64,000 bases of DNA from Acanthochlamys bracteata (taxonomy: Eukaryota; Streptophyta; Magnoliopsida; Pandanales; Velloziaceae). The position numbers and the translations under genes are program-made. The stretch spans positions 6,639,001 to 6,703,000 of the forward strand of contig CM034126.1 in assembly GCA_019914995.1 (NCBI GenBank), given 5' to 3'. Below are positions 1 through 64,000 of this stretch, piece after piece. The notes below the pieces were generated by a model. It saw only the letters and a list, made by a program, of their open reading frames with translations, had not been told where the DNA came from and made no database searches. Numbering within the stretch: position 1 is the first letter of the stretch; every line of letters starts with the position of its first letter.

Positions 1-607
1 TATATGTATTCATGTATACATATTGTTCAAAGAGATATTTTTTTGACTCAATTAGATAATAAATGTGTACATATATATAGCATGCAGAAGGATATTTAAC
101 TCATGCCAATACTTTTCTTAAGTTGGAAATTAAACTATTTTAAACTTGAGTTTTTGTTTAATGAAATGTCAATCCACTCAACTTGTTTTCTTCGGTCATG
201 GGGACCTGAATTACGAGTCATATCAGCAGATGTCTTATTATTGCATAATTTCATTGCAGAAATCAGTGCATAATTAATTTTATTAAGTAACTACCTCAAC
301 CAAATAAGTTCATATAATTCTTTCTTCATTCATTTGAACTCAATTTCTATACTTGATAATACAACTATTTTTATTTCTTACTTCTCTAATAAGTGATCAG
401 GTTGCCTCCCACAATTTTAAAATAATCCGATATAAAACCTTCGTTAGTAACATTCACAATCCAATTAGTATCTATTATATAGCCTTCAATTTTAGGATAG
501 GTTATTTTATAAAAAAAGTAAACCCTTTTCTAGGAGCATATTTTAGGTAGGGAAATATCTAACAATTTCATTCATATAATATTCACTACAATGAACAAAC
601 TAGCTTA
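1..607. other. AT-rich intergenic, no gene seen
   Basis: No coding structure, splice-like exon or clear repeat end was seen. Short open frames here have no recognisable protein content. It is ordinary AT-rich flank to the small element that follows. Confidence 0.5.
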
Positions 608-1175
608 CGGTATGTTTAGATATATGGTTAAAAAATAAAAGTAAAATAATAATTTGAAAAAATAATAAAAATACAAATAAAAAATATTACAATTTAATTT
701 TATAATATTTAAATATATAATAAGAGTAATAAATTAATTATATTTGGATGGATAGATAAATAGATGAGTAAGAAAAGTAAATTTTGTATAAAAGACTCAA
801 TTATTTTTTTTATTTATATTAATCTAACTTTAAACTAATTTGATTAATATAATTCAAATTAATTTATAAATATAACTTTTAGATTAATTTTTTATTAATT
901 TTTGATATAATTTAACAAAATTAAATAAAATTTTAAATTAAAAATTTGATCATAGTTTTTATTTTTTTTTCTACAAACTAAAATCAATTAAAATTAATAA
1001 ATATAAAATTTAAATTATTATAATAAAATTAACACATATTAATTAAAATAAATATTTAATTAAAAAATATCTAATTAAAATAAATAGTAAATAATTAAAA
1101 AAATAAAAAAATAAAAAGATAAAAAAAAAAAGTAAATTTGTTTCTTTTTTTTCATCACCATATATACCTAACAAA
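608..1175. mobile_element. MITE-like element with imperfect terminal inverted repeats
   Basis: The left end reads GTATGTTTAGATATATGGT. The reverse complement of the right end reads TTTGTTAGGTATATATGGT, so the ends form an imperfect inverted repeat of roughly 20-30 bp that continues into A/T tracts. The interior is almost pure A/T with no coding potential, and the length (about 570 bp) fits a non-autonomous DNA element. Target-site duplication and superfamily could not be fixed by eye. Confidence 0.5.
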
Positions 1176-1289
1176 TTGGTGGGTATATATTTCAATCATA
1201 TTTTATGGTGAGGAAATAGGAACAAGTTTTCTTCCGTTCTCTTAATGAAACAAAAACAAACATAATTAATATGGTGAAATACTTCATCA

Positions 1290-2760
1290 TCACCATATTC
1301 ATCATAATTCAAACAATTCCTTAATATGCTCACAATATAAGCAATATCTAATCATGTGTGAGACAAATAGATTAGCATTCCGACAATCTTTGAAACATCT
1401 TTCTTTACTAGTAGATATCTGATCAGGATATTTCTCCAAATCCTGATTCAGAATGATTAGAGTGTTATCTGATTTAGAATTAAGCATTCTTATCTCTAAT
1501 AATAAGACTAACATGTACTTTCTTTGGAAAAAGAATATGCTTTGCTTCGACCGAACCATTTCAAATATCTAAAAAGTTTTTCAATCCCCTAAAATTATTC
1601 ATTTCAAATTCTACCAAATACTCCCAAAACATAAAATTTCTCCTTCATGTCTTATCTCGTATTATCATGCCATTAATATAAATTATTAAAATTACACCTT
1701 TTCCTATTGGTTTTAGTAAATAAGTATGATTTGAGTTGCTTTACTTGAAGCACTGTTTTTCATATCAAACTAAAACGCTCAAATCATGTGCCAGAATATC
1801 TTCAATCCATATAGTGCATTTGTAGCTTACACATGACTATAGTTTGAGATGGTATAATGCATTCTGAGCAAATATCTATATATTACTCCCTTCTTGAGGT
1901 AGCCATAGAGAAAATTATTTTTTTCCTCAAACTGATACAACAACCAGTGCAAAATTGTTGCAAGAGATAATAACACCTTGACAGTATTCAATTTAATCAC
2001 TGTGAAAATATTTTTATGATAATATATACATTAAGTCTCGCGACAAGTCTTAATTTGTATGCTTGAATTGATCTATCTGTCTTGTGTTTAATGGAAAGAA
2101 CCAACCTGCATCACAGTGTTTTATTTTCCTTTGGCAATGAATAAGAGTCAATATCCTATTTTTCTATACTACTTTCCATATCTTCTATTATGTTTGAGTC
2201 CACTTAAAATTAGTTGATGCTTCTTAACTCCACCAGAATCATGACAAGAGGGCATGCTTTATATAAAAGCCTTTAGTATTTTGCTAATCTTTGAGATGAA
2301 ACATAAATCGACAATTGGGTATTTTAATTTTCTTTCCTCAATCTTGTTGAGTATCGTCTAGTGGTTCGATATAATTATGTCTGAAAGATAATTTATAACT
2401 AACAAAAGTGCCTAATATTTCAAGAGGTGGAGTAGTTAGAGTGTCTTTTTGTCTTTCTATTATATTTTTATTATTGTTTGGGGATTAGGTGAGGTTAGTA
2501 CCATATTATTTTCTTAATTCCAAACTAAGATTGTTTTGTTTCAACAATACTTTTTTCTTTGAAGCCTTGCCAACTTTTTCACTGTCTCCCTCTAAAAGAG
2601 AGCGGACATTGAAGAAAAACAAACATTTGAGATACAAGGAGTTTATCCCATTGACTTTTATGAAAATGTACAAAGATAACACATTCAATGATACAAGGAA
2701 GAACATCAAAGTAGGGGGTAGAGATGCATCTAAATATTTAGCACTTTAAAATGCTTATAA
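1290..2760 (-). pseudogene. Degenerate Ty1/copia retrotransposon pol (reverse transcriptase region)
   Basis: The minus-strand translation follows the copia reverse-transcriptase order through many frameshifts and stops. Around 2070-1950 there is a block like VKVLLSLATILHW. Next comes a relic of the usual NAFLHGDLxEEVYM block (about 1900-1860), then ALYGLK (about 1815). The catalytic YVDD box is decayed to YING (about 1670). Last comes RSKQSIFFFQRKYMLVLL (about 1550-1500), matching the usual RSKxGIFxSQRKYxLDLL. Near 2680-2600 is a piece like the integrase-distal FVH..HK....KLDPR region. No LTRs were found. It cannot encode an active enzyme. The longest clean frame (1302-1559) is only a fragment of it. 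Confidence 0.8.
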
Positions 2761-3162
2761 TCCAACAAGTATACAACTTCTTTTTTTTAAATATATTTTC
2801 ACCAAATTTTTTCTGTAAATATTGATAGGCAACACCTATATTTTTTTCTTTTATAAAAGCAAATACTCCTTCAAAATTCTTCACGAATTCACTCGGAAAG
2901 AGTTTTTCCTATGGCTAGAAACTGAATGGATAGTATTTTGATTTTATTTCTCACCACAAATATGATTAGGAAAATATATTTTGAAAAGATTGGTTAGAAA
3001 AATAAAGTCTACGCGAATGTGGCCTACCTAATATGCCATCAGCTTATCAGATGAGAGTTTTAGCACATCTACAAAGGTGAGAAATTCCTAGTATCAATGA
3101 AAAAGTGCAATCAGATTGTGAGTAACAAGCACTATACAGGCATCCAATTGAAGAGGTATAGG

Positions 3163-3397
3163 AGAGGTTTGAGAGCGCTTTAAAAATAAAATTTTTTTTA
3201 AAAATATTTTTATTTTTTTAAAAAAATAATTTTTACTTTTTTATCTAAAAAAATAATAAAAAATTTTATTACGTAAAATTTTTTTATATTTTCTAAATTT
3301 TTAAATAAATTTTCTAAAATTTTATAAAAAATATATTTAAAAACGTAAATCGAAAAATTAAAAAATAATTTTTCTGAAAAGCTTTGCCAAACACACC
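3163..3397. mobile_element. Small TIR element, family A (Tourist-like MITE), copy 1
   Basis: The left end is GAGAGGTTTGAGAGCGCTTT and the reverse complement of the right end is GGGTGTGTTTGGCAAAGCTT, with an A/T-only core of TTTTTAAAA tracts. The same end pattern (GTTTGG...GCTTAT and its complement GATAAGCAAT..CCAAAC) recurs at about 24.26, 25.46 and 27.35 kb. The element lies just downstream of the ankyrin gene's 3' end. Confidence 0.55.
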
Positions 3398-3630
3398 CAC
3401 ATAATCAATTTAGAAAGGTCAAATTCTGGTCTACAACATTCTCAAATGCATTTCCCAGAACCATTCTCGAATTCACAACAATTTTTGTATAACCCATGAA
3501 TGATGATGCCCTCTAAGTATTTGGTCACATCACCTTTGAGGCTTGGCTGAGGAGTTGCAACAAGCTCCGTCATAATTATAAACCCTTTCATTTTACATCT
3601 TTCTCTAACTCCACTAAACTATCTAGAAGA

Positions 3631-6600
3631 TCATTGCCCAGGGGCTCGATCCCTCCTGGATTTGCCCTTGTTCTCCTGCATCTTTTTCTTCTTTGCTTCT
3701 GGAGTAGTCCAAGTATAATCAGGAGGTATTATGAATGGATCTTGGATGTCCTCTACCCGACTGCTAGGTCCTGAAATTGTGGAACTCTGGCGGTATGGCA
3801 CTTTTACCCACTGGAACCAGGAACTTGAGGCCTGGCTTGGCACCAGACTCTTGCTCCCTGGACTTGAAGGTGGTGTGGAGAACTCTTCTAATGGTTGCAA
3901 CTCTTCGAACTTTGTGAAGGTGACCAAAACTCTGATTGTTGGTACAACAGGAATGGCAACCTGGAAATTTTATCAAGAAGTTAGAACAACACCAAAGCCA
4001 GTATGGACACATACAAAAGATTTTCAAGAAGAGATAAGCCAACAAGCTGGACAACAAATAATTAATTAGAGATTCAATGAAGACTACCAATTCATAAAAT
4101 CTGAGGAAGATTAACAAAATCTGATATGAGTTCCTATTGATGAGAGTAATACTTTCTTTAGCTAAATCCCCCAAGTTGGTGGGAAAAAACTTGCTTTAGT
4201 TATCAGAGGTTTATCAGGGATGGCATGACCAATCTGACACAGAATGTTAAACTTGCAATAATAAGGTGCCTTAAAAGTTACTAAGATATTTCAAGCTCCA
4301 ACTGTAAAAGCGTACTGGCAAAATGGTCAAGACATTGCAGCTTAGGACTTCCACACCAAAAAAAAAAAAAAAAAATTGATGGATGCAAGCCTGATAAATG
4401 CATGGTTGGAATTTTCTGTATCATTTCCAAGCCTGATAAATGTATCGAAATTCACCGATGCTTGAAAAGAGACTAAATAATTTAAAATTGATGCAATCTA
4501 TTCAGAAAATACCAATTTAATTAGGCAATGCATCCGGAATATGGCCACATGCAATGAATTCTAACATAGGTCAACATTAAATGTGCATCTATAGAATCTT
4601 GAAAGCTTTCACAAGTAACCATGATCTGCAAACCCAGTCAAGAGGATACTCTTTTATCAATAAAGATCAGCATAACATTTTGATAATTGAAATATCTTCA
4701 AATTTACTGGTCGGAAGAGATTAAATAGGAGGTATCATGCAAACCCAATCCAGCATCATAGAACAAAGAACAGTACGGTGCGATGCTTGTAAGCTCACTT
4801 GCGGACTTGTAGAAATTCAATCCCTTAGAATGGATTATTATACCAAGAAGATGAAAACCCACTGTGATTAGTGGAAAGTTACTTGGAGACACAGAGCATC
4901 AACTCGGACCAACTAAATTTCATGCACTTTGCACAACAAGTCAATTCAACTAGTTTGAGAGGTCATATTAGATCAATCATCTGGAAAAGAGTTGTAGTTC
5001 TTATACATACGATGCTTTTCAAAATTCATTAAGGGGCACTCACTCTTTTATAGACAATAAAAATGGCTTCCAATCTCTTTCTTATCTAATCCAATGCCTT
5101 CTATAACTTAAGAAACAAAGGTTCCCAAAGCAGCCACTATCCACACATATGTTGCCTAGAGTAAAGCTTCCATTAACAGAAATACGATGCATCTGATGAC
5201 AAATTCTTAACCAGCAATGAAAACATCTAATAACTATGCATCGATATCTAATACCTTCTAGAAGTGTTAAGCGAAGTAGAGCAGCTTATTAGAAATATTT
5301 TCAGCAATTTGATTTTGATGATGATTGACCAATGTCATCTAGAACCAACTTGCCTATATTTTCATTCCTCAAAGAAATAGTTGGCATAAACTCCTATACT
5401 TTACATTTCTATTCATCTTCAAGTATTAATTCAGTATCTCTCAAAAACTCAACTATATGTGCAATTGTTGAATAGTGAAAGAGCATATAATCAAAAAATT
5501 ATTGATTGGAAATTACAATAACAATCCAAAATAAATATTTACAAAGACATGAAAATATATAACCAAGCATCATTTTATAAATGAATGTCAGATATACTCA
5601 GAGGTCCGGATGCAATAAAATGGCATAAGTACCATTATGAGATCCAAAACTAGGTTAAATGTGAATCTAGAATTACCATGTGTTTCATGACCATCATACT
5701 TACCTATAAATTTCAAGTTCTTCTTTTAACCCGGCATTGTCGAGACTTGAGCCCATACCCCATGGCAGGACACCCTTACTACCCAAACTCGGTGGCAGCT
5801 TCCTAAACCCTTAAGTTTGTACCCTTTATGTAAGCTTTTAAGACAGAATTAACCAGCCTAAATATCATAATACCAGCATGACAAAAGTCCAAGCACGAAA
5901 AATTCTATATTCCTTTTCCATGACTGGGTGAAACCACAAGTTAAAATCAGCAGACTCTAGTCACCCATGTCAAAAAGGAAAAACTCATCCTAAAAGTCTT
6001 GACAATAAGCCTTAGCCAATTCAAAAAGATCAGCTTCAACAATAAATGTGAAACGATGCCCATTATCCTAAAATTGGCACATAAAGAGAAAACAGGAAAC
6101 AGGAAAGGAAGCAAAGATTTCATGTTTTGTTTATCTTTCCTATTATTTCCATGATATTATCCCAGACTAAGCTGAAAAGTCAATAAACAAGGAACTCAAA
6201 TTTTATAAAGTAGCAAAAATGTAAAAGAGATGTCTTTCCATTCCCATACCTTCACTGGAAAAGTCCCTGCAGGAAGCTTAGTGGTTAGTAGCTCTCTGAA
6301 ACGACGGATTGCCTTAACCTTGCTGGCAAGGATATCCAACAAGGGCAGAAGCTCATCGGTTTGAAGCGGGAAATCTGAAGAAAGCCATAACGTCGGCCTC
6401 AACCCTTTCTTGTACTCACTCTCTTTACCCCCCTCCTTATGCCTACGTCCATTCTCCGTAAGTGAACCAGCCTTCCTCAAATCCTTTTCTCTCAACCTCC
6501 TCAAATCCTCACTTCTGCCTGAAATCTCCACCGAGTGTCTTCCCGGCCTGCTCTGGTACCTTGGCGGGGACTCGCCAAGCAAATCACTGACCTTCTCATC

Positions 6601-7935
6601 CACACACAAGGAACTCCTTGGTTGTGGCATCTTCTTTGCTGTGTCCTTGTTCTGTCCTCTCTTACCCCACCCACCAAACCACCCTTTCTTATCCTGCTGC
6701 TTACTGCTCTCCAGACTGTTATTGCTGCTTCCATTTCCACTGCCATCCTCTACGGGGATCTCCTTTGGCTCATAGCAACTATGCCTGTGCCCAACAAGCC
6801 CGTCACTAGTTCCAGATTCATCATCATTCTCCATCCTAAGCGCAGCCTCAAGCTGCCGTCTCTCATCCTCAGTGAGAATATCCTCAAACTCGTCTACCAC
6901 ACTGCTCTCTGAATCATTCACATTGTCGCTACACGAAGAAAACAAATCGTCCTCATCAATCGACACCACAGTTCCAGGCACACGACGTGACTTAACACTA
7001 ACAACTACATTGTGCATATCATACACTTTTGTCTTCCATGGTCCTACCATCTCTGTCTTCTCCTGCCTCCGCCAATTCACCTGTGGAAGCAGTACCGCCT
7101 GCGTGACATCAATGCCCGGCCTGAAAATGCTAGACTGTGACATAGCCGCGACCTCTTGCGCAACCTCAGCTTCCGATGCAGGCGCCCCTGCTCCGTGCAA
7201 TGCATTAACAACTTCCCTGTCCTTATGCATAAGCATTAGTAGCGCCCCAGACTTAACCCGTGGATCGTTCAGAATTCCATCACCGAGAAAGAGAATCGAC
7301 TGATCAGCACGATGAATTCGAAGCCCATCAAATCCAGCAAGTGATAAGTCAGCACGAAGATTAGCACCACGCTTCCAGATTTTATAAGTATCAGAAGGAG
7401 CAACTCTCGAAACAAAGGGAATAACAGAACTATCGAAATGGAACGATATCTCAAGATAAAAATCACGCATACGACGCATAACAGCAACAAGCCTCGGCAG
7501 GCGGCGGCACCACTTGGCCCAAGCAAGCGGCTGGTAATGTCTTACAATAATTCTAGCAAGGTTTTCCTCCCGACGACAGATAGCCTCCTGCAAAGCAGAC
7601 CAACCATGCTCGTTCTGAAGGGACCAATCAGCGCCCGCGGAGAGAAGAAGGTCAACAGAGATGGGGTCAGAGAGACGAACGGCTAGATGTAGCGGTGTTT
7701 CACGGCTTGGAACATCACGGCGGTCGAGGATAGCGGAGATTGAATCAGCTTTGGATTCCTCAGCGAGTGAATCGGACTCAGTGTAGATAGTGGAAGGGTC
7801 AGACAGGCGAGGGAGGGAAGAGATTATACGGCGGAGAGCGGAGTAGTCACGAGTCAACACGGCGCGGTGGACAGGACTGTGGGCGTACTTGGTAACTTCC
7901 GCCGAAGCCGCCGCTGCGGTCGCAGAAGCTGCCAT
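3631..7935 (-). CDS. Ankyrin repeat protein with GPCR-chaperone (ANKRD13-type) domain
   Basis: Two exons. Exon 1 is 7935-6250 (562 codons, start ATG at 7935). Exon 2 is 3960-3631 (109 codons plus TGA). The donor is AAG/GTATGG, the acceptor TTTCCAG/GTTGCC, phase 0, giving ...FPVK/VAIPVVPTIRVLVTF... and a 671-aa protein. Residues about 19-140 hold ankyrin repeats (SPVHRAVLTRDYSALRRII; ETPLHLAVRLSDPISVDLLL; NEHGWSALQEAICRREENL). The rest matches the GPCR-chaperone domain of ANKRD13 proteins (LPRLVAVMRRMRDFYLEISF, YKIWKRGANLRADLSLAGFD, FLGDG), interrupted by a long acidic/Ser-rich linker. In animals ANKRD13 proteins act in receptor biogenesis and ubiquitin-dependent endocytosis; the plant role is inferred. 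The tail (from STPPSSPGS) is Ser/Pro-rich, then basic. The 2.3-kb intron (3961-6249) shows no other gene. The protein looks intact. Confidence 0.9.
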
Positions 7936-8360
7936 GGATCAAGTAGATCTTGGCTTTTTTTTTCCTTCTTCTCTACTATCTATATGAATCTATCCGTGAG
8001 TTTGAGATTTCTCAGTGTTGTTGTTTAGTGTTTTGAATTGAGAGAAACGGAATGGCATGTAGGGAAGAAGAGAAATGGAACAGAACAGGAAGGTTTGATC
8101 TGTTAAAAGAAGAAGAAGAAGAGAAAGAGCATGTGGGGGAACTGGGGAAGGGAAAGAGATAGAGAGAAAGAGAGGGTTTCGTTGTTTTGTGGGGGAATAT
8201 TTATAGAGGAGAGAGAAAGAGAGAGGGGAAGGAATCAATCAAGTGAAAGAAATAAAAGAACGGAGGAAAGAGCGGGGAATTTTAGAGCGAGCAAGCAAAT
8301 GGACAGCAAAGTAAGGAAAGCAAAGGATCTTTCAAAAAAAAAAAAAAAAAAAAAATTATC
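7936..8360 (-). promoter_or_regulatory. 5' leader and CT-rich promoter-proximal region of the ankyrin gene
   Basis: On the minus strand, the region upstream of the ATG at 7935 is strongly pyrimidine-rich. The plus strand shows long GAGAGA/GAAGAAGAAG tracts at about 8105-8280, followed by a 24-bp poly-A run near 8333. CT-rich patches close to transcription starts are common in plant promoters. No TATA box or start site can be fixed with confidence. Short open frames here are low-complexity artefacts. Confidence 0.4.
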
Positions 8361-8612
8361 AAAGTTTATGAGAGAACTGAAGAGAGAGATAGAGGTAACG
8401 TCCATGTATTGCTAACTAAGTAATAAACTGACTATTTTATTATCATCAAGGAACCGAGGAAGATGAAGGGAAGATCATGATGAAGGAAGCTACTGATATA
8501 AGCCATCATCGTCATCAATTAATTCAAATCATAAGTTCATCACAGCACTACAGAAGAGAACCGTAAGTTTGTATGAAGTAGGAGGAGAGAAGGAGGAGAG
8601 GTTTCTATCATA

Positions 8613-9950
8613 GTTGGCAAATTCGGATCGGACCGTCCGGATCGATCTGAAAATCATCAATTTGGACAGTAAATTAGTCTGAATTTATAAATAGATTCAT
8701 TTTGAACCAGGCAATCCACCAGTCTAGATTAACCCGGTATATTTATAAAAAAAATGTAAAAACCCTAAACAGGCTCGATCCTAACCTAAATTCCTACTCG
8801 CTTCTCCTTATTCGTCGACGAGCTCGCCGTGTTCTCGACTCCGGCTAATCGTTCTTGGCATCGGCTACATGAAACTTCTTTTGGGATTTCTCGGCTAAGC
8901 GTTCTCAACTCCCGTTCACCAATTCTCATTCTCGGCTAAGCGTTCTCGACTCCAGCTAGATTCTTCTCTCGTCTTCGGCGAGACCTAGCTCCGGCACCGA
9001 GATCGTTGGTGAGTTCGCCTCCGGTAAAACCTAGCTCTACCTCCAACTACTATCATTTTCGCCACCAGATAACTTAAAGCATCCAATACCCTCTCCGCCG
9101 TCTCCTCCGCATCTCAAAGTCTTCTTCAAATCAATTGGTACTTGATCAGGTTTTTATTGTCGGCATCTTCTCCGCCTACGAGCTGCTTGCTCCCCTCGGT
9201 CGCGCCAGGAAGAGCATAAGATCTAACTCTTCTAAAAATGGTATTAGTAAAAAAATTGGTATTAAAAAAAATAAATTTGTTGAAATTGAATGGTTTGAAT
9301 CGATGATCGTTGATGCAGAACATAGACGGGAAGAATTTTTTTCTCGCCGCTGGCCATTGGTTCAGCCGCTGCTATCCTCTGCTACACTGACGCTTCGACT
9401 GAGTGATTATTGTTACTCTGCTCTGCTCCATCACCTTGATTAGCTAGATTACTCCTCGTGTTGGCGTTGAATCCGCCACCTTCGTGATTAGCAATAATTG
9501 TGATTATAGGTATAAAGAAGCTTCTCATTAGTAGTTTGCCTTCCGATCATCCGGTATCAAACTTCATTAGAAGTTCGAAAGTTTTCAAATTGTCATGCTT
9601 CATTTCGACATCGAATGAATGAGGCAGTGTTGCATTTGGATGTTGGGATTCATTGCTCGTCAATGCTGGACAAAGCATTGTAGTTTATTTTATTATTATT
9701 TTTATCATTATTTTGTTATTGCATATTTACTTTTTTCAAGTAATGTTTGAATTAGATGTGAACCGTTGGAGATTAAATGTTGGTTTGAGAAATTTCAAAT
9801 TTATACTTATGGATGAAGTGTTTAAAATTTGCTTGGTGTGTATTTTCGATCAAAATCAGATAATATTATTGTTGACCCGGCGGATCAATTCGTGAACTGT
9901 CGATTTGAATAATTTTTTGGATCGACGTCCGATTCAATTATTACAATTAT
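8613..9950. mobile_element. Possible hAT-like element remnant starting with a GGCAA end
   Basis: It begins near 8613 with TTGGCAAATTCGGATCGGAC, like the GGTGGCAAATTTCGACC start of the element at 26.15 kb. It carries GATCGGA/GATCCG motifs at both sides (about 8625-8655 and 9880-9940). Between them is a more GC-rich stretch (8760-9560) with repeated CTCGGCTAAGCGTTCTC (about 8893 and 8934, with a diverged copy at 8825). No transposase reading frame was found. The boundaries and class are a guess from end similarity. Confidence 0.3.
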
Positions 9951-11349
9951 AGTTTGGATACATATGGTTTTTCTTAAACTTTTTACTCAATTTAAGTTTT
10001 CTAAGGTTTTGGAGAGAGATTGAGAAAGCAATGCAGGCATGTGATGGAAGAGAGAGAAAAAAAAAAATGGAAACATAAAGAAGAAAGTAGGATAGATCGT
10101 ATTCCGTTTAAAGAATGGGAGTGGGGACCACAATCAAGATTTTGATATAATTGTTTTTTATACATTAAATTTATTATATATTTTTTTTGATAATCTAGAA
10201 AAATTTCTTGAAACTAATTCAAAATTTTTTAAAAGACTTTTCAGGAAATTTTAAACATTCTCTAAAAGCCAGCTAGAGATATATTTATCAACATTTTAAC
10301 TCATTTTTGTATTTTAAAAAATTTTATTTTCAATTTATTTACAAATCAAAATAAATATAGAAATTAAATTTAACTTTTTAGCAAAAACTTTATTTTGTAG
10401 AATTTAAATTTTAAAACTAAATTTTTATTTTTAAACTACTTTTAGTAATAAATTAATATAAAATTAATTTATTTGAGCTCTACTTGTTGAGTGTTTTAAT
10501 TTATAAAAATTTAATTTTATAACAAAAGAAACACGCCTGTTGAGATATAAAAAAACTTTAGCATTACCATATCCGGCGCGGTGGACGGACGCGGTCTACT
10601 GCGCCCGCGAGACATAACTTAATCATTATCATGTCCACCTATTCGATATGGTTTAGTTAATATTTGAAAATTTTACCATCTCTCTTTTATTTTAATTTTT
10701 AATTATATATTTTTTAATAAAATTTTAATATTTTATAATTTTTTTAATTTAAAAAATATAAAAAATTTTATTATGTCTATTTCTTCGATATAAGTTGTTG
10801 TTATTATCCAAGTTTGAAGTTTTTGACTAATCCCGTCCGCCGCCCAATCAAAAGGATCTGTAGTTATTACTGTTATTATTGTTGCTCGTTGGAAAATGAA
10901 ATGCACTGCAATGCTATGCGTGATCAATTTTATTTCATTCGTTTGCCTCTCCAAACCGATGAATAGCATTTTATGTTAACAGCTATTTTGAATAACAGTA
11001 ATAAGGTTGATTCTTTTATCAATAATTTTGAATCTATTTTTTTAATATTATTTCCAGATTGGGAAGAAGGACCACTAATGTGATCTGTATTAAGATTAGT
11101 TTAACAAAAGAATAGGTAGCTGTTACTTATTAATTTCTGGCTATTTCAAACTCACGCGCACAAGCTTCTCCAATTCAAACCTTGTCGGTCATTCAAGGTA
11201 TTAGGTAACAATCGCAATTCATTTCGTATTTTAAAAAAAAATGCATCTGCTTTTCTATTTGCGATCATTGAATTGGATGACTGAATTTTAAAAAATGCAT
11301 GCAAGTGTCCTATAAACATGCTTACATCTCTTTATATACAAAGTACAGA
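9951..11349. other. AT-rich intergenic stretch, no gene seen
   Basis: Mostly A/T tracts with short GC islands (for example about 10573-10610). No exon-like frame, RNA gene or clear repeat end was recognised. Some parts resemble worn MITE interiors, but no ends were found. Confidence 0.45.
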
Positions 11350-13138
11350 CACATACATCATTGTTAAGTATATATCGCATATATTAATTCTGAACCATCG
11401 GATCGAATGATCCGACTATTAGAAGCAAAACGCTAATACTCTATGTCGTTTCCCTTCCAAAGCGGACACGTCTTCTTCCATATGTATCACTTACTCAATC
11501 TTACATGCTCTTTTCATTCTTCTTTTCTTCTTGTCTTTCTGCATTCGAGTGGACCTTACATCTCGCTCGTGATCTAAGCACCTTACCGCTACTGCTTACA
11601 ATCACTTAGCCACCACTGCTCAATATTTTTGATTTTTCTTCTTTCTTTCTTTTGTTTCTTCTCACTAAGAGATATCTCTCGCCTCCTGCAAGCGATCTAA
11701 GAATCACTGATAAAAATATTTTCTCTCTTTCTATTTTGTCTAATACTGCTCGTTGCTTCTTTTTTTTTCAGATGAGATTTTACCGGAAATTTTGTGTTTT
11801 GGGATAAATAAATGTAAAATTTATCAGATGAATTTATAGTTTTTTATTCAAAGTATGTCAATTGATGTGATTTTTTTTCTATTTTAACTAGAATTTGTAT
11901 ATTTATTAGATAAAAATTCGAATTGTTGGATCCGTCGGATGGATGAATTTGAAGTTTGATTCTAACTATATCAAGTGATGTAAATATGATGAGAAACATA
12001 GTTTGGTTTCATGCTTACCACTACTAGTGTTTCCAATATGAATAATGTGTGCAAAATGGATAACTACGAGAATGATGATGACCCTAAGCTAAGTTGATCG
12101 TGTACATTCAAGTCTAGTAGTTTAAGATTATGTGATGTAAATCTTTTTTTTTTTTTATATTAATTCTAACATGCTAGTTATTTAAACTTATAATCTAATC
12201 TTATCTTTTATGATGAAATTAATAAAAAAAAACACAAATTCCCAATAAGCAAAAATTTTTTAAGTTTGTATATACCTATGATTGTGAATTTTATTATGAA
12301 TATGAGTATCAAGTAATGTGAATACAAAAGCAATGAACATCATCAAAACTTAGCTCAGAATCATCATCATCCTCGGAGTTATCCACTTGCACACATCTTT
12401 CACATTCAAAACACCAAAACATCAAGTTTGAAAGCAAATTTATATTTCTAATTCATATTCACATATTCAGCATCACGCATACTTTGAATCGAATTTCAAA
12501 TCCATCCTTCCGACGGATCCTACAATTAAAATCTTTATTTAATAAATATTCTAATATGAATAAAGAAAGATCACATCAATTGACATCCTTTGAAATTAAC
12601 AACTACCTATCCATCTAACAATCTCATTTTTTTTTTCTGAAGAACAAATTCAATCTCAAAAATCAAATCTTTTTCCCAATACCAAAAAAATAAAACACAA
12701 AAAAGTAATTTTTAAACAAAGTCCTCAGTAAGATCTCATCCGAATCCCCTAACCCATTCTTTCGGAGTAGAAATTAGATAAAATAGAAAGAGAAAAAAAA
12801 CGAGGGGAGAGAATTTTTTTTGAGTAGCAACAGGTGCTCAGATCGATCGCGGGATATTAGCGAGCTCTCTGATGAGAGGAAAGAAGAAAAAACTGAAGAT
12901 ATTAAGTAGCGGCAGCGAGCGATGTGAAAAGCAACAATAGGGTGGAGGAATAAGAGAAGAAGAGACGAAAAACGAAGAGAACAAGTAAGATTGAATGAAT
13001 TGATGGATATACAAGAAGATGCTGACCTTCCGCGTTATCCACCGGCGCATAATAGCACCTCTCTTCTAGCCGTTGGATTAAGCATCCGATGGTGCAAAAT
13101 TAATGTGCACGATGTACACTTAAAACTGATGTACACAT
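11350..13138. mobile_element. Large foldback / long-inverted-repeat element (arms about 0.8 kb)
   Basis: The left arm (11350 to about 12130) is an imperfect reverse complement of the right arm (about 12320-13138). Paired landmarks: ACCATCGGATCG at 11393 with CATCCGATGGT at about 13083; TCAATCTTACATGCTC at about 11494 with GAACAAGTAAGATTGA at about 12978; GTCAATTGATGTGA at about 11857 with TCACATCAATTGAC at about 12572; TTGGATCCGTCGGATGGATG at about 11926 with CATCCTTCCGACGGATCCTA at about 12503; TGTGTGCAAAATGGATAACT at about 12048 with AGTTATCCACTTGCACACA at about 12378. The loop is about 12130-12320. No transposase frame is present. It could be a foldback transposon, a long-TIR Mutator derivative, or an inverted duplication. 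Confidence 0.8.
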
Positions 13139-16100
13139 GCAAACCTTCTTGATTGTCCTTCAAGAGATAGGAGATAAGGAATTAAAATCTCATATAGTAG
13201 CGGTTTTGTTGGAGGAGTTGCATCTTCATCATCAAATTTCATGTCCTCTAAGCCATCATGTGCGATTATTAGGATTTGTAAATTATCATTATTTCATTAC
13301 AATAAATAAAGTTTAAAAAATAATAAATAGATATAGAAAGTCTCACCTTTTTTGAGGTTAGAGAAGAAATCTTCAACACTCCTCATAGCAGTAGCTTCAT
13401 TAGATAGCTTGCTCTTATACTTTAACAACAATTGCTGATTTGATAGATATTCCTCATTTATAAGGGCAACAACGTTAGCCACATTAAGTAACGCTTACTA
13501 TCCCATTCAAGTAAAATAAATCTCAACAATTGATTCAAATTTAGGAATCATATAATAATGTTAGTGCCACCGCAAATGTATAGTACCCATCGAGTATAAA
13601 GTTTAATTTGCAATAGACCCTTTCTCTATTTATCCAAACCATTTCTAGAAAATCACTCGTTCTAAGTAACTCTCACTAACTCAATAAAAGCTGTAGAAAG
13701 GCAAATAAATTATCAACCAACTACAATAACTCCAAATTAGTATTAATATGTTTCTACTTAAAATTCTGACTTCAACAAAATGTCAAAAGCTCATATTGAG
13801 GAAATCTTCTCGAGCACATTTATGACCCAACCTATTATAAATAGATTCCAGTAGCATCATAGTTAATTGCACATCATTTATCTTTGAAATTTTTTTTCCA
13901 AATCACTCCATCCATTTTCTTGTTTCAATAGAGATATATCACTTTCTTAACTCACGCGAAATCTAGCATACAGTCTTTAAAACCGAACTCCAATTTCTTT
14001 CTTTCTATGAAAGACATCATGCTGTATCTTCTACCTTCAACGTCCTCCGCAACAGAATCTGATAAATTATTTGATTTAAAGATGAAAGTTAGGCATACTG
14101 AGAATGATCCCTCAAAGCAAAGGGCTCTGAGCATCTCAAGCCTTATTTAGTTTTGGATGTTTTATTTTAAATATCGTCGCATACTCCAAATTTCTCTAGA
14201 GAAATATCTTAATACTTTTGACAATCTTTTCTTTTTAAAACCTCCAAAGCCTACTATAATTTATAATATATATATATATACAATTATTAAATAATCAACC
14301 CAAATATATATTACAGATACACAGCAATAAGGGCAGAGTGTGACCCTTGTGACTATTTTTGCGACTCGTTACAACCATATTGTGTAACATATACGACAAT
14401 ATCTTTATGACATATGGACTTGTATTATCATATACATGTGACATTGTGCGAGATCGGTCTGATACGTGCGCCAAGGTTGTTCTATACGATCGGTGTGACT
14501 GTATGTTAAGTTAGTGTTGTAGATAATATCGCAAATAGAACAACAACACGATAAATAAAGAAAAAATTCAGCGTACCTAATGAAGTCATTGTTGTCACTT
14601 CAGAATGAAAGGCGATAGGACAAATTTCATTTGAGAGCTGGCGAGAGAGATGCAACGGAAAAGAATTGTAAAACATGATTGGGGATACGCCTTTGTAGTG
14701 AATTTATTTAAAAATTAGAAAAAGTTTACAACAATTTTGAAACTTTTGCAATGGGATAAGGACGAGACTAGAGTTTTGTGAGCGAGCCGGGGAGGAATTA
14801 TAAGTCGGGAGATAAATTTGGAGCGAGAAAAATTTTGATCTTTTGATACTCAAAAATGACTAGAAAAATAAATTTTAAAAAGGTAGTCTAGAAAATAAAT
14901 TTGACTTAGGTACGGCTTATTTAATCAAATAACTCATAGAAGTTAGAGATATTATATTCTCCCGTATATATACTGATGTATACCGATATACATTTAAAAA
15001 ATAATGTGCATATATTCTCACCATATATATATACATATATATATATATATGTGAAAGGTGAGGTGGATAGCCGTATTGATCTTTTGATTTCAAATTTTGA
15101 TATTCTTTTTATTTATTTTCTTTTTAAACTGTCTAGTTGAGAAGGCGAAATAGTTCCTGAACTTATATTTCAAGGAAGGAGAAAATAACCCTATCTACGT
15201 AGTATCATTCATCACTACATTTATTAATCACGATATCTATTGGCGAGAAAGACTAGACTTCCAATTTTCGCAACCCTAAGCAAAAAATAAAAGAAAAAAA
15301 GTGCTGAAAATTCCTACTCATTTTCATGCCACCCAGAGTACAACATGTTCTATTTCTGTTTCAAATTCAAACACCCATAAATAAAAGGCCTTCCTTATCA
15401 TTTGAAGCATTCACCATCTTTGTCTCATCCCCACATTTTCTGAGTACTCCAATGACCGACACAGCTTCATAGAAATAGGAACAAAAATATCATTGCAGAT
15501 ATCATGCACATTGACTCATACCTTAGCAAGACAAATTGAAAGGAGCAAAGGAAATGGAATGCGACTCTTTCCTGAGCCATGCATAATATACAGAGATAGC
15601 TTTACGAAAGAAACCAGAATCCAACCAAGATGAATACCTACCTCAATCAGTTTCACTGTGTATTAGTCAAAATCAATCGAACAATTTAACTATACACATC
15701 TGTAAGTATGTACCAAATTGTTCGATTTTCACGGGTTTGTCTGTTATCAAGAAGGAGCTAAAGCAAGGATCACACCTTTAATCAAAGACGAATATGTTCT
15801 GAATGTTTTGAAACGACCAGAAACAAAAGGTCCTAATGGAGCACCTAAGAACACCTCCAAGTAAAAAGAACGTGGCAACTTCAGAACCGTGCAAGAAAAT
15901 ACCCACACAAACAAATAGCATCATTCAGAACAAACCAAATCAAAACTACCACTAGTCACACTACCATGCGTAAGAGAATAAGAAAAAATATCATAATCAA
16001 AATCTTAGAGGGGAGAAGCATCTTTGACTCGCGAACCCCAAAAGCAGGAGCTAATTGTCTCTTCGTTTTCCTATTTTTTCTTTTTGACATTTTATCTTTT

Positions 16101-17674
16101 GAGCCCCTTAAACTAATACAAAGAATTCCTTTCTGCATTCATAGGAACTCCAGACAATCCCACTATGCCAGTGCATTATGTAAGACCCATAAGGGATATA
16201 AAAACATCCACAAATAAAATACCAAATGATAAGCGTCTTTCAGAAGAAAAAAAATCAAGCCTTTGTATAGTTTCGTTGAATAATTTACAACTGATGAGTG
16301 ACAAACGAGGGGAGGACAAAACGAGAGAGGGGACCATGCCGGATCCTCCGGCATTTAGCAACAGTACTACTGAGGACGGTCCCCAGGCAATAGTAGTAGT
16401 ATATAGCTAAGAGAGGCATAAGACCTACACATGTACAGAGATACTATAATAGAGATGTAGCCTGGACCGATGAAAAACAAACTCAACGAAGACAAGGAAG
16501 AAGAGGTAGAAAAAGACATGGATGAAAAACAATAGCAACGAATGGCTACTAGAATAATTTGTTGATTCCTGCAAGGATCTGTCCTACAACTATTGGTGAC
16601 AAGGATTCCATTCACGTCGTGAACAAACTAGTTCTGTGAAACAATGGATTGAGATGAGCTTGCTAATTCTTATATCAAAAACAAAAACTTTTGCTAGTTC
16701 AAGAACTAATCTATTCGGGCAATTACTAAAGATATTGAGAAGCATTCTAAAAATCCATAAAGTACCTCACTAGGACCCAATCAGCGTTTGACCGACTTTT
16801 AGGACCTGTAGCTTTGCGCCATCCTAAATTTCAAACTGATAAACTGATACCTCATTGTTTCAAAGAAATACTAAATTAGGCTTTCTGCTTCTGCACTCAA
16901 TTATTCCATTTCTTTGTTCTGAACTCTTTCAAAAAGGCTTCCTCCAGTTACCTGAAGAAAATGAGCAAACTGCGAACTACAAGATATACAAATTTGAAAT
17001 ATAATTTCATACGGTGTAAACAATGAAAACATACCACAAGGACCACAAAATTACTCCGATCCTGTAGTCTTTCTGCCGAACTGTCTGGCCCCCTAAACGC
17101 AAGTCACGCAATAACATGACCCAGTTGTATCTGTACCAAAGGAGATGATTTTTAGTTGTCAATTTGCCATAGAAATCATTCTTCACATATGTAAAGACAT
17201 TTCCTTCCTACAACCACTCTAAATCCGAATAAATTACTTCAACAAAATGACAGAAACTGCAAAATCCTTGAAATCTTATTGGGTTACAAGGAACGATTGA
17301 AGAATATCCCAAATTGTGGATCAAAGTCTGAACATCAGGCATCAGCAATAACTCTACAAATTTTCACAATTAGATGAAAATATTGAAATCAGCTCATTTA
17401 CACATAGGAAACTATTTACACAGAACTTCCTCTGAAACCCTCACCTATATGACAATTATCAGGTAAGAACTATAGGTAATTTTACATTATGAAAGATAAT
17501 AAGATAATATTTTGAAATTTTTTCATTATGACAGGGACAAGGAACACCACAAGCTCAATTCTCTAGAAGTAGATCCTAAAGTTTCTGAATTCCAACGACA
17601 TAAAAAATGAGATAAAAATTAATGCCAAACACCAGAACCTAAGCTTTTGTGATGCAGCAACAAGGTACCATGAA
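13139..17674. other. Long intergenic stretch with one exon-like frame and TA microsatellites
   Basis: No complete gene was recognised. On the minus strand, 13482-13345 encodes a clean helical stretch (MANVVALINEEYLSNQQLLL...) ending in AAAAAAG/GTGAGA, which looks like a splice donor; no partner exon was found. (TA)n runs lie at about 14264-14280 and 15022-15051. The right part (about 15.3-17.6 kb) lies downstream of the FLIP-like gene's stop and may include its 3' UTR, but no end signal could be fixed. Confidence 0.4.
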
Positions 17675-20600
17675 CTACTGCCTGGACAAACTTTGCATAT
17701 GAGCAATTACATCCTTGAGGCAAGACAGATGACTCAAGAATGCTTGATCTAGTTCGTCAGACTTAGCTTGAGAAAGAGAATCACATGCAATTCTCAAACC
17801 TTTCTGCATCAACTCCATTCCTTCACAAATTCCATCTGGAATCTCTCTCTTACTGTGCATTACAAATTTCTTGTCCATCATCTCCAGATCATTGTATCCA
17901 GCAACTTCGGGATTCCCTTTACAAAATCCATCACCATCAGGAGCCTTCCTCTTTTTCCTTATTTCAGGATCTTCATCTTTTGCTTCCACATCTTTTGCTT
18001 GAGAAGCTTCAGAAGTGGTATACACCATCTTACCAAAGCTTCTTAAAGCCTTTCCTTCTTCCACAAGAAAATCCAGCTGCTCTTTGGAAGGAGTAACAAC
18101 ACATAAAGCTCTTTCCTTCTCGAGATATACCCTCAACTCAGACATAAACCTCTCCTCTTTTGCCTCATGGCCATTATCAGTGTTGAAAGAAAGAGCTGCA
18201 TCATGAGGCACAAATCTCCATAACTCTGCACATGTAGTACGAGCAGCAAAATAACCAAAGGCAGCTAGAGCCAAATGAATGAATGCCCAGTGCCTCTCCC
18301 TTAGTAACTCATGGAATAAGTCCCACACTGCTAAGCAAACTGCATCATCTTCCCCTTCAGATAATTCAACACTACAAAGACCTGCCATAAAAGACGCCAG
18401 GGAAGGTTTACATTGGTATGCTAGAGTATCAGTATTCATTGATGTTATGAAAAGATCTTTCAGCTCCAAGAGGATCTCCCCAAATCCCTGAACCGTATAT
18501 GAATGCTTCATATTGGAGGTGATATCCAAAATAGCACCAACAAGATTCCTATAATGGTCTTTCATGTTGTCAGCAGAGCTTTTGTACGTATGAATAAGAC
18601 TAGTTACAAACTTCAGAACTTTTGCGATCTCCTCATTAGACATATCAGAGTGTTTGATTTCACTAACAAAGAGAAGAAAGACAGCAGCAAAGAAATAAAT
18701 ATATCAGTAGTTTCATAAAAGCAGTGCCGGTTGTTTCATAAAAGCAGCTCTAGTTGACCAGTTTGGATGCAATTCACTACTTACCCAGAAATAATTGCTG
18801 ATGCCATAGCATATACTGGTTGTCCAAGTAAACTAGAATTGCGAGGTCCTATAGATACAGCGGAGCCAAGCTCATCTGTAAAACTCTCTATAAAACTCTC
18901 AAAGGCGTTGATTATTTTCCTACAAGCCAATACTTTGAGCTTATCTGTTAATGAATTTAATGGAAAACCCTCCATAAGTAAAGCTATGAACATGATAGAC
19001 GACAAATAGAAATCATCGTCATTCATAATGGATCGATAGACTTGATCCACAGATGAAGAGTTTGCATAGGTCAGGAAGATGCAGATAGATCTTGCCACTT
19101 TCCTCAAGGAACAAAGAGGCATGAGGATTGGTTCTGAAGATGCAATCTCCTTTAAAAACGAGCACAACTTACCAAGCAATAGGTTATTCATCTTTATCTC
19201 AGCATGACGCATTAGAAAGCACCAAAGTTCTTTAACTATCTCCAGGCAGATAAAGTGGGGATGGAGCAAATTCTGGAACAGAAAGCTCTGAACCTCTAAC
19301 CAAGCCTGATTTGTAGAAGCCACAATCAAGAATGTTTTCATTGAATTCAGAAGAAAGCAAAACATGTATTGCGGAACTACCACAGGATTAGGACCAGAAT
19401 CACAAAGCACATGAACTTGTAAACTGAGAATACAAGCATAGACATCCTCATGAGTCAAAAGGTCCAGAAAGTAGCTAAGTTTTTTAGAAATTTGAAATAG
19501 AACCTCTTCTTTGTGTCTCAAAGAATTCTTGAGAAGATTCAGGAACAAAATTACCCGTCCTAGCACTAATGCTTCAGATGCAGGAACTGCTTCACAGTCC
19601 ACCTTGAAAATATGATCAATTACAGCACTATCCTTATCTTCATCAATGTTTTTTGACTCCGAATGTCCCTGATCTGGGAATAACCACCCCAATATGTTTA
19701 TTTTTGACTCATGTTTTACATCAGCTGCATTTAGTAATGAGTGTACCAGAAGATAAGATGTCGGCTCTAGTAACTCTGCAAGAGCCTCACTTCCAGATGC
19801 AAGAAGGATCTCTTTGCTCATGAAAATTCCCATGGATGAAATGATCAGTACACATCTGACTATGTCCTGATAAAGTTTAATGGCTTCACAAGGATATTCA
19901 GAGGCTATCCGTACAGCATTAATTAGGTAAAACTTCACTGGTAAAAATGCCCTTTTCGCTTCAGAAATTGGCAGAGCATCTTCTGTTCTTAAAAATGCAT
20001 CAGCGGCACATCTTAGAGACTCGGTGGCCAATGAAATGAGCGTTAAAATAATGTCTCCTACATTTATCCTATCAAGCAAAACTCCTTTTCCAAGTTGCAG
20101 CAAAGAGACTAGACCTTTCCATGAAGCATTTAGTACAGTAACTAAAGTCCCACCACCAGAAGCTGCAAATATTCCCAACTCAAGCAGATTGTTTATTGTG
20201 CAAGCTGTGATGCTGACAATATGACTGGCATAATCTGCTTGGAAATCATCCTGTAGCACTTTATTTCCAATGAAACTCCTTTCACATGAATCCCATCCAA
20301 TGGCTTGAGAATAAGCTCTGCATAGTTTTATTGCAGAATCAAGAACCATTTGGCCCACCTTAAGCAATTGCGAGCCATTTGCTTGAATTTTCTGTTATAT
20401 GAAGCATTATGCCACAGTAAGAAAGAAGAAATCACCTAGATCTTTGGTCTTCCTAAAAGTCATAAAAATATAAGTACATAGAATGAATTAAGGATACAAG
20501 CAACCCTAAACCAAAATGCATCTGATTTCAAGAAATATCTGAAAGAAATTATGTGAAGCATTATGCCGCAGTAAGAAAGAAAAATTACCTAGATCTTTGG

Positions 20601-23600
20601 TTTTCCAAGAAGTCATAAAAATATAAGTACATAGGATGAATTAAGAATAAAAGGCATCCAGCAGCTACAAATATGATGCCAAAACCATCTGATTTCAAGA
20701 AATGTGTAAGGAATTAAGAGTTTTTGGCCATTGTGCGCAAATGTTTTGCAATAAATAGCTATCTAGAAAATTTTCAAATGGGTAATTTAAGAAGCAGAAT
20801 TAAGAAAGGATATGCACAGAGGATGCTTAAGAATATTACTACTGGCTAAAGGCAACAAAACGTCCACATGATTGTAATTTCACGTGCAATTTAAGCCATC
20901 AGGAAATGAGGAAATTAATCATATAGAAACTAGGAAAACTTTAGAAACTAGTTCATAGAAACTATTGTTCTGTGACTATGCATGTACCCCCAAAAAGTTG
21001 CATCAGATATACCATAATTGTAGTCTTTACAAGTATAAATAGAACTCCTGGCATTTCCAGGGACATTTTTTTCAAGGTTTTACACGCTATGTCTGCCAAC
21101 TCATACCCTTAACAAATTAAGTCAGTTCCACTTGAGGAATCTAAAGAATCAGTGAGGCCAGAGTACAGGAATGAGTTTCAAGAGATAAAGCAATTGGTAG
21201 CACCATATCCATCTAAAAGACTAATCTTCTCTTAGTGAAGTCAGCAATTAGTTGATTAGCCATGGAAAACTAGATTGAAGATTGGAAGTCTTGAAAAAGG
21301 AGACCCTCTAGAGTTACCAAACCAATGAAGCCATGAAGAATTCAAGAAGGTTGAGGATCAGTGCAATTTAGCACTTAAAGCAACAGTGATAATAAATCCA
21401 TTAGATTCTCTCTGGATATGGCACATCCAAAGTAGTGAGTAGCATAATATCATGTTCACTAATTATATTACTTCATGAAGTGTGATAACTCTATCCGCTT
21501 TCCAACTACATGCTCATCATAATAGCAAACACTTATATGAACAAAATTCTTATTATTAGAAAAAAGGCAAGTATACCAAGGTCTAGAGACTCATTACAAA
21601 TACCTTATTCTCCAAGATTGAAGCCTTTGTTAGACTCAATGATTCAAAAATGAAGTTTTCAACAATAAGGATCTCCAACTTTCCTCCTAAAAGAGGGGAC
21701 TTTATCAACATGATCATTGCAGTAGAAGAAAAACCTAGAGATTCCAAAATCAACTGCAAGAAGAGTACAGAAAGCAAAATTAAGTTACTCATCCTATAAA
21801 GCTTGCATGAGAAAAAGTTTCAAAGAAGCATCAACAGGTAGTGTGATACAAAATAGGTATGAAATTGTATAATGAATTAACATTGAAGTGCACATCAATC
21901 TGGATTTGCAGGTACAGGTTACAAAGATATGTTCTGACAGCCTCGTTTTCCCTGCATGCTCACATAAGTACAAAAAAATTGACCAACCGCAGAGCCCCAG
22001 TTTGGTTTGTAATGTCACTTTCCATTTAGCACATATAAATTAGCATAAAGGTTGCTTTAGAACACAGCAGTACACTTTATAGTTCTAATCTAAGCTTTAT
22101 ATGAAGCACTATAGCAAGGATAACTTAAAAATAAATGATGGAATTGCTTGCAGAAATAGTTATCAAACTCCACAACCCAAAAAGAGTGAAAGAAGCTCCA
22201 GGTAGTGATACTGTTTCCTAATCTTATACTGACTAAGATTAAGGTAATTGGTTCATCTTTAGCAATGCAACATACAATGGTACATTTTCAATAACTGTTG
22301 TTCACTATTCAGATTTTGTTCACTCTTCAGATTAAAGTGACCTGATTAGTTTCTCAGCAGCACCGTAATAGCCATTTACTAGGTTCATGCTGCCTTTGCC
22401 GTTTGATGATAAAGAATGACAATTCTAAAGAACCAAACGCAGAGGCTTGAAACCAAAAAACCCAATGCAGCACTTTAGCAAGAGAACAGGCAATACATTT
22501 GAAATAAAAAGAGTGAGATGCCTGCATTTGGGATCAATGCCAATAGTTCCATGTTTGTTCGTACCACATTGTTGCAGATGCTGTAGTTAAAGAGAGTATT
22601 CAATTAGCTGAAACTAAGAAACGTCACAATCCAAGGATTCTAAATAATGTATGAATATTAAGTGGGCAGGTAGTTTTAAGTTGGCTGCTCTGCTTGAATC
22701 TATAAGTTGTGGTTTTATTTTCTTTGGTAAACCAAAGACCTGATGCAGACATAAGAGATCGAAGGAATTTGGTTACTTACTGCTGAAGAGTTGCTCATAT
22801 GCTCTTCATCTTGAAACTCTTCCATCGACAAACATGTCCATTGTAGATGTTTACCAGACCACATGCTTGCCTATAGTAAAAAGTGTAATCCTAATTTGTC
22901 AAATTTACATAAAGAACCACATATAACTTACAATTTTGATGAAGAGAAAAGTACCTTTGTCCCAAGAATAAGTAATTGGGTTAGAGACGTTGAGGTGTCT
23001 AACTCGAATAACCTTGCAGCAACTTGCAAAATTGTCATATTTAACATGCATTGTGATGGTCCCAAGCATGTTGAATCTATCCACAAAGCCCATCCTTTTG
23101 TTAAGGTTACACATCTGAAAAATGCTACTATGAATTTCCATGCATAGTTTGATGCTACCAGATGAGAACTAGGTGCTCAAATTATGGGCGTAACCATGCA
23201 GTGAATCGAAGCTTTGACCAAGTGATTTTTTTCTCCACTGTAACAAAAATGACAAATAAACTAATTTAATTATGACCAATTCTCACTAAAGAATTAAAAT
23301 TTTCCAATAAAACACCAAGATGGATGAAGCCATAAAGTCAAAAATACTACTTGGTAAAAGACATGTAAGAAAAAGTGTTATGACAAGTCCAACTACGTTT
23401 ATATTTCTGCAAAAAAGAAATAATCATTGCTGATGTTATAGACAAAATACATTATCACTGATTTCTGCCACCTTAAACTACTATGCAAGATATACTCCAG
23501 ATGAGGTGCCAAGGATACTGTTAGGTATTCAACAAGCCTGGAGAGATCTGGTGCCTCACATATATATGAATCTGCAAGTTTGTTGATAAGAGGGATTCGA

Positions 23601-24066
23601 TTTTCCAATAACTGCAACAAGAAATTGCTTAAGAGAAGAGATTGAGACAGTACGATTACGAAATACGATTACGATTACCCATAACAAAGGCAAGTAGAGA
23701 ATGCAGTACGATTACGAAGCTACTTTTGGCTCCGAGATTCTGTCAATAAACTAGAACAAGCTCAAGACAACCACACACTGCCTCTTTTCAAATATAAATT
23801 TCAAAAGCTCAGCTGCTACTACAAAATGATAAGCTCGTTCAACAAGATTTTCTAGACTAAATACTTATACAAGGACATTTATCCAGAAATGATTTCAAGC
23901 GTAAATACATTTGAAATGGCTTCCGATCCTCGATTGGGAGAAAAAATGAAATCGAATTCCAGAGACAAACAAAGAAAGGATCTAAAAAGAATCAAAGACT
24001 TACTTCGGTTGATTGGATGGATTCCAGCATGCTCTTCAGTTCCTGCCGCTTTCGCTCGATCTCCAT
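17675..24066 (-). CDS. FLIP: FLIP/FIRRM-like protein (FIGL1-interacting, DUF4487 family)
   Basis: Eight exons join in frame on the minus strand: 24066-24004, 23611-23472, 23114-22955, 22870-22781, 22580-22522, 21951-21882, 21753-21604, 20391-18785 and finally 18662-17675 (nine blocks if the small, less certain 22580-22522 is counted). The product is about 1,108 aa from MEIERKRQELKSMLESIQST. Residues such as KELWCFLMRHAEIKMNNLLL and the C-terminus (GICEGMELMQKGLRIACDSL...HMQSLSR) resemble animal FIRRM/C1orf112 (WCFLARYGTAEL; a closing helix pair). In Arabidopsis and humans this family binds the AAA-ATPase FIGL1 and limits RAD51/DMC1 strand invasion in recombination. It is an all-helical repeat protein with no enzyme motif. 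A basic RKKRKAP stretch near the C-terminus could be a nuclear signal. The block 22580-22522 needs a GC donor (AG/GCATCT) and the end of 21951-21882 is ambiguous. Identity was assigned by eye. Confidence 0.75.
20401..20715. repeat. Direct duplication (about 154 bp period) inside a FLIP-like intron
   Basis: GAAGCATTATGCCACAGTAA at 20401 recurs as GAAGCATTATGCCGCAGTAA at 20555. The similarity continues through ACCTAGATCTTTGG, CATAAAAATATAAGTACATA and ATCTGATTTCAAGAAAT. The second copy has a short insertion. Both copies lie in the intron immediately upstream of the largest exon, the first only about 10 bp from its acceptor (20392). Confidence 0.8.
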
Positions 24067-24075
24067 TTTCCCGAT

Positions 24076-24097
24076 CTGCTGCTGCTGCTGCTGCTGC
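24076..24097 (-). repeat. (CAG)7 microsatellite in the FLIP-like 5' leader
   Basis: On the sense (minus) strand, seven CAG triplets end about 10 bases before the ATG at 24066. If transcribed they sit in the 5' UTR. There is no upstream ATG within them. Confidence 0.75.
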
Positions 24098-24256
24098 CGC
24101 GCGGTTCTCCCTTTCCGTTTCCCGCCCTCTAGAAATTTGGGAGGCTTTCGTTAGAAGATGGCGAGATTATGCATCTGGGCCGGGTTAAGCCCGAATAAGA
24201 CTCTACACTAGGCCTTGGAAGTTGCAACAACAGGTCCAAATAAAAGAAATTAATTA

Positions 24257-24505
24257 GGGAGTACTTGAAAATGATTATAAAATAGAAATTTTTTAAAATA
24301 AAAATATTTTAATTTTTTTTAAAAACGAGCTTTATATTTTTTATTTTTAAAAACAATAAAAATATGTAATAAAATCTCACTATATAAATTTTTCTATATT
24401 TTTTAAAATTTAAATAAATTTTCTATATATTTATAAAATATATATTAAAAAATATAAAATTAAAAATTAAAAAAATACTTTTTGATAAGCAATATCAAAC
24501 GGGCA
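24257..24505. mobile_element. Family A MITE, copy 2, flanked by TTA
   Basis: An A/T-only core lies between GGGAGTACTTGAAAATGATT and a right end GATAAGCAATATCAAACGGG. TTA stands on both sides (24254-24256 and 24506-24508), matching the 3-bp target preference of PIF/Harbinger (Tourist) elements. Confidence 0.6.
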
Positions 24506-24508
24506 TTA

Positions 24509-25459
24509 AATCTTTTGATATTTTGGCTTTGAAAATAATATTTTCGCATACAAATTTAATTTGAATTTTAAAAATGTTATAATAAAATAAAACTATATAT
24601 TTATGTATACAAGTTCGTCTGCCAAAGTGTGTAGGCATTCTTTTTAGGATGAGAATCAGAACAATAATTAAAATAAGAAATATAAGAAGGAAAAGATGAT
24701 AACAATGATAACAATGAAATCTTAAAATAGAATAATGATAACATAAGAGACATAAAATTGAGAATAGAAAAAGGTAAACATAATAATTATCAAAAATAGA
24801 AGTTAGCCAAATCGTTATTCGATGAATTTATTCGCGATAACGAGATAGCAAGATGAAAATGGGAAGACTTGCAAGTCATGGTTGAATTTGGACCCTCATT
24901 AACATGCAACAGAGCTCGCAAACGTTTGATATTATTTTTCAACTACTTATTATTTTAATTTTAATTATATATTTTTAAATAATTTTTAAAAATATTTTAT
25001 ATAATTTATTAAAATTTTGAAAATATAAAAAATTTGTATGTAAGAAAATTTTATTATTATTTATTCTAAACTTTTTATGTTAAAAAGATAAAATTCATCT
25101 TCTAAATATTTTTAAAATATTTTTTATTTTAAAAAAATTGTACTTTCAAATGTCTCCTGTTGATAAGGCGGTTGATATTAGATTTGGACCTTTTACATTT
25201 AAATACAATTTTATACTTAGCGCCTTGAGTGCATATAAATCAAAGTACACTAATTAGTGAGATGTAGTATAGAATAATTGTTTTAGAACATTTATAAAAA
25301 GGAGTAAACCTTATTGTATAACGATCGATGACCAAAGAAGCATTGTTTATAAGATAACGAGGCATCAAGTTTTTCCCATCTTTCAAATAGTTTACCTTTG
25401 TCGCACTGTTGAATTAGAAGTTTCTTTTGTTTAACCTAAAATGGAACGGAGCTTATACT
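24509..25459. other. AT-rich intergenic between two MITEs
   Basis: No gene seen. Contains A/T tracts around 24950-25140 that resemble a further worn MITE interior, but the ends are not convincing. Confidence 0.4.
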
Positions 25460-25692
25460 TTGCGTTTGGTAATGCTTATAAAATAGAATTTTTTAAAATA
25501 AAAAATATTTTTATTTTTTCTTAAGAACGAGCTTTTTTTTTTTTAAAAAAAAATAAAAATATGTAATAAAAAAATTTTATTTCGTAAAATTTTTCACACT
25601 ATCAAAATTTCTAAATATTTATAAAATATGTATTAAAAAATATAAAATAAAGAAAAATTGAAAAGCTATTTATGATAAGCAATGCCAAACGC
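25460..25692. mobile_element. Family A MITE, copy 3
   Basis: The left end GCGTTTGGTAATGCTTATAA and the reverse complement of the right end GCGTTTGGCATTGCTTATCA are nearly identical over about 20 bp. The interior is A/T tracts like copies 1, 2 and 4. This copy has the best preserved terminal repeats of the family. Confidence 0.7.
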
Positions 25693-26146
25693 GCTCGAAT
25701 TTAGTTCTTCTTCACTTCACAAGTATTTAAGTTGCTATTATAAGTCTCTAAATTTGTCTCAACCATAAAGGTTTGAAACATATTAGTTTATCCCTTCTTC
25801 TAAAAACACGTAATTGAGATGGAACAAATTAAGTAATAGATAAATAAAAAATTATATAATTTTCGTATAAAATGAGAGCACTCATAAGAGTTCGATAAAC
25901 ACTGAAAAGTCAAGTGATTAGAACATCACTTACGAAGGAAAGGATGGATTCCTAATCGCAACATATGCTCGTATATTTATAAAAAAAATTAAAGAAAGAA
26001 AGAAAGGAAATGAAGAAAAAAGAGCAATCAGTGCAATTGACCCCATTGTGTCTACATTAGACACAAGCCATGTCAATTCAATCTTAACAAAAATTTAATA
26101 ATAAATGCTTTCCACGTACTTGCATTTGCTCTTTCCTGGCTTGGTT

Positions 26147-26670
26147 TAGAGGTGGCAAATTTCGACCAGATCCAAAAATTTGATCCGAAATCGATCCGAA
26201 AAGATCGGATTCGGGTCAAGCCTTACTCGGGTTCGGATCGATTTCGGATTGATCCAAAATTGACCCGTTTAATCCGTATAATTATTTATATAGTATATAT
26301 TATTTAATAATTAGAAAAACATAACAAAAATTTTGAATTTAATTTGTATATATATATTTTTAATTTATCTTAATTTTAACTAATTTTTATGTTATTTATA
26401 AATTTTGTCAAAATTAATATTTTTTTAAAATATATTATAATTAATCATTTATATATATTATTATTAAAAACTAATTTTTATAATTTTTATTTAATAATTT
26501 AATTATTAAATAGGTCGATCCGAGTTTCACCCGATTATAAATAGATTGAATTAGGATTGATAATTTTGACTCATATAAATAAATGGATCGGATTAGAGTT
26601 AAATAATTTTGATCCGATTATTATATGGGTCGATCCGAAACCGATCTATTAACCTATATTGCCACGGTTA
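26147..26670. mobile_element. Non-autonomous TIR element, family C (GGTGGCAA ends, GATCCGA-rich)
   Basis: It starts TAGAGGTGGCAAATTTCGAC and ends TATTGCCACGGTTA, so the ends pair as GGTGGCAA/TTGCCAC. Subterminal regions carry many GATCCGA/TCGGATC motifs and the core is A/T. A clearly related copy lies at about 56.99-57.55 kb. The end sequence and size suggest a hAT-type non-autonomous element; an exact 8-bp duplication was not seen. Confidence 0.6.
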
Positions 26671-26819
26671 CAAAAATGTTCTGTTTAGTTACTTCATCGA
26701 GCACAAAACATTTACAAAAATGTTCTGTTCGTGATCAAGACCCAGCAGCAAGACCAGTGAGAGGGGTGGGGGGAGCATGATTCTAGTAGTAGCATAAAAA
26801 AATGCAGTCAATGAGTAGC

Positions 26820-26990
26820 AGAAATCACTCAGGTGGTAAAGGTAGCAGAAGCATTGCCTTGCGGCTACCTACCCTTTAAAGGCGAGGCATCGAATCCCTC
26901 ATCAACCCATCCGTATGTGAAGCATGTTAGTGATCCGTACCCTTTTGGCTAATTTTATTTGAGTGCTCTATGATTTCATTTAGTATTTCT
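26820..26990 (+). mobile_element. Possible tRNA-derived SINE head
   Basis: AGGTGGTAAAGGTAG (about 26831) resembles a pol III A box, and GGCATCGAATCCCTC (about 26884) resembles a B box, about 50 bp apart as in tRNA-derived SINEs. No intact cloverleaf could be drawn, so it is not a tRNA gene. The tail and target duplication were not identified. Confidence 0.35.
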
Positions 26991-27115
26991 TCTTACCTTC
27001 TTTCTCCTATGCACTAATAAACAAACGTCATTAGCGATCAAATTATTAAGCGACAAAAAAATAACAAGTTGCTATTAATGGGTAAAAGTGATCGAAACAA
27101 GTAAAGAGTCACTAA

Positions 27116-27614
27116 GGGGGTGTTTACTAACACTCCAAGTTTACTTTTTTTTAAACTTTGCTTTCAATATAAAATACATATAAAAATTAAAATAAATTTT
27201 TTTATTAATAATTTTTTTTAAAAAAATTATTTTTAAAACTTACTACAAATATTAAATTAAAATATAATTTTATTTTTTATTAAATATTTTTAGTTTTTTA
27301 ATTTTATTTTTTAAATTGACTTTCAAAAAATTCACTTCATCCATTTTGAGAGTGTTTGGTTCAGCTTTTCCCCAACATTTTTTTTAATTTTTTATTTCAT
27401 ATTTTTTAATACAATTTTATACGTATTTAAAAATTTAGAAAATGTAGAAAAATTCTACGTAATGAGATCTTTTTATTGTAAATTTTTATTATTTTTTTGA
27501 AAGTAAAAAAAAATAGAGCTCGTTTTTCAAAAAGAACAAAAATACCCTCCATTCTAAAAAAATTCTATTTGATAAGCAATCCCAAACACACCTATCTATA
27601 AAGTAAACACGCCC
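27116..27614. mobile_element. Family B MITE interrupted by a family A MITE, TAA target duplication
   Basis: The left end is GGGGGTGTTTACTAACACT and the reverse complement of the right end is GGGCGTGTTTACTTTATAG. TAA flanks both sides (27113-27115 and 27615-27617). Family relatives at 49203-49465 and 58183-58437 are about 260 bp long. This copy is about 500 bp because a second element sits in it (27348-27593). Confidence 0.75.
27348..27593. mobile_element. Family A MITE, copy 4, nested inside the family B MITE
   Basis: The left end GAGAGTGTTTGGTTCAGCTT pairs with the reverse complement of the right end, AGGTGTGTTTGGGATTGCTT. The rest is A/T tracts with GAGCTCGTTTTT, as in the other family A copies. 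It lies just before the last 20 bp of the family B element, so it inserted later. Confidence 0.7.
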
Positions 27615-28143
27615 TAATATGAAAATATTAGCATCCAAACGACACCAATGTCGTTGTTATGTAAGTAATAGTGACCAAACAAAAACATGGTCACTAATAC
27701 TTTGATAATACGGACCAATATATAGTTAATCTCTATTATCTCATAAAATAATAATTTTATTAATTAAATAAGTTTATTAATAAAATCTAAACTATTGGAT
27801 GTAATTTATATTTCTATATATTGACAAAGTTTTAAATTATTTGGATGATATTATGCGCAATATCATAATAAATAATTAATAGACGTATAAAATTTAACAA
27901 TTCGATGAGAATTTGTGTGAACAATAATTTCTTAGTATAAAGATATCCAACGGTGTAGATTTATATTCTTTGAATAGTTATTGTAATCCAACTAAAATAG
28001 AGAAGTTATGCCAACAAACCAACTAACATAGAGTGATCAAACCAAAGAGTTGTTTAGAAAATTAGTTATTCAAGTGAACTAGCTACCACAGGAGATGATT
28101 TACCATTCTGAAATCCTATAAATACTATTAGAAATAAGGTCTT

Positions 28144-30779
28144 CACTGACTGAGTCAAATAGTCGGCAAGTTCCAAAACTCAATCGCCGAAGTAAATTAT
28201 CGACTAAAATAATTACAGTCAGCATCGATAAATATTGGTCGGTGAACTAATTATCAACTAAAAAATTCAATCGGTATTAAATAATAAATTATCGACTAAA
28301 AAGAGCTAGTTGGTACCTACAGATTATTTTTTCAATCGATAATTATCGACTACACTATTCAGTCGATAGCACATATGCAATAACATTCTTGCTATTTTTA
28401 TAATTATTTAATATTAATCATTCCATTAAAGATATACATCATCATACAATATATATCCTTTAAACTATAAACAACAGCTACCATTATATTCATCAAAGTT
28501 CGTCAATTCAAATAAAAAATCAGCTATTATTGTTGGATACTAAACTCGATACTGGATATAATTTAAATAAAAGATCATTTAAATACATAAACTAATTATA
28601 ATTCAGTTCTTAGACAAGCCTAATACAACACATAAATTCAGAGAAAGCACAGTGCCAGCTTTTAGACTCCTCAAACAATGTACTTGCTCTTTATTTTCTA
28701 GTAACTATCTCTGTCCTTCAAATAAATAGAAAAACCAACACATAAATATAAAAATATATAAACAATATTTCCTATTAGAAGGCAATATTAATGCTAAACA
28801 GGAATGCAAAATATCAAATACAACTAAACATATGAGGATGGCTAAAGCATAAGCAAAATTAGCACATGTCAAGCAATTAAATAACAAGTACATAAATCAC
28901 GCAAAATAAGAATAAAATTGACATGCAATGAGAAATAATTAGTGATATATACCAACATGAAAAGCACAAAACTGACAGAACACAGACCTCCTGCTTCCAT
29001 CTACCATGTTGTGCTTCTATTTCAGCATCTTATGTTCCTCCTTCAGGGTATATTACCTCAAGGCCTCATACTCCAGTAATCTGACAGACAAGTGAAAATA
29101 AAAACATATGGCATGATAGGATAAATATGAACTTAACAGCAAACTTAATAATTCACAGCAATACTGCTCTATTAACTTTAGCAACAGTTTATACGCATAC
29201 AAACACATGAACAAACTCAAATAGGTTATTAGAGTAAATTACACTATCTAGTATACAAAACTTGTGGAGCTTCTACACTTATTGTGAATATGTGTAAGGT
29301 AAAAAAATTGAACAGATACCTTTCATATATTCAAAATTTTGTTCCAGTCTTATTACTGCGAAGCACATCCATGCCAACCATTTCCTCATAGTATTCATTC
29401 TCTTTGTTATAGCTCCCTGCATCAATTCCAAACAAGCTTGTCAGCACCTCCAAAAAGTAAGACTAAATGAGCACTTTTAAGAGTGAACTAATTTAAATTG
29501 TTCAGTAAGTGATCTACAAACACATTGCTTTCTATTTAAACATATATGTGCCACACATAATCATGGAAGAACCAATGCTTGGACTCAAAGTGAGTATTAC
29601 TGGACCAATTAGTAGCAACTTGTTTATCAACTGTCGTCTAGTATTAAAAAAGGTTGAACAAACTTCTAGAGCAAATCATGCACACTGCAGATGGTGAGAA
29701 CCAATAGCCATAGTAATAGAAAGTACTGTAAGCATTGCAATAGAAATTCTCCCAATGAGAGGAATAAAAAGATTATCTATTCCTGAATGATATGGCAGAT
29801 ATCGATTGTATCAACTTAATAATACGCTTAACCTAAAAGAATTGAATAGAAGAAAATAGACATTCAAACTTGTTTGATCACTAAACGCCAACAAAATCAA
29901 TGAGAAAAAGAAACCCACTAAGCGTCCCATTCTCTAAAACAAAATATGAATTCAGCAGCATAGCAAACACCTAAATCTGTAGTATCTCAAACAAACAAAT
30001 TAATAACAACAGTAGCAGAAAAAATAATAGCAGCATACCTTTTTTTTCAATTTGTCTTGATTCAATCCTTCTAGCCCAATAAATATACCGATTTTCATTG
30101 TTATTAACAATCCTAAAACATGAATAAAAAAAGAGACAAATAGATGTAGAGCTAAAGAGATGAAGAGTTACAGAAATGCACTAGAGAAATTGGCGAGAGT
30201 TTTTTAATTAGATTTGTAAAGCTTGGACCTCGGCAGGCAAAAAGATGGCAGCAATGGAGGGCTCCAAATTGTGATAAGCAAAATCTCAAGATCAACGAAA
30301 TGGATCAAACTAGTAGGCGGAGGAGCAACAGTATAATAACCGGCAAAATCAGTGAAACGGATCAAGCTAGTATGCAGAGAAGCAACAGTAGAACAGTCGG
30401 CTGGATCAGCGGAACGGAGGGAGCTTGTAAAAAAGGGAGCAACCGCAGAATGCCCGACAAAATCTCAAAATTCGGCGAAACAACCCGTTCGACGGAAACA
30501 TAGTAGGAAGGGGAGGAAATGGCTGGGGTTGGTTCACTCTGGTTTTTTAAGATTAATTATCGACCAAAATAAATTCAGTCAGTAAAATTATAAAATATTA
30601 TCGACTGATTCACAATTTGCTCAGTAATATATCTAACTTATTTGACTGATATGTATTTCAATCGATAGATATGATTACTTTATCGATTGATATATTTTTC
30701 AATCGGTATATTATATTATTACCGACTGAGTTTAGTTGGTAGATAAGTTTCAGTCGGTAATGATATTTTTGTAATCGTG
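28144..30779. mobile_element. Degenerate CACTA-like (En/Spm) non-autonomous element
   Basis: Both ends carry arrays of the subterminal motif ATCGACTRA and its variants (left 28144-28370, right 30550-30779), in both orientations. The reverse complement of the right end is CACGATTACAAAAATATC, like the CACTACAAAAA termini of CACTA elements. The left terminus is less clear (CACTGACTGAG at 28144). The interior (about 28.4-30.5 kb) has no intact transposase. At 30300-30500 an imperfect repeat (GGATCAA.CTAGTA..CGGAG/AGAGCAACAGTA) occurs. The 3-bp target duplication was not seen. Confidence 0.6.
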
Positions 30780-31043
30780 AAATATGTCTCAAATATGTAA
30801 GATTTGATATAAAAAAGCAAGTAAGAGCAAGTAAGAAAACGCTTATAATTTATGTTTGACAAAGAATGTTAGTTTGTAAGCTAGCATTATAATTTTATCG
30901 TTTAGTGATCTTTTTTTTTTTTTTTGCTATAGCCACACCACCGTTGTGTTTAAATAAGGAGGTCTTTTAAAAAGAGCTTATTTTGAAACTTTAAGAAAAC
31001 TTATTTTTTATCCTAAAAAATAAATAAATATATATATAAGGAA

Positions 31044-31413
31044 TAGGGGCACTCTAATCTTTATGCACATTCTAGCACATTCTACGGCTGTTTATGGCCG
31101 TGGAGACATTTAAATCCAATCTCTACCGTCAAAATTTCATATGAATCGTAATACAATCGACCTCCATCCAGCCACTTGATTAAGATGACTAAAAAAAAAG
31201 ATATATATAGTTTGTTAACTTTTACTATTTGTGCTATTATTATCAAGTGATTGGATGAAGGTCTATTCGTAGTCCGATCGAAATAAAATTTTGTCAATAT
31301 ATTAATAATTCATAGTTCTTTATATCCAAAAATAGAGATTGAATTTGAAGATCTTTACGGCTACAAACGGCCGTGGAGTATATTACAGTGTGCATAAAAA
31401 TTAAAATACCCTT
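31044..31413. mobile_element. Hairpin MITE with long imperfect terminal repeats
   Basis: The left arm starts GGGGCACTCTAATCTTTATG and contains GGCTGTTTATGGCCGTGGA. The reverse complement of the right arm starts AAGGGTATTTTAATTTTTATG and contains CCACGGCCGTTTGTAGCCG. The arms pair over roughly 60-100 bp around an A/T core. No coding content. Confidence 0.65.
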
Positions 31414-32540
31414 ATTTCTTTATATATAATTTTAATAAATAACTTTAAAATATTAAAATTTAAAATTTTAGACAAACATCCCTAAAAACAATGGTTGGAA
31501 AGGTGGAATTAGTTGCACAGTTGCACCTGCCTCGTTATAAAATTTCCTCGTACGATCAGTTTAGTTGTTCTTTTGTTAATAAATTCCAACTTCAGTTTCT
31601 TTCTTCCGGTAACATTATATATCCAAAAGTGTTTCGTTAGCAAGTCAGCGTCAATTTCAACGAACTCCCCTTTATGTAATTCTTAATAGTTTCCTTATAA
31701 TTCTTAAAAGCCATTCTAATACTAAACATTGTTTTCCTTTGTTAATCACAATAGCAATGTGTTTCTGTTAGGAAATACCAGTCTCAGCAGTCTCCTCATA
31801 TTTTAGATCATTTCATTTTTAACTCCATTCAACCAACAAGAATTAAAAAGTTGTTTCCACTTTGCATGAATCATTAAACAAATAAAAACCCAACTGATCA
31901 GAAAACTTCAAAATTTTTTCGTACATGTTAGTATTAGCAGGGAATTGCACTATTACGGAATTCCTTTTCTTCTCGACAGTTTCGGGCGCACCTTTCATTC
32001 AATCTCGACGTCGCCAGTACGTTGTGCGTTTGATTTGTTTGACTTTTCACCACCTTGGAATACATGTACTTAATTATTTCTAAACTTTTTCATGTTTTTA
32101 ATTAGTGCGTTTTCCAGTTTTCATGCCACCGTTCAGCCCAGCTGTCTATATTTATAATATATTAAGATAATTAATTAGAATTACTGAAGATTGATATTTT
32201 ATGCTACCGTCAATTTGTCAATGATCTCTGAGACTCTAACGTTACGTCGACCGTCCCTGGTACTCGTGCAGTCATTAGTTGACTGAATAATAAATGATTA
32301 TGAACGTCTTATGTTATTATTCTCGTAAAAGAAACCTGTTCGCTGTCATGAAAAATCCAGACGTATGTATGTAGTGGCACTTTGGTAATTGCTTGTGAAG
32401 TAGATGGGTTTACTTATAAACGAGGAGAGGAAGGAAATGAAATTTGTGAATAGCGAATCATTTCGTGCGTTTTGAGAAATCGTTTTATATTTTAATTTTT
32501 AATATATATTTTTTAAATTGGATGAATTTGTCTATTTTAA
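31414..32540. other. Intergenic upstream of the MUR3-like gene
   Basis: No gene or clear element was seen. It is AT-rich with single-copy character and may include the distal promoter of the downstream gene. Confidence 0.4.
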
Positions 32541-33460
32541 ACCGTCTACGTGGTAGACGCAGTAAGATTCGGTTGGACGGGTTTACAAAATGCCGTCAAC
32601 CCCTTTGAACAGGTTAACCCGGTACTGAAATTCTTTTTCTTCCTCTTGTTCAGATCTATATCGGCGTTCCTGCTGCCGTCGACTTTTTCTCCTCCGTCTC
32701 CTCGTCCCGCTTCCCCTTCTGCTGCTACTCTGGTCATTGTTGTTACCGCTGCTCGAAGTTCTATCACGACCAACACTTGCTCGCGGTTGTCGCAGCAAAC
32801 GCCAGTGGCTTTGATCGATCTTCTTCTTCTTCTTCTGGTTGATCTTCTTCTACTCCATCTTCTTCATCTGGTCGATCAGCAGCAACCGCCGGTAGCTTCT
32901 TCTCCTTCATCGGTTGTCACAGCAAACGCCGGCGACGGCGATCAATCGTGCCGCTGCTGTTCGTGCTACTGCTATACGCACCTGCGGTTCTTCTTCTTCA
33001 GATCTTCTCGACCCAGTTTGATTTAGTGGGTCTACCCGTCGACTCGAGGGTTAACCGGTGACCCGGAACATTTCCGGGTCAATGCCCAGGTTGGGTCTGA
33101 AATCCAGATTGGAACTCCAGGTTCACTGTTCTGTTCTTCGATTTTAGAGTTGATTGGGGATTCTTTGTAGATCCCATTTTGCAGTTGTCTTGCTCATTGA
33201 GAAGTTTCTATTGAAATGTCTATTCGTTGTTTCTTTTTCCAAATGGGATTCTGATCTCTGTTTCATCAACGTGGATAGTTTGGTGAAATTGTTACCATTT
33301 CTTATCTTATTATTAATTCTCCACCAGCCTGTTATACGAAATTCTATTCAAATTGTTCAAATCTCTTGTATGCCCCTCAGCAAGCTTGAGTAAAATTTAA
33401 ATATTTTTAGGGCATGAAAGGGGATGGCTAGCCACTAGTTGTAATTTCCTTTAGGAGCTA
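32541..33460 (+). promoter_or_regulatory. GC/CT-rich leader region of the MUR3-like gene
   Basis: The base composition changes sharply from AT-rich to a CT-rich, GC-richer stretch (32546-33130) with CTTCTTCTT runs. An imperfect repeat, GGTTGTCGCAGCAAACGCC (about 32786), recurs as GGTTGTCACAGCAAACGCC (about 32912). Around 33400-33411 there is a good acceptor-like TATTTTTAG before GGCATG, so the leader may contain an intron. The open frames here are low complexity and are not called genes. Confidence 0.4.
33414..33431 (+). other. Short upstream ORF (5 codons) before the MUR3-like start
   Basis: ATG AAA GGG GAT GGC TAG ends 29 bases before the main ATG at 33461. If it lies in the mature leader it would be read first by scanning ribosomes and could reduce translation of the main frame. 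Transcript start is unknown. Confidence 0.5.
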
Positions 33461-35251
33461 ATGAGGAGGCGTAATCCCTCGAGCAGCCCCATTGATGATA
33501 TGGAACGGTCCAGCGGCAAGCAGCATCGGCCGCGCATCTGTTTCCTAGCCACTCTAGCAGCTGTGTTTTGGTTCTTGATAGTTTACTTCCATTTTGCTGT
33601 TATCTCTGATGCCCCAGTTGATTCACCCCAAGAGCATATTAGCCTCCGCAACCCTATCACCCCTTATGCCACCCAAAAGAATTCCAATGACCATATTCTT
33701 GCCGAACCTATCACGCAGCCCAATGCCACTCCATCAATTGTCAAACCCAATGTTAGTCCCAAACCCCATGGGACTACTGGTGTTGATATCAATACTACTG
33801 TTCGGCAGGAACCGAAGAACCACCTGTTTCTCCGGGCTCTTAAGACGGCTGAGAACAAGAGTGATCCTTGTGGCGGAAGATACATCTATGTGCATGATCT
33901 TCCATCATGCTTTAACATAGACATGCTCAAGGATTGCAGAAGTTTGAGCCTTTGGACAAACATGTGCAAATTCACAAGTAATTCTGGGCTCGGTCCTCCG
34001 CTGGAGAATGTTGAGGGTGTCTTCTCAGATACTGGGTGGTATGACACCAATCAGTTTGCTGTGGATGTTATCTTCAATAATAGGATGAAGCAGTATGAAT
34101 GCCTCACAAATGATTCTTCTCTTGCGGCTGCTTTTTTTGTGCCATTCTATGCTGGTTTTGACATTGCAAGATACCTGTGGGGTTACAACATATCAGTCAG
34201 GGATGCTGCATCCCTTGCATTGGTGGACTGGCTTATGAAGAGACCAGAGTGGAGTGTGATGGATGGGAGGGACCATTTCTTGGTTGCAGGAAGGATCACA
34301 TGGGATTTCCGTAGACTTACTGATTTGGAGTCGGATTGGGGAAACAAGCTCTTGTTTTTGCCAGCTGCTAGAAATATGTCCATGCTTGTTGTGGAGTCGA
34401 GCCCTTGGAATGCAAATGATTTTGGTATTCCCTATCCAACTTATTTCCACCCTGCAAAGGATGCTGAAGTTTTCCTTTGGCAGGATCGCATGAGAAAATT
34501 AGAAAGGAAATATCTTTTCTCATTTGCTGGGGCTCCTCGTCCCAGCGATCCAAAATCAATAAGGGGGCAGATCATAGACCAATGTAAGAGTTCCAAGGTA
34601 TGCAAACTATTAGAATGTGACTTTGGGGAGAGCAAATGCCATTCACCAAGCAGCATTATGCAGATGTTCCAGAGCTCTTTATTTTGCTTGCAACCTCAAG
34701 GTGATTCTTACACAAGGAGGTCCTCATTTGACTCTATGTTGGCTGGTTGTATACCAGTGTTTTTTCATCCAGGGTCAGCTTATGTTCAGTACACCTGGCA
34801 TCTTCCAAGAAAATTTTCAAAATACTCCGTGTTTATTTCTGAGAATGACATCCGGAAGAAAGAAGTTAGCATTGAAGAAAGGCTGATGCAAATTTCTCCT
34901 GATACTGTGAAGGTCATGAGGGAAGAGGTGATTAGCCTCATTCCACGGCTTATATATGCAGATCCAAGATCCAAGCTTGAGACTTTGAAAGATGCTTTTG
35001 ATGTTTCTGTTGAAGCAATCATTGACAAGGTTACTAGACAAAGGAGGGATATTATTGCTGGTTACGAAGACAAAGATTTTATTGAAGAGAACAGTTGGAA
35101 GTATGCTTTATTGGATGAAGGACAGCGGACAGTCGGTCCACATGAATGGGATCATTTCTTTTCAAAGCCGAAGGATGGTGAAGGAAAATCTGGAAATTCA
35201 TCAGTTGAAGCTGCAAAGAATTCCTGGAAGAATGAACAAAGATATCAATAG
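33461..35251 (+). CDS. MUR3: Xyloglucan galactosyltransferase, MUR3/KATAMARI1-type (GT47)
   Basis: An intact single-exon frame of 596 aa. It is a type II Golgi membrane protein: a short basic N-terminus ([20 protein letters not shown]), one membrane segment at about residues 26-48 ([20 protein letters not shown]), a Pro/Asn-rich stem, then the exostosin/GT47 domain from about residue 137 ([16 protein letters not shown]). Typical blocks follow: [82 protein letters not shown] and [17 protein letters not shown]3 adds galactose to xyloglucan side chains; the Arabidopsis protein is of similar length and its N-terminus is similar in style. XLT2-like or another GT47 subgroup A member is possible, but the N-terminus favours MUR3. 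No in-frame upstream ATG extends it. Confidence 0.88.
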
Positions 35252-38115
35252 ACATCTATTGGTACGTCCCTAGGCAAGTCGAGCTCTCCAGTGAAAGCCT
35301 TTGAAGCTGTCATGACTACTTTATGAGAAATTTTTTGTTGCAGAATAGCTATGCTACTGGGCTTATTTCTTGAAGCTGTTTGGACATTCAGAAACACTTC
35401 TGTACGTACAGGATCATATCTGAGTAGCATGCTCTCCAATATACTCATTCTTTTATAGAATATAGCAGAAATTGATATCATTTGCTTATGTTACTGAATA
35501 ATTTTCTTTTTTGTGTAATGATTCCAATACAAAGTCTATAGATATATAAAAATTAGTTCACTTGTTGATTATAGGAGTTTTTACATTACTGTGATGTGAA
35601 TGTCTTCTCTGGTATTTTTTGATGCTGTCTGTACTTTTTATCATTGAAGTACTCAAAGCTTCCCTTCTCTTTCGTCATAGTTATATGTTCCATAGTTGAG
35701 GTGTTGACACACTGCTGCTACACTCTAATCTAGAATCTTTTTGGCTGCCTTTTCCCAAACTAGCTTTACATTGATTAAGCTAACCCTGAATGACAATGCG
35801 TGCAAATTGCATCAGAACAGTATGCTTTTATGTTGAACACTATAATCTTTGAACTAATCCTCAATTCCTCAAGAAATGCGAGCAGTAAGCTGGATGGCTT
35901 GTCCAGTTCGTTTAAACAAAGCAACTTCTTATAGATGGCCATTTATTTTTTAGTATCTTTTTTACCTTATAAAATGTTAATTGTGAATTTAACGGCAGGC
36001 TTGTACTTTACTTCCCTTGACGAAGTAGCCTATGTAATCATTTACACTTCCTTGAAGTAGTAAACTTCCTACGTAATCATTTTACACACGAGAGATATCG
36101 GAGGTGATGCTTCCGTTCAAGTTGAAAGACGTTCTTGCTTGACATCTTTGGAATTGTATGAGAAGTTTGCTGATCTGAGATGGTGCTTTAAATTTTGAAC
36201 CTGTTAAACTTTTTACATGAAGCATTTTGCAGGTTAGAGGCGTGTTAGAAACTTTTCTACTTCTCCAAAGTATGTCTATAGTACTCTAGAGAAAAAACCT
36301 TCTATAGATACTATAATTGTTTTTTTTTGACATTTAAAAAGTATGGACGGTTGTACATCTTCAAATAATTGTACGTAATTTTTTCAAACTTACTTTCAAT
36401 AAAATGTAAGCACAAAAGTAGACCCTGTATTTTAGATAGCTCACTTTTGATAGCTCACTTGCAAGCAAAACAAAGAAGCTCTTATCCATCACTTAGTTTG
36501 TGTCTGAAGCCTGGAAATTAGGCACGGTTGCCTGCCTACCCAAATATGTGATAGCTATTTGTTTGTATTATATTTGCTACTCCTATTTTCGCTCCCATTT
36601 ATATTATGTTCCGGCTGAATTTCTTTCAGTTCTGCTTTCTGCTTGAACGATTTTATATTTAGACCACATTGTCATATTATAGAATAGGGTAGCAGTGGCT
36701 TTAATATTTTATCTGATCAAATCTTCTGGTAGTTTGTGTACTCTACGTTCTTAGCCATTTATCTCATCATGGTGTTTTATATCTAGGTTTTTCTTTAATA
36801 AATATTTTTTTAATATAGTGTTATTTATATAGCTTACACTTATACGAAATAAGTGCTCTTTTACACAGGATATCTTTTGGATGGACTAGCGCTTCTAGTA
36901 TGGAAATAAAAAAACTTAAAATTGTTATTACAAGCCACAGTTTTCAAACAATTAGTTGTTTTGCCGTTTTCAATATTTTATGAAGAGAAATTTTCAGAAA
37001 TCTAATATTTTTGAGAAACTAAGTATTGGAAGAATATATTTTATGAAGACGGATTAGAGACCTATTTGAAAGATGATTTTAAGAAAGTCACTCCAAAAGA
37101 CATTTTTCTAGTTATGTAGGCTTGACATTAAGAACTTTATTTAAAAAAAACGTTTATATCCTATGTTGCAAAAACAATGCTGATAATTAAGTTTAAATTA
37201 CATTTACTAAACAATACTATATTTGAAAAAAAAAGGATTAAAAAAAAGCCTAGCTTTTGGGTGCTCAATTTGGTTTTATTTGGATGAAGGAGAGTATAAA
37301 GCAGTTTTGCTGAAAAAGTTATAATGTTAGTGTGATGCTAATCTTGTCAATATCAAGAGGCTTTAGTTTTTCTATGTTGCAATGTAGAGAATAGTGGCCC
37401 ATGTGTAGTGCATTCTGTGCTGGAGCAATGGTTTTTTAAGTCTAAACTTTTTATAAAGGCCTAAGGCCTGGGGTAGTCTCGGTTCTATGTTTCTTTATAT
37501 AGTAGATCATTATGTTGTTTGTCTCCAACATGCTAATGATTTTGGGTGGACAATGGAATTCTTTTCATGGAATCTGATAAGACTTTTTAATACAGCTACA
37601 TTGACAGAATTGCTTATAATGCTTAGGATCTATCTAGTCATATTTGTTTTAGGCAGCTGTCTTACTATTAGATAAAAGTTTCCTTAATTTGTATTTATGT
37701 CCCCTCCATTTGGAAATTACTACAGAGAAGCATTTGATATTAAAGCAATTTCATCTTGTGGACCTTCACTGACAGGAAAATGTCTGCTTCCTTTGTAGCT
37801 GCAATTAACTGGATTTTCTGGCAATGTGCTGCAGGAGTGGTCCGTGGTTGAAAATTTGAACTGTTTGTTAGTTCCATTCAAGCAACTAAATTTACTTCTG
37901 CTTTCTAGTCAAAGATCTTACTGCAGGTAATTGCATTCCTCGGTTATCTGTTTTAGACTACAAAGAACTGACGGTTTTATCATGATGCATAGCACCTCAA
38001 CTTTTTATCATTAACTTCCTTTTGTTTTTCTTGTTTATGTTTGTTTTGTATAGACTAAAACATTTAGAAAACGAATTTCCATTGGACTCTCGCAACGTTC
38101 ACTTGTTACAATATA
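35252..38115. other. 3' flank of the MUR3-like gene, no further gene recognised
   Basis: Contains the presumed 3' UTR and AT-rich sequence. A splice-like block ends at TTACTGCAG/GTAATTGC (about 37927), but no protein could be read with confidence. GGGGGCGTCTGAAATTA at about 38121 looks like a possible left terminus of the Harbinger-type element that follows; its partner end was not found. Confidence 0.4.
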
Positions 38116-38709
38116 ACTAGGGGGCGTCTGAAATTACATATGAAATTTTTTTTTTTTGAAATGAAATTTTTAGAAAGAAAAAATAACTTTTGAAAAATAA
38201 AAAAAAAGGAGCTTTTCAAATGAAAGAGATATATAAATTACTGAATTATTCTTTGATGATTTGTGTTATTATTGATGTATATATACTAAATTATTGATGC
38301 CATTTTAAATAAAATACTTATTAAAAAATATTATATTCAATAAAGTGACTTTGTATTGAATTTTCTTTTAAAATAAAAATACTTAAATTAATTATTTTAT
38401 TTAAATATCTGTCTAAATTAAAATTATTACTATTTTATAAAATAGTTTGTTAAATAATTATTTAAAATATTTGTTAAATAATTAATAGTTAAATAATTTA
38501 TTAAATATTGAATAAGTTGTTAAATATTTAATAATTTCTTAAATAAGTTGTTAAAATTATTTTAGATAATATTTGTTCTTTTTACATAATTACAAGAGTA
38601 TGAATAAATAATCACACATTGGTTAAAAAGAATTATAAATTTGACATTCTCATAGCAATAGTATAATGATATACATGTCAATCTGAAATATTTTCTTCAG
38701 TATCTATCT

Positions 38710-40003
38710 CTACCGGCGTAATATAAACGTACTATACGATGCTTCTACGGGTGATGGGACAAAACTTTTATGTTCTGCTATTGAGAATGCCTCATCGGAC
38801 GTACCGTGCTTTCTGATAAAGTTATGAATTGACATTGTAACAATGATAATATCTCGTTGAATATTAATGTGATATGGTGGCATATCTTCTAAAACTTTAA
38901 ATCGAGCTTTCCATACGTCAATGGTGCGTTCGATAATACTTCTGTAGGATGAGTGGAGTCTGTCGAATTTTTCTCTTGAACCCCTTGGTTTCCGCAGCTG
39001 TGCTGTACTTGCACGTCGAAAATTGCTGAGATGATATCTTATGCCTTCACCTGCATACGACGCCATATAACCAGATCTGTGTGTATAACCAGCATCCAAC
39101 AGGTAATACTTGTTGCCTGAAGGATGAGGAAACTCATGCTCTAGGTTACATAATGCTTCGTTGAAAACCTTTGTGTCCTGAACACTTTCTTCCCATCTAG
39201 CCAATACAAAGGTGAGTTCCGTCAATTGCTCACCAACGTTTTGAGTAACATCATTTACGGCCAATGTAAAGTTTTTACTCAGCAGTTGGCAATGTAGCCT
39301 TGGTATGAGTTTTGCTCCAATACAATCCTATAATAAAATATCCAATGTTCAAATCAGCAAAAATAAATTTCTCATATTATAAAAAATATGCGCTACTATA
39401 ATGAAAAACTAATTGCTTATCTGAAACCACGGAAGCTATTGTGTGTTCTCTGGTTTGTGGTAGATAACCCCTTCATTATAGTAGCAATGTGGCCGTAATA
39501 ACTGTTTTGATAATTGTAATATAGCTTTCAACACCTTGTGAATATGCCTAAAAATTATTTCTCTCGAATGATTAAACATCTTCTGAAGTAATGTGTTTGT
39601 AAATCCATGGGGATAAGTTAAAAAGAATATTGCAACGCTCTCTTCGACCGTTGTTGATCTTGTTGGTTAGAAACCGTAGTCACGTGTCAAACATTGACAT
39701 AATGCTCGAAAAATATTTTTCTTCATAAGAAAATTTGAGTAGCAGCGACTCTCGTTTTCCTCCAATATTTCTAAAATAAGTCGATGACCTTTGCGTATGG
39801 ATGTATGGCACGGATTGTTGATCTTGCTGTGTACATATATAGGCGCAGCATGATAATTTACTTGTATAATGAATTGTGTCCAGGTATTGTCGTCTTGGTT
39901 ATTCGCATCATTTTTAGAAACATCCTATGAAGCTATAGAAATATCCATTGGATCATCAAATGAAGGCATCCAAACATCCATCGAATCATCTAAATCACTC
40001 ATT
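38710..40003 (-). pseudogene. Dead PIF/Harbinger transposase (HARBI1-like DDE nuclease)
   Basis: The minus-strand translation follows the plant Harbinger transposase order with breaks. It begins MSDLDDSMDVWMPSFDD (about 40000) and hits an early stop. Then come HTSIRKGHRLILEILEENES, FLMKKNIFRALC, TVEESVAIFFLTYPHGF and FNHSREIIFRHIHKVLKAI (39620-39530). The first-Asp block (usually DCIGAIDGTH) is lost: DCIGA runs into unrelated residues. The long clean frame 39264-38710 carries the C-terminal half, with FVLARWEESVQDTKVFNEAL, the second-Asp region YYLLDAGY, RYHLSNF, IIERTIDVWKARFKVLEDMP and IVTMSIHNFIRKHG. Stops and the missing Asp show it is inactive. Confidence 0.85.
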
Positions 40004-40355
40004 TCACTACACAAATATAAATATACCAATCAGTATTGAGAAACAACCACTAAACAAGCATATGCATTACCACGAAAACTCTATAACTTAACTAAACACT
40101 CATGTTAAATATTATTATTAAAACCACAACATTGAATTCAACAATACAAACATCAATTCATTAAGGCAATAAAACAAACACTTAGTACTATACTCACGAA
40201 ATAAATATAAGAATTCTCCAAACTTAAATTAACAATTCAAATACCAACAGAAGTCGATGTTTTCCTCATACACTCTTCATAATTAAACTCTAACCACGCC
40301 AAACGACTTTCATCATTTAGTTGATCTAAAAAAGCATAGTGATTAGTTAGTTTGG

Positions 40356-41229
40356 TTAGAAAATTTGTGGAGTAGCTTCAGAATCTTGTGCCGGGGTCGA
40401 TTCCGTTTCCAGCCATCTGATTGAGTATACGCATACACTTCTGATGATGTGTGCTTGTTCTCCCTCTGCTTTCATAGACGTTGTCCGACCAGTTGAACTT
40501 ATGACATCCACAAGTGTATCCAAACTCTCCTGCAGTGACATTCTTCTCTTTGCTGTGTTGGAAACAGGCCTCGAGCTCGAAGGAAACAAATCTTGCTCAG
40601 TGGCAATACCTGGTGATGGTTGATCACCAAAAGCATCATCACTACTATCACTGCCTTCTTAGTTAGGAGTGCCTTCAGTTGAGACATCTCTCTCCAACTG
40701 AAGCTGCTAACCTTGCTCTGCGATCCGACGCAACACTATCCTCAAATAGACGACTATACCGATCACAGAGTAAGGATAAATCTTTACCCTTAAACTTCTT
40801 TAACTTGTAGTCAGCCTATGAAAATAAAAAAAGATCAGCTAAAAAACTAATATTATAATATATAAAAAAATATAGTTTTTAAATAATAAGCAGCTAATGT
40901 ACTTTAATCTTCGTGTCCCACCACTCATCATCAGCAATGATCGTGTTGTGTTCAGCATCCCATCCCAAACCTGACTCACTGAAGACTAATTTCTTATACA
41001 ATTTCCATTCAATTTTTATATTATCCTAATGATTTGTGAATTGATTTTTGTCATACGTCTCCCTAAAATATTCATTAAATGCACGACGGATATTACCCCA
41101 ACTTTCTGCATTGAAGTGAGTCGTGAGCTTATTACCCTTTCGAATCTCTTCTTCAGCAAGTTCAACAAATTTTCTACAATAACTCTCAAATCAATGCGCA
41201 ATTTCACTACGACGTTTCTTCTTTGGCAT
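40356..41229 (-). pseudogene. Myb/SANT-like Harbinger accessory protein, broken
   Basis: From an ATG at 41229 (MPKKKRRSEIAH, then a stop) the minus strand reads KFVELAEEEIRKGNKLTTHF, WGNIRRAFNEYF, YDKNQFTNH, a stop where Trp is usual, DNIKIEWKLYKKL and SGLGWDAEHNTIIADDEWWD. This is the Myb/SANT-like domain found with PIF/Harbinger transposases. The second half (about 40700-40356) is Ser-rich and also interrupted. It lies about 0.35 kb upstream of the transposase relic and on the same strand, the usual paired arrangement. Confidence 0.8.
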
Positions 41230-41504
41230 AGACATTTATAATGTATAATCAACAAAAAATCTTATGTCGTAAATATCGTAAGTAAGCTACCATAATAACA
41301 ATTACAACAACTCTACTACTTAGTTATATTCTTATATTTAACTATTTATCTATGAAACACGCAAAGTCTTCACCACAGTTATGTTATGCTATTTATCTAC
41401 GTATAACATCTCATTTTCAGCTTAGAGAAAAATTCATTCCATCATCTAACTGAAAAACTATCATAAAAAATTTTCAAACAATAAAATCACATATATAAGA
41501 ATTT

Positions 41505-43435
41505 TTCAAACTTGTAGTATAGAAGTTGCTACAAAAAATTTACACTAACTTATGCATTTGATCTAGAGTGTAGTGTAAAAGTTTTTATACTAGTTATACA
41601 CTTCTAGTATAAAGTTAATACAAAAATTTTTTACTAGTTTATACTATACTAGCATATACTTGTAGCATAAAGTGTAGGGTGAAAGTTTATACTAACTATA
41701 CACCTGTAGGATGAAGTTTAGTGCAAAAGCAGAAACAAAAAAATTTTTCGAACATATCCAAAACTGTTGCTGAAAACAGCAATACATATTGCATCTGTTT
41801 TTGCTAAAACAGAAAACAGGTAATTGTGATTTTATTGCTAAAAATCAGATTCTATTGCTAAAACCGAAAAAATATGCAAAAACAGAAACCAAAAAAGATT
41901 TCAAACATATCCAAAATCATTCTTTAAAAAAAGAATACATATTGCATCTGTTTTTTGCTAAAAAAAAAAAAGTAATTGTGATTTTATTGCTAAAAATCAG
42001 ATTCTATTGCTAAAACCGAAAAAATATGCAAAAACAGAAACCAAAAAAGATTTCAAACATATCCAAAACTGTTGCTGAAAACAGCAATACATATTGCATC
42101 TATTTTTGCTAAAACAGAAAACAAATAATTGTGATTTTATTGCTAAAAATTAGATTCTATTGCTAAAACAGAAAAAAAATATGCAAAAACAGAAAACAAA
42201 AATATTTCGAAGACATCCAAGAACTTTGCTAATAACAGCAATAAATATTGCATCTATTTTTGCTAAAGAAGAATACCAAAATTTTTTATTTTATTAGTAA
42301 AAATCACATGCAATTATTTGATTTTATTCTAGCTATACATTTGTAATATAAAGTTTAGTACAAAAAAATATGTATTAGCATACATTTGTAGTATAAGTAA
42401 GCATTAGTATAAATATATTATACTAGCTTATACTTGTAAATTTAAGTGTAGTAAAAGAATTTTGTACTAGCATATACTTGTAGGTATGGAGTTTAGTATA
42501 AAAATTTTATACCAAATGCTTGTAGTATAGAAGTTGCTAAAAAAATTTACACTACCTTATGCATTTTATATAAAGTGTAGTGTAAAAGTTTTATACTAGT
42601 TTTGCACTTCTAGTATAAAGTTAATACAAAAACTTTTTACTAGTTTATACTATACTAGTATATACCTGTAGTATAAAGTATAAGATGAAAGTTTAACTAA
42701 CTATACACCTGTCGTATGAAGTTTAGTGCAAAAACAGAAAACAAAAAAATTTTCAAACATATCCAAAATCATTCTTTAAAACAAAGAATACATATAGCAT
42801 CTGTTTTTTTGCTAAAAATGAAATGTGTAATTGTGATTTTATTACTAAACAGATTCTATTGCTAAAACAGAAAAACATATGCCAATACGGAAAATAAAAC
42901 TATTTCGAAAACATATCCAAGAACTTTGCTAATAACAACAATAGATATTGTATCTGGTTTTGATAAAGAAGAATACCAAAATTTTTTATTTTATTACTAA
43001 AAATCAGATGCAATTATCTGATTTTATTCTAGCTATACATTTGTAATATAAAGTTTAGTACAAAAAATATGTACTAGCATACATTTGTAGTATAAGTAAG
43101 CATTAGTACAAATATATTATACTAGCTTATATTTGTAAATTTATGTATAGTAAAAAAATTTTATACTAGCATATACTTGTAGATATAGAGTTTAGTATAA
43201 CAATTTTATACTACCAAATGCTTATAGTATAGAAGTTGCTATAAAAAATTTTCACTAGCTTATGAATTTTATCTAACGTGTACTGTAAAAGTATATACTA
43301 GTTATGCACTTCTAGTATAAAGTTAATACAAAAACTTTTTACTAGCTTATACTATACTATCATATACCTGTAGCATAAAGTGTAGGGTAAAAATTTATAC
43401 TAACTATACACCTATAGTATGAAGTTTACTTCAAA
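41505..43435. repeat. Compound higher-order tandem array (units A, B, C)
   Basis: Unit A (about 210 bp, starting TTGTAGTATAGAAGTTGCTA) occurs at about 41513, 42526 and 43225. Unit B (153-bp period, with GCATCTGTTTTTGCTAAA) has anchors at 41791, 41944, 42096, 42250, then 42797 and 42950. Unit C (about 190 bp, TTCTAGCTATACATTTGTAA) occurs at about 42325 and 43027. The order is A-B4-C-A-B2-C-A. The A-to-A distance is about 700 bp in the second period and about 1,010 bp in the first; the difference equals two B units. Confidence 0.85.
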
Positions 43436-44098
43436 AAAAAATAATAAAAATAACTAATAAGAAGATTTCACGATGTAAAATTTTATTGCACTTTTAAAAT
43501 TTTAAAAAAAATTCTGTAAAACATTATAGAAGCTTTATTGGAAAACATAAAATGAAAAGTTGGGAGAGAAAAGCTCCTCTAAACATGCTCTGAATGCTGA
43601 ATCAAGATCTGACAAGATCTCATGATACCTAGTCGGATCGGACTTGAAGTGGCTCAATAGATAAATCGACGATAGATAATATGGAATATATTGAAGACGA
43701 AGTCTTGGAGATCTGGACGAGTAGCGGCAACGGAAAAATTTCTCCAATGGCAGGAAATTTAAGGGAGCTGATAGTTGAGCAAGAAGATATATAAAAGATT
43801 AAGACCAGAAAACAAAAAACGGTTGACGAACAGAGCAAGCAAGAAAATTTACAGAGACTTATCCATTGCTCCAATTCTCAAACAAGTCCAAGCACATCAT
43901 CTTCTCATCACTGGCTTTCTTTTGATCTGCTCACACTATTCAATCTGACAGCACTTATTTGTGAGATAGATACTGAGCTGTAAACCTGAGTTGTAATTCT
44001 TTCTGAAATGTGTAAGTGCTGTTTGCACTTGGGAGTGAAAGGCTTTGCGAAACTTTCACTAGTAAAACTGTTCTTGTAAGTTTGTGAGTATAGCAGTA
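43436..44098. other. Spacer between tandem array and LTR element
   Basis: No gene recognised. GAGTGAAAGGCTTTGCGAAA and nearby TGTAAACCTGAGTTGTAATT (about 43978-44060) look like the end of another retroelement LTR, but no partner was found. CAGTA just before 44099 may be one side of a target duplication. Confidence 0.35.
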
Positions 44099-46590
44099 TG
44101 TAATAACTATAACCTTGTGGGCTGCATGAAGCTATTGAAAGAAATAGTGGCCCTTATATGCAATGTCTCTTGCTTAAGGTTTTTTTTTTCCCTTTCTTCT
44201 TCCTTCCTTTCTCATTTTTCTGCCCTAACCCAGCCGCCACTGCTCCGGCTCCTCTCCGGCGTGAAATCAACCCCTTTCCTGCGATATTCACTCCATTTCA
44301 TCTTCTCAAGTCATCCTTCTTCTCATTTCCGCTAGTTCTTATCAATTCCGGCGAGCTACGCCGTGCAGGACAAATTTTTAAAATTTTTCCGGCCATTTTT
44401 CCGACGTTCCGGCGAAGGTAAGTAGATAGAAACATTCCTCTCAAATTGCTAAGCCTTTTCCCTCATTTAATTGCATTGATTTTCAGCTCCGGCGATTGAT
44501 ATCGCATGAGTTCGCCGCCGAACGTTATTTCGTCGATTCCGGCCACCGGCGATAAAATTAGAACTCGTCGTTCATTTCGTCGGATTCTACTAGCGGTATT
44601 ATTCATTTTTACTGTTTTGAACGCATTTGGCCGGAACCCTAGCTCGCCGAAATCCGGCGAACCTTTCCGGTGACCTAGTTAGGTGAGTTAAAAATACTTG
44701 CATCGCGTATTTGAGATTGTTGTTAGATGAATTATTAATTCGTTTCGTTTTAGGAAATCGTTGGATTGAAAATACGTGAGTTGTTGCCGATTAAAGTCGT
44801 ATAGCATCCGATCGTCTCGCCTCGTCGGTAAGCTTCTTGGATTCGTTAGTTAGTACTTATTGTGTAGTGGATTAGAAATTTGAATAAACCGTTGAACGAA
44901 TAAAATTCTAGAATAGTTCACCGTATGCTATTAAACCTTGGATTCAAACTTAGTTAGATATTTATTATAAGTATTTGATTTAGCTTTCATTAGCGTGCTT
45001 ATTATTGAATATGCCCGTATGCACGTTAGGCGGTACGAATGACTTGAATTCGGACGGTGCGGCTTAGAGTTGACAGTTGATATAAATACTTGCTTGGACT
45101 ACAGGTGAGGGTTACCGTGCCATATTTTCTTCCTAGATTAACGTTAAGGCTTTCGGCACAGGTAGCATTTTCTTTGAAAATTCTGGCGTACCTTGCCATT
45201 CTCGTTACGTATTATGATTTATCCCTCATGCTACATATGCCTGTACATGCTTAGATTTATTCCACATCATGTTTATAGTTATTACTAGCATGTTTGCATA
45301 TTGTAGACTAAATGACATAATTATGAGAATATGCTATATACATGTCAATACTTTTCCTTTCATATATGCATAAGTATAATCACGATAGCTTTGAAGGCAT
45401 TGAGCATAACATGTTCATTGAATGAAAACCTATTATGTTGCATCTATTTGTTAGGGATTGCATTGGTATGTACTGTCATAACCTATTATATTATATATGC
45501 TTGAATGAGATATTGATACGGTGGGTCCCAGGATATACTGGGCGCCAAAATATATGGATAGTCGATGGGTCCCAAGACATACTGGGCATCGAGTTATAAG
45601 ATATGGATCGCCGGTGGGTTCCAGGACATACTGGGCACCGAGCTATGATGATATTACTTGCCGGTGGGTTCCAAGACATATTGGGCACCGAGCTTACCTG
45701 TGGTTTGATATATATAAACGTATTACGTATGTATGCTTGTATGATATATCCGATATTATAATGTGAATTGGAAAAATGATCTCACTCGATCGCCTATTTT
45801 GTATGATTATGACACTTGATGCATCCGTATACATTATTACATATATTTGCTTGCATGGGTGCACTATATATATGTATATGTATTATAGTCTTGAGAGTGT
45901 CGCATAACATTGTTTCATATTATCGTATATCTCTGCTAAGAACTGAGTCGGTATGGGACGATTCAGGACTTAGTAGAACCTGATCTGATCTGATCTATCG
46001 TTGCATCTGCTTCATGTAGATAGTACTATAATGCATATTTAATGCATTATCTAAATTGGGCATTCTGTTGTTTTACCTCACTGAGACTGGGCTCACCCTC
46101 TTTTCTTTTCTTTGGCCTCCCCCAGATAGGTCAGAAGCTAACGGGCGTTGATTAGACTCGATATTGCTGGACCGAGAGCGTACGAAGGGTATTTGATAAA
46201 TCTTTTGGCATGTAGTTAGCTCTGTAATTCTCGAAGGGTATTGACTTTTCTTGTACTTTATTGTATTTGGTATTACGATGGAATTTATTTTGGATTATAA
46301 TAGGAGTCGGTGGCTACCGGTAGCCCATAGATATTTTTGTTGGTTTTAGTATTTATATGATTTTATTTATTTGTTCTATTTTGTCGTTATTAAGTGATTT
46401 ATTGTGGTACAGATTTTCACTTGAAATTATAGGGAAGGTTTTGCAGAAATTTTATGTATTTATTTTTGGAGATATTTGATGAACCGTTTATGATGTTTTG
46501 GGTCAGGCTTATTGGGTTAGACCGAGTTTGGGCCTTGTCTAGACTCGGTTTAGTTCAGTGCCGGTCAGAGTCTAATTTTGGGTCTTGACA
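44099..46590 (+). mobile_element. Solo-LTR-like element, family X, plus orientation
   Basis: It begins TGTAATAACTATAACC and ends GGGTCTTGACA, giving TG...CA ends. CAGTA (44094-44098) and TAGTA (46591-46595) on either side may be a 5-bp target duplication with one change. It is 2.49 kb with no gag or pol frame. The first 500 bp are CT- then GC-rich with CCGGCGA motifs, as in a promoter/leader. A second copy in reverse orientation (49487-51532) shares both ends and most of the sequence. Reading as a lone long LTR is an inference; an intact second LTR in the same orientation is absent. Confidence 0.65.
45516..45700 (+). repeat. Four tandem copies of a 44-50 bp unit inside the LTR-like element
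   Basis: TGGGTCCCAGGATATACTGG and variants (TGGGTTCCAGGACATACTGG) recur at 45522, 45566, 45615 and 45665. Each is followed by GGCACCGAG or a variant. The opposite-orientation copy of the element lacks this whole block. Confidence 0.85.
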
Positions 46591-47121
46591 TAGTAGATAT
46601 GTCGGCAATGAGACTGCTTGGATTCATTTCAAAAAGTGAACCAGTCAAGACAACGATGCTTGGACAGGCACTTTGCTTGGGTGATGTTGTTTTCAAACAA
46701 AAAACAGCGAATTTTACTCAAATAAAATAGTCATAGACGTGGGCAAATGTATTTGTTGAACCACGTAAATTGTTTGTGTTTAGTTATGCTCGTGATATTT
46801 GTTATATTTGAATAGATTAACTGCTATTCACTATCATCCTAGTTTGTTTTCAAAAAATTTTGTTTCTTAGTCGACTAAAGTGGTGTTTTTTTAATAAAAT
46901 AACTGTAAATTTTTTGTTTACTTATCAATGCAATTCATCTCTCTTCTATTGAATTGATTGTTCAGGATTCCACATCAAATTCTTAACTGCATTTAGATGT
47001 TTAAAAAATGATAAGCTGCATGTGGCTGCTTTTGGGAAGAAGTTCTTGACCAAAATTCTTGTCGTTAACATAATTTTAGTCCTTAATCTACTAAAGTGTT
47101 CATATTTTGCTTTAGCTGCAG

Positions 47122-48516
47122 ATTATAGAGCCTTTTGTTTACATCAAGGAAAACTACAATAACCAAACGGCTTTCCAGTTTCTAACCAATGTATGTAATG
47201 ATCTTTTGTTGTACTATTTTTATCATTTTTATCACTTTTTCTGTTCCATCTTTCCTCTACAATATGGAAAGCCTTAAGTGTATTGTTACGAACTTAGAAT
47301 TCTTATCAAAATCAATTAAAGATAAGAAAATTAAGTCTAAAATTTTATGAGTATTATTTCAGAACTATTGATAAGTAATGTGGGGCTAAATCCTTCTTAA
47401 CATGTATGATTTTGCTATAAATATAAGCACGATAATGTTTTCACCCTGTTGCCTTTTATCTTTTGGTGTTTACTCATCATTGCCGATCTTATGCCTTCAA
47501 GATTACAAGTTTGGGAGTTGGATTTAATTATGAGAGACTTTGCAATTACAGTGCTCTATCACTTTGAAACTTGCTCTTAGCTAGTTCCCAGCATGTAGTT
47601 TTGCCAGCTAAGTGGGTTGGGTATGGAAATTTATATTGCTGCTGGCCTGATGGTGCTGCATTGTCAAGGAGTGCTGCATTCATTCTCAAGGTTCTCAACC
47701 TTTCTATACAATTTGAATATACAGTTCCTAGTCTGCAGGTCAGTATTATACACCCAATTACTTATGTTTTAGAGCTGTAGTAGTAGCATGCAAAAAATTT
47801 TATTAACAAATTTTGTACAGTAATTTGTCTTTCGACATCATTCCTATGCATGCATGATGCATCTGACTTCGCATTTTGCCTAATTTAAAGTGGTGTTCTA
47901 TATTATAAGTTAATATTTGGAGTAGTTGTGTTCTCTGCAACTATCATTACTTCATTATAGAATCAAGTTTGGCTTTATTTTTCTGTTTCAAGTATTAATG
48001 TCTCTGCTTCTTTATAGAATCAAGTATTAATATTTGGAGTAAAAGTGTTCTCTGCACCACTTCTGTTTGCAAATTGAGATTATATGGTCTTAGATGCTCT
48101 GTCTTGATGAATAGTTTTGTACATCTTTAATAAGGTCTGTACCTTCCTGCCATGGGTATTTCTTTTTTGGTGAATATAAGCTTGGATTAGTCTGAGCCTG
48201 ATTGTTATTGAAGTTCATTTAATCTGTCAACAAATCATGTGCCACTCCTACCATTCCCAGTTCCAACTTGTACACATATTGCTCGGATGCAAAAATGAGC
48301 GCGATGAATGACGAACTTCCTAAAAAACAGGAGCAGGTTTATTTCGGCCATGTAGACGGAAGTAAGAATATTGTAGAAATGTTTCTTTCTGAAAGCGATT
48401 ATAAATTACCTTATTAAAGTTTATTTCTGGACTACCTGCAGTTTAAGGATGTCCTATACAAATTATTGAAGTTCTTCATGATAATAGATTTCTGGTGGGG
48501 AATATACCAAGAAGAG
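47122..48516 (+). pseudogene. Exon-like blocks of an unrecognised gene (47122-47190, 47592-47738, 48442-48516)
   Basis: Three blocks have good acceptor and donor sites and are all phase 0. Block 1: GCTGCAG/ATTATAG...ACCAAT/GTATGT, 23 codons, IIEPFVYIKENYNNQTAFQF. Block 2: TTCCCAG/CATGTA...CTGCAG/GTCAGT, 49 codons, including HVVLPAKWVGYGN and WPDGAALSRSAAFILKVLN. Block 3: CTGCAG/TTTAAGG...GAAGAG/GTTTGTG, 25 codons, FKDVLYKLLKFFMIIDFWWG. A further block may lie at 48261-48335. I do not recognise the protein. No start or end of the gene was found. The blocks are enclosed by two LTR-like elements, so they may be a decayed gene, an interrupted gene or captured exons. Confidence 0.45.
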
Positions 48517-49202
48517 GTTTGTGTCTTTTGTTAACTTGTTTCTGCAGAGCGACTCTTTGCTGCATGGCCGCAACTATCTACACTCTCCTGGAATTAAGTG
48601 GTGATTGATCTAAAGGTTTAATTGGTGCTATATGCGTGGTTCTTTTATTGTACTTACTTCAAGCCAACTTTCTATCAGCTATAGATGATGTTAAGCCTGT
48701 TGCACATTCTTTCTGTAATTGTTTCATCAAGGAAGAAAGTCTTTAAAAGTTGCTTCAGGAGGGGTTTCATTACATGGTCGATATTCTTTCTCCTGTTTTC
48801 AATTTTCTTTTAATTTTATTACTTGCTGCCATAGAGCTTGTCCATATGCTTTTTGTGCGGTGCTAGATGAAAGAATCTGAAAGAGCCCGTATGGGTCTGG
48901 TAGTTCTATGTTAATGCTGAAGCCTCATTACCTTCCTTGCTTCTGGCAAAGGCTAGCGAATTAACTGTGTCCTCCTTCAGGTTAGCGGCATGTACAACTT
49001 GTTATTTGTTCACAGCCCTTCACATGTAGAGGCAACTCTCTGTTAACTTATGACCGACTGGTGGTACAGCTAGCCTGAAATCTACTTTCTTTAATTACAG
49101 ATACAAGGTGGACTTCCTGGATAGATTCTGTTTACTATGCGAAATTCAGTGCTTATCAGTTTCAATGCTGGATTCTGCAGGTGTCAACAACTTTGACAAT
49201 AA

Positions 49203-49465
49203 GGGTGTGTTTATCTTAGTATTAAACTTACTTTTTTTTGTAAAACGTAAGTTTAGAGTTGAAATAAGTTTAGTAATAAGTAAAAGTTTATATTTATTTT
49301 GTATTAAAAGTGAGTTTAAAAGTGAAATTTTTTTTAAAATTTGAAAAAAAGTTTTTGCTAGAAACAACTTAGTTCAAAATTTGTAGTTATTTTAGTTTAA
49401 AAGTTACTTGAAAGTTAAAATTGAGTTTCAAAAAAAGTGAGTTTGGAGTGAAAGTAAACAAAATC
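49203..49465. mobile_element. Family B MITE, flanked by TAA
   Basis: GGGTGTGTTTATCTTAGTAT at the left matches the reverse complement of the right end of the 58.2-kb copy (GGGTGTGTTTATCTTGG), so this copy lies in the opposite orientation. TAA stands on both sides (49200-49202 and 49466-49468). The core is A/T. It abuts the neighbouring LTR-like element by about 20 bp. Confidence 0.7.
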
Positions 49466-49486
49466 TAAGGTTTATGATATTGCTAA

Positions 49487-51532
49487 TGTCAAGACCCAAA
49501 ACAAGACCCTCATCGGCACTGGACTAAACCGAGTCCAAATAAGGCCCAAATTCGACCCAATCCAGTAAGTATGACCCAAAATTCAATAAAACTAACAATT
49601 TGTCAATATTCAAGAAAATATCGACATGATCTTCACTAAAAACTCAATAGGAAGATCTATGCAAACAACAATAACTATGATTATCCCCAGAAATCCAAAG
49701 CAATAAAAAAATGACTAATATGAAATTCATTTACACAAACACTACTAATGGCTACCGGTAGCTGTAACACCTATTACAATCTAAAATAAATACTATCATA
49801 ATACTGCATACAATAAAGTACAATAAAAATCAATGCCCTTCGAGGATTACAGAGCTAACTACATGCCAAAAAGTTTATGGTATACCCTCCGTACGGTCTC
49901 GATCCAGCAATACTGAATCTGTGGGAGACCATAGAAGAAAAAATAGGGTGAACCCAATCTCAGTGAGATAAAATAGCAGAATGTCTAATTTAGATAGCTA
50001 ATGTATTAACTAGGTATTATAGTGCTATCTGTATGCAGCAGATGCAACGATAGATCAGATTCTAGTAAATCTTGAATCGTCTCACACCGTCTCAGTCCTT
50101 AGCAGAGATACGATAATATGAAACAATATTACGCAACACTCTCAAAGTTATAATATATATATATATATATAGTACACCCATGCAAGCAAGTATATGTAAT
50201 GGTGTATGCGAATACATCAAGTGTAACAGTCATATAAGGTGGCAACCGAGTGAGATCACATCTCCAACTCACATCACGCTACCAGATATATCATACAAAC
50301 ATACATATGCATGGTTGTTAAAATCTCAATTTAAATTTTAAAATCTTACGCTTTTACGATTTTATATCAGTAAAATGATCATACTTGATACAAAATCTCG
50401 ATTTTACTTCAAATCTGTAAGATCCCGATCTTACTTGTGATCTTACGATTTCAGTTTACAAAAAATTTTCATGAATCAGAAGAGCTCTCGACGATTTTGA
50501 GTGAAGCTAAAATAGCTAAAGAAGATCAGTCGTTCGTTTGTAGCGGGTGCGGTTGTGTTTGGTTTATTTCGTGAGGAATTTATTATGAGAGCAAAATATT
50601 TTCTGTATGGTGGTGTTTTGAATTATATTTTTTCTCTTTATTTGAGGCGATAAAGACGGATTGCTTGATTATATAAGGAATTAGATTTTATAAATATGGT
50701 ATAACTATATAAGTGTATATTTATAAATAATGACATAATATGTAAATATATTTGTGATAATGAGCTAAATAGATATAAAAAACTGTTAATGATATAGTTT
50801 ATCTGAACTACAAATATAAAAATTATTAATTTATTATATCAAGATGAAATATAAAAAAATTATGTATTTAATTTCAGTAATTTCAATAAATACTATCTAA
50901 ATTTTTAAAAATATTAAATAAATTTATAAAAATATTATCGATAAGTAAAATCTTACGATTTTACTTAAACTCCCGATTTTACGATCCTACATAAGCAAAA
51001 CGATCCTATATAAAATCCCGATTCTGACAATCTTGGCACAGCCAATAGAACCCAATGAATAGACGACGAGCTTCAATCTTATCGTCGGTGGCCGAAACTG
51101 ACAAAATAACTTCTGGCGGCGAACTCATGCGAAATCAAGTGCCAGAGCTGAAAATCAACGCAAATAAATAAGGGAAAAGACTTATCAAGTTGAGTGGAAC
51201 GTTTATACCTATTTATCGTCGCCGGCGAAAACGGCATGACAAAATCCTAATTTTTCTATCCCGTGCGGCGTAGCTCGCCGAAGCCGTAATAACGATGCCA
51301 AGAGGGAGAAGATGATGGACGGAGTAGCTAGAGGAGATGGCCGTCGTCAGAGAAGGTTGATTTCGCGCTGGAGAGGGCTTGAGCAGTGAGGGCTGGTGGC
51401 GCTGTTGGCAGGCAGAGGGGAAGGAAGAAAAAAGAAAAATAAAAGAAAGAGACATTGTATGTTAGGGACTTTATTTTCAATAATAGCTTTCTTTAATCCA
51501 CAGAACTATAAATATTACCGTTACAATATACA
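49487..51532 (-). mobile_element. Solo-LTR-like element, family X, minus orientation
   Basis: Read on the minus strand it begins TGTATATTGTAACGG at 51532 and ends GGGTCTTGACA at 49487. It aligns with the 44.1-46.6 kb element at both sides: GGCGAGCTACGCCG, GATTTTCAGCTC.GG and ATCGCATGAGTTCGCCGCC near the start; TTGCTTGCATGGGTG and CTCACTGAGA.TGGG near the end. The equivalent of about 44.62-45.72 kb in the plus copy is missing, and an unrelated insert (50312-51036) sits there instead. Its flanks (GCTAA and AGTTG) show no target duplication. Confidence 0.7.
50312..51036. mobile_element. Insert within the minus LTR-like element, TIR-type non-autonomous element
   Basis: The left end GGTTGTTAAAATCTCAATTT roughly matches the reverse complement of the right end, AGATTGTCAGAATCGGGATT. 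Both subterminal parts are full of TACGATTTTA/TAAAATCG/GATCTTACG motifs, while the middle is plain A/T. This pattern fits a non-autonomous hAT-like element. It replaces about 1.1 kb of the host element, so deletion accompanied or preceded insertion. Confidence 0.5.
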
Positions 51533-52979
51533 AGTTGCCATCAGATTGCAACAAATCAACTCCTTCCAAAAAAGGTATCCTTGAGTTTTATTTTCTTGTA
51601 ACTTCACATCTAGTAGTTTCTTATGGGTATAATGCCAATACTGTGAGCTATGTAGTTTACATTAGTTTTAATTATTACACTTCTAACCATGACTAAAATT
51701 ATAACATCAGTTAAAATGAATATTGTATGGTCTTCTTAATGAAGAGATCTAATGAGTTTCCGTTGAAGTGTGCATGTCTCAGTATCATCAGTCCTTAAAA
51801 TATTTTAAAAATTTTTTATTTCTATTTTCTTTAAAAATATATAATGACAAATAAATTTTATGATATTGAGACGTATTACTGAACTAATTAATTTGGTATT
51901 ACGATTAAGAATTTCAATGTAAAGTCAGAAATTAGAATTTGGAAATCTGTATATTTTAACTTTCGGATGCTAATATTTTTGTAATATACATTTTTTTAAC
52001 TGATGGGTAATTTTGGCAACTCTCTAAGTCCAAACTTTATATTCTTTTGTCTCATTATTTATTAGTCGATGTGCTAACATTTATTTTATTTTATTTTGGC
52101 AACTCTACTAATATTATTTAGTTTGTTTATATTTCCCTTCCATTTTCTTCTAGCCACGTACGAGTCCAGAGTTTGGAGTTCCCTCACTGTGCCCGTGCAC
52201 GATCTTCTATTCCTCGCCGCCGGCTGTGGGGACGTCGTTCGCCAATCTTCTTGTTGTCCTACCTTGCCGCCGTTGTCCTCTCAACCGTCGTGGGTAATTG
52301 ATAGGGGTTGGGTAAATACTCAATTATGGACATGGCAGTATATGTAACTACTCGGCGAGTAGAAGTTATGCCGGTTATTATCTATTTACTTTTATTAACA
52401 GTGGTAGCCAATATATTAACTACGTGGCAGTATAAGTCTAATAACATTTGTATTTGCATTATAATTTTTAATCATAGGAGAGACGCTTAGTTACTTAAAA
52501 AAATTTGTTCTTCAAAAAGTGATTTTGAAGAACTATTTACAAATTTTCACTCACTTCACAAGCAATTCGTACTACGGCAGTGCCGGGTTCTTGCAAAAAA
52601 AAAAAAAAAAAAACAAAAATCCTACAACTCCAAACATTCGTAAAACCTGTAAATCACGTCTTATGCTAGCTTAAAGAAAGTTTTAATTTCATCTATTTTC
52701 TTTTATTTCTAATAAAATTGTCATCTTTTTGGTTGTTAATAATACTAAGGGAATGTAAAACGTTAAAGGAAGCTATCTATAATCTCATGCCAAGTTGCCA
52801 ACCCCAAGTACATTTTGTATATCCATATGCACATCCTCCTCACACAACTACGATCCCTATACCCATCTTATAAATAAAATAAAAAGATATAATAATAACA
52901 AAGGACGTACAAAGAAAAAACAAGATTAACAAAGCAAAGAAAGAGTATACAATGATCAATATCCTTTTGTTTATGGTCA
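51533..52979. other. Intergenic downstream of the receptor kinase, no gene called
   Basis: AT-rich, with a GC-richer patch at 52155-52305 that has an open frame but no recognisable protein. A 19-bp poly-A run lies near 52596. The last part (about 52.85-52.98 kb) is probably the receptor kinase's 3' UTR. Confidence 0.4.
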
Positions 52980-55900
52980 TCAGAGAAACTCAGGATCAGG
53001 GGAAGGTGTGAACACAGGCTTCTCCTTATCCTTAGCAGAAGCATTGCTGGCACCGCTGCTCTTCCGCCGTGGTTTGGCTTCACCTAGCATGGTGAGAACG
53101 TCTCTCATCGTTGGTCGATCTTTCGGGAGCTTCGCTGTGCACAGAACAGCAATGCGGAGCACAAGAAGCATCTCTTCTTGTATGTGTTTGGACTGGCCAC
53201 CGATGCTTCGGTCAAGAACTTCTTCTATTCTGTTGCACCGTAGCTTTTCGCGGACCCACCCGACGATGTCTTGGCTCTCACCAAACTCCCGGTCTATCGG
53301 TCTCCGGCCAGTGACAAGTTCCATTAGAACTACTCCGAAGCTGTATATGTCACTCTTCTGATCTACCTTCAAAGTGTAGCCGTACTCTGCATATTGCATG
53401 CATGCAACATACTTAAGCTAGCTCAAAGGAAAAACGGATTCGAGTTTTTTATGGAAACTCATAATTAGATGGTGTGTGTTTTCTGAAGATACTAAAAAGC
53501 ACTAGTACAATTTGGTCGAGTTCATTATTAATAAAAGTGAAATTGAGGTTAAGTGCGCTGAGCGTGATCAATATAGTTGGGGTTTGAAAAAGAAAAAGTT
53601 TGGCAGGAAGCCTTACTCTAACACGGCCAATTTAGGAAATTGTTTCATCTTCTACTCGGTCTAATTGATTATTGATCAATGTAATCTCAACAAAGTAGAT
53701 TGTTTTTGCAACAAGAAATTCCATGTGAACTAAATTTGTTTCAACTCGAATTATTCCCCAATTACTTTGTGGAAATTAATTTTTTTTCTATAAACTAGAA
53801 ATTAAAACTTAGCTAATTTGAAAAGATTAAATTGAATAAAGGCAGGAACCCATGCGAAACTAACCAGGAGCAATGTACCCGTATGATCCGGCGACCACAG
53901 AGACGGTCTCGTTCTTCCGCAACATAATTTTTGCCAGTCCAAAATCGGCAATCCTCGCTTCAAGATTCGCATCGAGCAAGATGTTGTTCGACTTCACATC
54001 TCGGTGGATCACCACCGGGTGACAGTCATGGTGAAGGTAAGCCAACCCCTGCGCCACGCCTGCTGCAACGTTGTACCTTGAGACCCAATCAACGAGCACC
54101 CTCCCTGACGGCGGCCCATGTAAAGCTTCCCATAAACTTCCGTTGGGCATGTACTCGTAGAGTATCATGGTGTCGGTGTCGTTTCGGAGGTAACCCAGCA
54201 GCCGGACTATGTTTCTGTGCCGCAAACGCCCGAGCAATCCTACCTCGCCGGCGATATTGGCCGCCACGCTGCCTGCATCGTCAGTGCTGTTGCTCGTTCT
54301 CCATAGCTTCTTAACGGCAACGGTTGCGTTGTGTCGTGGCATGTCGGCTTTGTAGACGACACCTGTAGCTCCCATTCCGATCACGTTGTTCTCTTTCACG
54401 CAGGCTAGAATTTCGGCGCTAGTAAACTTGAGCCGTTGAAATGCAGTGAGCCGCCAGGGCCATGTCCCGCTCTCCTCGTCGAACCGGTTGATGCAGCATC
54501 CTGCACCACCGTCAACGTACCAGTATTTGTACAGACGTCGGCCGCCGAGAAGTGCTATGGCTATTGCAAGAACCGCAGCAATTCCGACCATCCACCCAGC
54601 GATTATGTGCTTAATGTGCGCCCCACGCGTTCTTCCTGAGGCAACAGACGGAGAGTCCCCGGGGCATGGGGGCAGCACAGCTCCGCATAGACCTGGGTTC
54701 CCGGCGAGATCGACGGGTTTTATTGTCCTCAGCATTCCGTTTGCTGGGACCCGACCAGAGAGCTTGTTGTAGGAAAGATTGAGTGTCTCGAGCGCCGGAG
54801 AGCTGCCGAAGTTCTTCGGAATGGTCCCGGTGAGTTGGTTGTTGGAGAGATCAAGAACAGAGAGAGTCGACATCATTGCGATGGCACGTGGGATCTCTCC
54901 GGTGAAACCATTGTTGCGTAGGCTAAGGCTCACAAGCCGCTCACAGGATCCCAAGCTCGCCGGGATCCGGCCGGTGAGCTTGTTGTTAGACAAGTCGAGG
55001 GCGTTGAGCGATGGGCAGTCCTGGAATTGGTCAGGAATTCCTCCGGTAAGCTGATTGTCGGAAGCCAAGAACGTCTGAAGTGTGGTTATAGACAGTATGC
55101 TTGACGGCATCGTGAGCTGAAGCCTATTATGGGATAAATCTATGAAAGAGAGAGAAGCCGACAAGGCGATATCATCGGGGATCTCGCCGGTCAGGTCATT
55201 ATTGGCGATCTCCAGTCGTTGAAGTTTCGGCAACCGTCCGAGTCCAATCGGGATTGTGCCATTGAGCCTGTTACTTTGCATGCGTACCCGCACCAGAGAC
55301 AAGCAGGTCGTGAGCCCGGCGGGTATTTTACCGGAGAAACGGTTATTGAATAATATGAGCTTCGTGAGATTTCCTCCGTCGCACAAGCCACCGGGAATTT
55401 CCCCGGACAACATGTTCGACGAAACATCAAGCCATTGTAGCGAAGAACTGCGGCCAAGGTTTGCCGGTAATTTGCCAGTCAGTGAATTGTTCCATAACTC
55501 CAGCACCTCCAACCGCGGCAACTCTCCAAATCCAGCGGGCACCGTCCCTTCCAACTTGTTACACATTAGATTCAACAGCTGCAGATTGGTCAGCTGCCCA
55601 AGCTCCGGCGGAATGGTTCCGGTTAACATGTTGTCCGATAAGTCTAACAGGACTAAGGACGAAATGTTGCCTAGCTCCTTTGGGATTTCACCTTCCAAGT
55701 TGTTCTTGTACAAGAAAATCGTGTTGAGCTGCTGCAGCTTGCCAAGCTCCGGCGGTATGAATCCCCCAAGGTTTCCCAACGCCAAGTCAAGGTACTGAAG
55801 TTTTGTCAGGTTGCCGAACTCCGGCGGAATGCTACCTTCAAACTCATTGTAACTAATGATAAGCTTCTCCAACGAGGAGAGCTCGCCAAGCTCCGGCGGA

Positions 55901-56439
55901 AGTCTCCCGGTGAGATTATTCCCTGATAAACCCAAGAACTTCAGCTTCATCAAGTGTCGGTAATTCACCGGAATCGAGCCCTCGAAGAAGCTTCCTCTCA
56001 AGTCGAGAATCTCAAGCTGCGTTGCATTGCCAATGTCCTCCGGAAGAGGGCCGTTGAAGTTGTTGCCGGAGATATTGATAGCAGTCAGCACCAGTGATGA
56101 ACTGAGACCCGAAGGGAATGGGCCGTATAGATTGTTATCACTGAGGTCAAGGTGAACAAGTGCAGGAAGTCGGCGGAAGTCTTCTGTAACATTTCCGGTG
56201 AGGTTAAGGTGTGCGAGAACAAGTCTTTCAACTGCACCAAGGGAATTGCACCGGACGCCAGTCCAGTTGCAGTGCGGCGAGTCAGGTATCCAATCTCTTA
56301 GTGCCCCAATGGGATCTGTCAAGCTGGATTTAATCGAAAGCAATGCGGCGGCTTCACTGTCGTCGACGGCGTGGACTGACACGCCACTACAATAGAACAA
56401 TATTGCCATAGAGAGAAACAAGGTAACGCTTGTACTCAT
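52980..56439 (-). CDS. LRR receptor-like kinase, MIK1/PXL1-like (subfamily XI)
   Basis: Exon 1 is 56439-53865 (858 codons plus 1 nt) and exon 2 is 53386-52980. CCTG/GTTAGT and ATGCAG/AGTACGG join to restore the APE motif ([13 protein letters not shown]), giving 993 aa. A signal peptide ([20 protein letters not shown]) leads into the N-terminal cap with CNWTGVRC. About 20 leucine-rich repeats with the plant LxGxIP consensus follow, then a membrane segment at about 612-633 and the kinase. P-loop [12 protein letters not shown] is at about 687, the Lys in VAVKKLW at about 710, HRDVKSNN at 812 (RD type), DFG at 832. All catalytic residues are present. Order and wording of the repeats closely resemble Arabidopsis MIK1 and PXL1, which act as plasma-membrane receptors, MIK1 in pollen-tube attraction. 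The exact orthologue is not settled. Confidence 0.92.
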
Positions 56440-56711
56440 ATTTGCTCTGCAGCTGATTCTTCTTTTTCTTGTTGTTGTCCTTGGTCTTCTCCTCTAGTTC
56501 TGTGCCATGGTTGGTTTTTTTAATCTCTGCAACAACAGAGACGAAAGACAGGAGAAGAGAAAAGAGTTGGGAAAAGCTGGTTTTGAAGAAGCAGGTTATT
56601 GAAGAGTACTGGTCTAATAAATAAACTGTTATGGTGAATAATTGGGAATTGAATTTGTTTGAAGGTGTTCTTTTTTTTTTCTTTTTTTTTTTTGTCTGGT
56701 TGTACTACCTC

Positions 56712-56801
56712 GTGAGGTCCAGCGTTCTGCAACAGGCTGTTAATGAGAGCATAATCACTTGAGGGATTTTCGAGCTCTATCAAATTATACTCCGACATCA
56801 A
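56712..56801 (-). other. Exon-like 30-codon frame upstream of the receptor kinase
   Basis: ATG at 56801 opens MSEYNLIELENPSSDYALIN and ends in CACGAG/GTAGTA, a possible donor. It could be a first exon of an unknown short gene, an upstream ORF in the kinase leader (with an intron to about 56.45 kb), or chance. No partner exon was found. Confidence 0.2.
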
Positions 56802-56989
56802 ACGTGGGAAAGAATGTGTTAGGATAAGCTATAGCATTATATAGTACGCTCTCCAGTTTATCACCAATAGAATAAACACATTAGTTAATAATATGAGACT
56901 ACGAGAGATGAAAGTTCCTCTCTCTCTCATTGACTCTTCCAACATGACTAAAATCAAACTATTTCATTCGAAGTCAGATTTAATTGTAA

Positions 56990-57555
56990 TCTAATTCCGA
57001 TCAGTTTCTAATTAGACTAAAAATTAAATAGATTCAATCGAATTCAAATTAATTTAAAATAAATATATAATTCTTTATATAATATTTAATATTTAATAAA
57101 TAAAATATTTTAAATAATGACATCAAATTTAATTTAAATTATATTTTTTTAGCCTATCATATTTTGATTAATTTTTTAACTAAATTTTTATATTTTGTAA
57201 CAATTAGTATTTTTCATATTTTGAATATATAATAAATAATAATTTTTATCTATTATATTATTAATTTTTATAATTTTTGTTTTAATAATTTTGATTATTA
57301 AATATATCAATTTAAGTTTGATTTGGTCTTTGATACTAGTGAAATTGGATAGACTCGACTTCTCATGTATATTACCTAGTGTAATTCCTTAATTTAGATA
57401 GCGTATAAGTAGGCCTGACAAAAAATCTCTATATAGCTTGTGTTAAATTAGAGTTGACAATTGATCTATATAAATATATGGATCAGATTAAAGTTGAATT
57501 ATTATAATTATATGAAATGATCTGAATTCGACTTGTTAAAATATATTGCCAACAA
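56990..57555. mobile_element. Family C element, worn second copy
   Basis: The right part (TATATGGATCAGATTAAAGT, then ATTTGAATTCGACTTGTTAA-like text and TATATTGCCAAC) parallels the right end of the 26.15-kb element (AAATGGATCGGATTAGAGTT ... TATATTGCCACGG). The left part carries TTCCGATCAGTTTC and GATTCAATCGAATTC. The core is A/T. It is more diverged than the 26-kb copy. Confidence 0.5.
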
Positions 57556-58182
57556 TAGGAAATCTAGCTTTATAGGTGAATAAGAAGGGGAAAGTTTTTA
57601 AACAGGGTAGATTAGTTCTAGCTTCTAGATTAGCTCGGTGATATCATAAATATTGGTAGCTCAGTTCTACATACAGATCAAGGATAAATGATTGTTTACT
57701 GGTTGAAACTTAGTCTGAAAGGGAGATTAATCTAAATAACTAGTAGGGTGCTTAGAGTAGGATGCCTTTTTTCCTTGAAGTTAAATTTGTTGAAATTTTA
57801 GTTTTCAAACCATCTGCTTCTCTACAAAGGTCAAAACTACCTATTCCTATGAGTGTCAGTACTTAAAGCAAGGGGTCAATGCTAGTAAAGGACATCAACA
57901 ATATATAGCAGCAGCACGACTTATCAAATATATGGCAATATTATCAAACATGAATTTGAAGTTATTTGTTAGATGTAAAGTCAGATAACACTTGAATAGT
58001 ATCATTCTGCTTAAAATCCTTTTAATTATGACAGGAATGAAAGTTCAATATGTCCTGCTAGCTGCTTCAACATTCTCAAGCATCAACTTCAGATCATGTG
58101 TTTGCAGCAAAGAAGTGTTTCAAGAGTCTGAAGCAGCTAATCAGTTTATGACTTATGCTAAATGAAGTAACCCATCCAGTTC
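57556..58182. other. Intergenic, no gene seen
   Basis: Unremarkable AT-rich sequence between two repeats. No splice-bounded coding block was recognised. Confidence 0.4.
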
Positions 58183-58437
58183 GGGAGTGTTTTACTATAC
58201 CACAAATTCTATTTTTTTAAACTCACTTTTAATATAAAATAAAAAAATTTTAAAATAAATTTTTTTCTATCAATTTTTTTTTTAAAATTAATTTTTAAAA
58301 CTTACTATTAATACAAAATTAATATAAAAATTTATTTTTTATTAAAATATTTTTAATTTTAATTTAATTTTTTACACTCACTTTTTGAAATTCAAATTTA
58401 TTTCAAAATTCAAAGTTATTCCAAGATAAACACACCC
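58183..58437. mobile_element. Family B MITE, uninterrupted copy with TTC target duplication
   Basis: GGGAGTGTTTTACTATACC at the left and TTCCAAGATAAACACACCC at the right. TTC lies on both sides (58180-58182 and 58438-58440). The core matches the outer parts of the 27.1-kb element, including AAACTCACTTTTAATATAAA and AAATTAATATAAAAATTTATT-like tracts. This copy gives the full uninterrupted length (255 bp). Confidence 0.7.
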
Positions 58438-61400
58438 TTCATGATCCCAAAAGACTCTTAACCGTTTGAATTAGCTCTTACTTTCTTTCATATGTGTTTT
58501 CATTAGGGAATGAGTTACCTGAAAAATATAGTAACAACATGCTAATAGTTATAATAAACATATAAATAGTCATGTCTGGGGTTGGTGGTTCAGTTGGTGA
58601 ATAGCATGAAGAACCCATTAACACAAAAATCGTCAGCAGGGAATGGATGATTGGTTTCAGTGGGAATCTTTGCATGTTATTTTGCTGTAATAACAACTAA
58701 GAAAGATAATTCTTCAATCATTTCTTCCCCTACTTAAAAAATTGCCTGAGATTAAGTTGCCATTTTTAAGACTTGAAAGGGCAAACACCGGTTCAGTGTT
58801 TGCTGGGGTTACTGCTAATTGCTAGAGACAATGTGAGCTTGGAGCAGAGAGTATACATTGGAACAACAGTTTCAATTAGTGTCGACTTTTATTCCCAATT
58901 GCCTATTTATTCTGAATATTTTGCTATGTTGATTTCTCACTATTCAAACAATAACAATTTTCCCAACTTATGAAATCGCTGCTACCTGCGGGCGCAGCAA
59001 AGGCGTGACATTAGTTCAAATATCAGCAATTAATGTCGATAATCAAAATTTTCTTTTGCAATTATAGATAACTTTGATTTTTATTCCCAATATATATATA
59101 TATATATATATATTGGTTAATTGTATTATGTTTGCAAACTACAGTCTGCCATTCCCGAATGCACAGATTGCATGAAAAATTGTGTTGCTCTTGAATCGCA
59201 TTGCATGAACAATTTTCCCAACTAAGCTTAGAATTGTGAAAATATTTGAAACACTTGAATGGTTTTCTATACTTAAAGCAATAAGGAAGAAAAGGTTTTC
59301 CTTTTTCATTCATTCAAGAGAGAGAGAGAGAGTAGAAGAGGGCAACAAACAAAATGTAAACGCCCAATCATAGAGATCGAGATCGAGATTGAGATGCGTC
59401 CAACAACCGCAATAGCAGTAGCACAACAAGGCAGTAACTCAACTCCTTTGCCACATGCAAACATGCATCACGGACCAAACCAAAACCTTTTCCAATTTTT
59501 TTTCCCCTTCTTTTTTTAGACCATGATTCGCCAAAGTACTAATCTTAACTAATCTATTATCATGACTCTTACACCGTGGGGGGAGCCCATGTGAAACCTT
59601 CTACTTCTGAGCCTTCCTATTCATTAAAATATAAAATTTCAAAAATATTTTGATGTTGATGATTAAGCCATGAAATGAATGTACTCTCCTTTTTAATATG
59701 TATTATTTTGTTTATATTTCAAAACAACTGGATGAAGCTATTGATAACAAGTGTTTGTGTAATGTCAAGGTTGCTAGAATGTAGCGATATTGGCAATACC
59801 AATCATGGGGCCTTTACTTAGAAGGCTTTCTTCTTTCTTTCTGTTGTGATTTTTAATTAATAAGCTTTTTAGGGTGATATCGTTATGTACGAACTTCTAG
59901 ACTAGTTAATGTTTTGAGATAACTATGCATGGGAGAAAGTTGAAGTTGCTATGTATTATTTGAATTTTCCATTATCATGCGGCCAAAGCAACATATATTA
60001 GACTCGAGAGAAGAAGAGTATTACGTTGGTCACTTAATACTAAACTCAACTTTAGCTCGTATAAATGTGCACACTTTTGCTCATTCGACTTAGATGCCCG
60101 TATTGCAGTCGTAATACACCACTTCTGATTACATTTGAGGTTTGCTGAAAATTGGTACATTGAGGTGAATATTTGAAGAACATAAATAATTAGAGCAAAA
60201 TCACAGTGGTCTTATAACACTAAAAGGCTAGTTATTATTTGAATTTTAGCACTGTCTTCTAATGCTTGGATGCTACGGTTTGAGCTTTGAACAATTGAGG
60301 TTGTTTGCATCTGTCCAGAGAAGAAATTGGCTTCTTCGTTGAATTGGTTGGGTTTTGCATATTCGTTCGATGGGCTCCAAAGAGGCCGGGACTGTGAGAA
60401 CCAGTTAGCCCATGTAGATTCAGAACAGAATTTATTAATTTATTTTCTTATACTCAAAAAAGAAAGAAGAAAAAAAAAGAAAAGAGATAGATTACTGTGT
60501 GATACATGGAGGTATACTACAAGTCTATGCACTAGTGGCGCCAATTCCTCTTCGATTTTGTTTGCGATTCTTGAATCAGCAGAACTGAGATTGTGGTTCT
60601 TGTACTTCAATGTTTTTATTTTTCATTCCTAGCTGAAGTTAAATTTCTTAATGTTATTTTCTTTTCTAAGAGACGAGTAAACCATGGTCCTTCAAAAGAG
60701 AAGATAAACAAGAGAGGGTCTTCCCCAACTCAGCAAGTCCACCCAGTAACACTGGCTTGATCACGGTACTTCTCATTGCTGTTATATTTCTTCTAGTTTC
60801 TGTATCTGATTACTTGATAGCTATAGGATTTATACATTTCTCTGAGGGATTGGTTTTCTCGAGGATGTTTTGCATACATATTTCATTCTGGTTAAAGTTT
60901 TTAGTTTAAAACTAAAATGGTAAAGACAAAAAGTACAGAGGTATACCTCTGCTGTTGTTGTGTTTGTTATGAACATTGAGTAATTCTTTTGTGCTCCGAT
61001 GCTGATTTGTGTAAGAACTCATTAGTTAGTTGGCTCTTGGGAGCAAATATATAACAATATCAAATTGAAGGCATAATATTGAATTTAATTGTTATTATTA
61101 CTTTTTTGATCTAACATTATCCTAAATTTCTGTGAATCTGGCATATGATCATTAGGCATCTGAATGGAGTGATATATTATTAGCAGTTGTCATTAGGCAC
61201 AATAATGTCTACTTCAAACTCATCAATCGTCTTCTTTGCTTGTTGTAAGAAGTGCAGTTGTAAGAAGTCATGATTTGCAACCTTTTGTTGCACATATTCT
61301 GAAAATATATGCAATTTTCTTAAAATTACTTGAACCACATGTAGACTCCCAATTATGAGTGTTTTTAGAGTTATTATATTTCAGATGACAGATGACAAAG

Positions 61401-61640
61401 CTTCTGTTTGATTCGTTCTAAGTTGTTACTTTCTTACTTTTTCTTATTCAACCTTGTATTTCTGATTAGGTGGGATAGAATCATTTAGTTAGAAAGAATG
61501 GTCAGACACTAACTACTGGCCCCGGTTTGTCTTGACTATTAACTGCAATTGAAATACCTTTTAAGTACTCTTACAATTAATTTCTGTAGGATGTAGTTCC
61601 ACTATTTTTAGAACCTAATTTGCAGTTCCTAATTTTATTT
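58438..61640. other. Intergenic / upstream part of the decayed hydrolase locus
   Basis: No intact gene. A (TA)12 run lies at about 59090-59113 and a GA run at about 59318-59332. Open frames at 58478-58696 (minus) and 60327-60632 (plus) have some protein-like composition but no recognised family. The latter (NWLGFAYSFDGLQRGRDCEN) might be an upstream exon of the decayed locus on its right; this could not be shown. Confidence 0.35.
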
Positions 61641-61644
61641 AGGT

Positions 61645-64000
61645 AGAAAGAGCTTGGATGCAGGGTATGGAATTGCATTCCTTCAGTTATTTCCTAAGGT
61701 CATGCCACCTTCAAGCCGGTCTTGACTGGACATCATTGGAAAGCAGATTCAAGTCACGGGAATCCAATTTCTCTTTCTCCAGAGAATTGAGAAAAATATG
61801 TTCTAACTACCAACTCCGCACAAAACATGGAGATTAGGTTACAAAGAAATATTGTGAATACAAAGCTCTATGAGAAAGAATTAACTAGACAAGTAGGTAT
61901 TCTTGAGAGGCATCAAACATATTGTTTAAAACTTGCAGCGGAGTACTGTAATGAGCACAAACTTGATGGAAAAAAAGGCTTAGAAAATATTTATACAAGC
62001 TTTGGCAAGGGAAAAACCATCTAATTTCCTGGTTTACCTGAATTTTGTGCTGCTGAATCAGGTTCTATTGTAACAAGTTGCTTGTGGGAATGGAAACCAA
62101 AGCTGTTTGGTTCATTATGAGAAATCGGGGATGGATAATGTCAGTGCACCAGCTCTCTTGTTGCTTCCTGGGTTTGGAGCAGGAATTTTCATTATGAGAA
62201 GCAGTTTTAAGGATCTTGGTTCTGATTATAGACTGTTGGCATTAGATTATAGGACAAGGCAAGCCACTATTGTGTGAAGATCCGCTCCCTCTCATACAGC
62301 AAAAGGTAACTTTGAAGATACAGGTACCAAGGGGTCTTGGGAAGGAGTCCGAGCCATGGGCAAGTGAACTAGCTTATTCTCTCGGTTTTATGGAGAGACC
62401 AAGTTCAACATTTCGTAGAACAGGTATGTCTTTTAAGCTTATTTTTGTTTCTTATGGATTTCTTCCAGGGCACACTTGCAAATTATGTACACGACGGTAT
62501 ATCTTGATAGTAAGGTCTTTTGGGTTCATGGAAAGATTATCATTGAGCTCAAAACTGTTATGTTCATGGAGTTTTGTGTTTTTGGTTATCCTAAAAGCCC
62601 TATTGTCAAAATTTGTGGTCATGTCAAAACTGTTTAAGTTGAGAGAAGCCACAACATTCTGCTGAAGCTAGAATCAGAAAATGAACGACAACCTAGAAAA
62701 ATAAGCAATCCTAAAGAGGAATTACTTGAAAAATTGTACACGAAATGGTTTGATAGTTGTCCTCTGTTTGCAGTTATGTCACTAAGGCCTGAATCGGTTC
62801 TTTCTTGGATGCGTACACTATTGAGTAAATAGAAAATGTCAACGAAACTTCAGTATTTGCGTACCCAATCATGCTTCAATATTTTCTAGACATCCAATAG
62901 ACTGGTTAAATTGTATAAATCCCTTGACTTTTTTCTCAGGTTAGGCACTGATAATTATGGGTATAAATAAACAAGTGATACGATTATAATAATCTTAGCT
63001 TCAGGCTGTTTTTGTTGGTGACTTAAAATTTTCCTCTTGCAAAGAGAGGTTTCGTAGCATCTATTTGAAGCACGAAGTCTATGTTTTTCTCTTAAATTGT
63101 ACCAAAAACAGCAAGTGTACTGCTTATACAATATGCAGTTGATTATGAGAGGATAACGGTCTGTTTATTTCTTTTTCTCAATGATGCTTCCCTGAATGAA
63201 AAATGATGTTAAGAAATTTATCACATCACCGAGTGGGCCATATTATCAAACCTGTACTGCATTAGGTAATTGCATGAAACTGTTAAAGGAAATTTGATAA
63301 GAATCTTGAGATTAGCCTAGAATGTATGTGACTTCATGAAGGGAGCAGAAGATGATTTTCACCTAGATCTTCTCATCGAGATACATGTGTATTATGGCTA
63401 CATATTGATATCATGCAAATTCTACAAATAACCTTGATAAATTATGATATTATTTGAACCAATATTGAGATTGGTCAGATTTTAAAAGTTGAATCTTTCT
63501 TGCAGGTTATCCCTGAAATAGTTTATATTGTGGGGAATTCACTTGGGGGTTATGTTGCTCTATACTTTGCTACATGTAATCTACATATAGTGAAAGGAGC
63601 TAAGCTTCTCAATGCAACCCCATTTTGTGGATTCCTCCCTAACTCTATCAGATACCCTCTGTTGTCCAAGATAATTCAATGGACATGGACGTTTGCTTTA
63701 CCAGCAATTATGACAAAACTGACTGAATACATTTAGGTATTAATGATAGCACTCAGAATCATACTCTTTTTCATTGTTGCACCATGCATCTGTCACACAC
63801 TCCAATATGTTTGGTGTATATGAATAAACGTGGACACCTATTGAGCTTGACATTCTGGTTTTTCATTCATACTTGTGAATGAGTAGACATATCACATGAT
63901 CAGAAATGATCTAAAAGTTTCTTGTATGCAATTTCAGATGGCAGAGAATAAGTGATCCCAATAGCATAGAGGAGCTTCTTGAGCAAGTTTATGTTGACGG
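61645..64000 (+). pseudogene. Decayed alpha/beta-hydrolase gene (photolyase-hydrolase fusion type), runs off the window
   Basis: Blocks in plus orientation match the hydrolase part of plant proteins such as Arabidopsis At4g25290, as remembered. They are: HYEKSGMDNVSAPALLLLPG (about 62120-62180, with GFGAG); DLGSDYRLLALDY (about 62214); ESEPWASELAYS then LWRDQVQHFVEQ in another frame (62345-62425); VIPEIVYIVGNSLGGYVALY after a good acceptor (63506); LLNATPFCGFLPN; and WQRISDPNSIEELLEQVYVD after TTTCAG (63944-64000). The GNSLGG nucleophile Ser is kept. Breaks: a frameshift within the block at 62.38 kb, another after GFGAG, and a TAG at the end of the 63.5-kb exon where the next exon should join. 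The block at 61645-62023 may be an upstream exon, unidentified. Sequencing or assembly error is possible. Confidence 0.65.

Follow-up and report, generated by a model that had tools for sequence, protein, structure and literature searches.

The DNA considered here, called the window, is a stretch of 64,000 nucleotides of the Acanthochlamys bracteata genome (C1:6639001-6703000; the prefixes C and L denote contigs and individual loci). It carries a gene for an ANKRD13-type ankyrin protein at 6196-7935 on the minus strand (PF11904, E 1.2e-88) and, at 17675-20367 on the same strand, two frames of a DUF4487 protein, which is the FLIP-like gene of the original prediction. Two inverted arms of about 0.8 kb each lie face to face at approximately 11340-13145. 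Their placement between the two genes was correctly predicted, and the right edge also abuts another old dispersed repeat. The features of this region are the following:

11340..12108, plus strand: left terminal inverted repeat (arm alignments and BLAST; terminus checked visually against GGGTATAGATATGTGTACAT of relatives)
12106..12333, plus strand: former internal sequence, now the loop (adjoins the left repeat in larger relatives; matches L039, L040, L054 and other loci)
12326..12333, no strand: deletion junction (ends of loop matches and starts of right-repeat matches)
12332..13145, minus strand: right terminal inverted repeat (arm alignments, BLAST and the edge of the flanking repeat)
12312..12452, minus strand: stop-to-stop frame with an acidic stretch (GAT-rich run, frame not conserved)
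13146..13560, minus strand: decayed dispersed repeat bordering the foldback on the right, outside the element

Other copies of the right-flank repeat occur at C1:7753129, C4:6563728, C16:3642274, C6:2918847 and further places, with 64-70% identity. Homology to other copies stops at the foldback edge, namely at 13145 for L061, 13135 for L063 and 13131 for L062, which independently supports an edge at about 13145. We dismissed a reading in which the right flank would be the terminal exon of a host gene whose stop codon is supplied by the element, as the flank has decayed copies elsewhere. Eight fragments of the 13.1-17.7 kb region gave one sub-threshold match only in Pfam, and one fragment had no match in the PDB. 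Neither an Rfam match at gathering score nor a tRNA was found in the window, and the window element had no match in a plasmid collection.

Elsewhere in the window, a 184-aa frame at 38710-39264 (minus strand) matches DDE_Tnp_4 (E 1.6e-11), and we take it to be a remnant of a PIF/Harbinger-like transposase. Tandem repeats with a unit of about 152 bp occupy 41494-43450 (3.8 copies at 41722-42306, plus related blocks); a 309-base piece of them has 63 matches in the genome, including the window's own, the others being 73-92% identical. Further along, an inverted pair (45728-46591 and 49486-50307, 74%) is nested in another one (44133-44597 and 51038-51482, 71%). The arm at 45728-46591 belongs to a high-copy family, with 87-97% identity for the other copies among the 40 of 616 candidates that were scored.

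The presence of a large foldback element between the two genes was confirmed by alignment. When gaps are allowed, positions 11354-12108 of the left arm pair with 13133-12332 of the right arm, with 536 of 683 aligned positions identical (78.5%), 147 mismatches and 191 gap positions. The score of 449 compares with a maximum of 234 for 180 pairs of arm length drawn at random from the window, and a wider arm alignment scored 498, as against at most 228 for 100 dinucleotide shuffles. Self-comparison of the region recovered the same arrangement: a repeat search of 10800-13800 gave 11 inverted pairs, including several collinear ones, BLAST found three collinear inverted blocks between the arms (74%, 68% and 92%), and one gapped pair spans the arms. 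Position 11340 is approximate since the outer end of the left repeat has decayed; pairing with the right arm starts at 11354. The aligned arms are separated by a loop of 223 bases (12109-12331), so that the original description of almost no loop is roughly right. The hairpin is not near-perfect, as had been proposed, in view of the 78.5% identity of the aligned columns and a longest perfect arm-to-arm run of 17 bp, with no run of 21 bp or more in the gapped alignment. The element is a worn foldback. An artefact of assembly collapse is very unlikely, because the arms have diverged and relatives of the same design exist at other loci. At a substitution rate of 1.3e-8 per site per year, the distance between the arms (K2P 0.256) would translate to some 10 million years, but no age is claimed since the arms may already have differed when the element inserted.

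Stop-to-stop frames of at least 36 aa number 25 in the window element. The nine longest and the acidic frame (10 of 25) were submitted to Pfam, and these ten gave no match above cut-off to a transposase, MULE included, or to any other family; the acidic frame had one sub-threshold hit (E 0.043). This agrees with the earlier statement that no transposase is present, as far as these frames go, and it led us to reject host-gene capture. For the acidic stretch itself, derivation from a gene had been suggested as a possibility. The right arm of the window copy has no stop in the corresponding frame (ECERCVQVDNSEDDDDSELSFDD), and 19 of 21 translated aligned rows carry one. The second open row (L044) is without the acidic stretch, and the GAT run falls in different frames in different copies. 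In view of the stops and the shifting frame of the GAT run, we rejected a coding reading, and a derivation from a gene is not supported.

The origin of the arms becomes clear from relatives in the same genome, which measures 195.5 Mb. The window element has at least 85 matches at E ≤ 1 when 40 of 50 candidates are scored, five of them being the window copy itself, and copies are dispersed over many contigs. Short matches aside, the relatives are 67-86% identical to the window element. From 20 regions extracted around matches, six contained an inverted pair that coincides with family matches in self-BLAST (L037, L039, L041, L046, L048 and L056); the remaining self-inverted hits were palindromic or local stretches and one pair in L044. 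The most informative relative, L039, is an element of about 7 kb with inverted repeats at 1439-2520 and 7399-8444 (about 1.05 kb, 91% identical). The inverted pairs of L037 and L041 are shorter than those of L039, in L040 the right repeat alone was found, and the right ends of L050 and L054, which lie beyond the extracted stretch, were retrieved separately.

Eight reading-frame fragments of these relatives were given to Pfam, and two of them had no match. FAR1 was recognized in L040 (E 2.1e-12), L039 (E 5.9e-11) and L041 (E 4.6e-7), and the MULE domain (PF10551) in L039 (E 4.3e-19) and L041 (E 3.4e-12), while SWIM appeared in L041 only, with 19.4 bits and thus below the cut-off of 19.6. These domains sit between or beside the repeats in L039, L040 and L041, and the transposase is broken across several frames. 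No undamaged full-size partner was seen among the relatives examined in this genome. The FAR1 part of L040 has at least 152 matches in the genome when 150 of 817 candidates are scored, with identities of 49-100% among those listed, indicating that the genome is rich in such transposases or in domesticated FAR1-like genes. Long terminal inverted repeats, a trait of the MULE superfamily, are present in both L039 and the window copy. The arms of the foldback are the terminal inverted repeats that surround transposase pieces in larger elements of the same genome, in line with the original suggestion that they may stem from an autonomous element.

The loop can also be placed. In L039, the counterpart of positions 12106-12333 follows the left repeat on its inner side, with order and orientation unchanged, and L040 and L054 have it at the equivalent place. 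For the latter two the alignment stops at 12333, and for L039 it trails weakly to 12369. In element coordinates, a number of BLAST matches to the loop stop at 994 (window 12333) and a number of those to the right repeat start at 987-993 (window 12326-12332), so that the two sets share between 2 and about 8 bases at the junction. The loop is therefore internal sequence from beside the left repeat that became joined directly to the right repeat. By subtraction, about 4.6-4.7 kb of L039 and L040 is absent from the window copy at this point, and the transposase frames of the larger relatives fall within the absent part. The window copy shares ends and sub-terminal sequence with the larger elements and misses their coding part, as expected of a non-autonomous derivative, and a single internal deletion, from left sub-terminal sequence to the right repeat, accounts for its build.

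We consider it very probable that the window element is an old Mutator-like DNA transposon, non-autonomous and with an internal deletion, presumably of the FAR1/Jittery type, a typing based on Pfam domains of the relatives, with SWIM below threshold. A full-size ancestor would have lost its transposase by internal deletion, probably due to failed repair after excision. The short form may then have been mobilised in trans, or the deletion may have occurred in place, after which the copy would have decayed. It has no evident present function.

The ends of the relatives give some further information on transposition. A 20-base end taken from L039/L048 was found at 64 places with at most three mismatches, against 58 for a reversed control, so that information comes only from the best hits, 11 of them exact and two with one mismatch. 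The sequence GGGTATAG is present at both edges of C1:388220-394717, C8:6115618-6122233 and C17:6319408-6321288, and the outer ends of the window copy have drifted away from it. The 9-mers adjacent to the C1 copy (AATAAATAT and AATAACTAT) match at 8 of 9 positions and those of the C17 copy (AATTTTATA and ATTTTTACA) at 7 of 9. When 2000 pairs of positions were drawn at random from the window, none reached 8 of 9, and 7 of 9 had a frequency of 0.0015, although AT-rich targets make such matches easier. These two relatives appear to have imperfect 9-bp target duplications. The 9-mers of the C8 copy also match at 8 of 9 positions, but lie inside TA repeats and are uninformative, and those of the C14 copy match at 3 of 9, or 8 of 9 if the edges are allowed to slip by up to 5. 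Around the window copy, no target duplication was found in the adjacent 9-mers, which match at 3 of 9 positions (chance 0.455), or 6 of 9 with the same slippage. In a search for an empty site, we took five copies of the right-flank repeat and compared the sequence past their matching edge with the left flank; none of the comparisons scored above shuffles, and a genome search with the left flank gave no match at any other locus.

A different history, in which two separate insertions or half-elements of one family ended face to face, has some support from the divergence of the arms, but is unlikely. In the multiple alignment the window arms are 68% alike over 661 columns, which is about as far apart as they are from the arms of other copies. 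We built a tree from 29 repeat ends, hand-picked from 50 alignment rows, with loop-only and short rows omitted and some rows trimmed. The window arms are not sisters in it: L042 pairs with the left arm (support 0.84), and the right arm attaches to these two (0.79). Assembly from two different ends is compatible with this tree. Own ends pair with support of at least 0.89 in L037, L046, L056 and L059 and weakly in L041 (0.22), whereas those of L039 and L048 do not pair even though each was taken as one element. Great age, or end sequences that already differed at birth, would both yield such non-sister arms. The loop also speaks against two insertions, as it keeps the L039 order and orientation after the left arm and meets the right repeat at one point, as predicted for a single deletion.

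The original prediction also pointed to hairpin RNA. Folding of the predicted plus-strand RNA gives -563 kcal/mol with 480 arm-to-arm pairs, and of the minus strand -607 kcal/mol with 501 such pairs. The plus-strand energy is lower than that of each of 22 window segments of the same length, of which the lowest reaches -544, in a segment with 47% GC versus 32% in the foldback. If the foldback were transcribed, small RNAs from the hairpin might contribute to silencing the numerous Mutator-like elements of FAR1 type in this genome; by losing its transposase, the element would then have become a silencer acting on its own family. The maize locus Mu killer offers a comparison for a hairpin-RNA locus of this kind; a literature search for Mu-killer-like hairpins gave none, a result that says little. 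This small-RNA proposal, which comes from predicted folding, is improbable, and that the locus should be understood primarily as a hairpin-RNA locus yielding small RNAs against this family is still somewhat more doubtful, since the longest perfect duplex run is 17 bp and relatives, short matches aside, are matched at 67-86% identity. An inverted duplication that arose locally from a host gene or intergenic DNA without transposition, which could be read from the mixed composition of both arms and the short acidic frame in the right arm, can practically be discarded: copies are dispersed over many contigs, and some of them have ends in common and enclose transposase sequence, while the ten frames searched (of 25) gave no Pfam match above cut-off.

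Returning to the internally deleted transposon, a second subfamily shows the same combination of sizes. Its representative L056 is a palindrome of about 0.8 kb (C19:3508273-3509095) with arms that are 83% identical, and its arm has 22 matches in the genome, itself included. Facing arm pairs of this subfamily lie 6.5-6.7 kb apart at C7:7552550-7559167, C1:6742496-6749209 and C18:1528602-1535143, each enclosing one FAR1 match (67-73% identity), and shorter facing pairs occur at C9:2473183-2475041, C12:6793611-6795578 and C5:6141922-6143430. Because both subfamilies hold both sizes, larger and foldback forms coexist twice. The C1 pair is located about 39 kb past the end of the window, on the same contig.

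The closest description found is that of MuTAnT from Medicago truncatula. The accessible part of that paper describes foldback Mutator-like elements with GGGG ends, 9-bp duplications and insertion in (TA)n, together with a larger coding relative similar to Jittery and many defective copies (PMC4486113). The likeness concerns the foldback form, the GGGG ends, the putative 9-bp duplications, the coding relative and the defective copies, and is one of description. The window arms of about 0.8 kb are longer than the 144 bp of the first-described MuTAnT, and unlike MuTAnT insertions the window copy lies outside any (TA)n run; in its family, TA runs occur on both sides of C8:6115618-6122233 and on at least one side of L039, the C14 copy and C17:4788797. 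The foldbacks with long palindromic ends known as FARE in Arabidopsis, now regarded as Mutator-like (Windsor and Waddell 2000, as cited in PMC4486113), likewise resemble the window element by description. With FAR1 at the N-terminus, a MULE domain and a weak SWIM, the relatives resemble the Jittery/FAR1 group. In the portions available of a survey, the plant Jittery sub-group has FAR1 and SWIM or CCHC, and the dicot and monocot Jittery sub-group has repeats of 39-292 bp or none according to its table, the overall range being 14-500 bp in the text and up to 640 bp in the table (PMC6446971). The repeats of L039 (about 1.05 kb) are longer than the lengths given there for the Jittery group. Excerpts of another source give 100-500 bp as typical for TIR-MULEs and place Jittery and FAR1 in one clade (PMC3903597); further background was taken from parts of PMC9168764 and PMC3310237.

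The window element is thus an ordinary old non-autonomous Mutator-like foldback of an already known kind. The family to which it belongs has larger transposase-bearing elements, intermediates and foldbacks side by side in one genome, in two subfamilies, and these coexisting forms show how a large foldback arises. The repeats of about 1 kb in L039, which exceed the lengths in the available text and table of the survey (PMC6446971), are a modest extension of what is described there. Apart from the repeat length and the coexisting forms, the history of the family is one of ordinary transposon decay.
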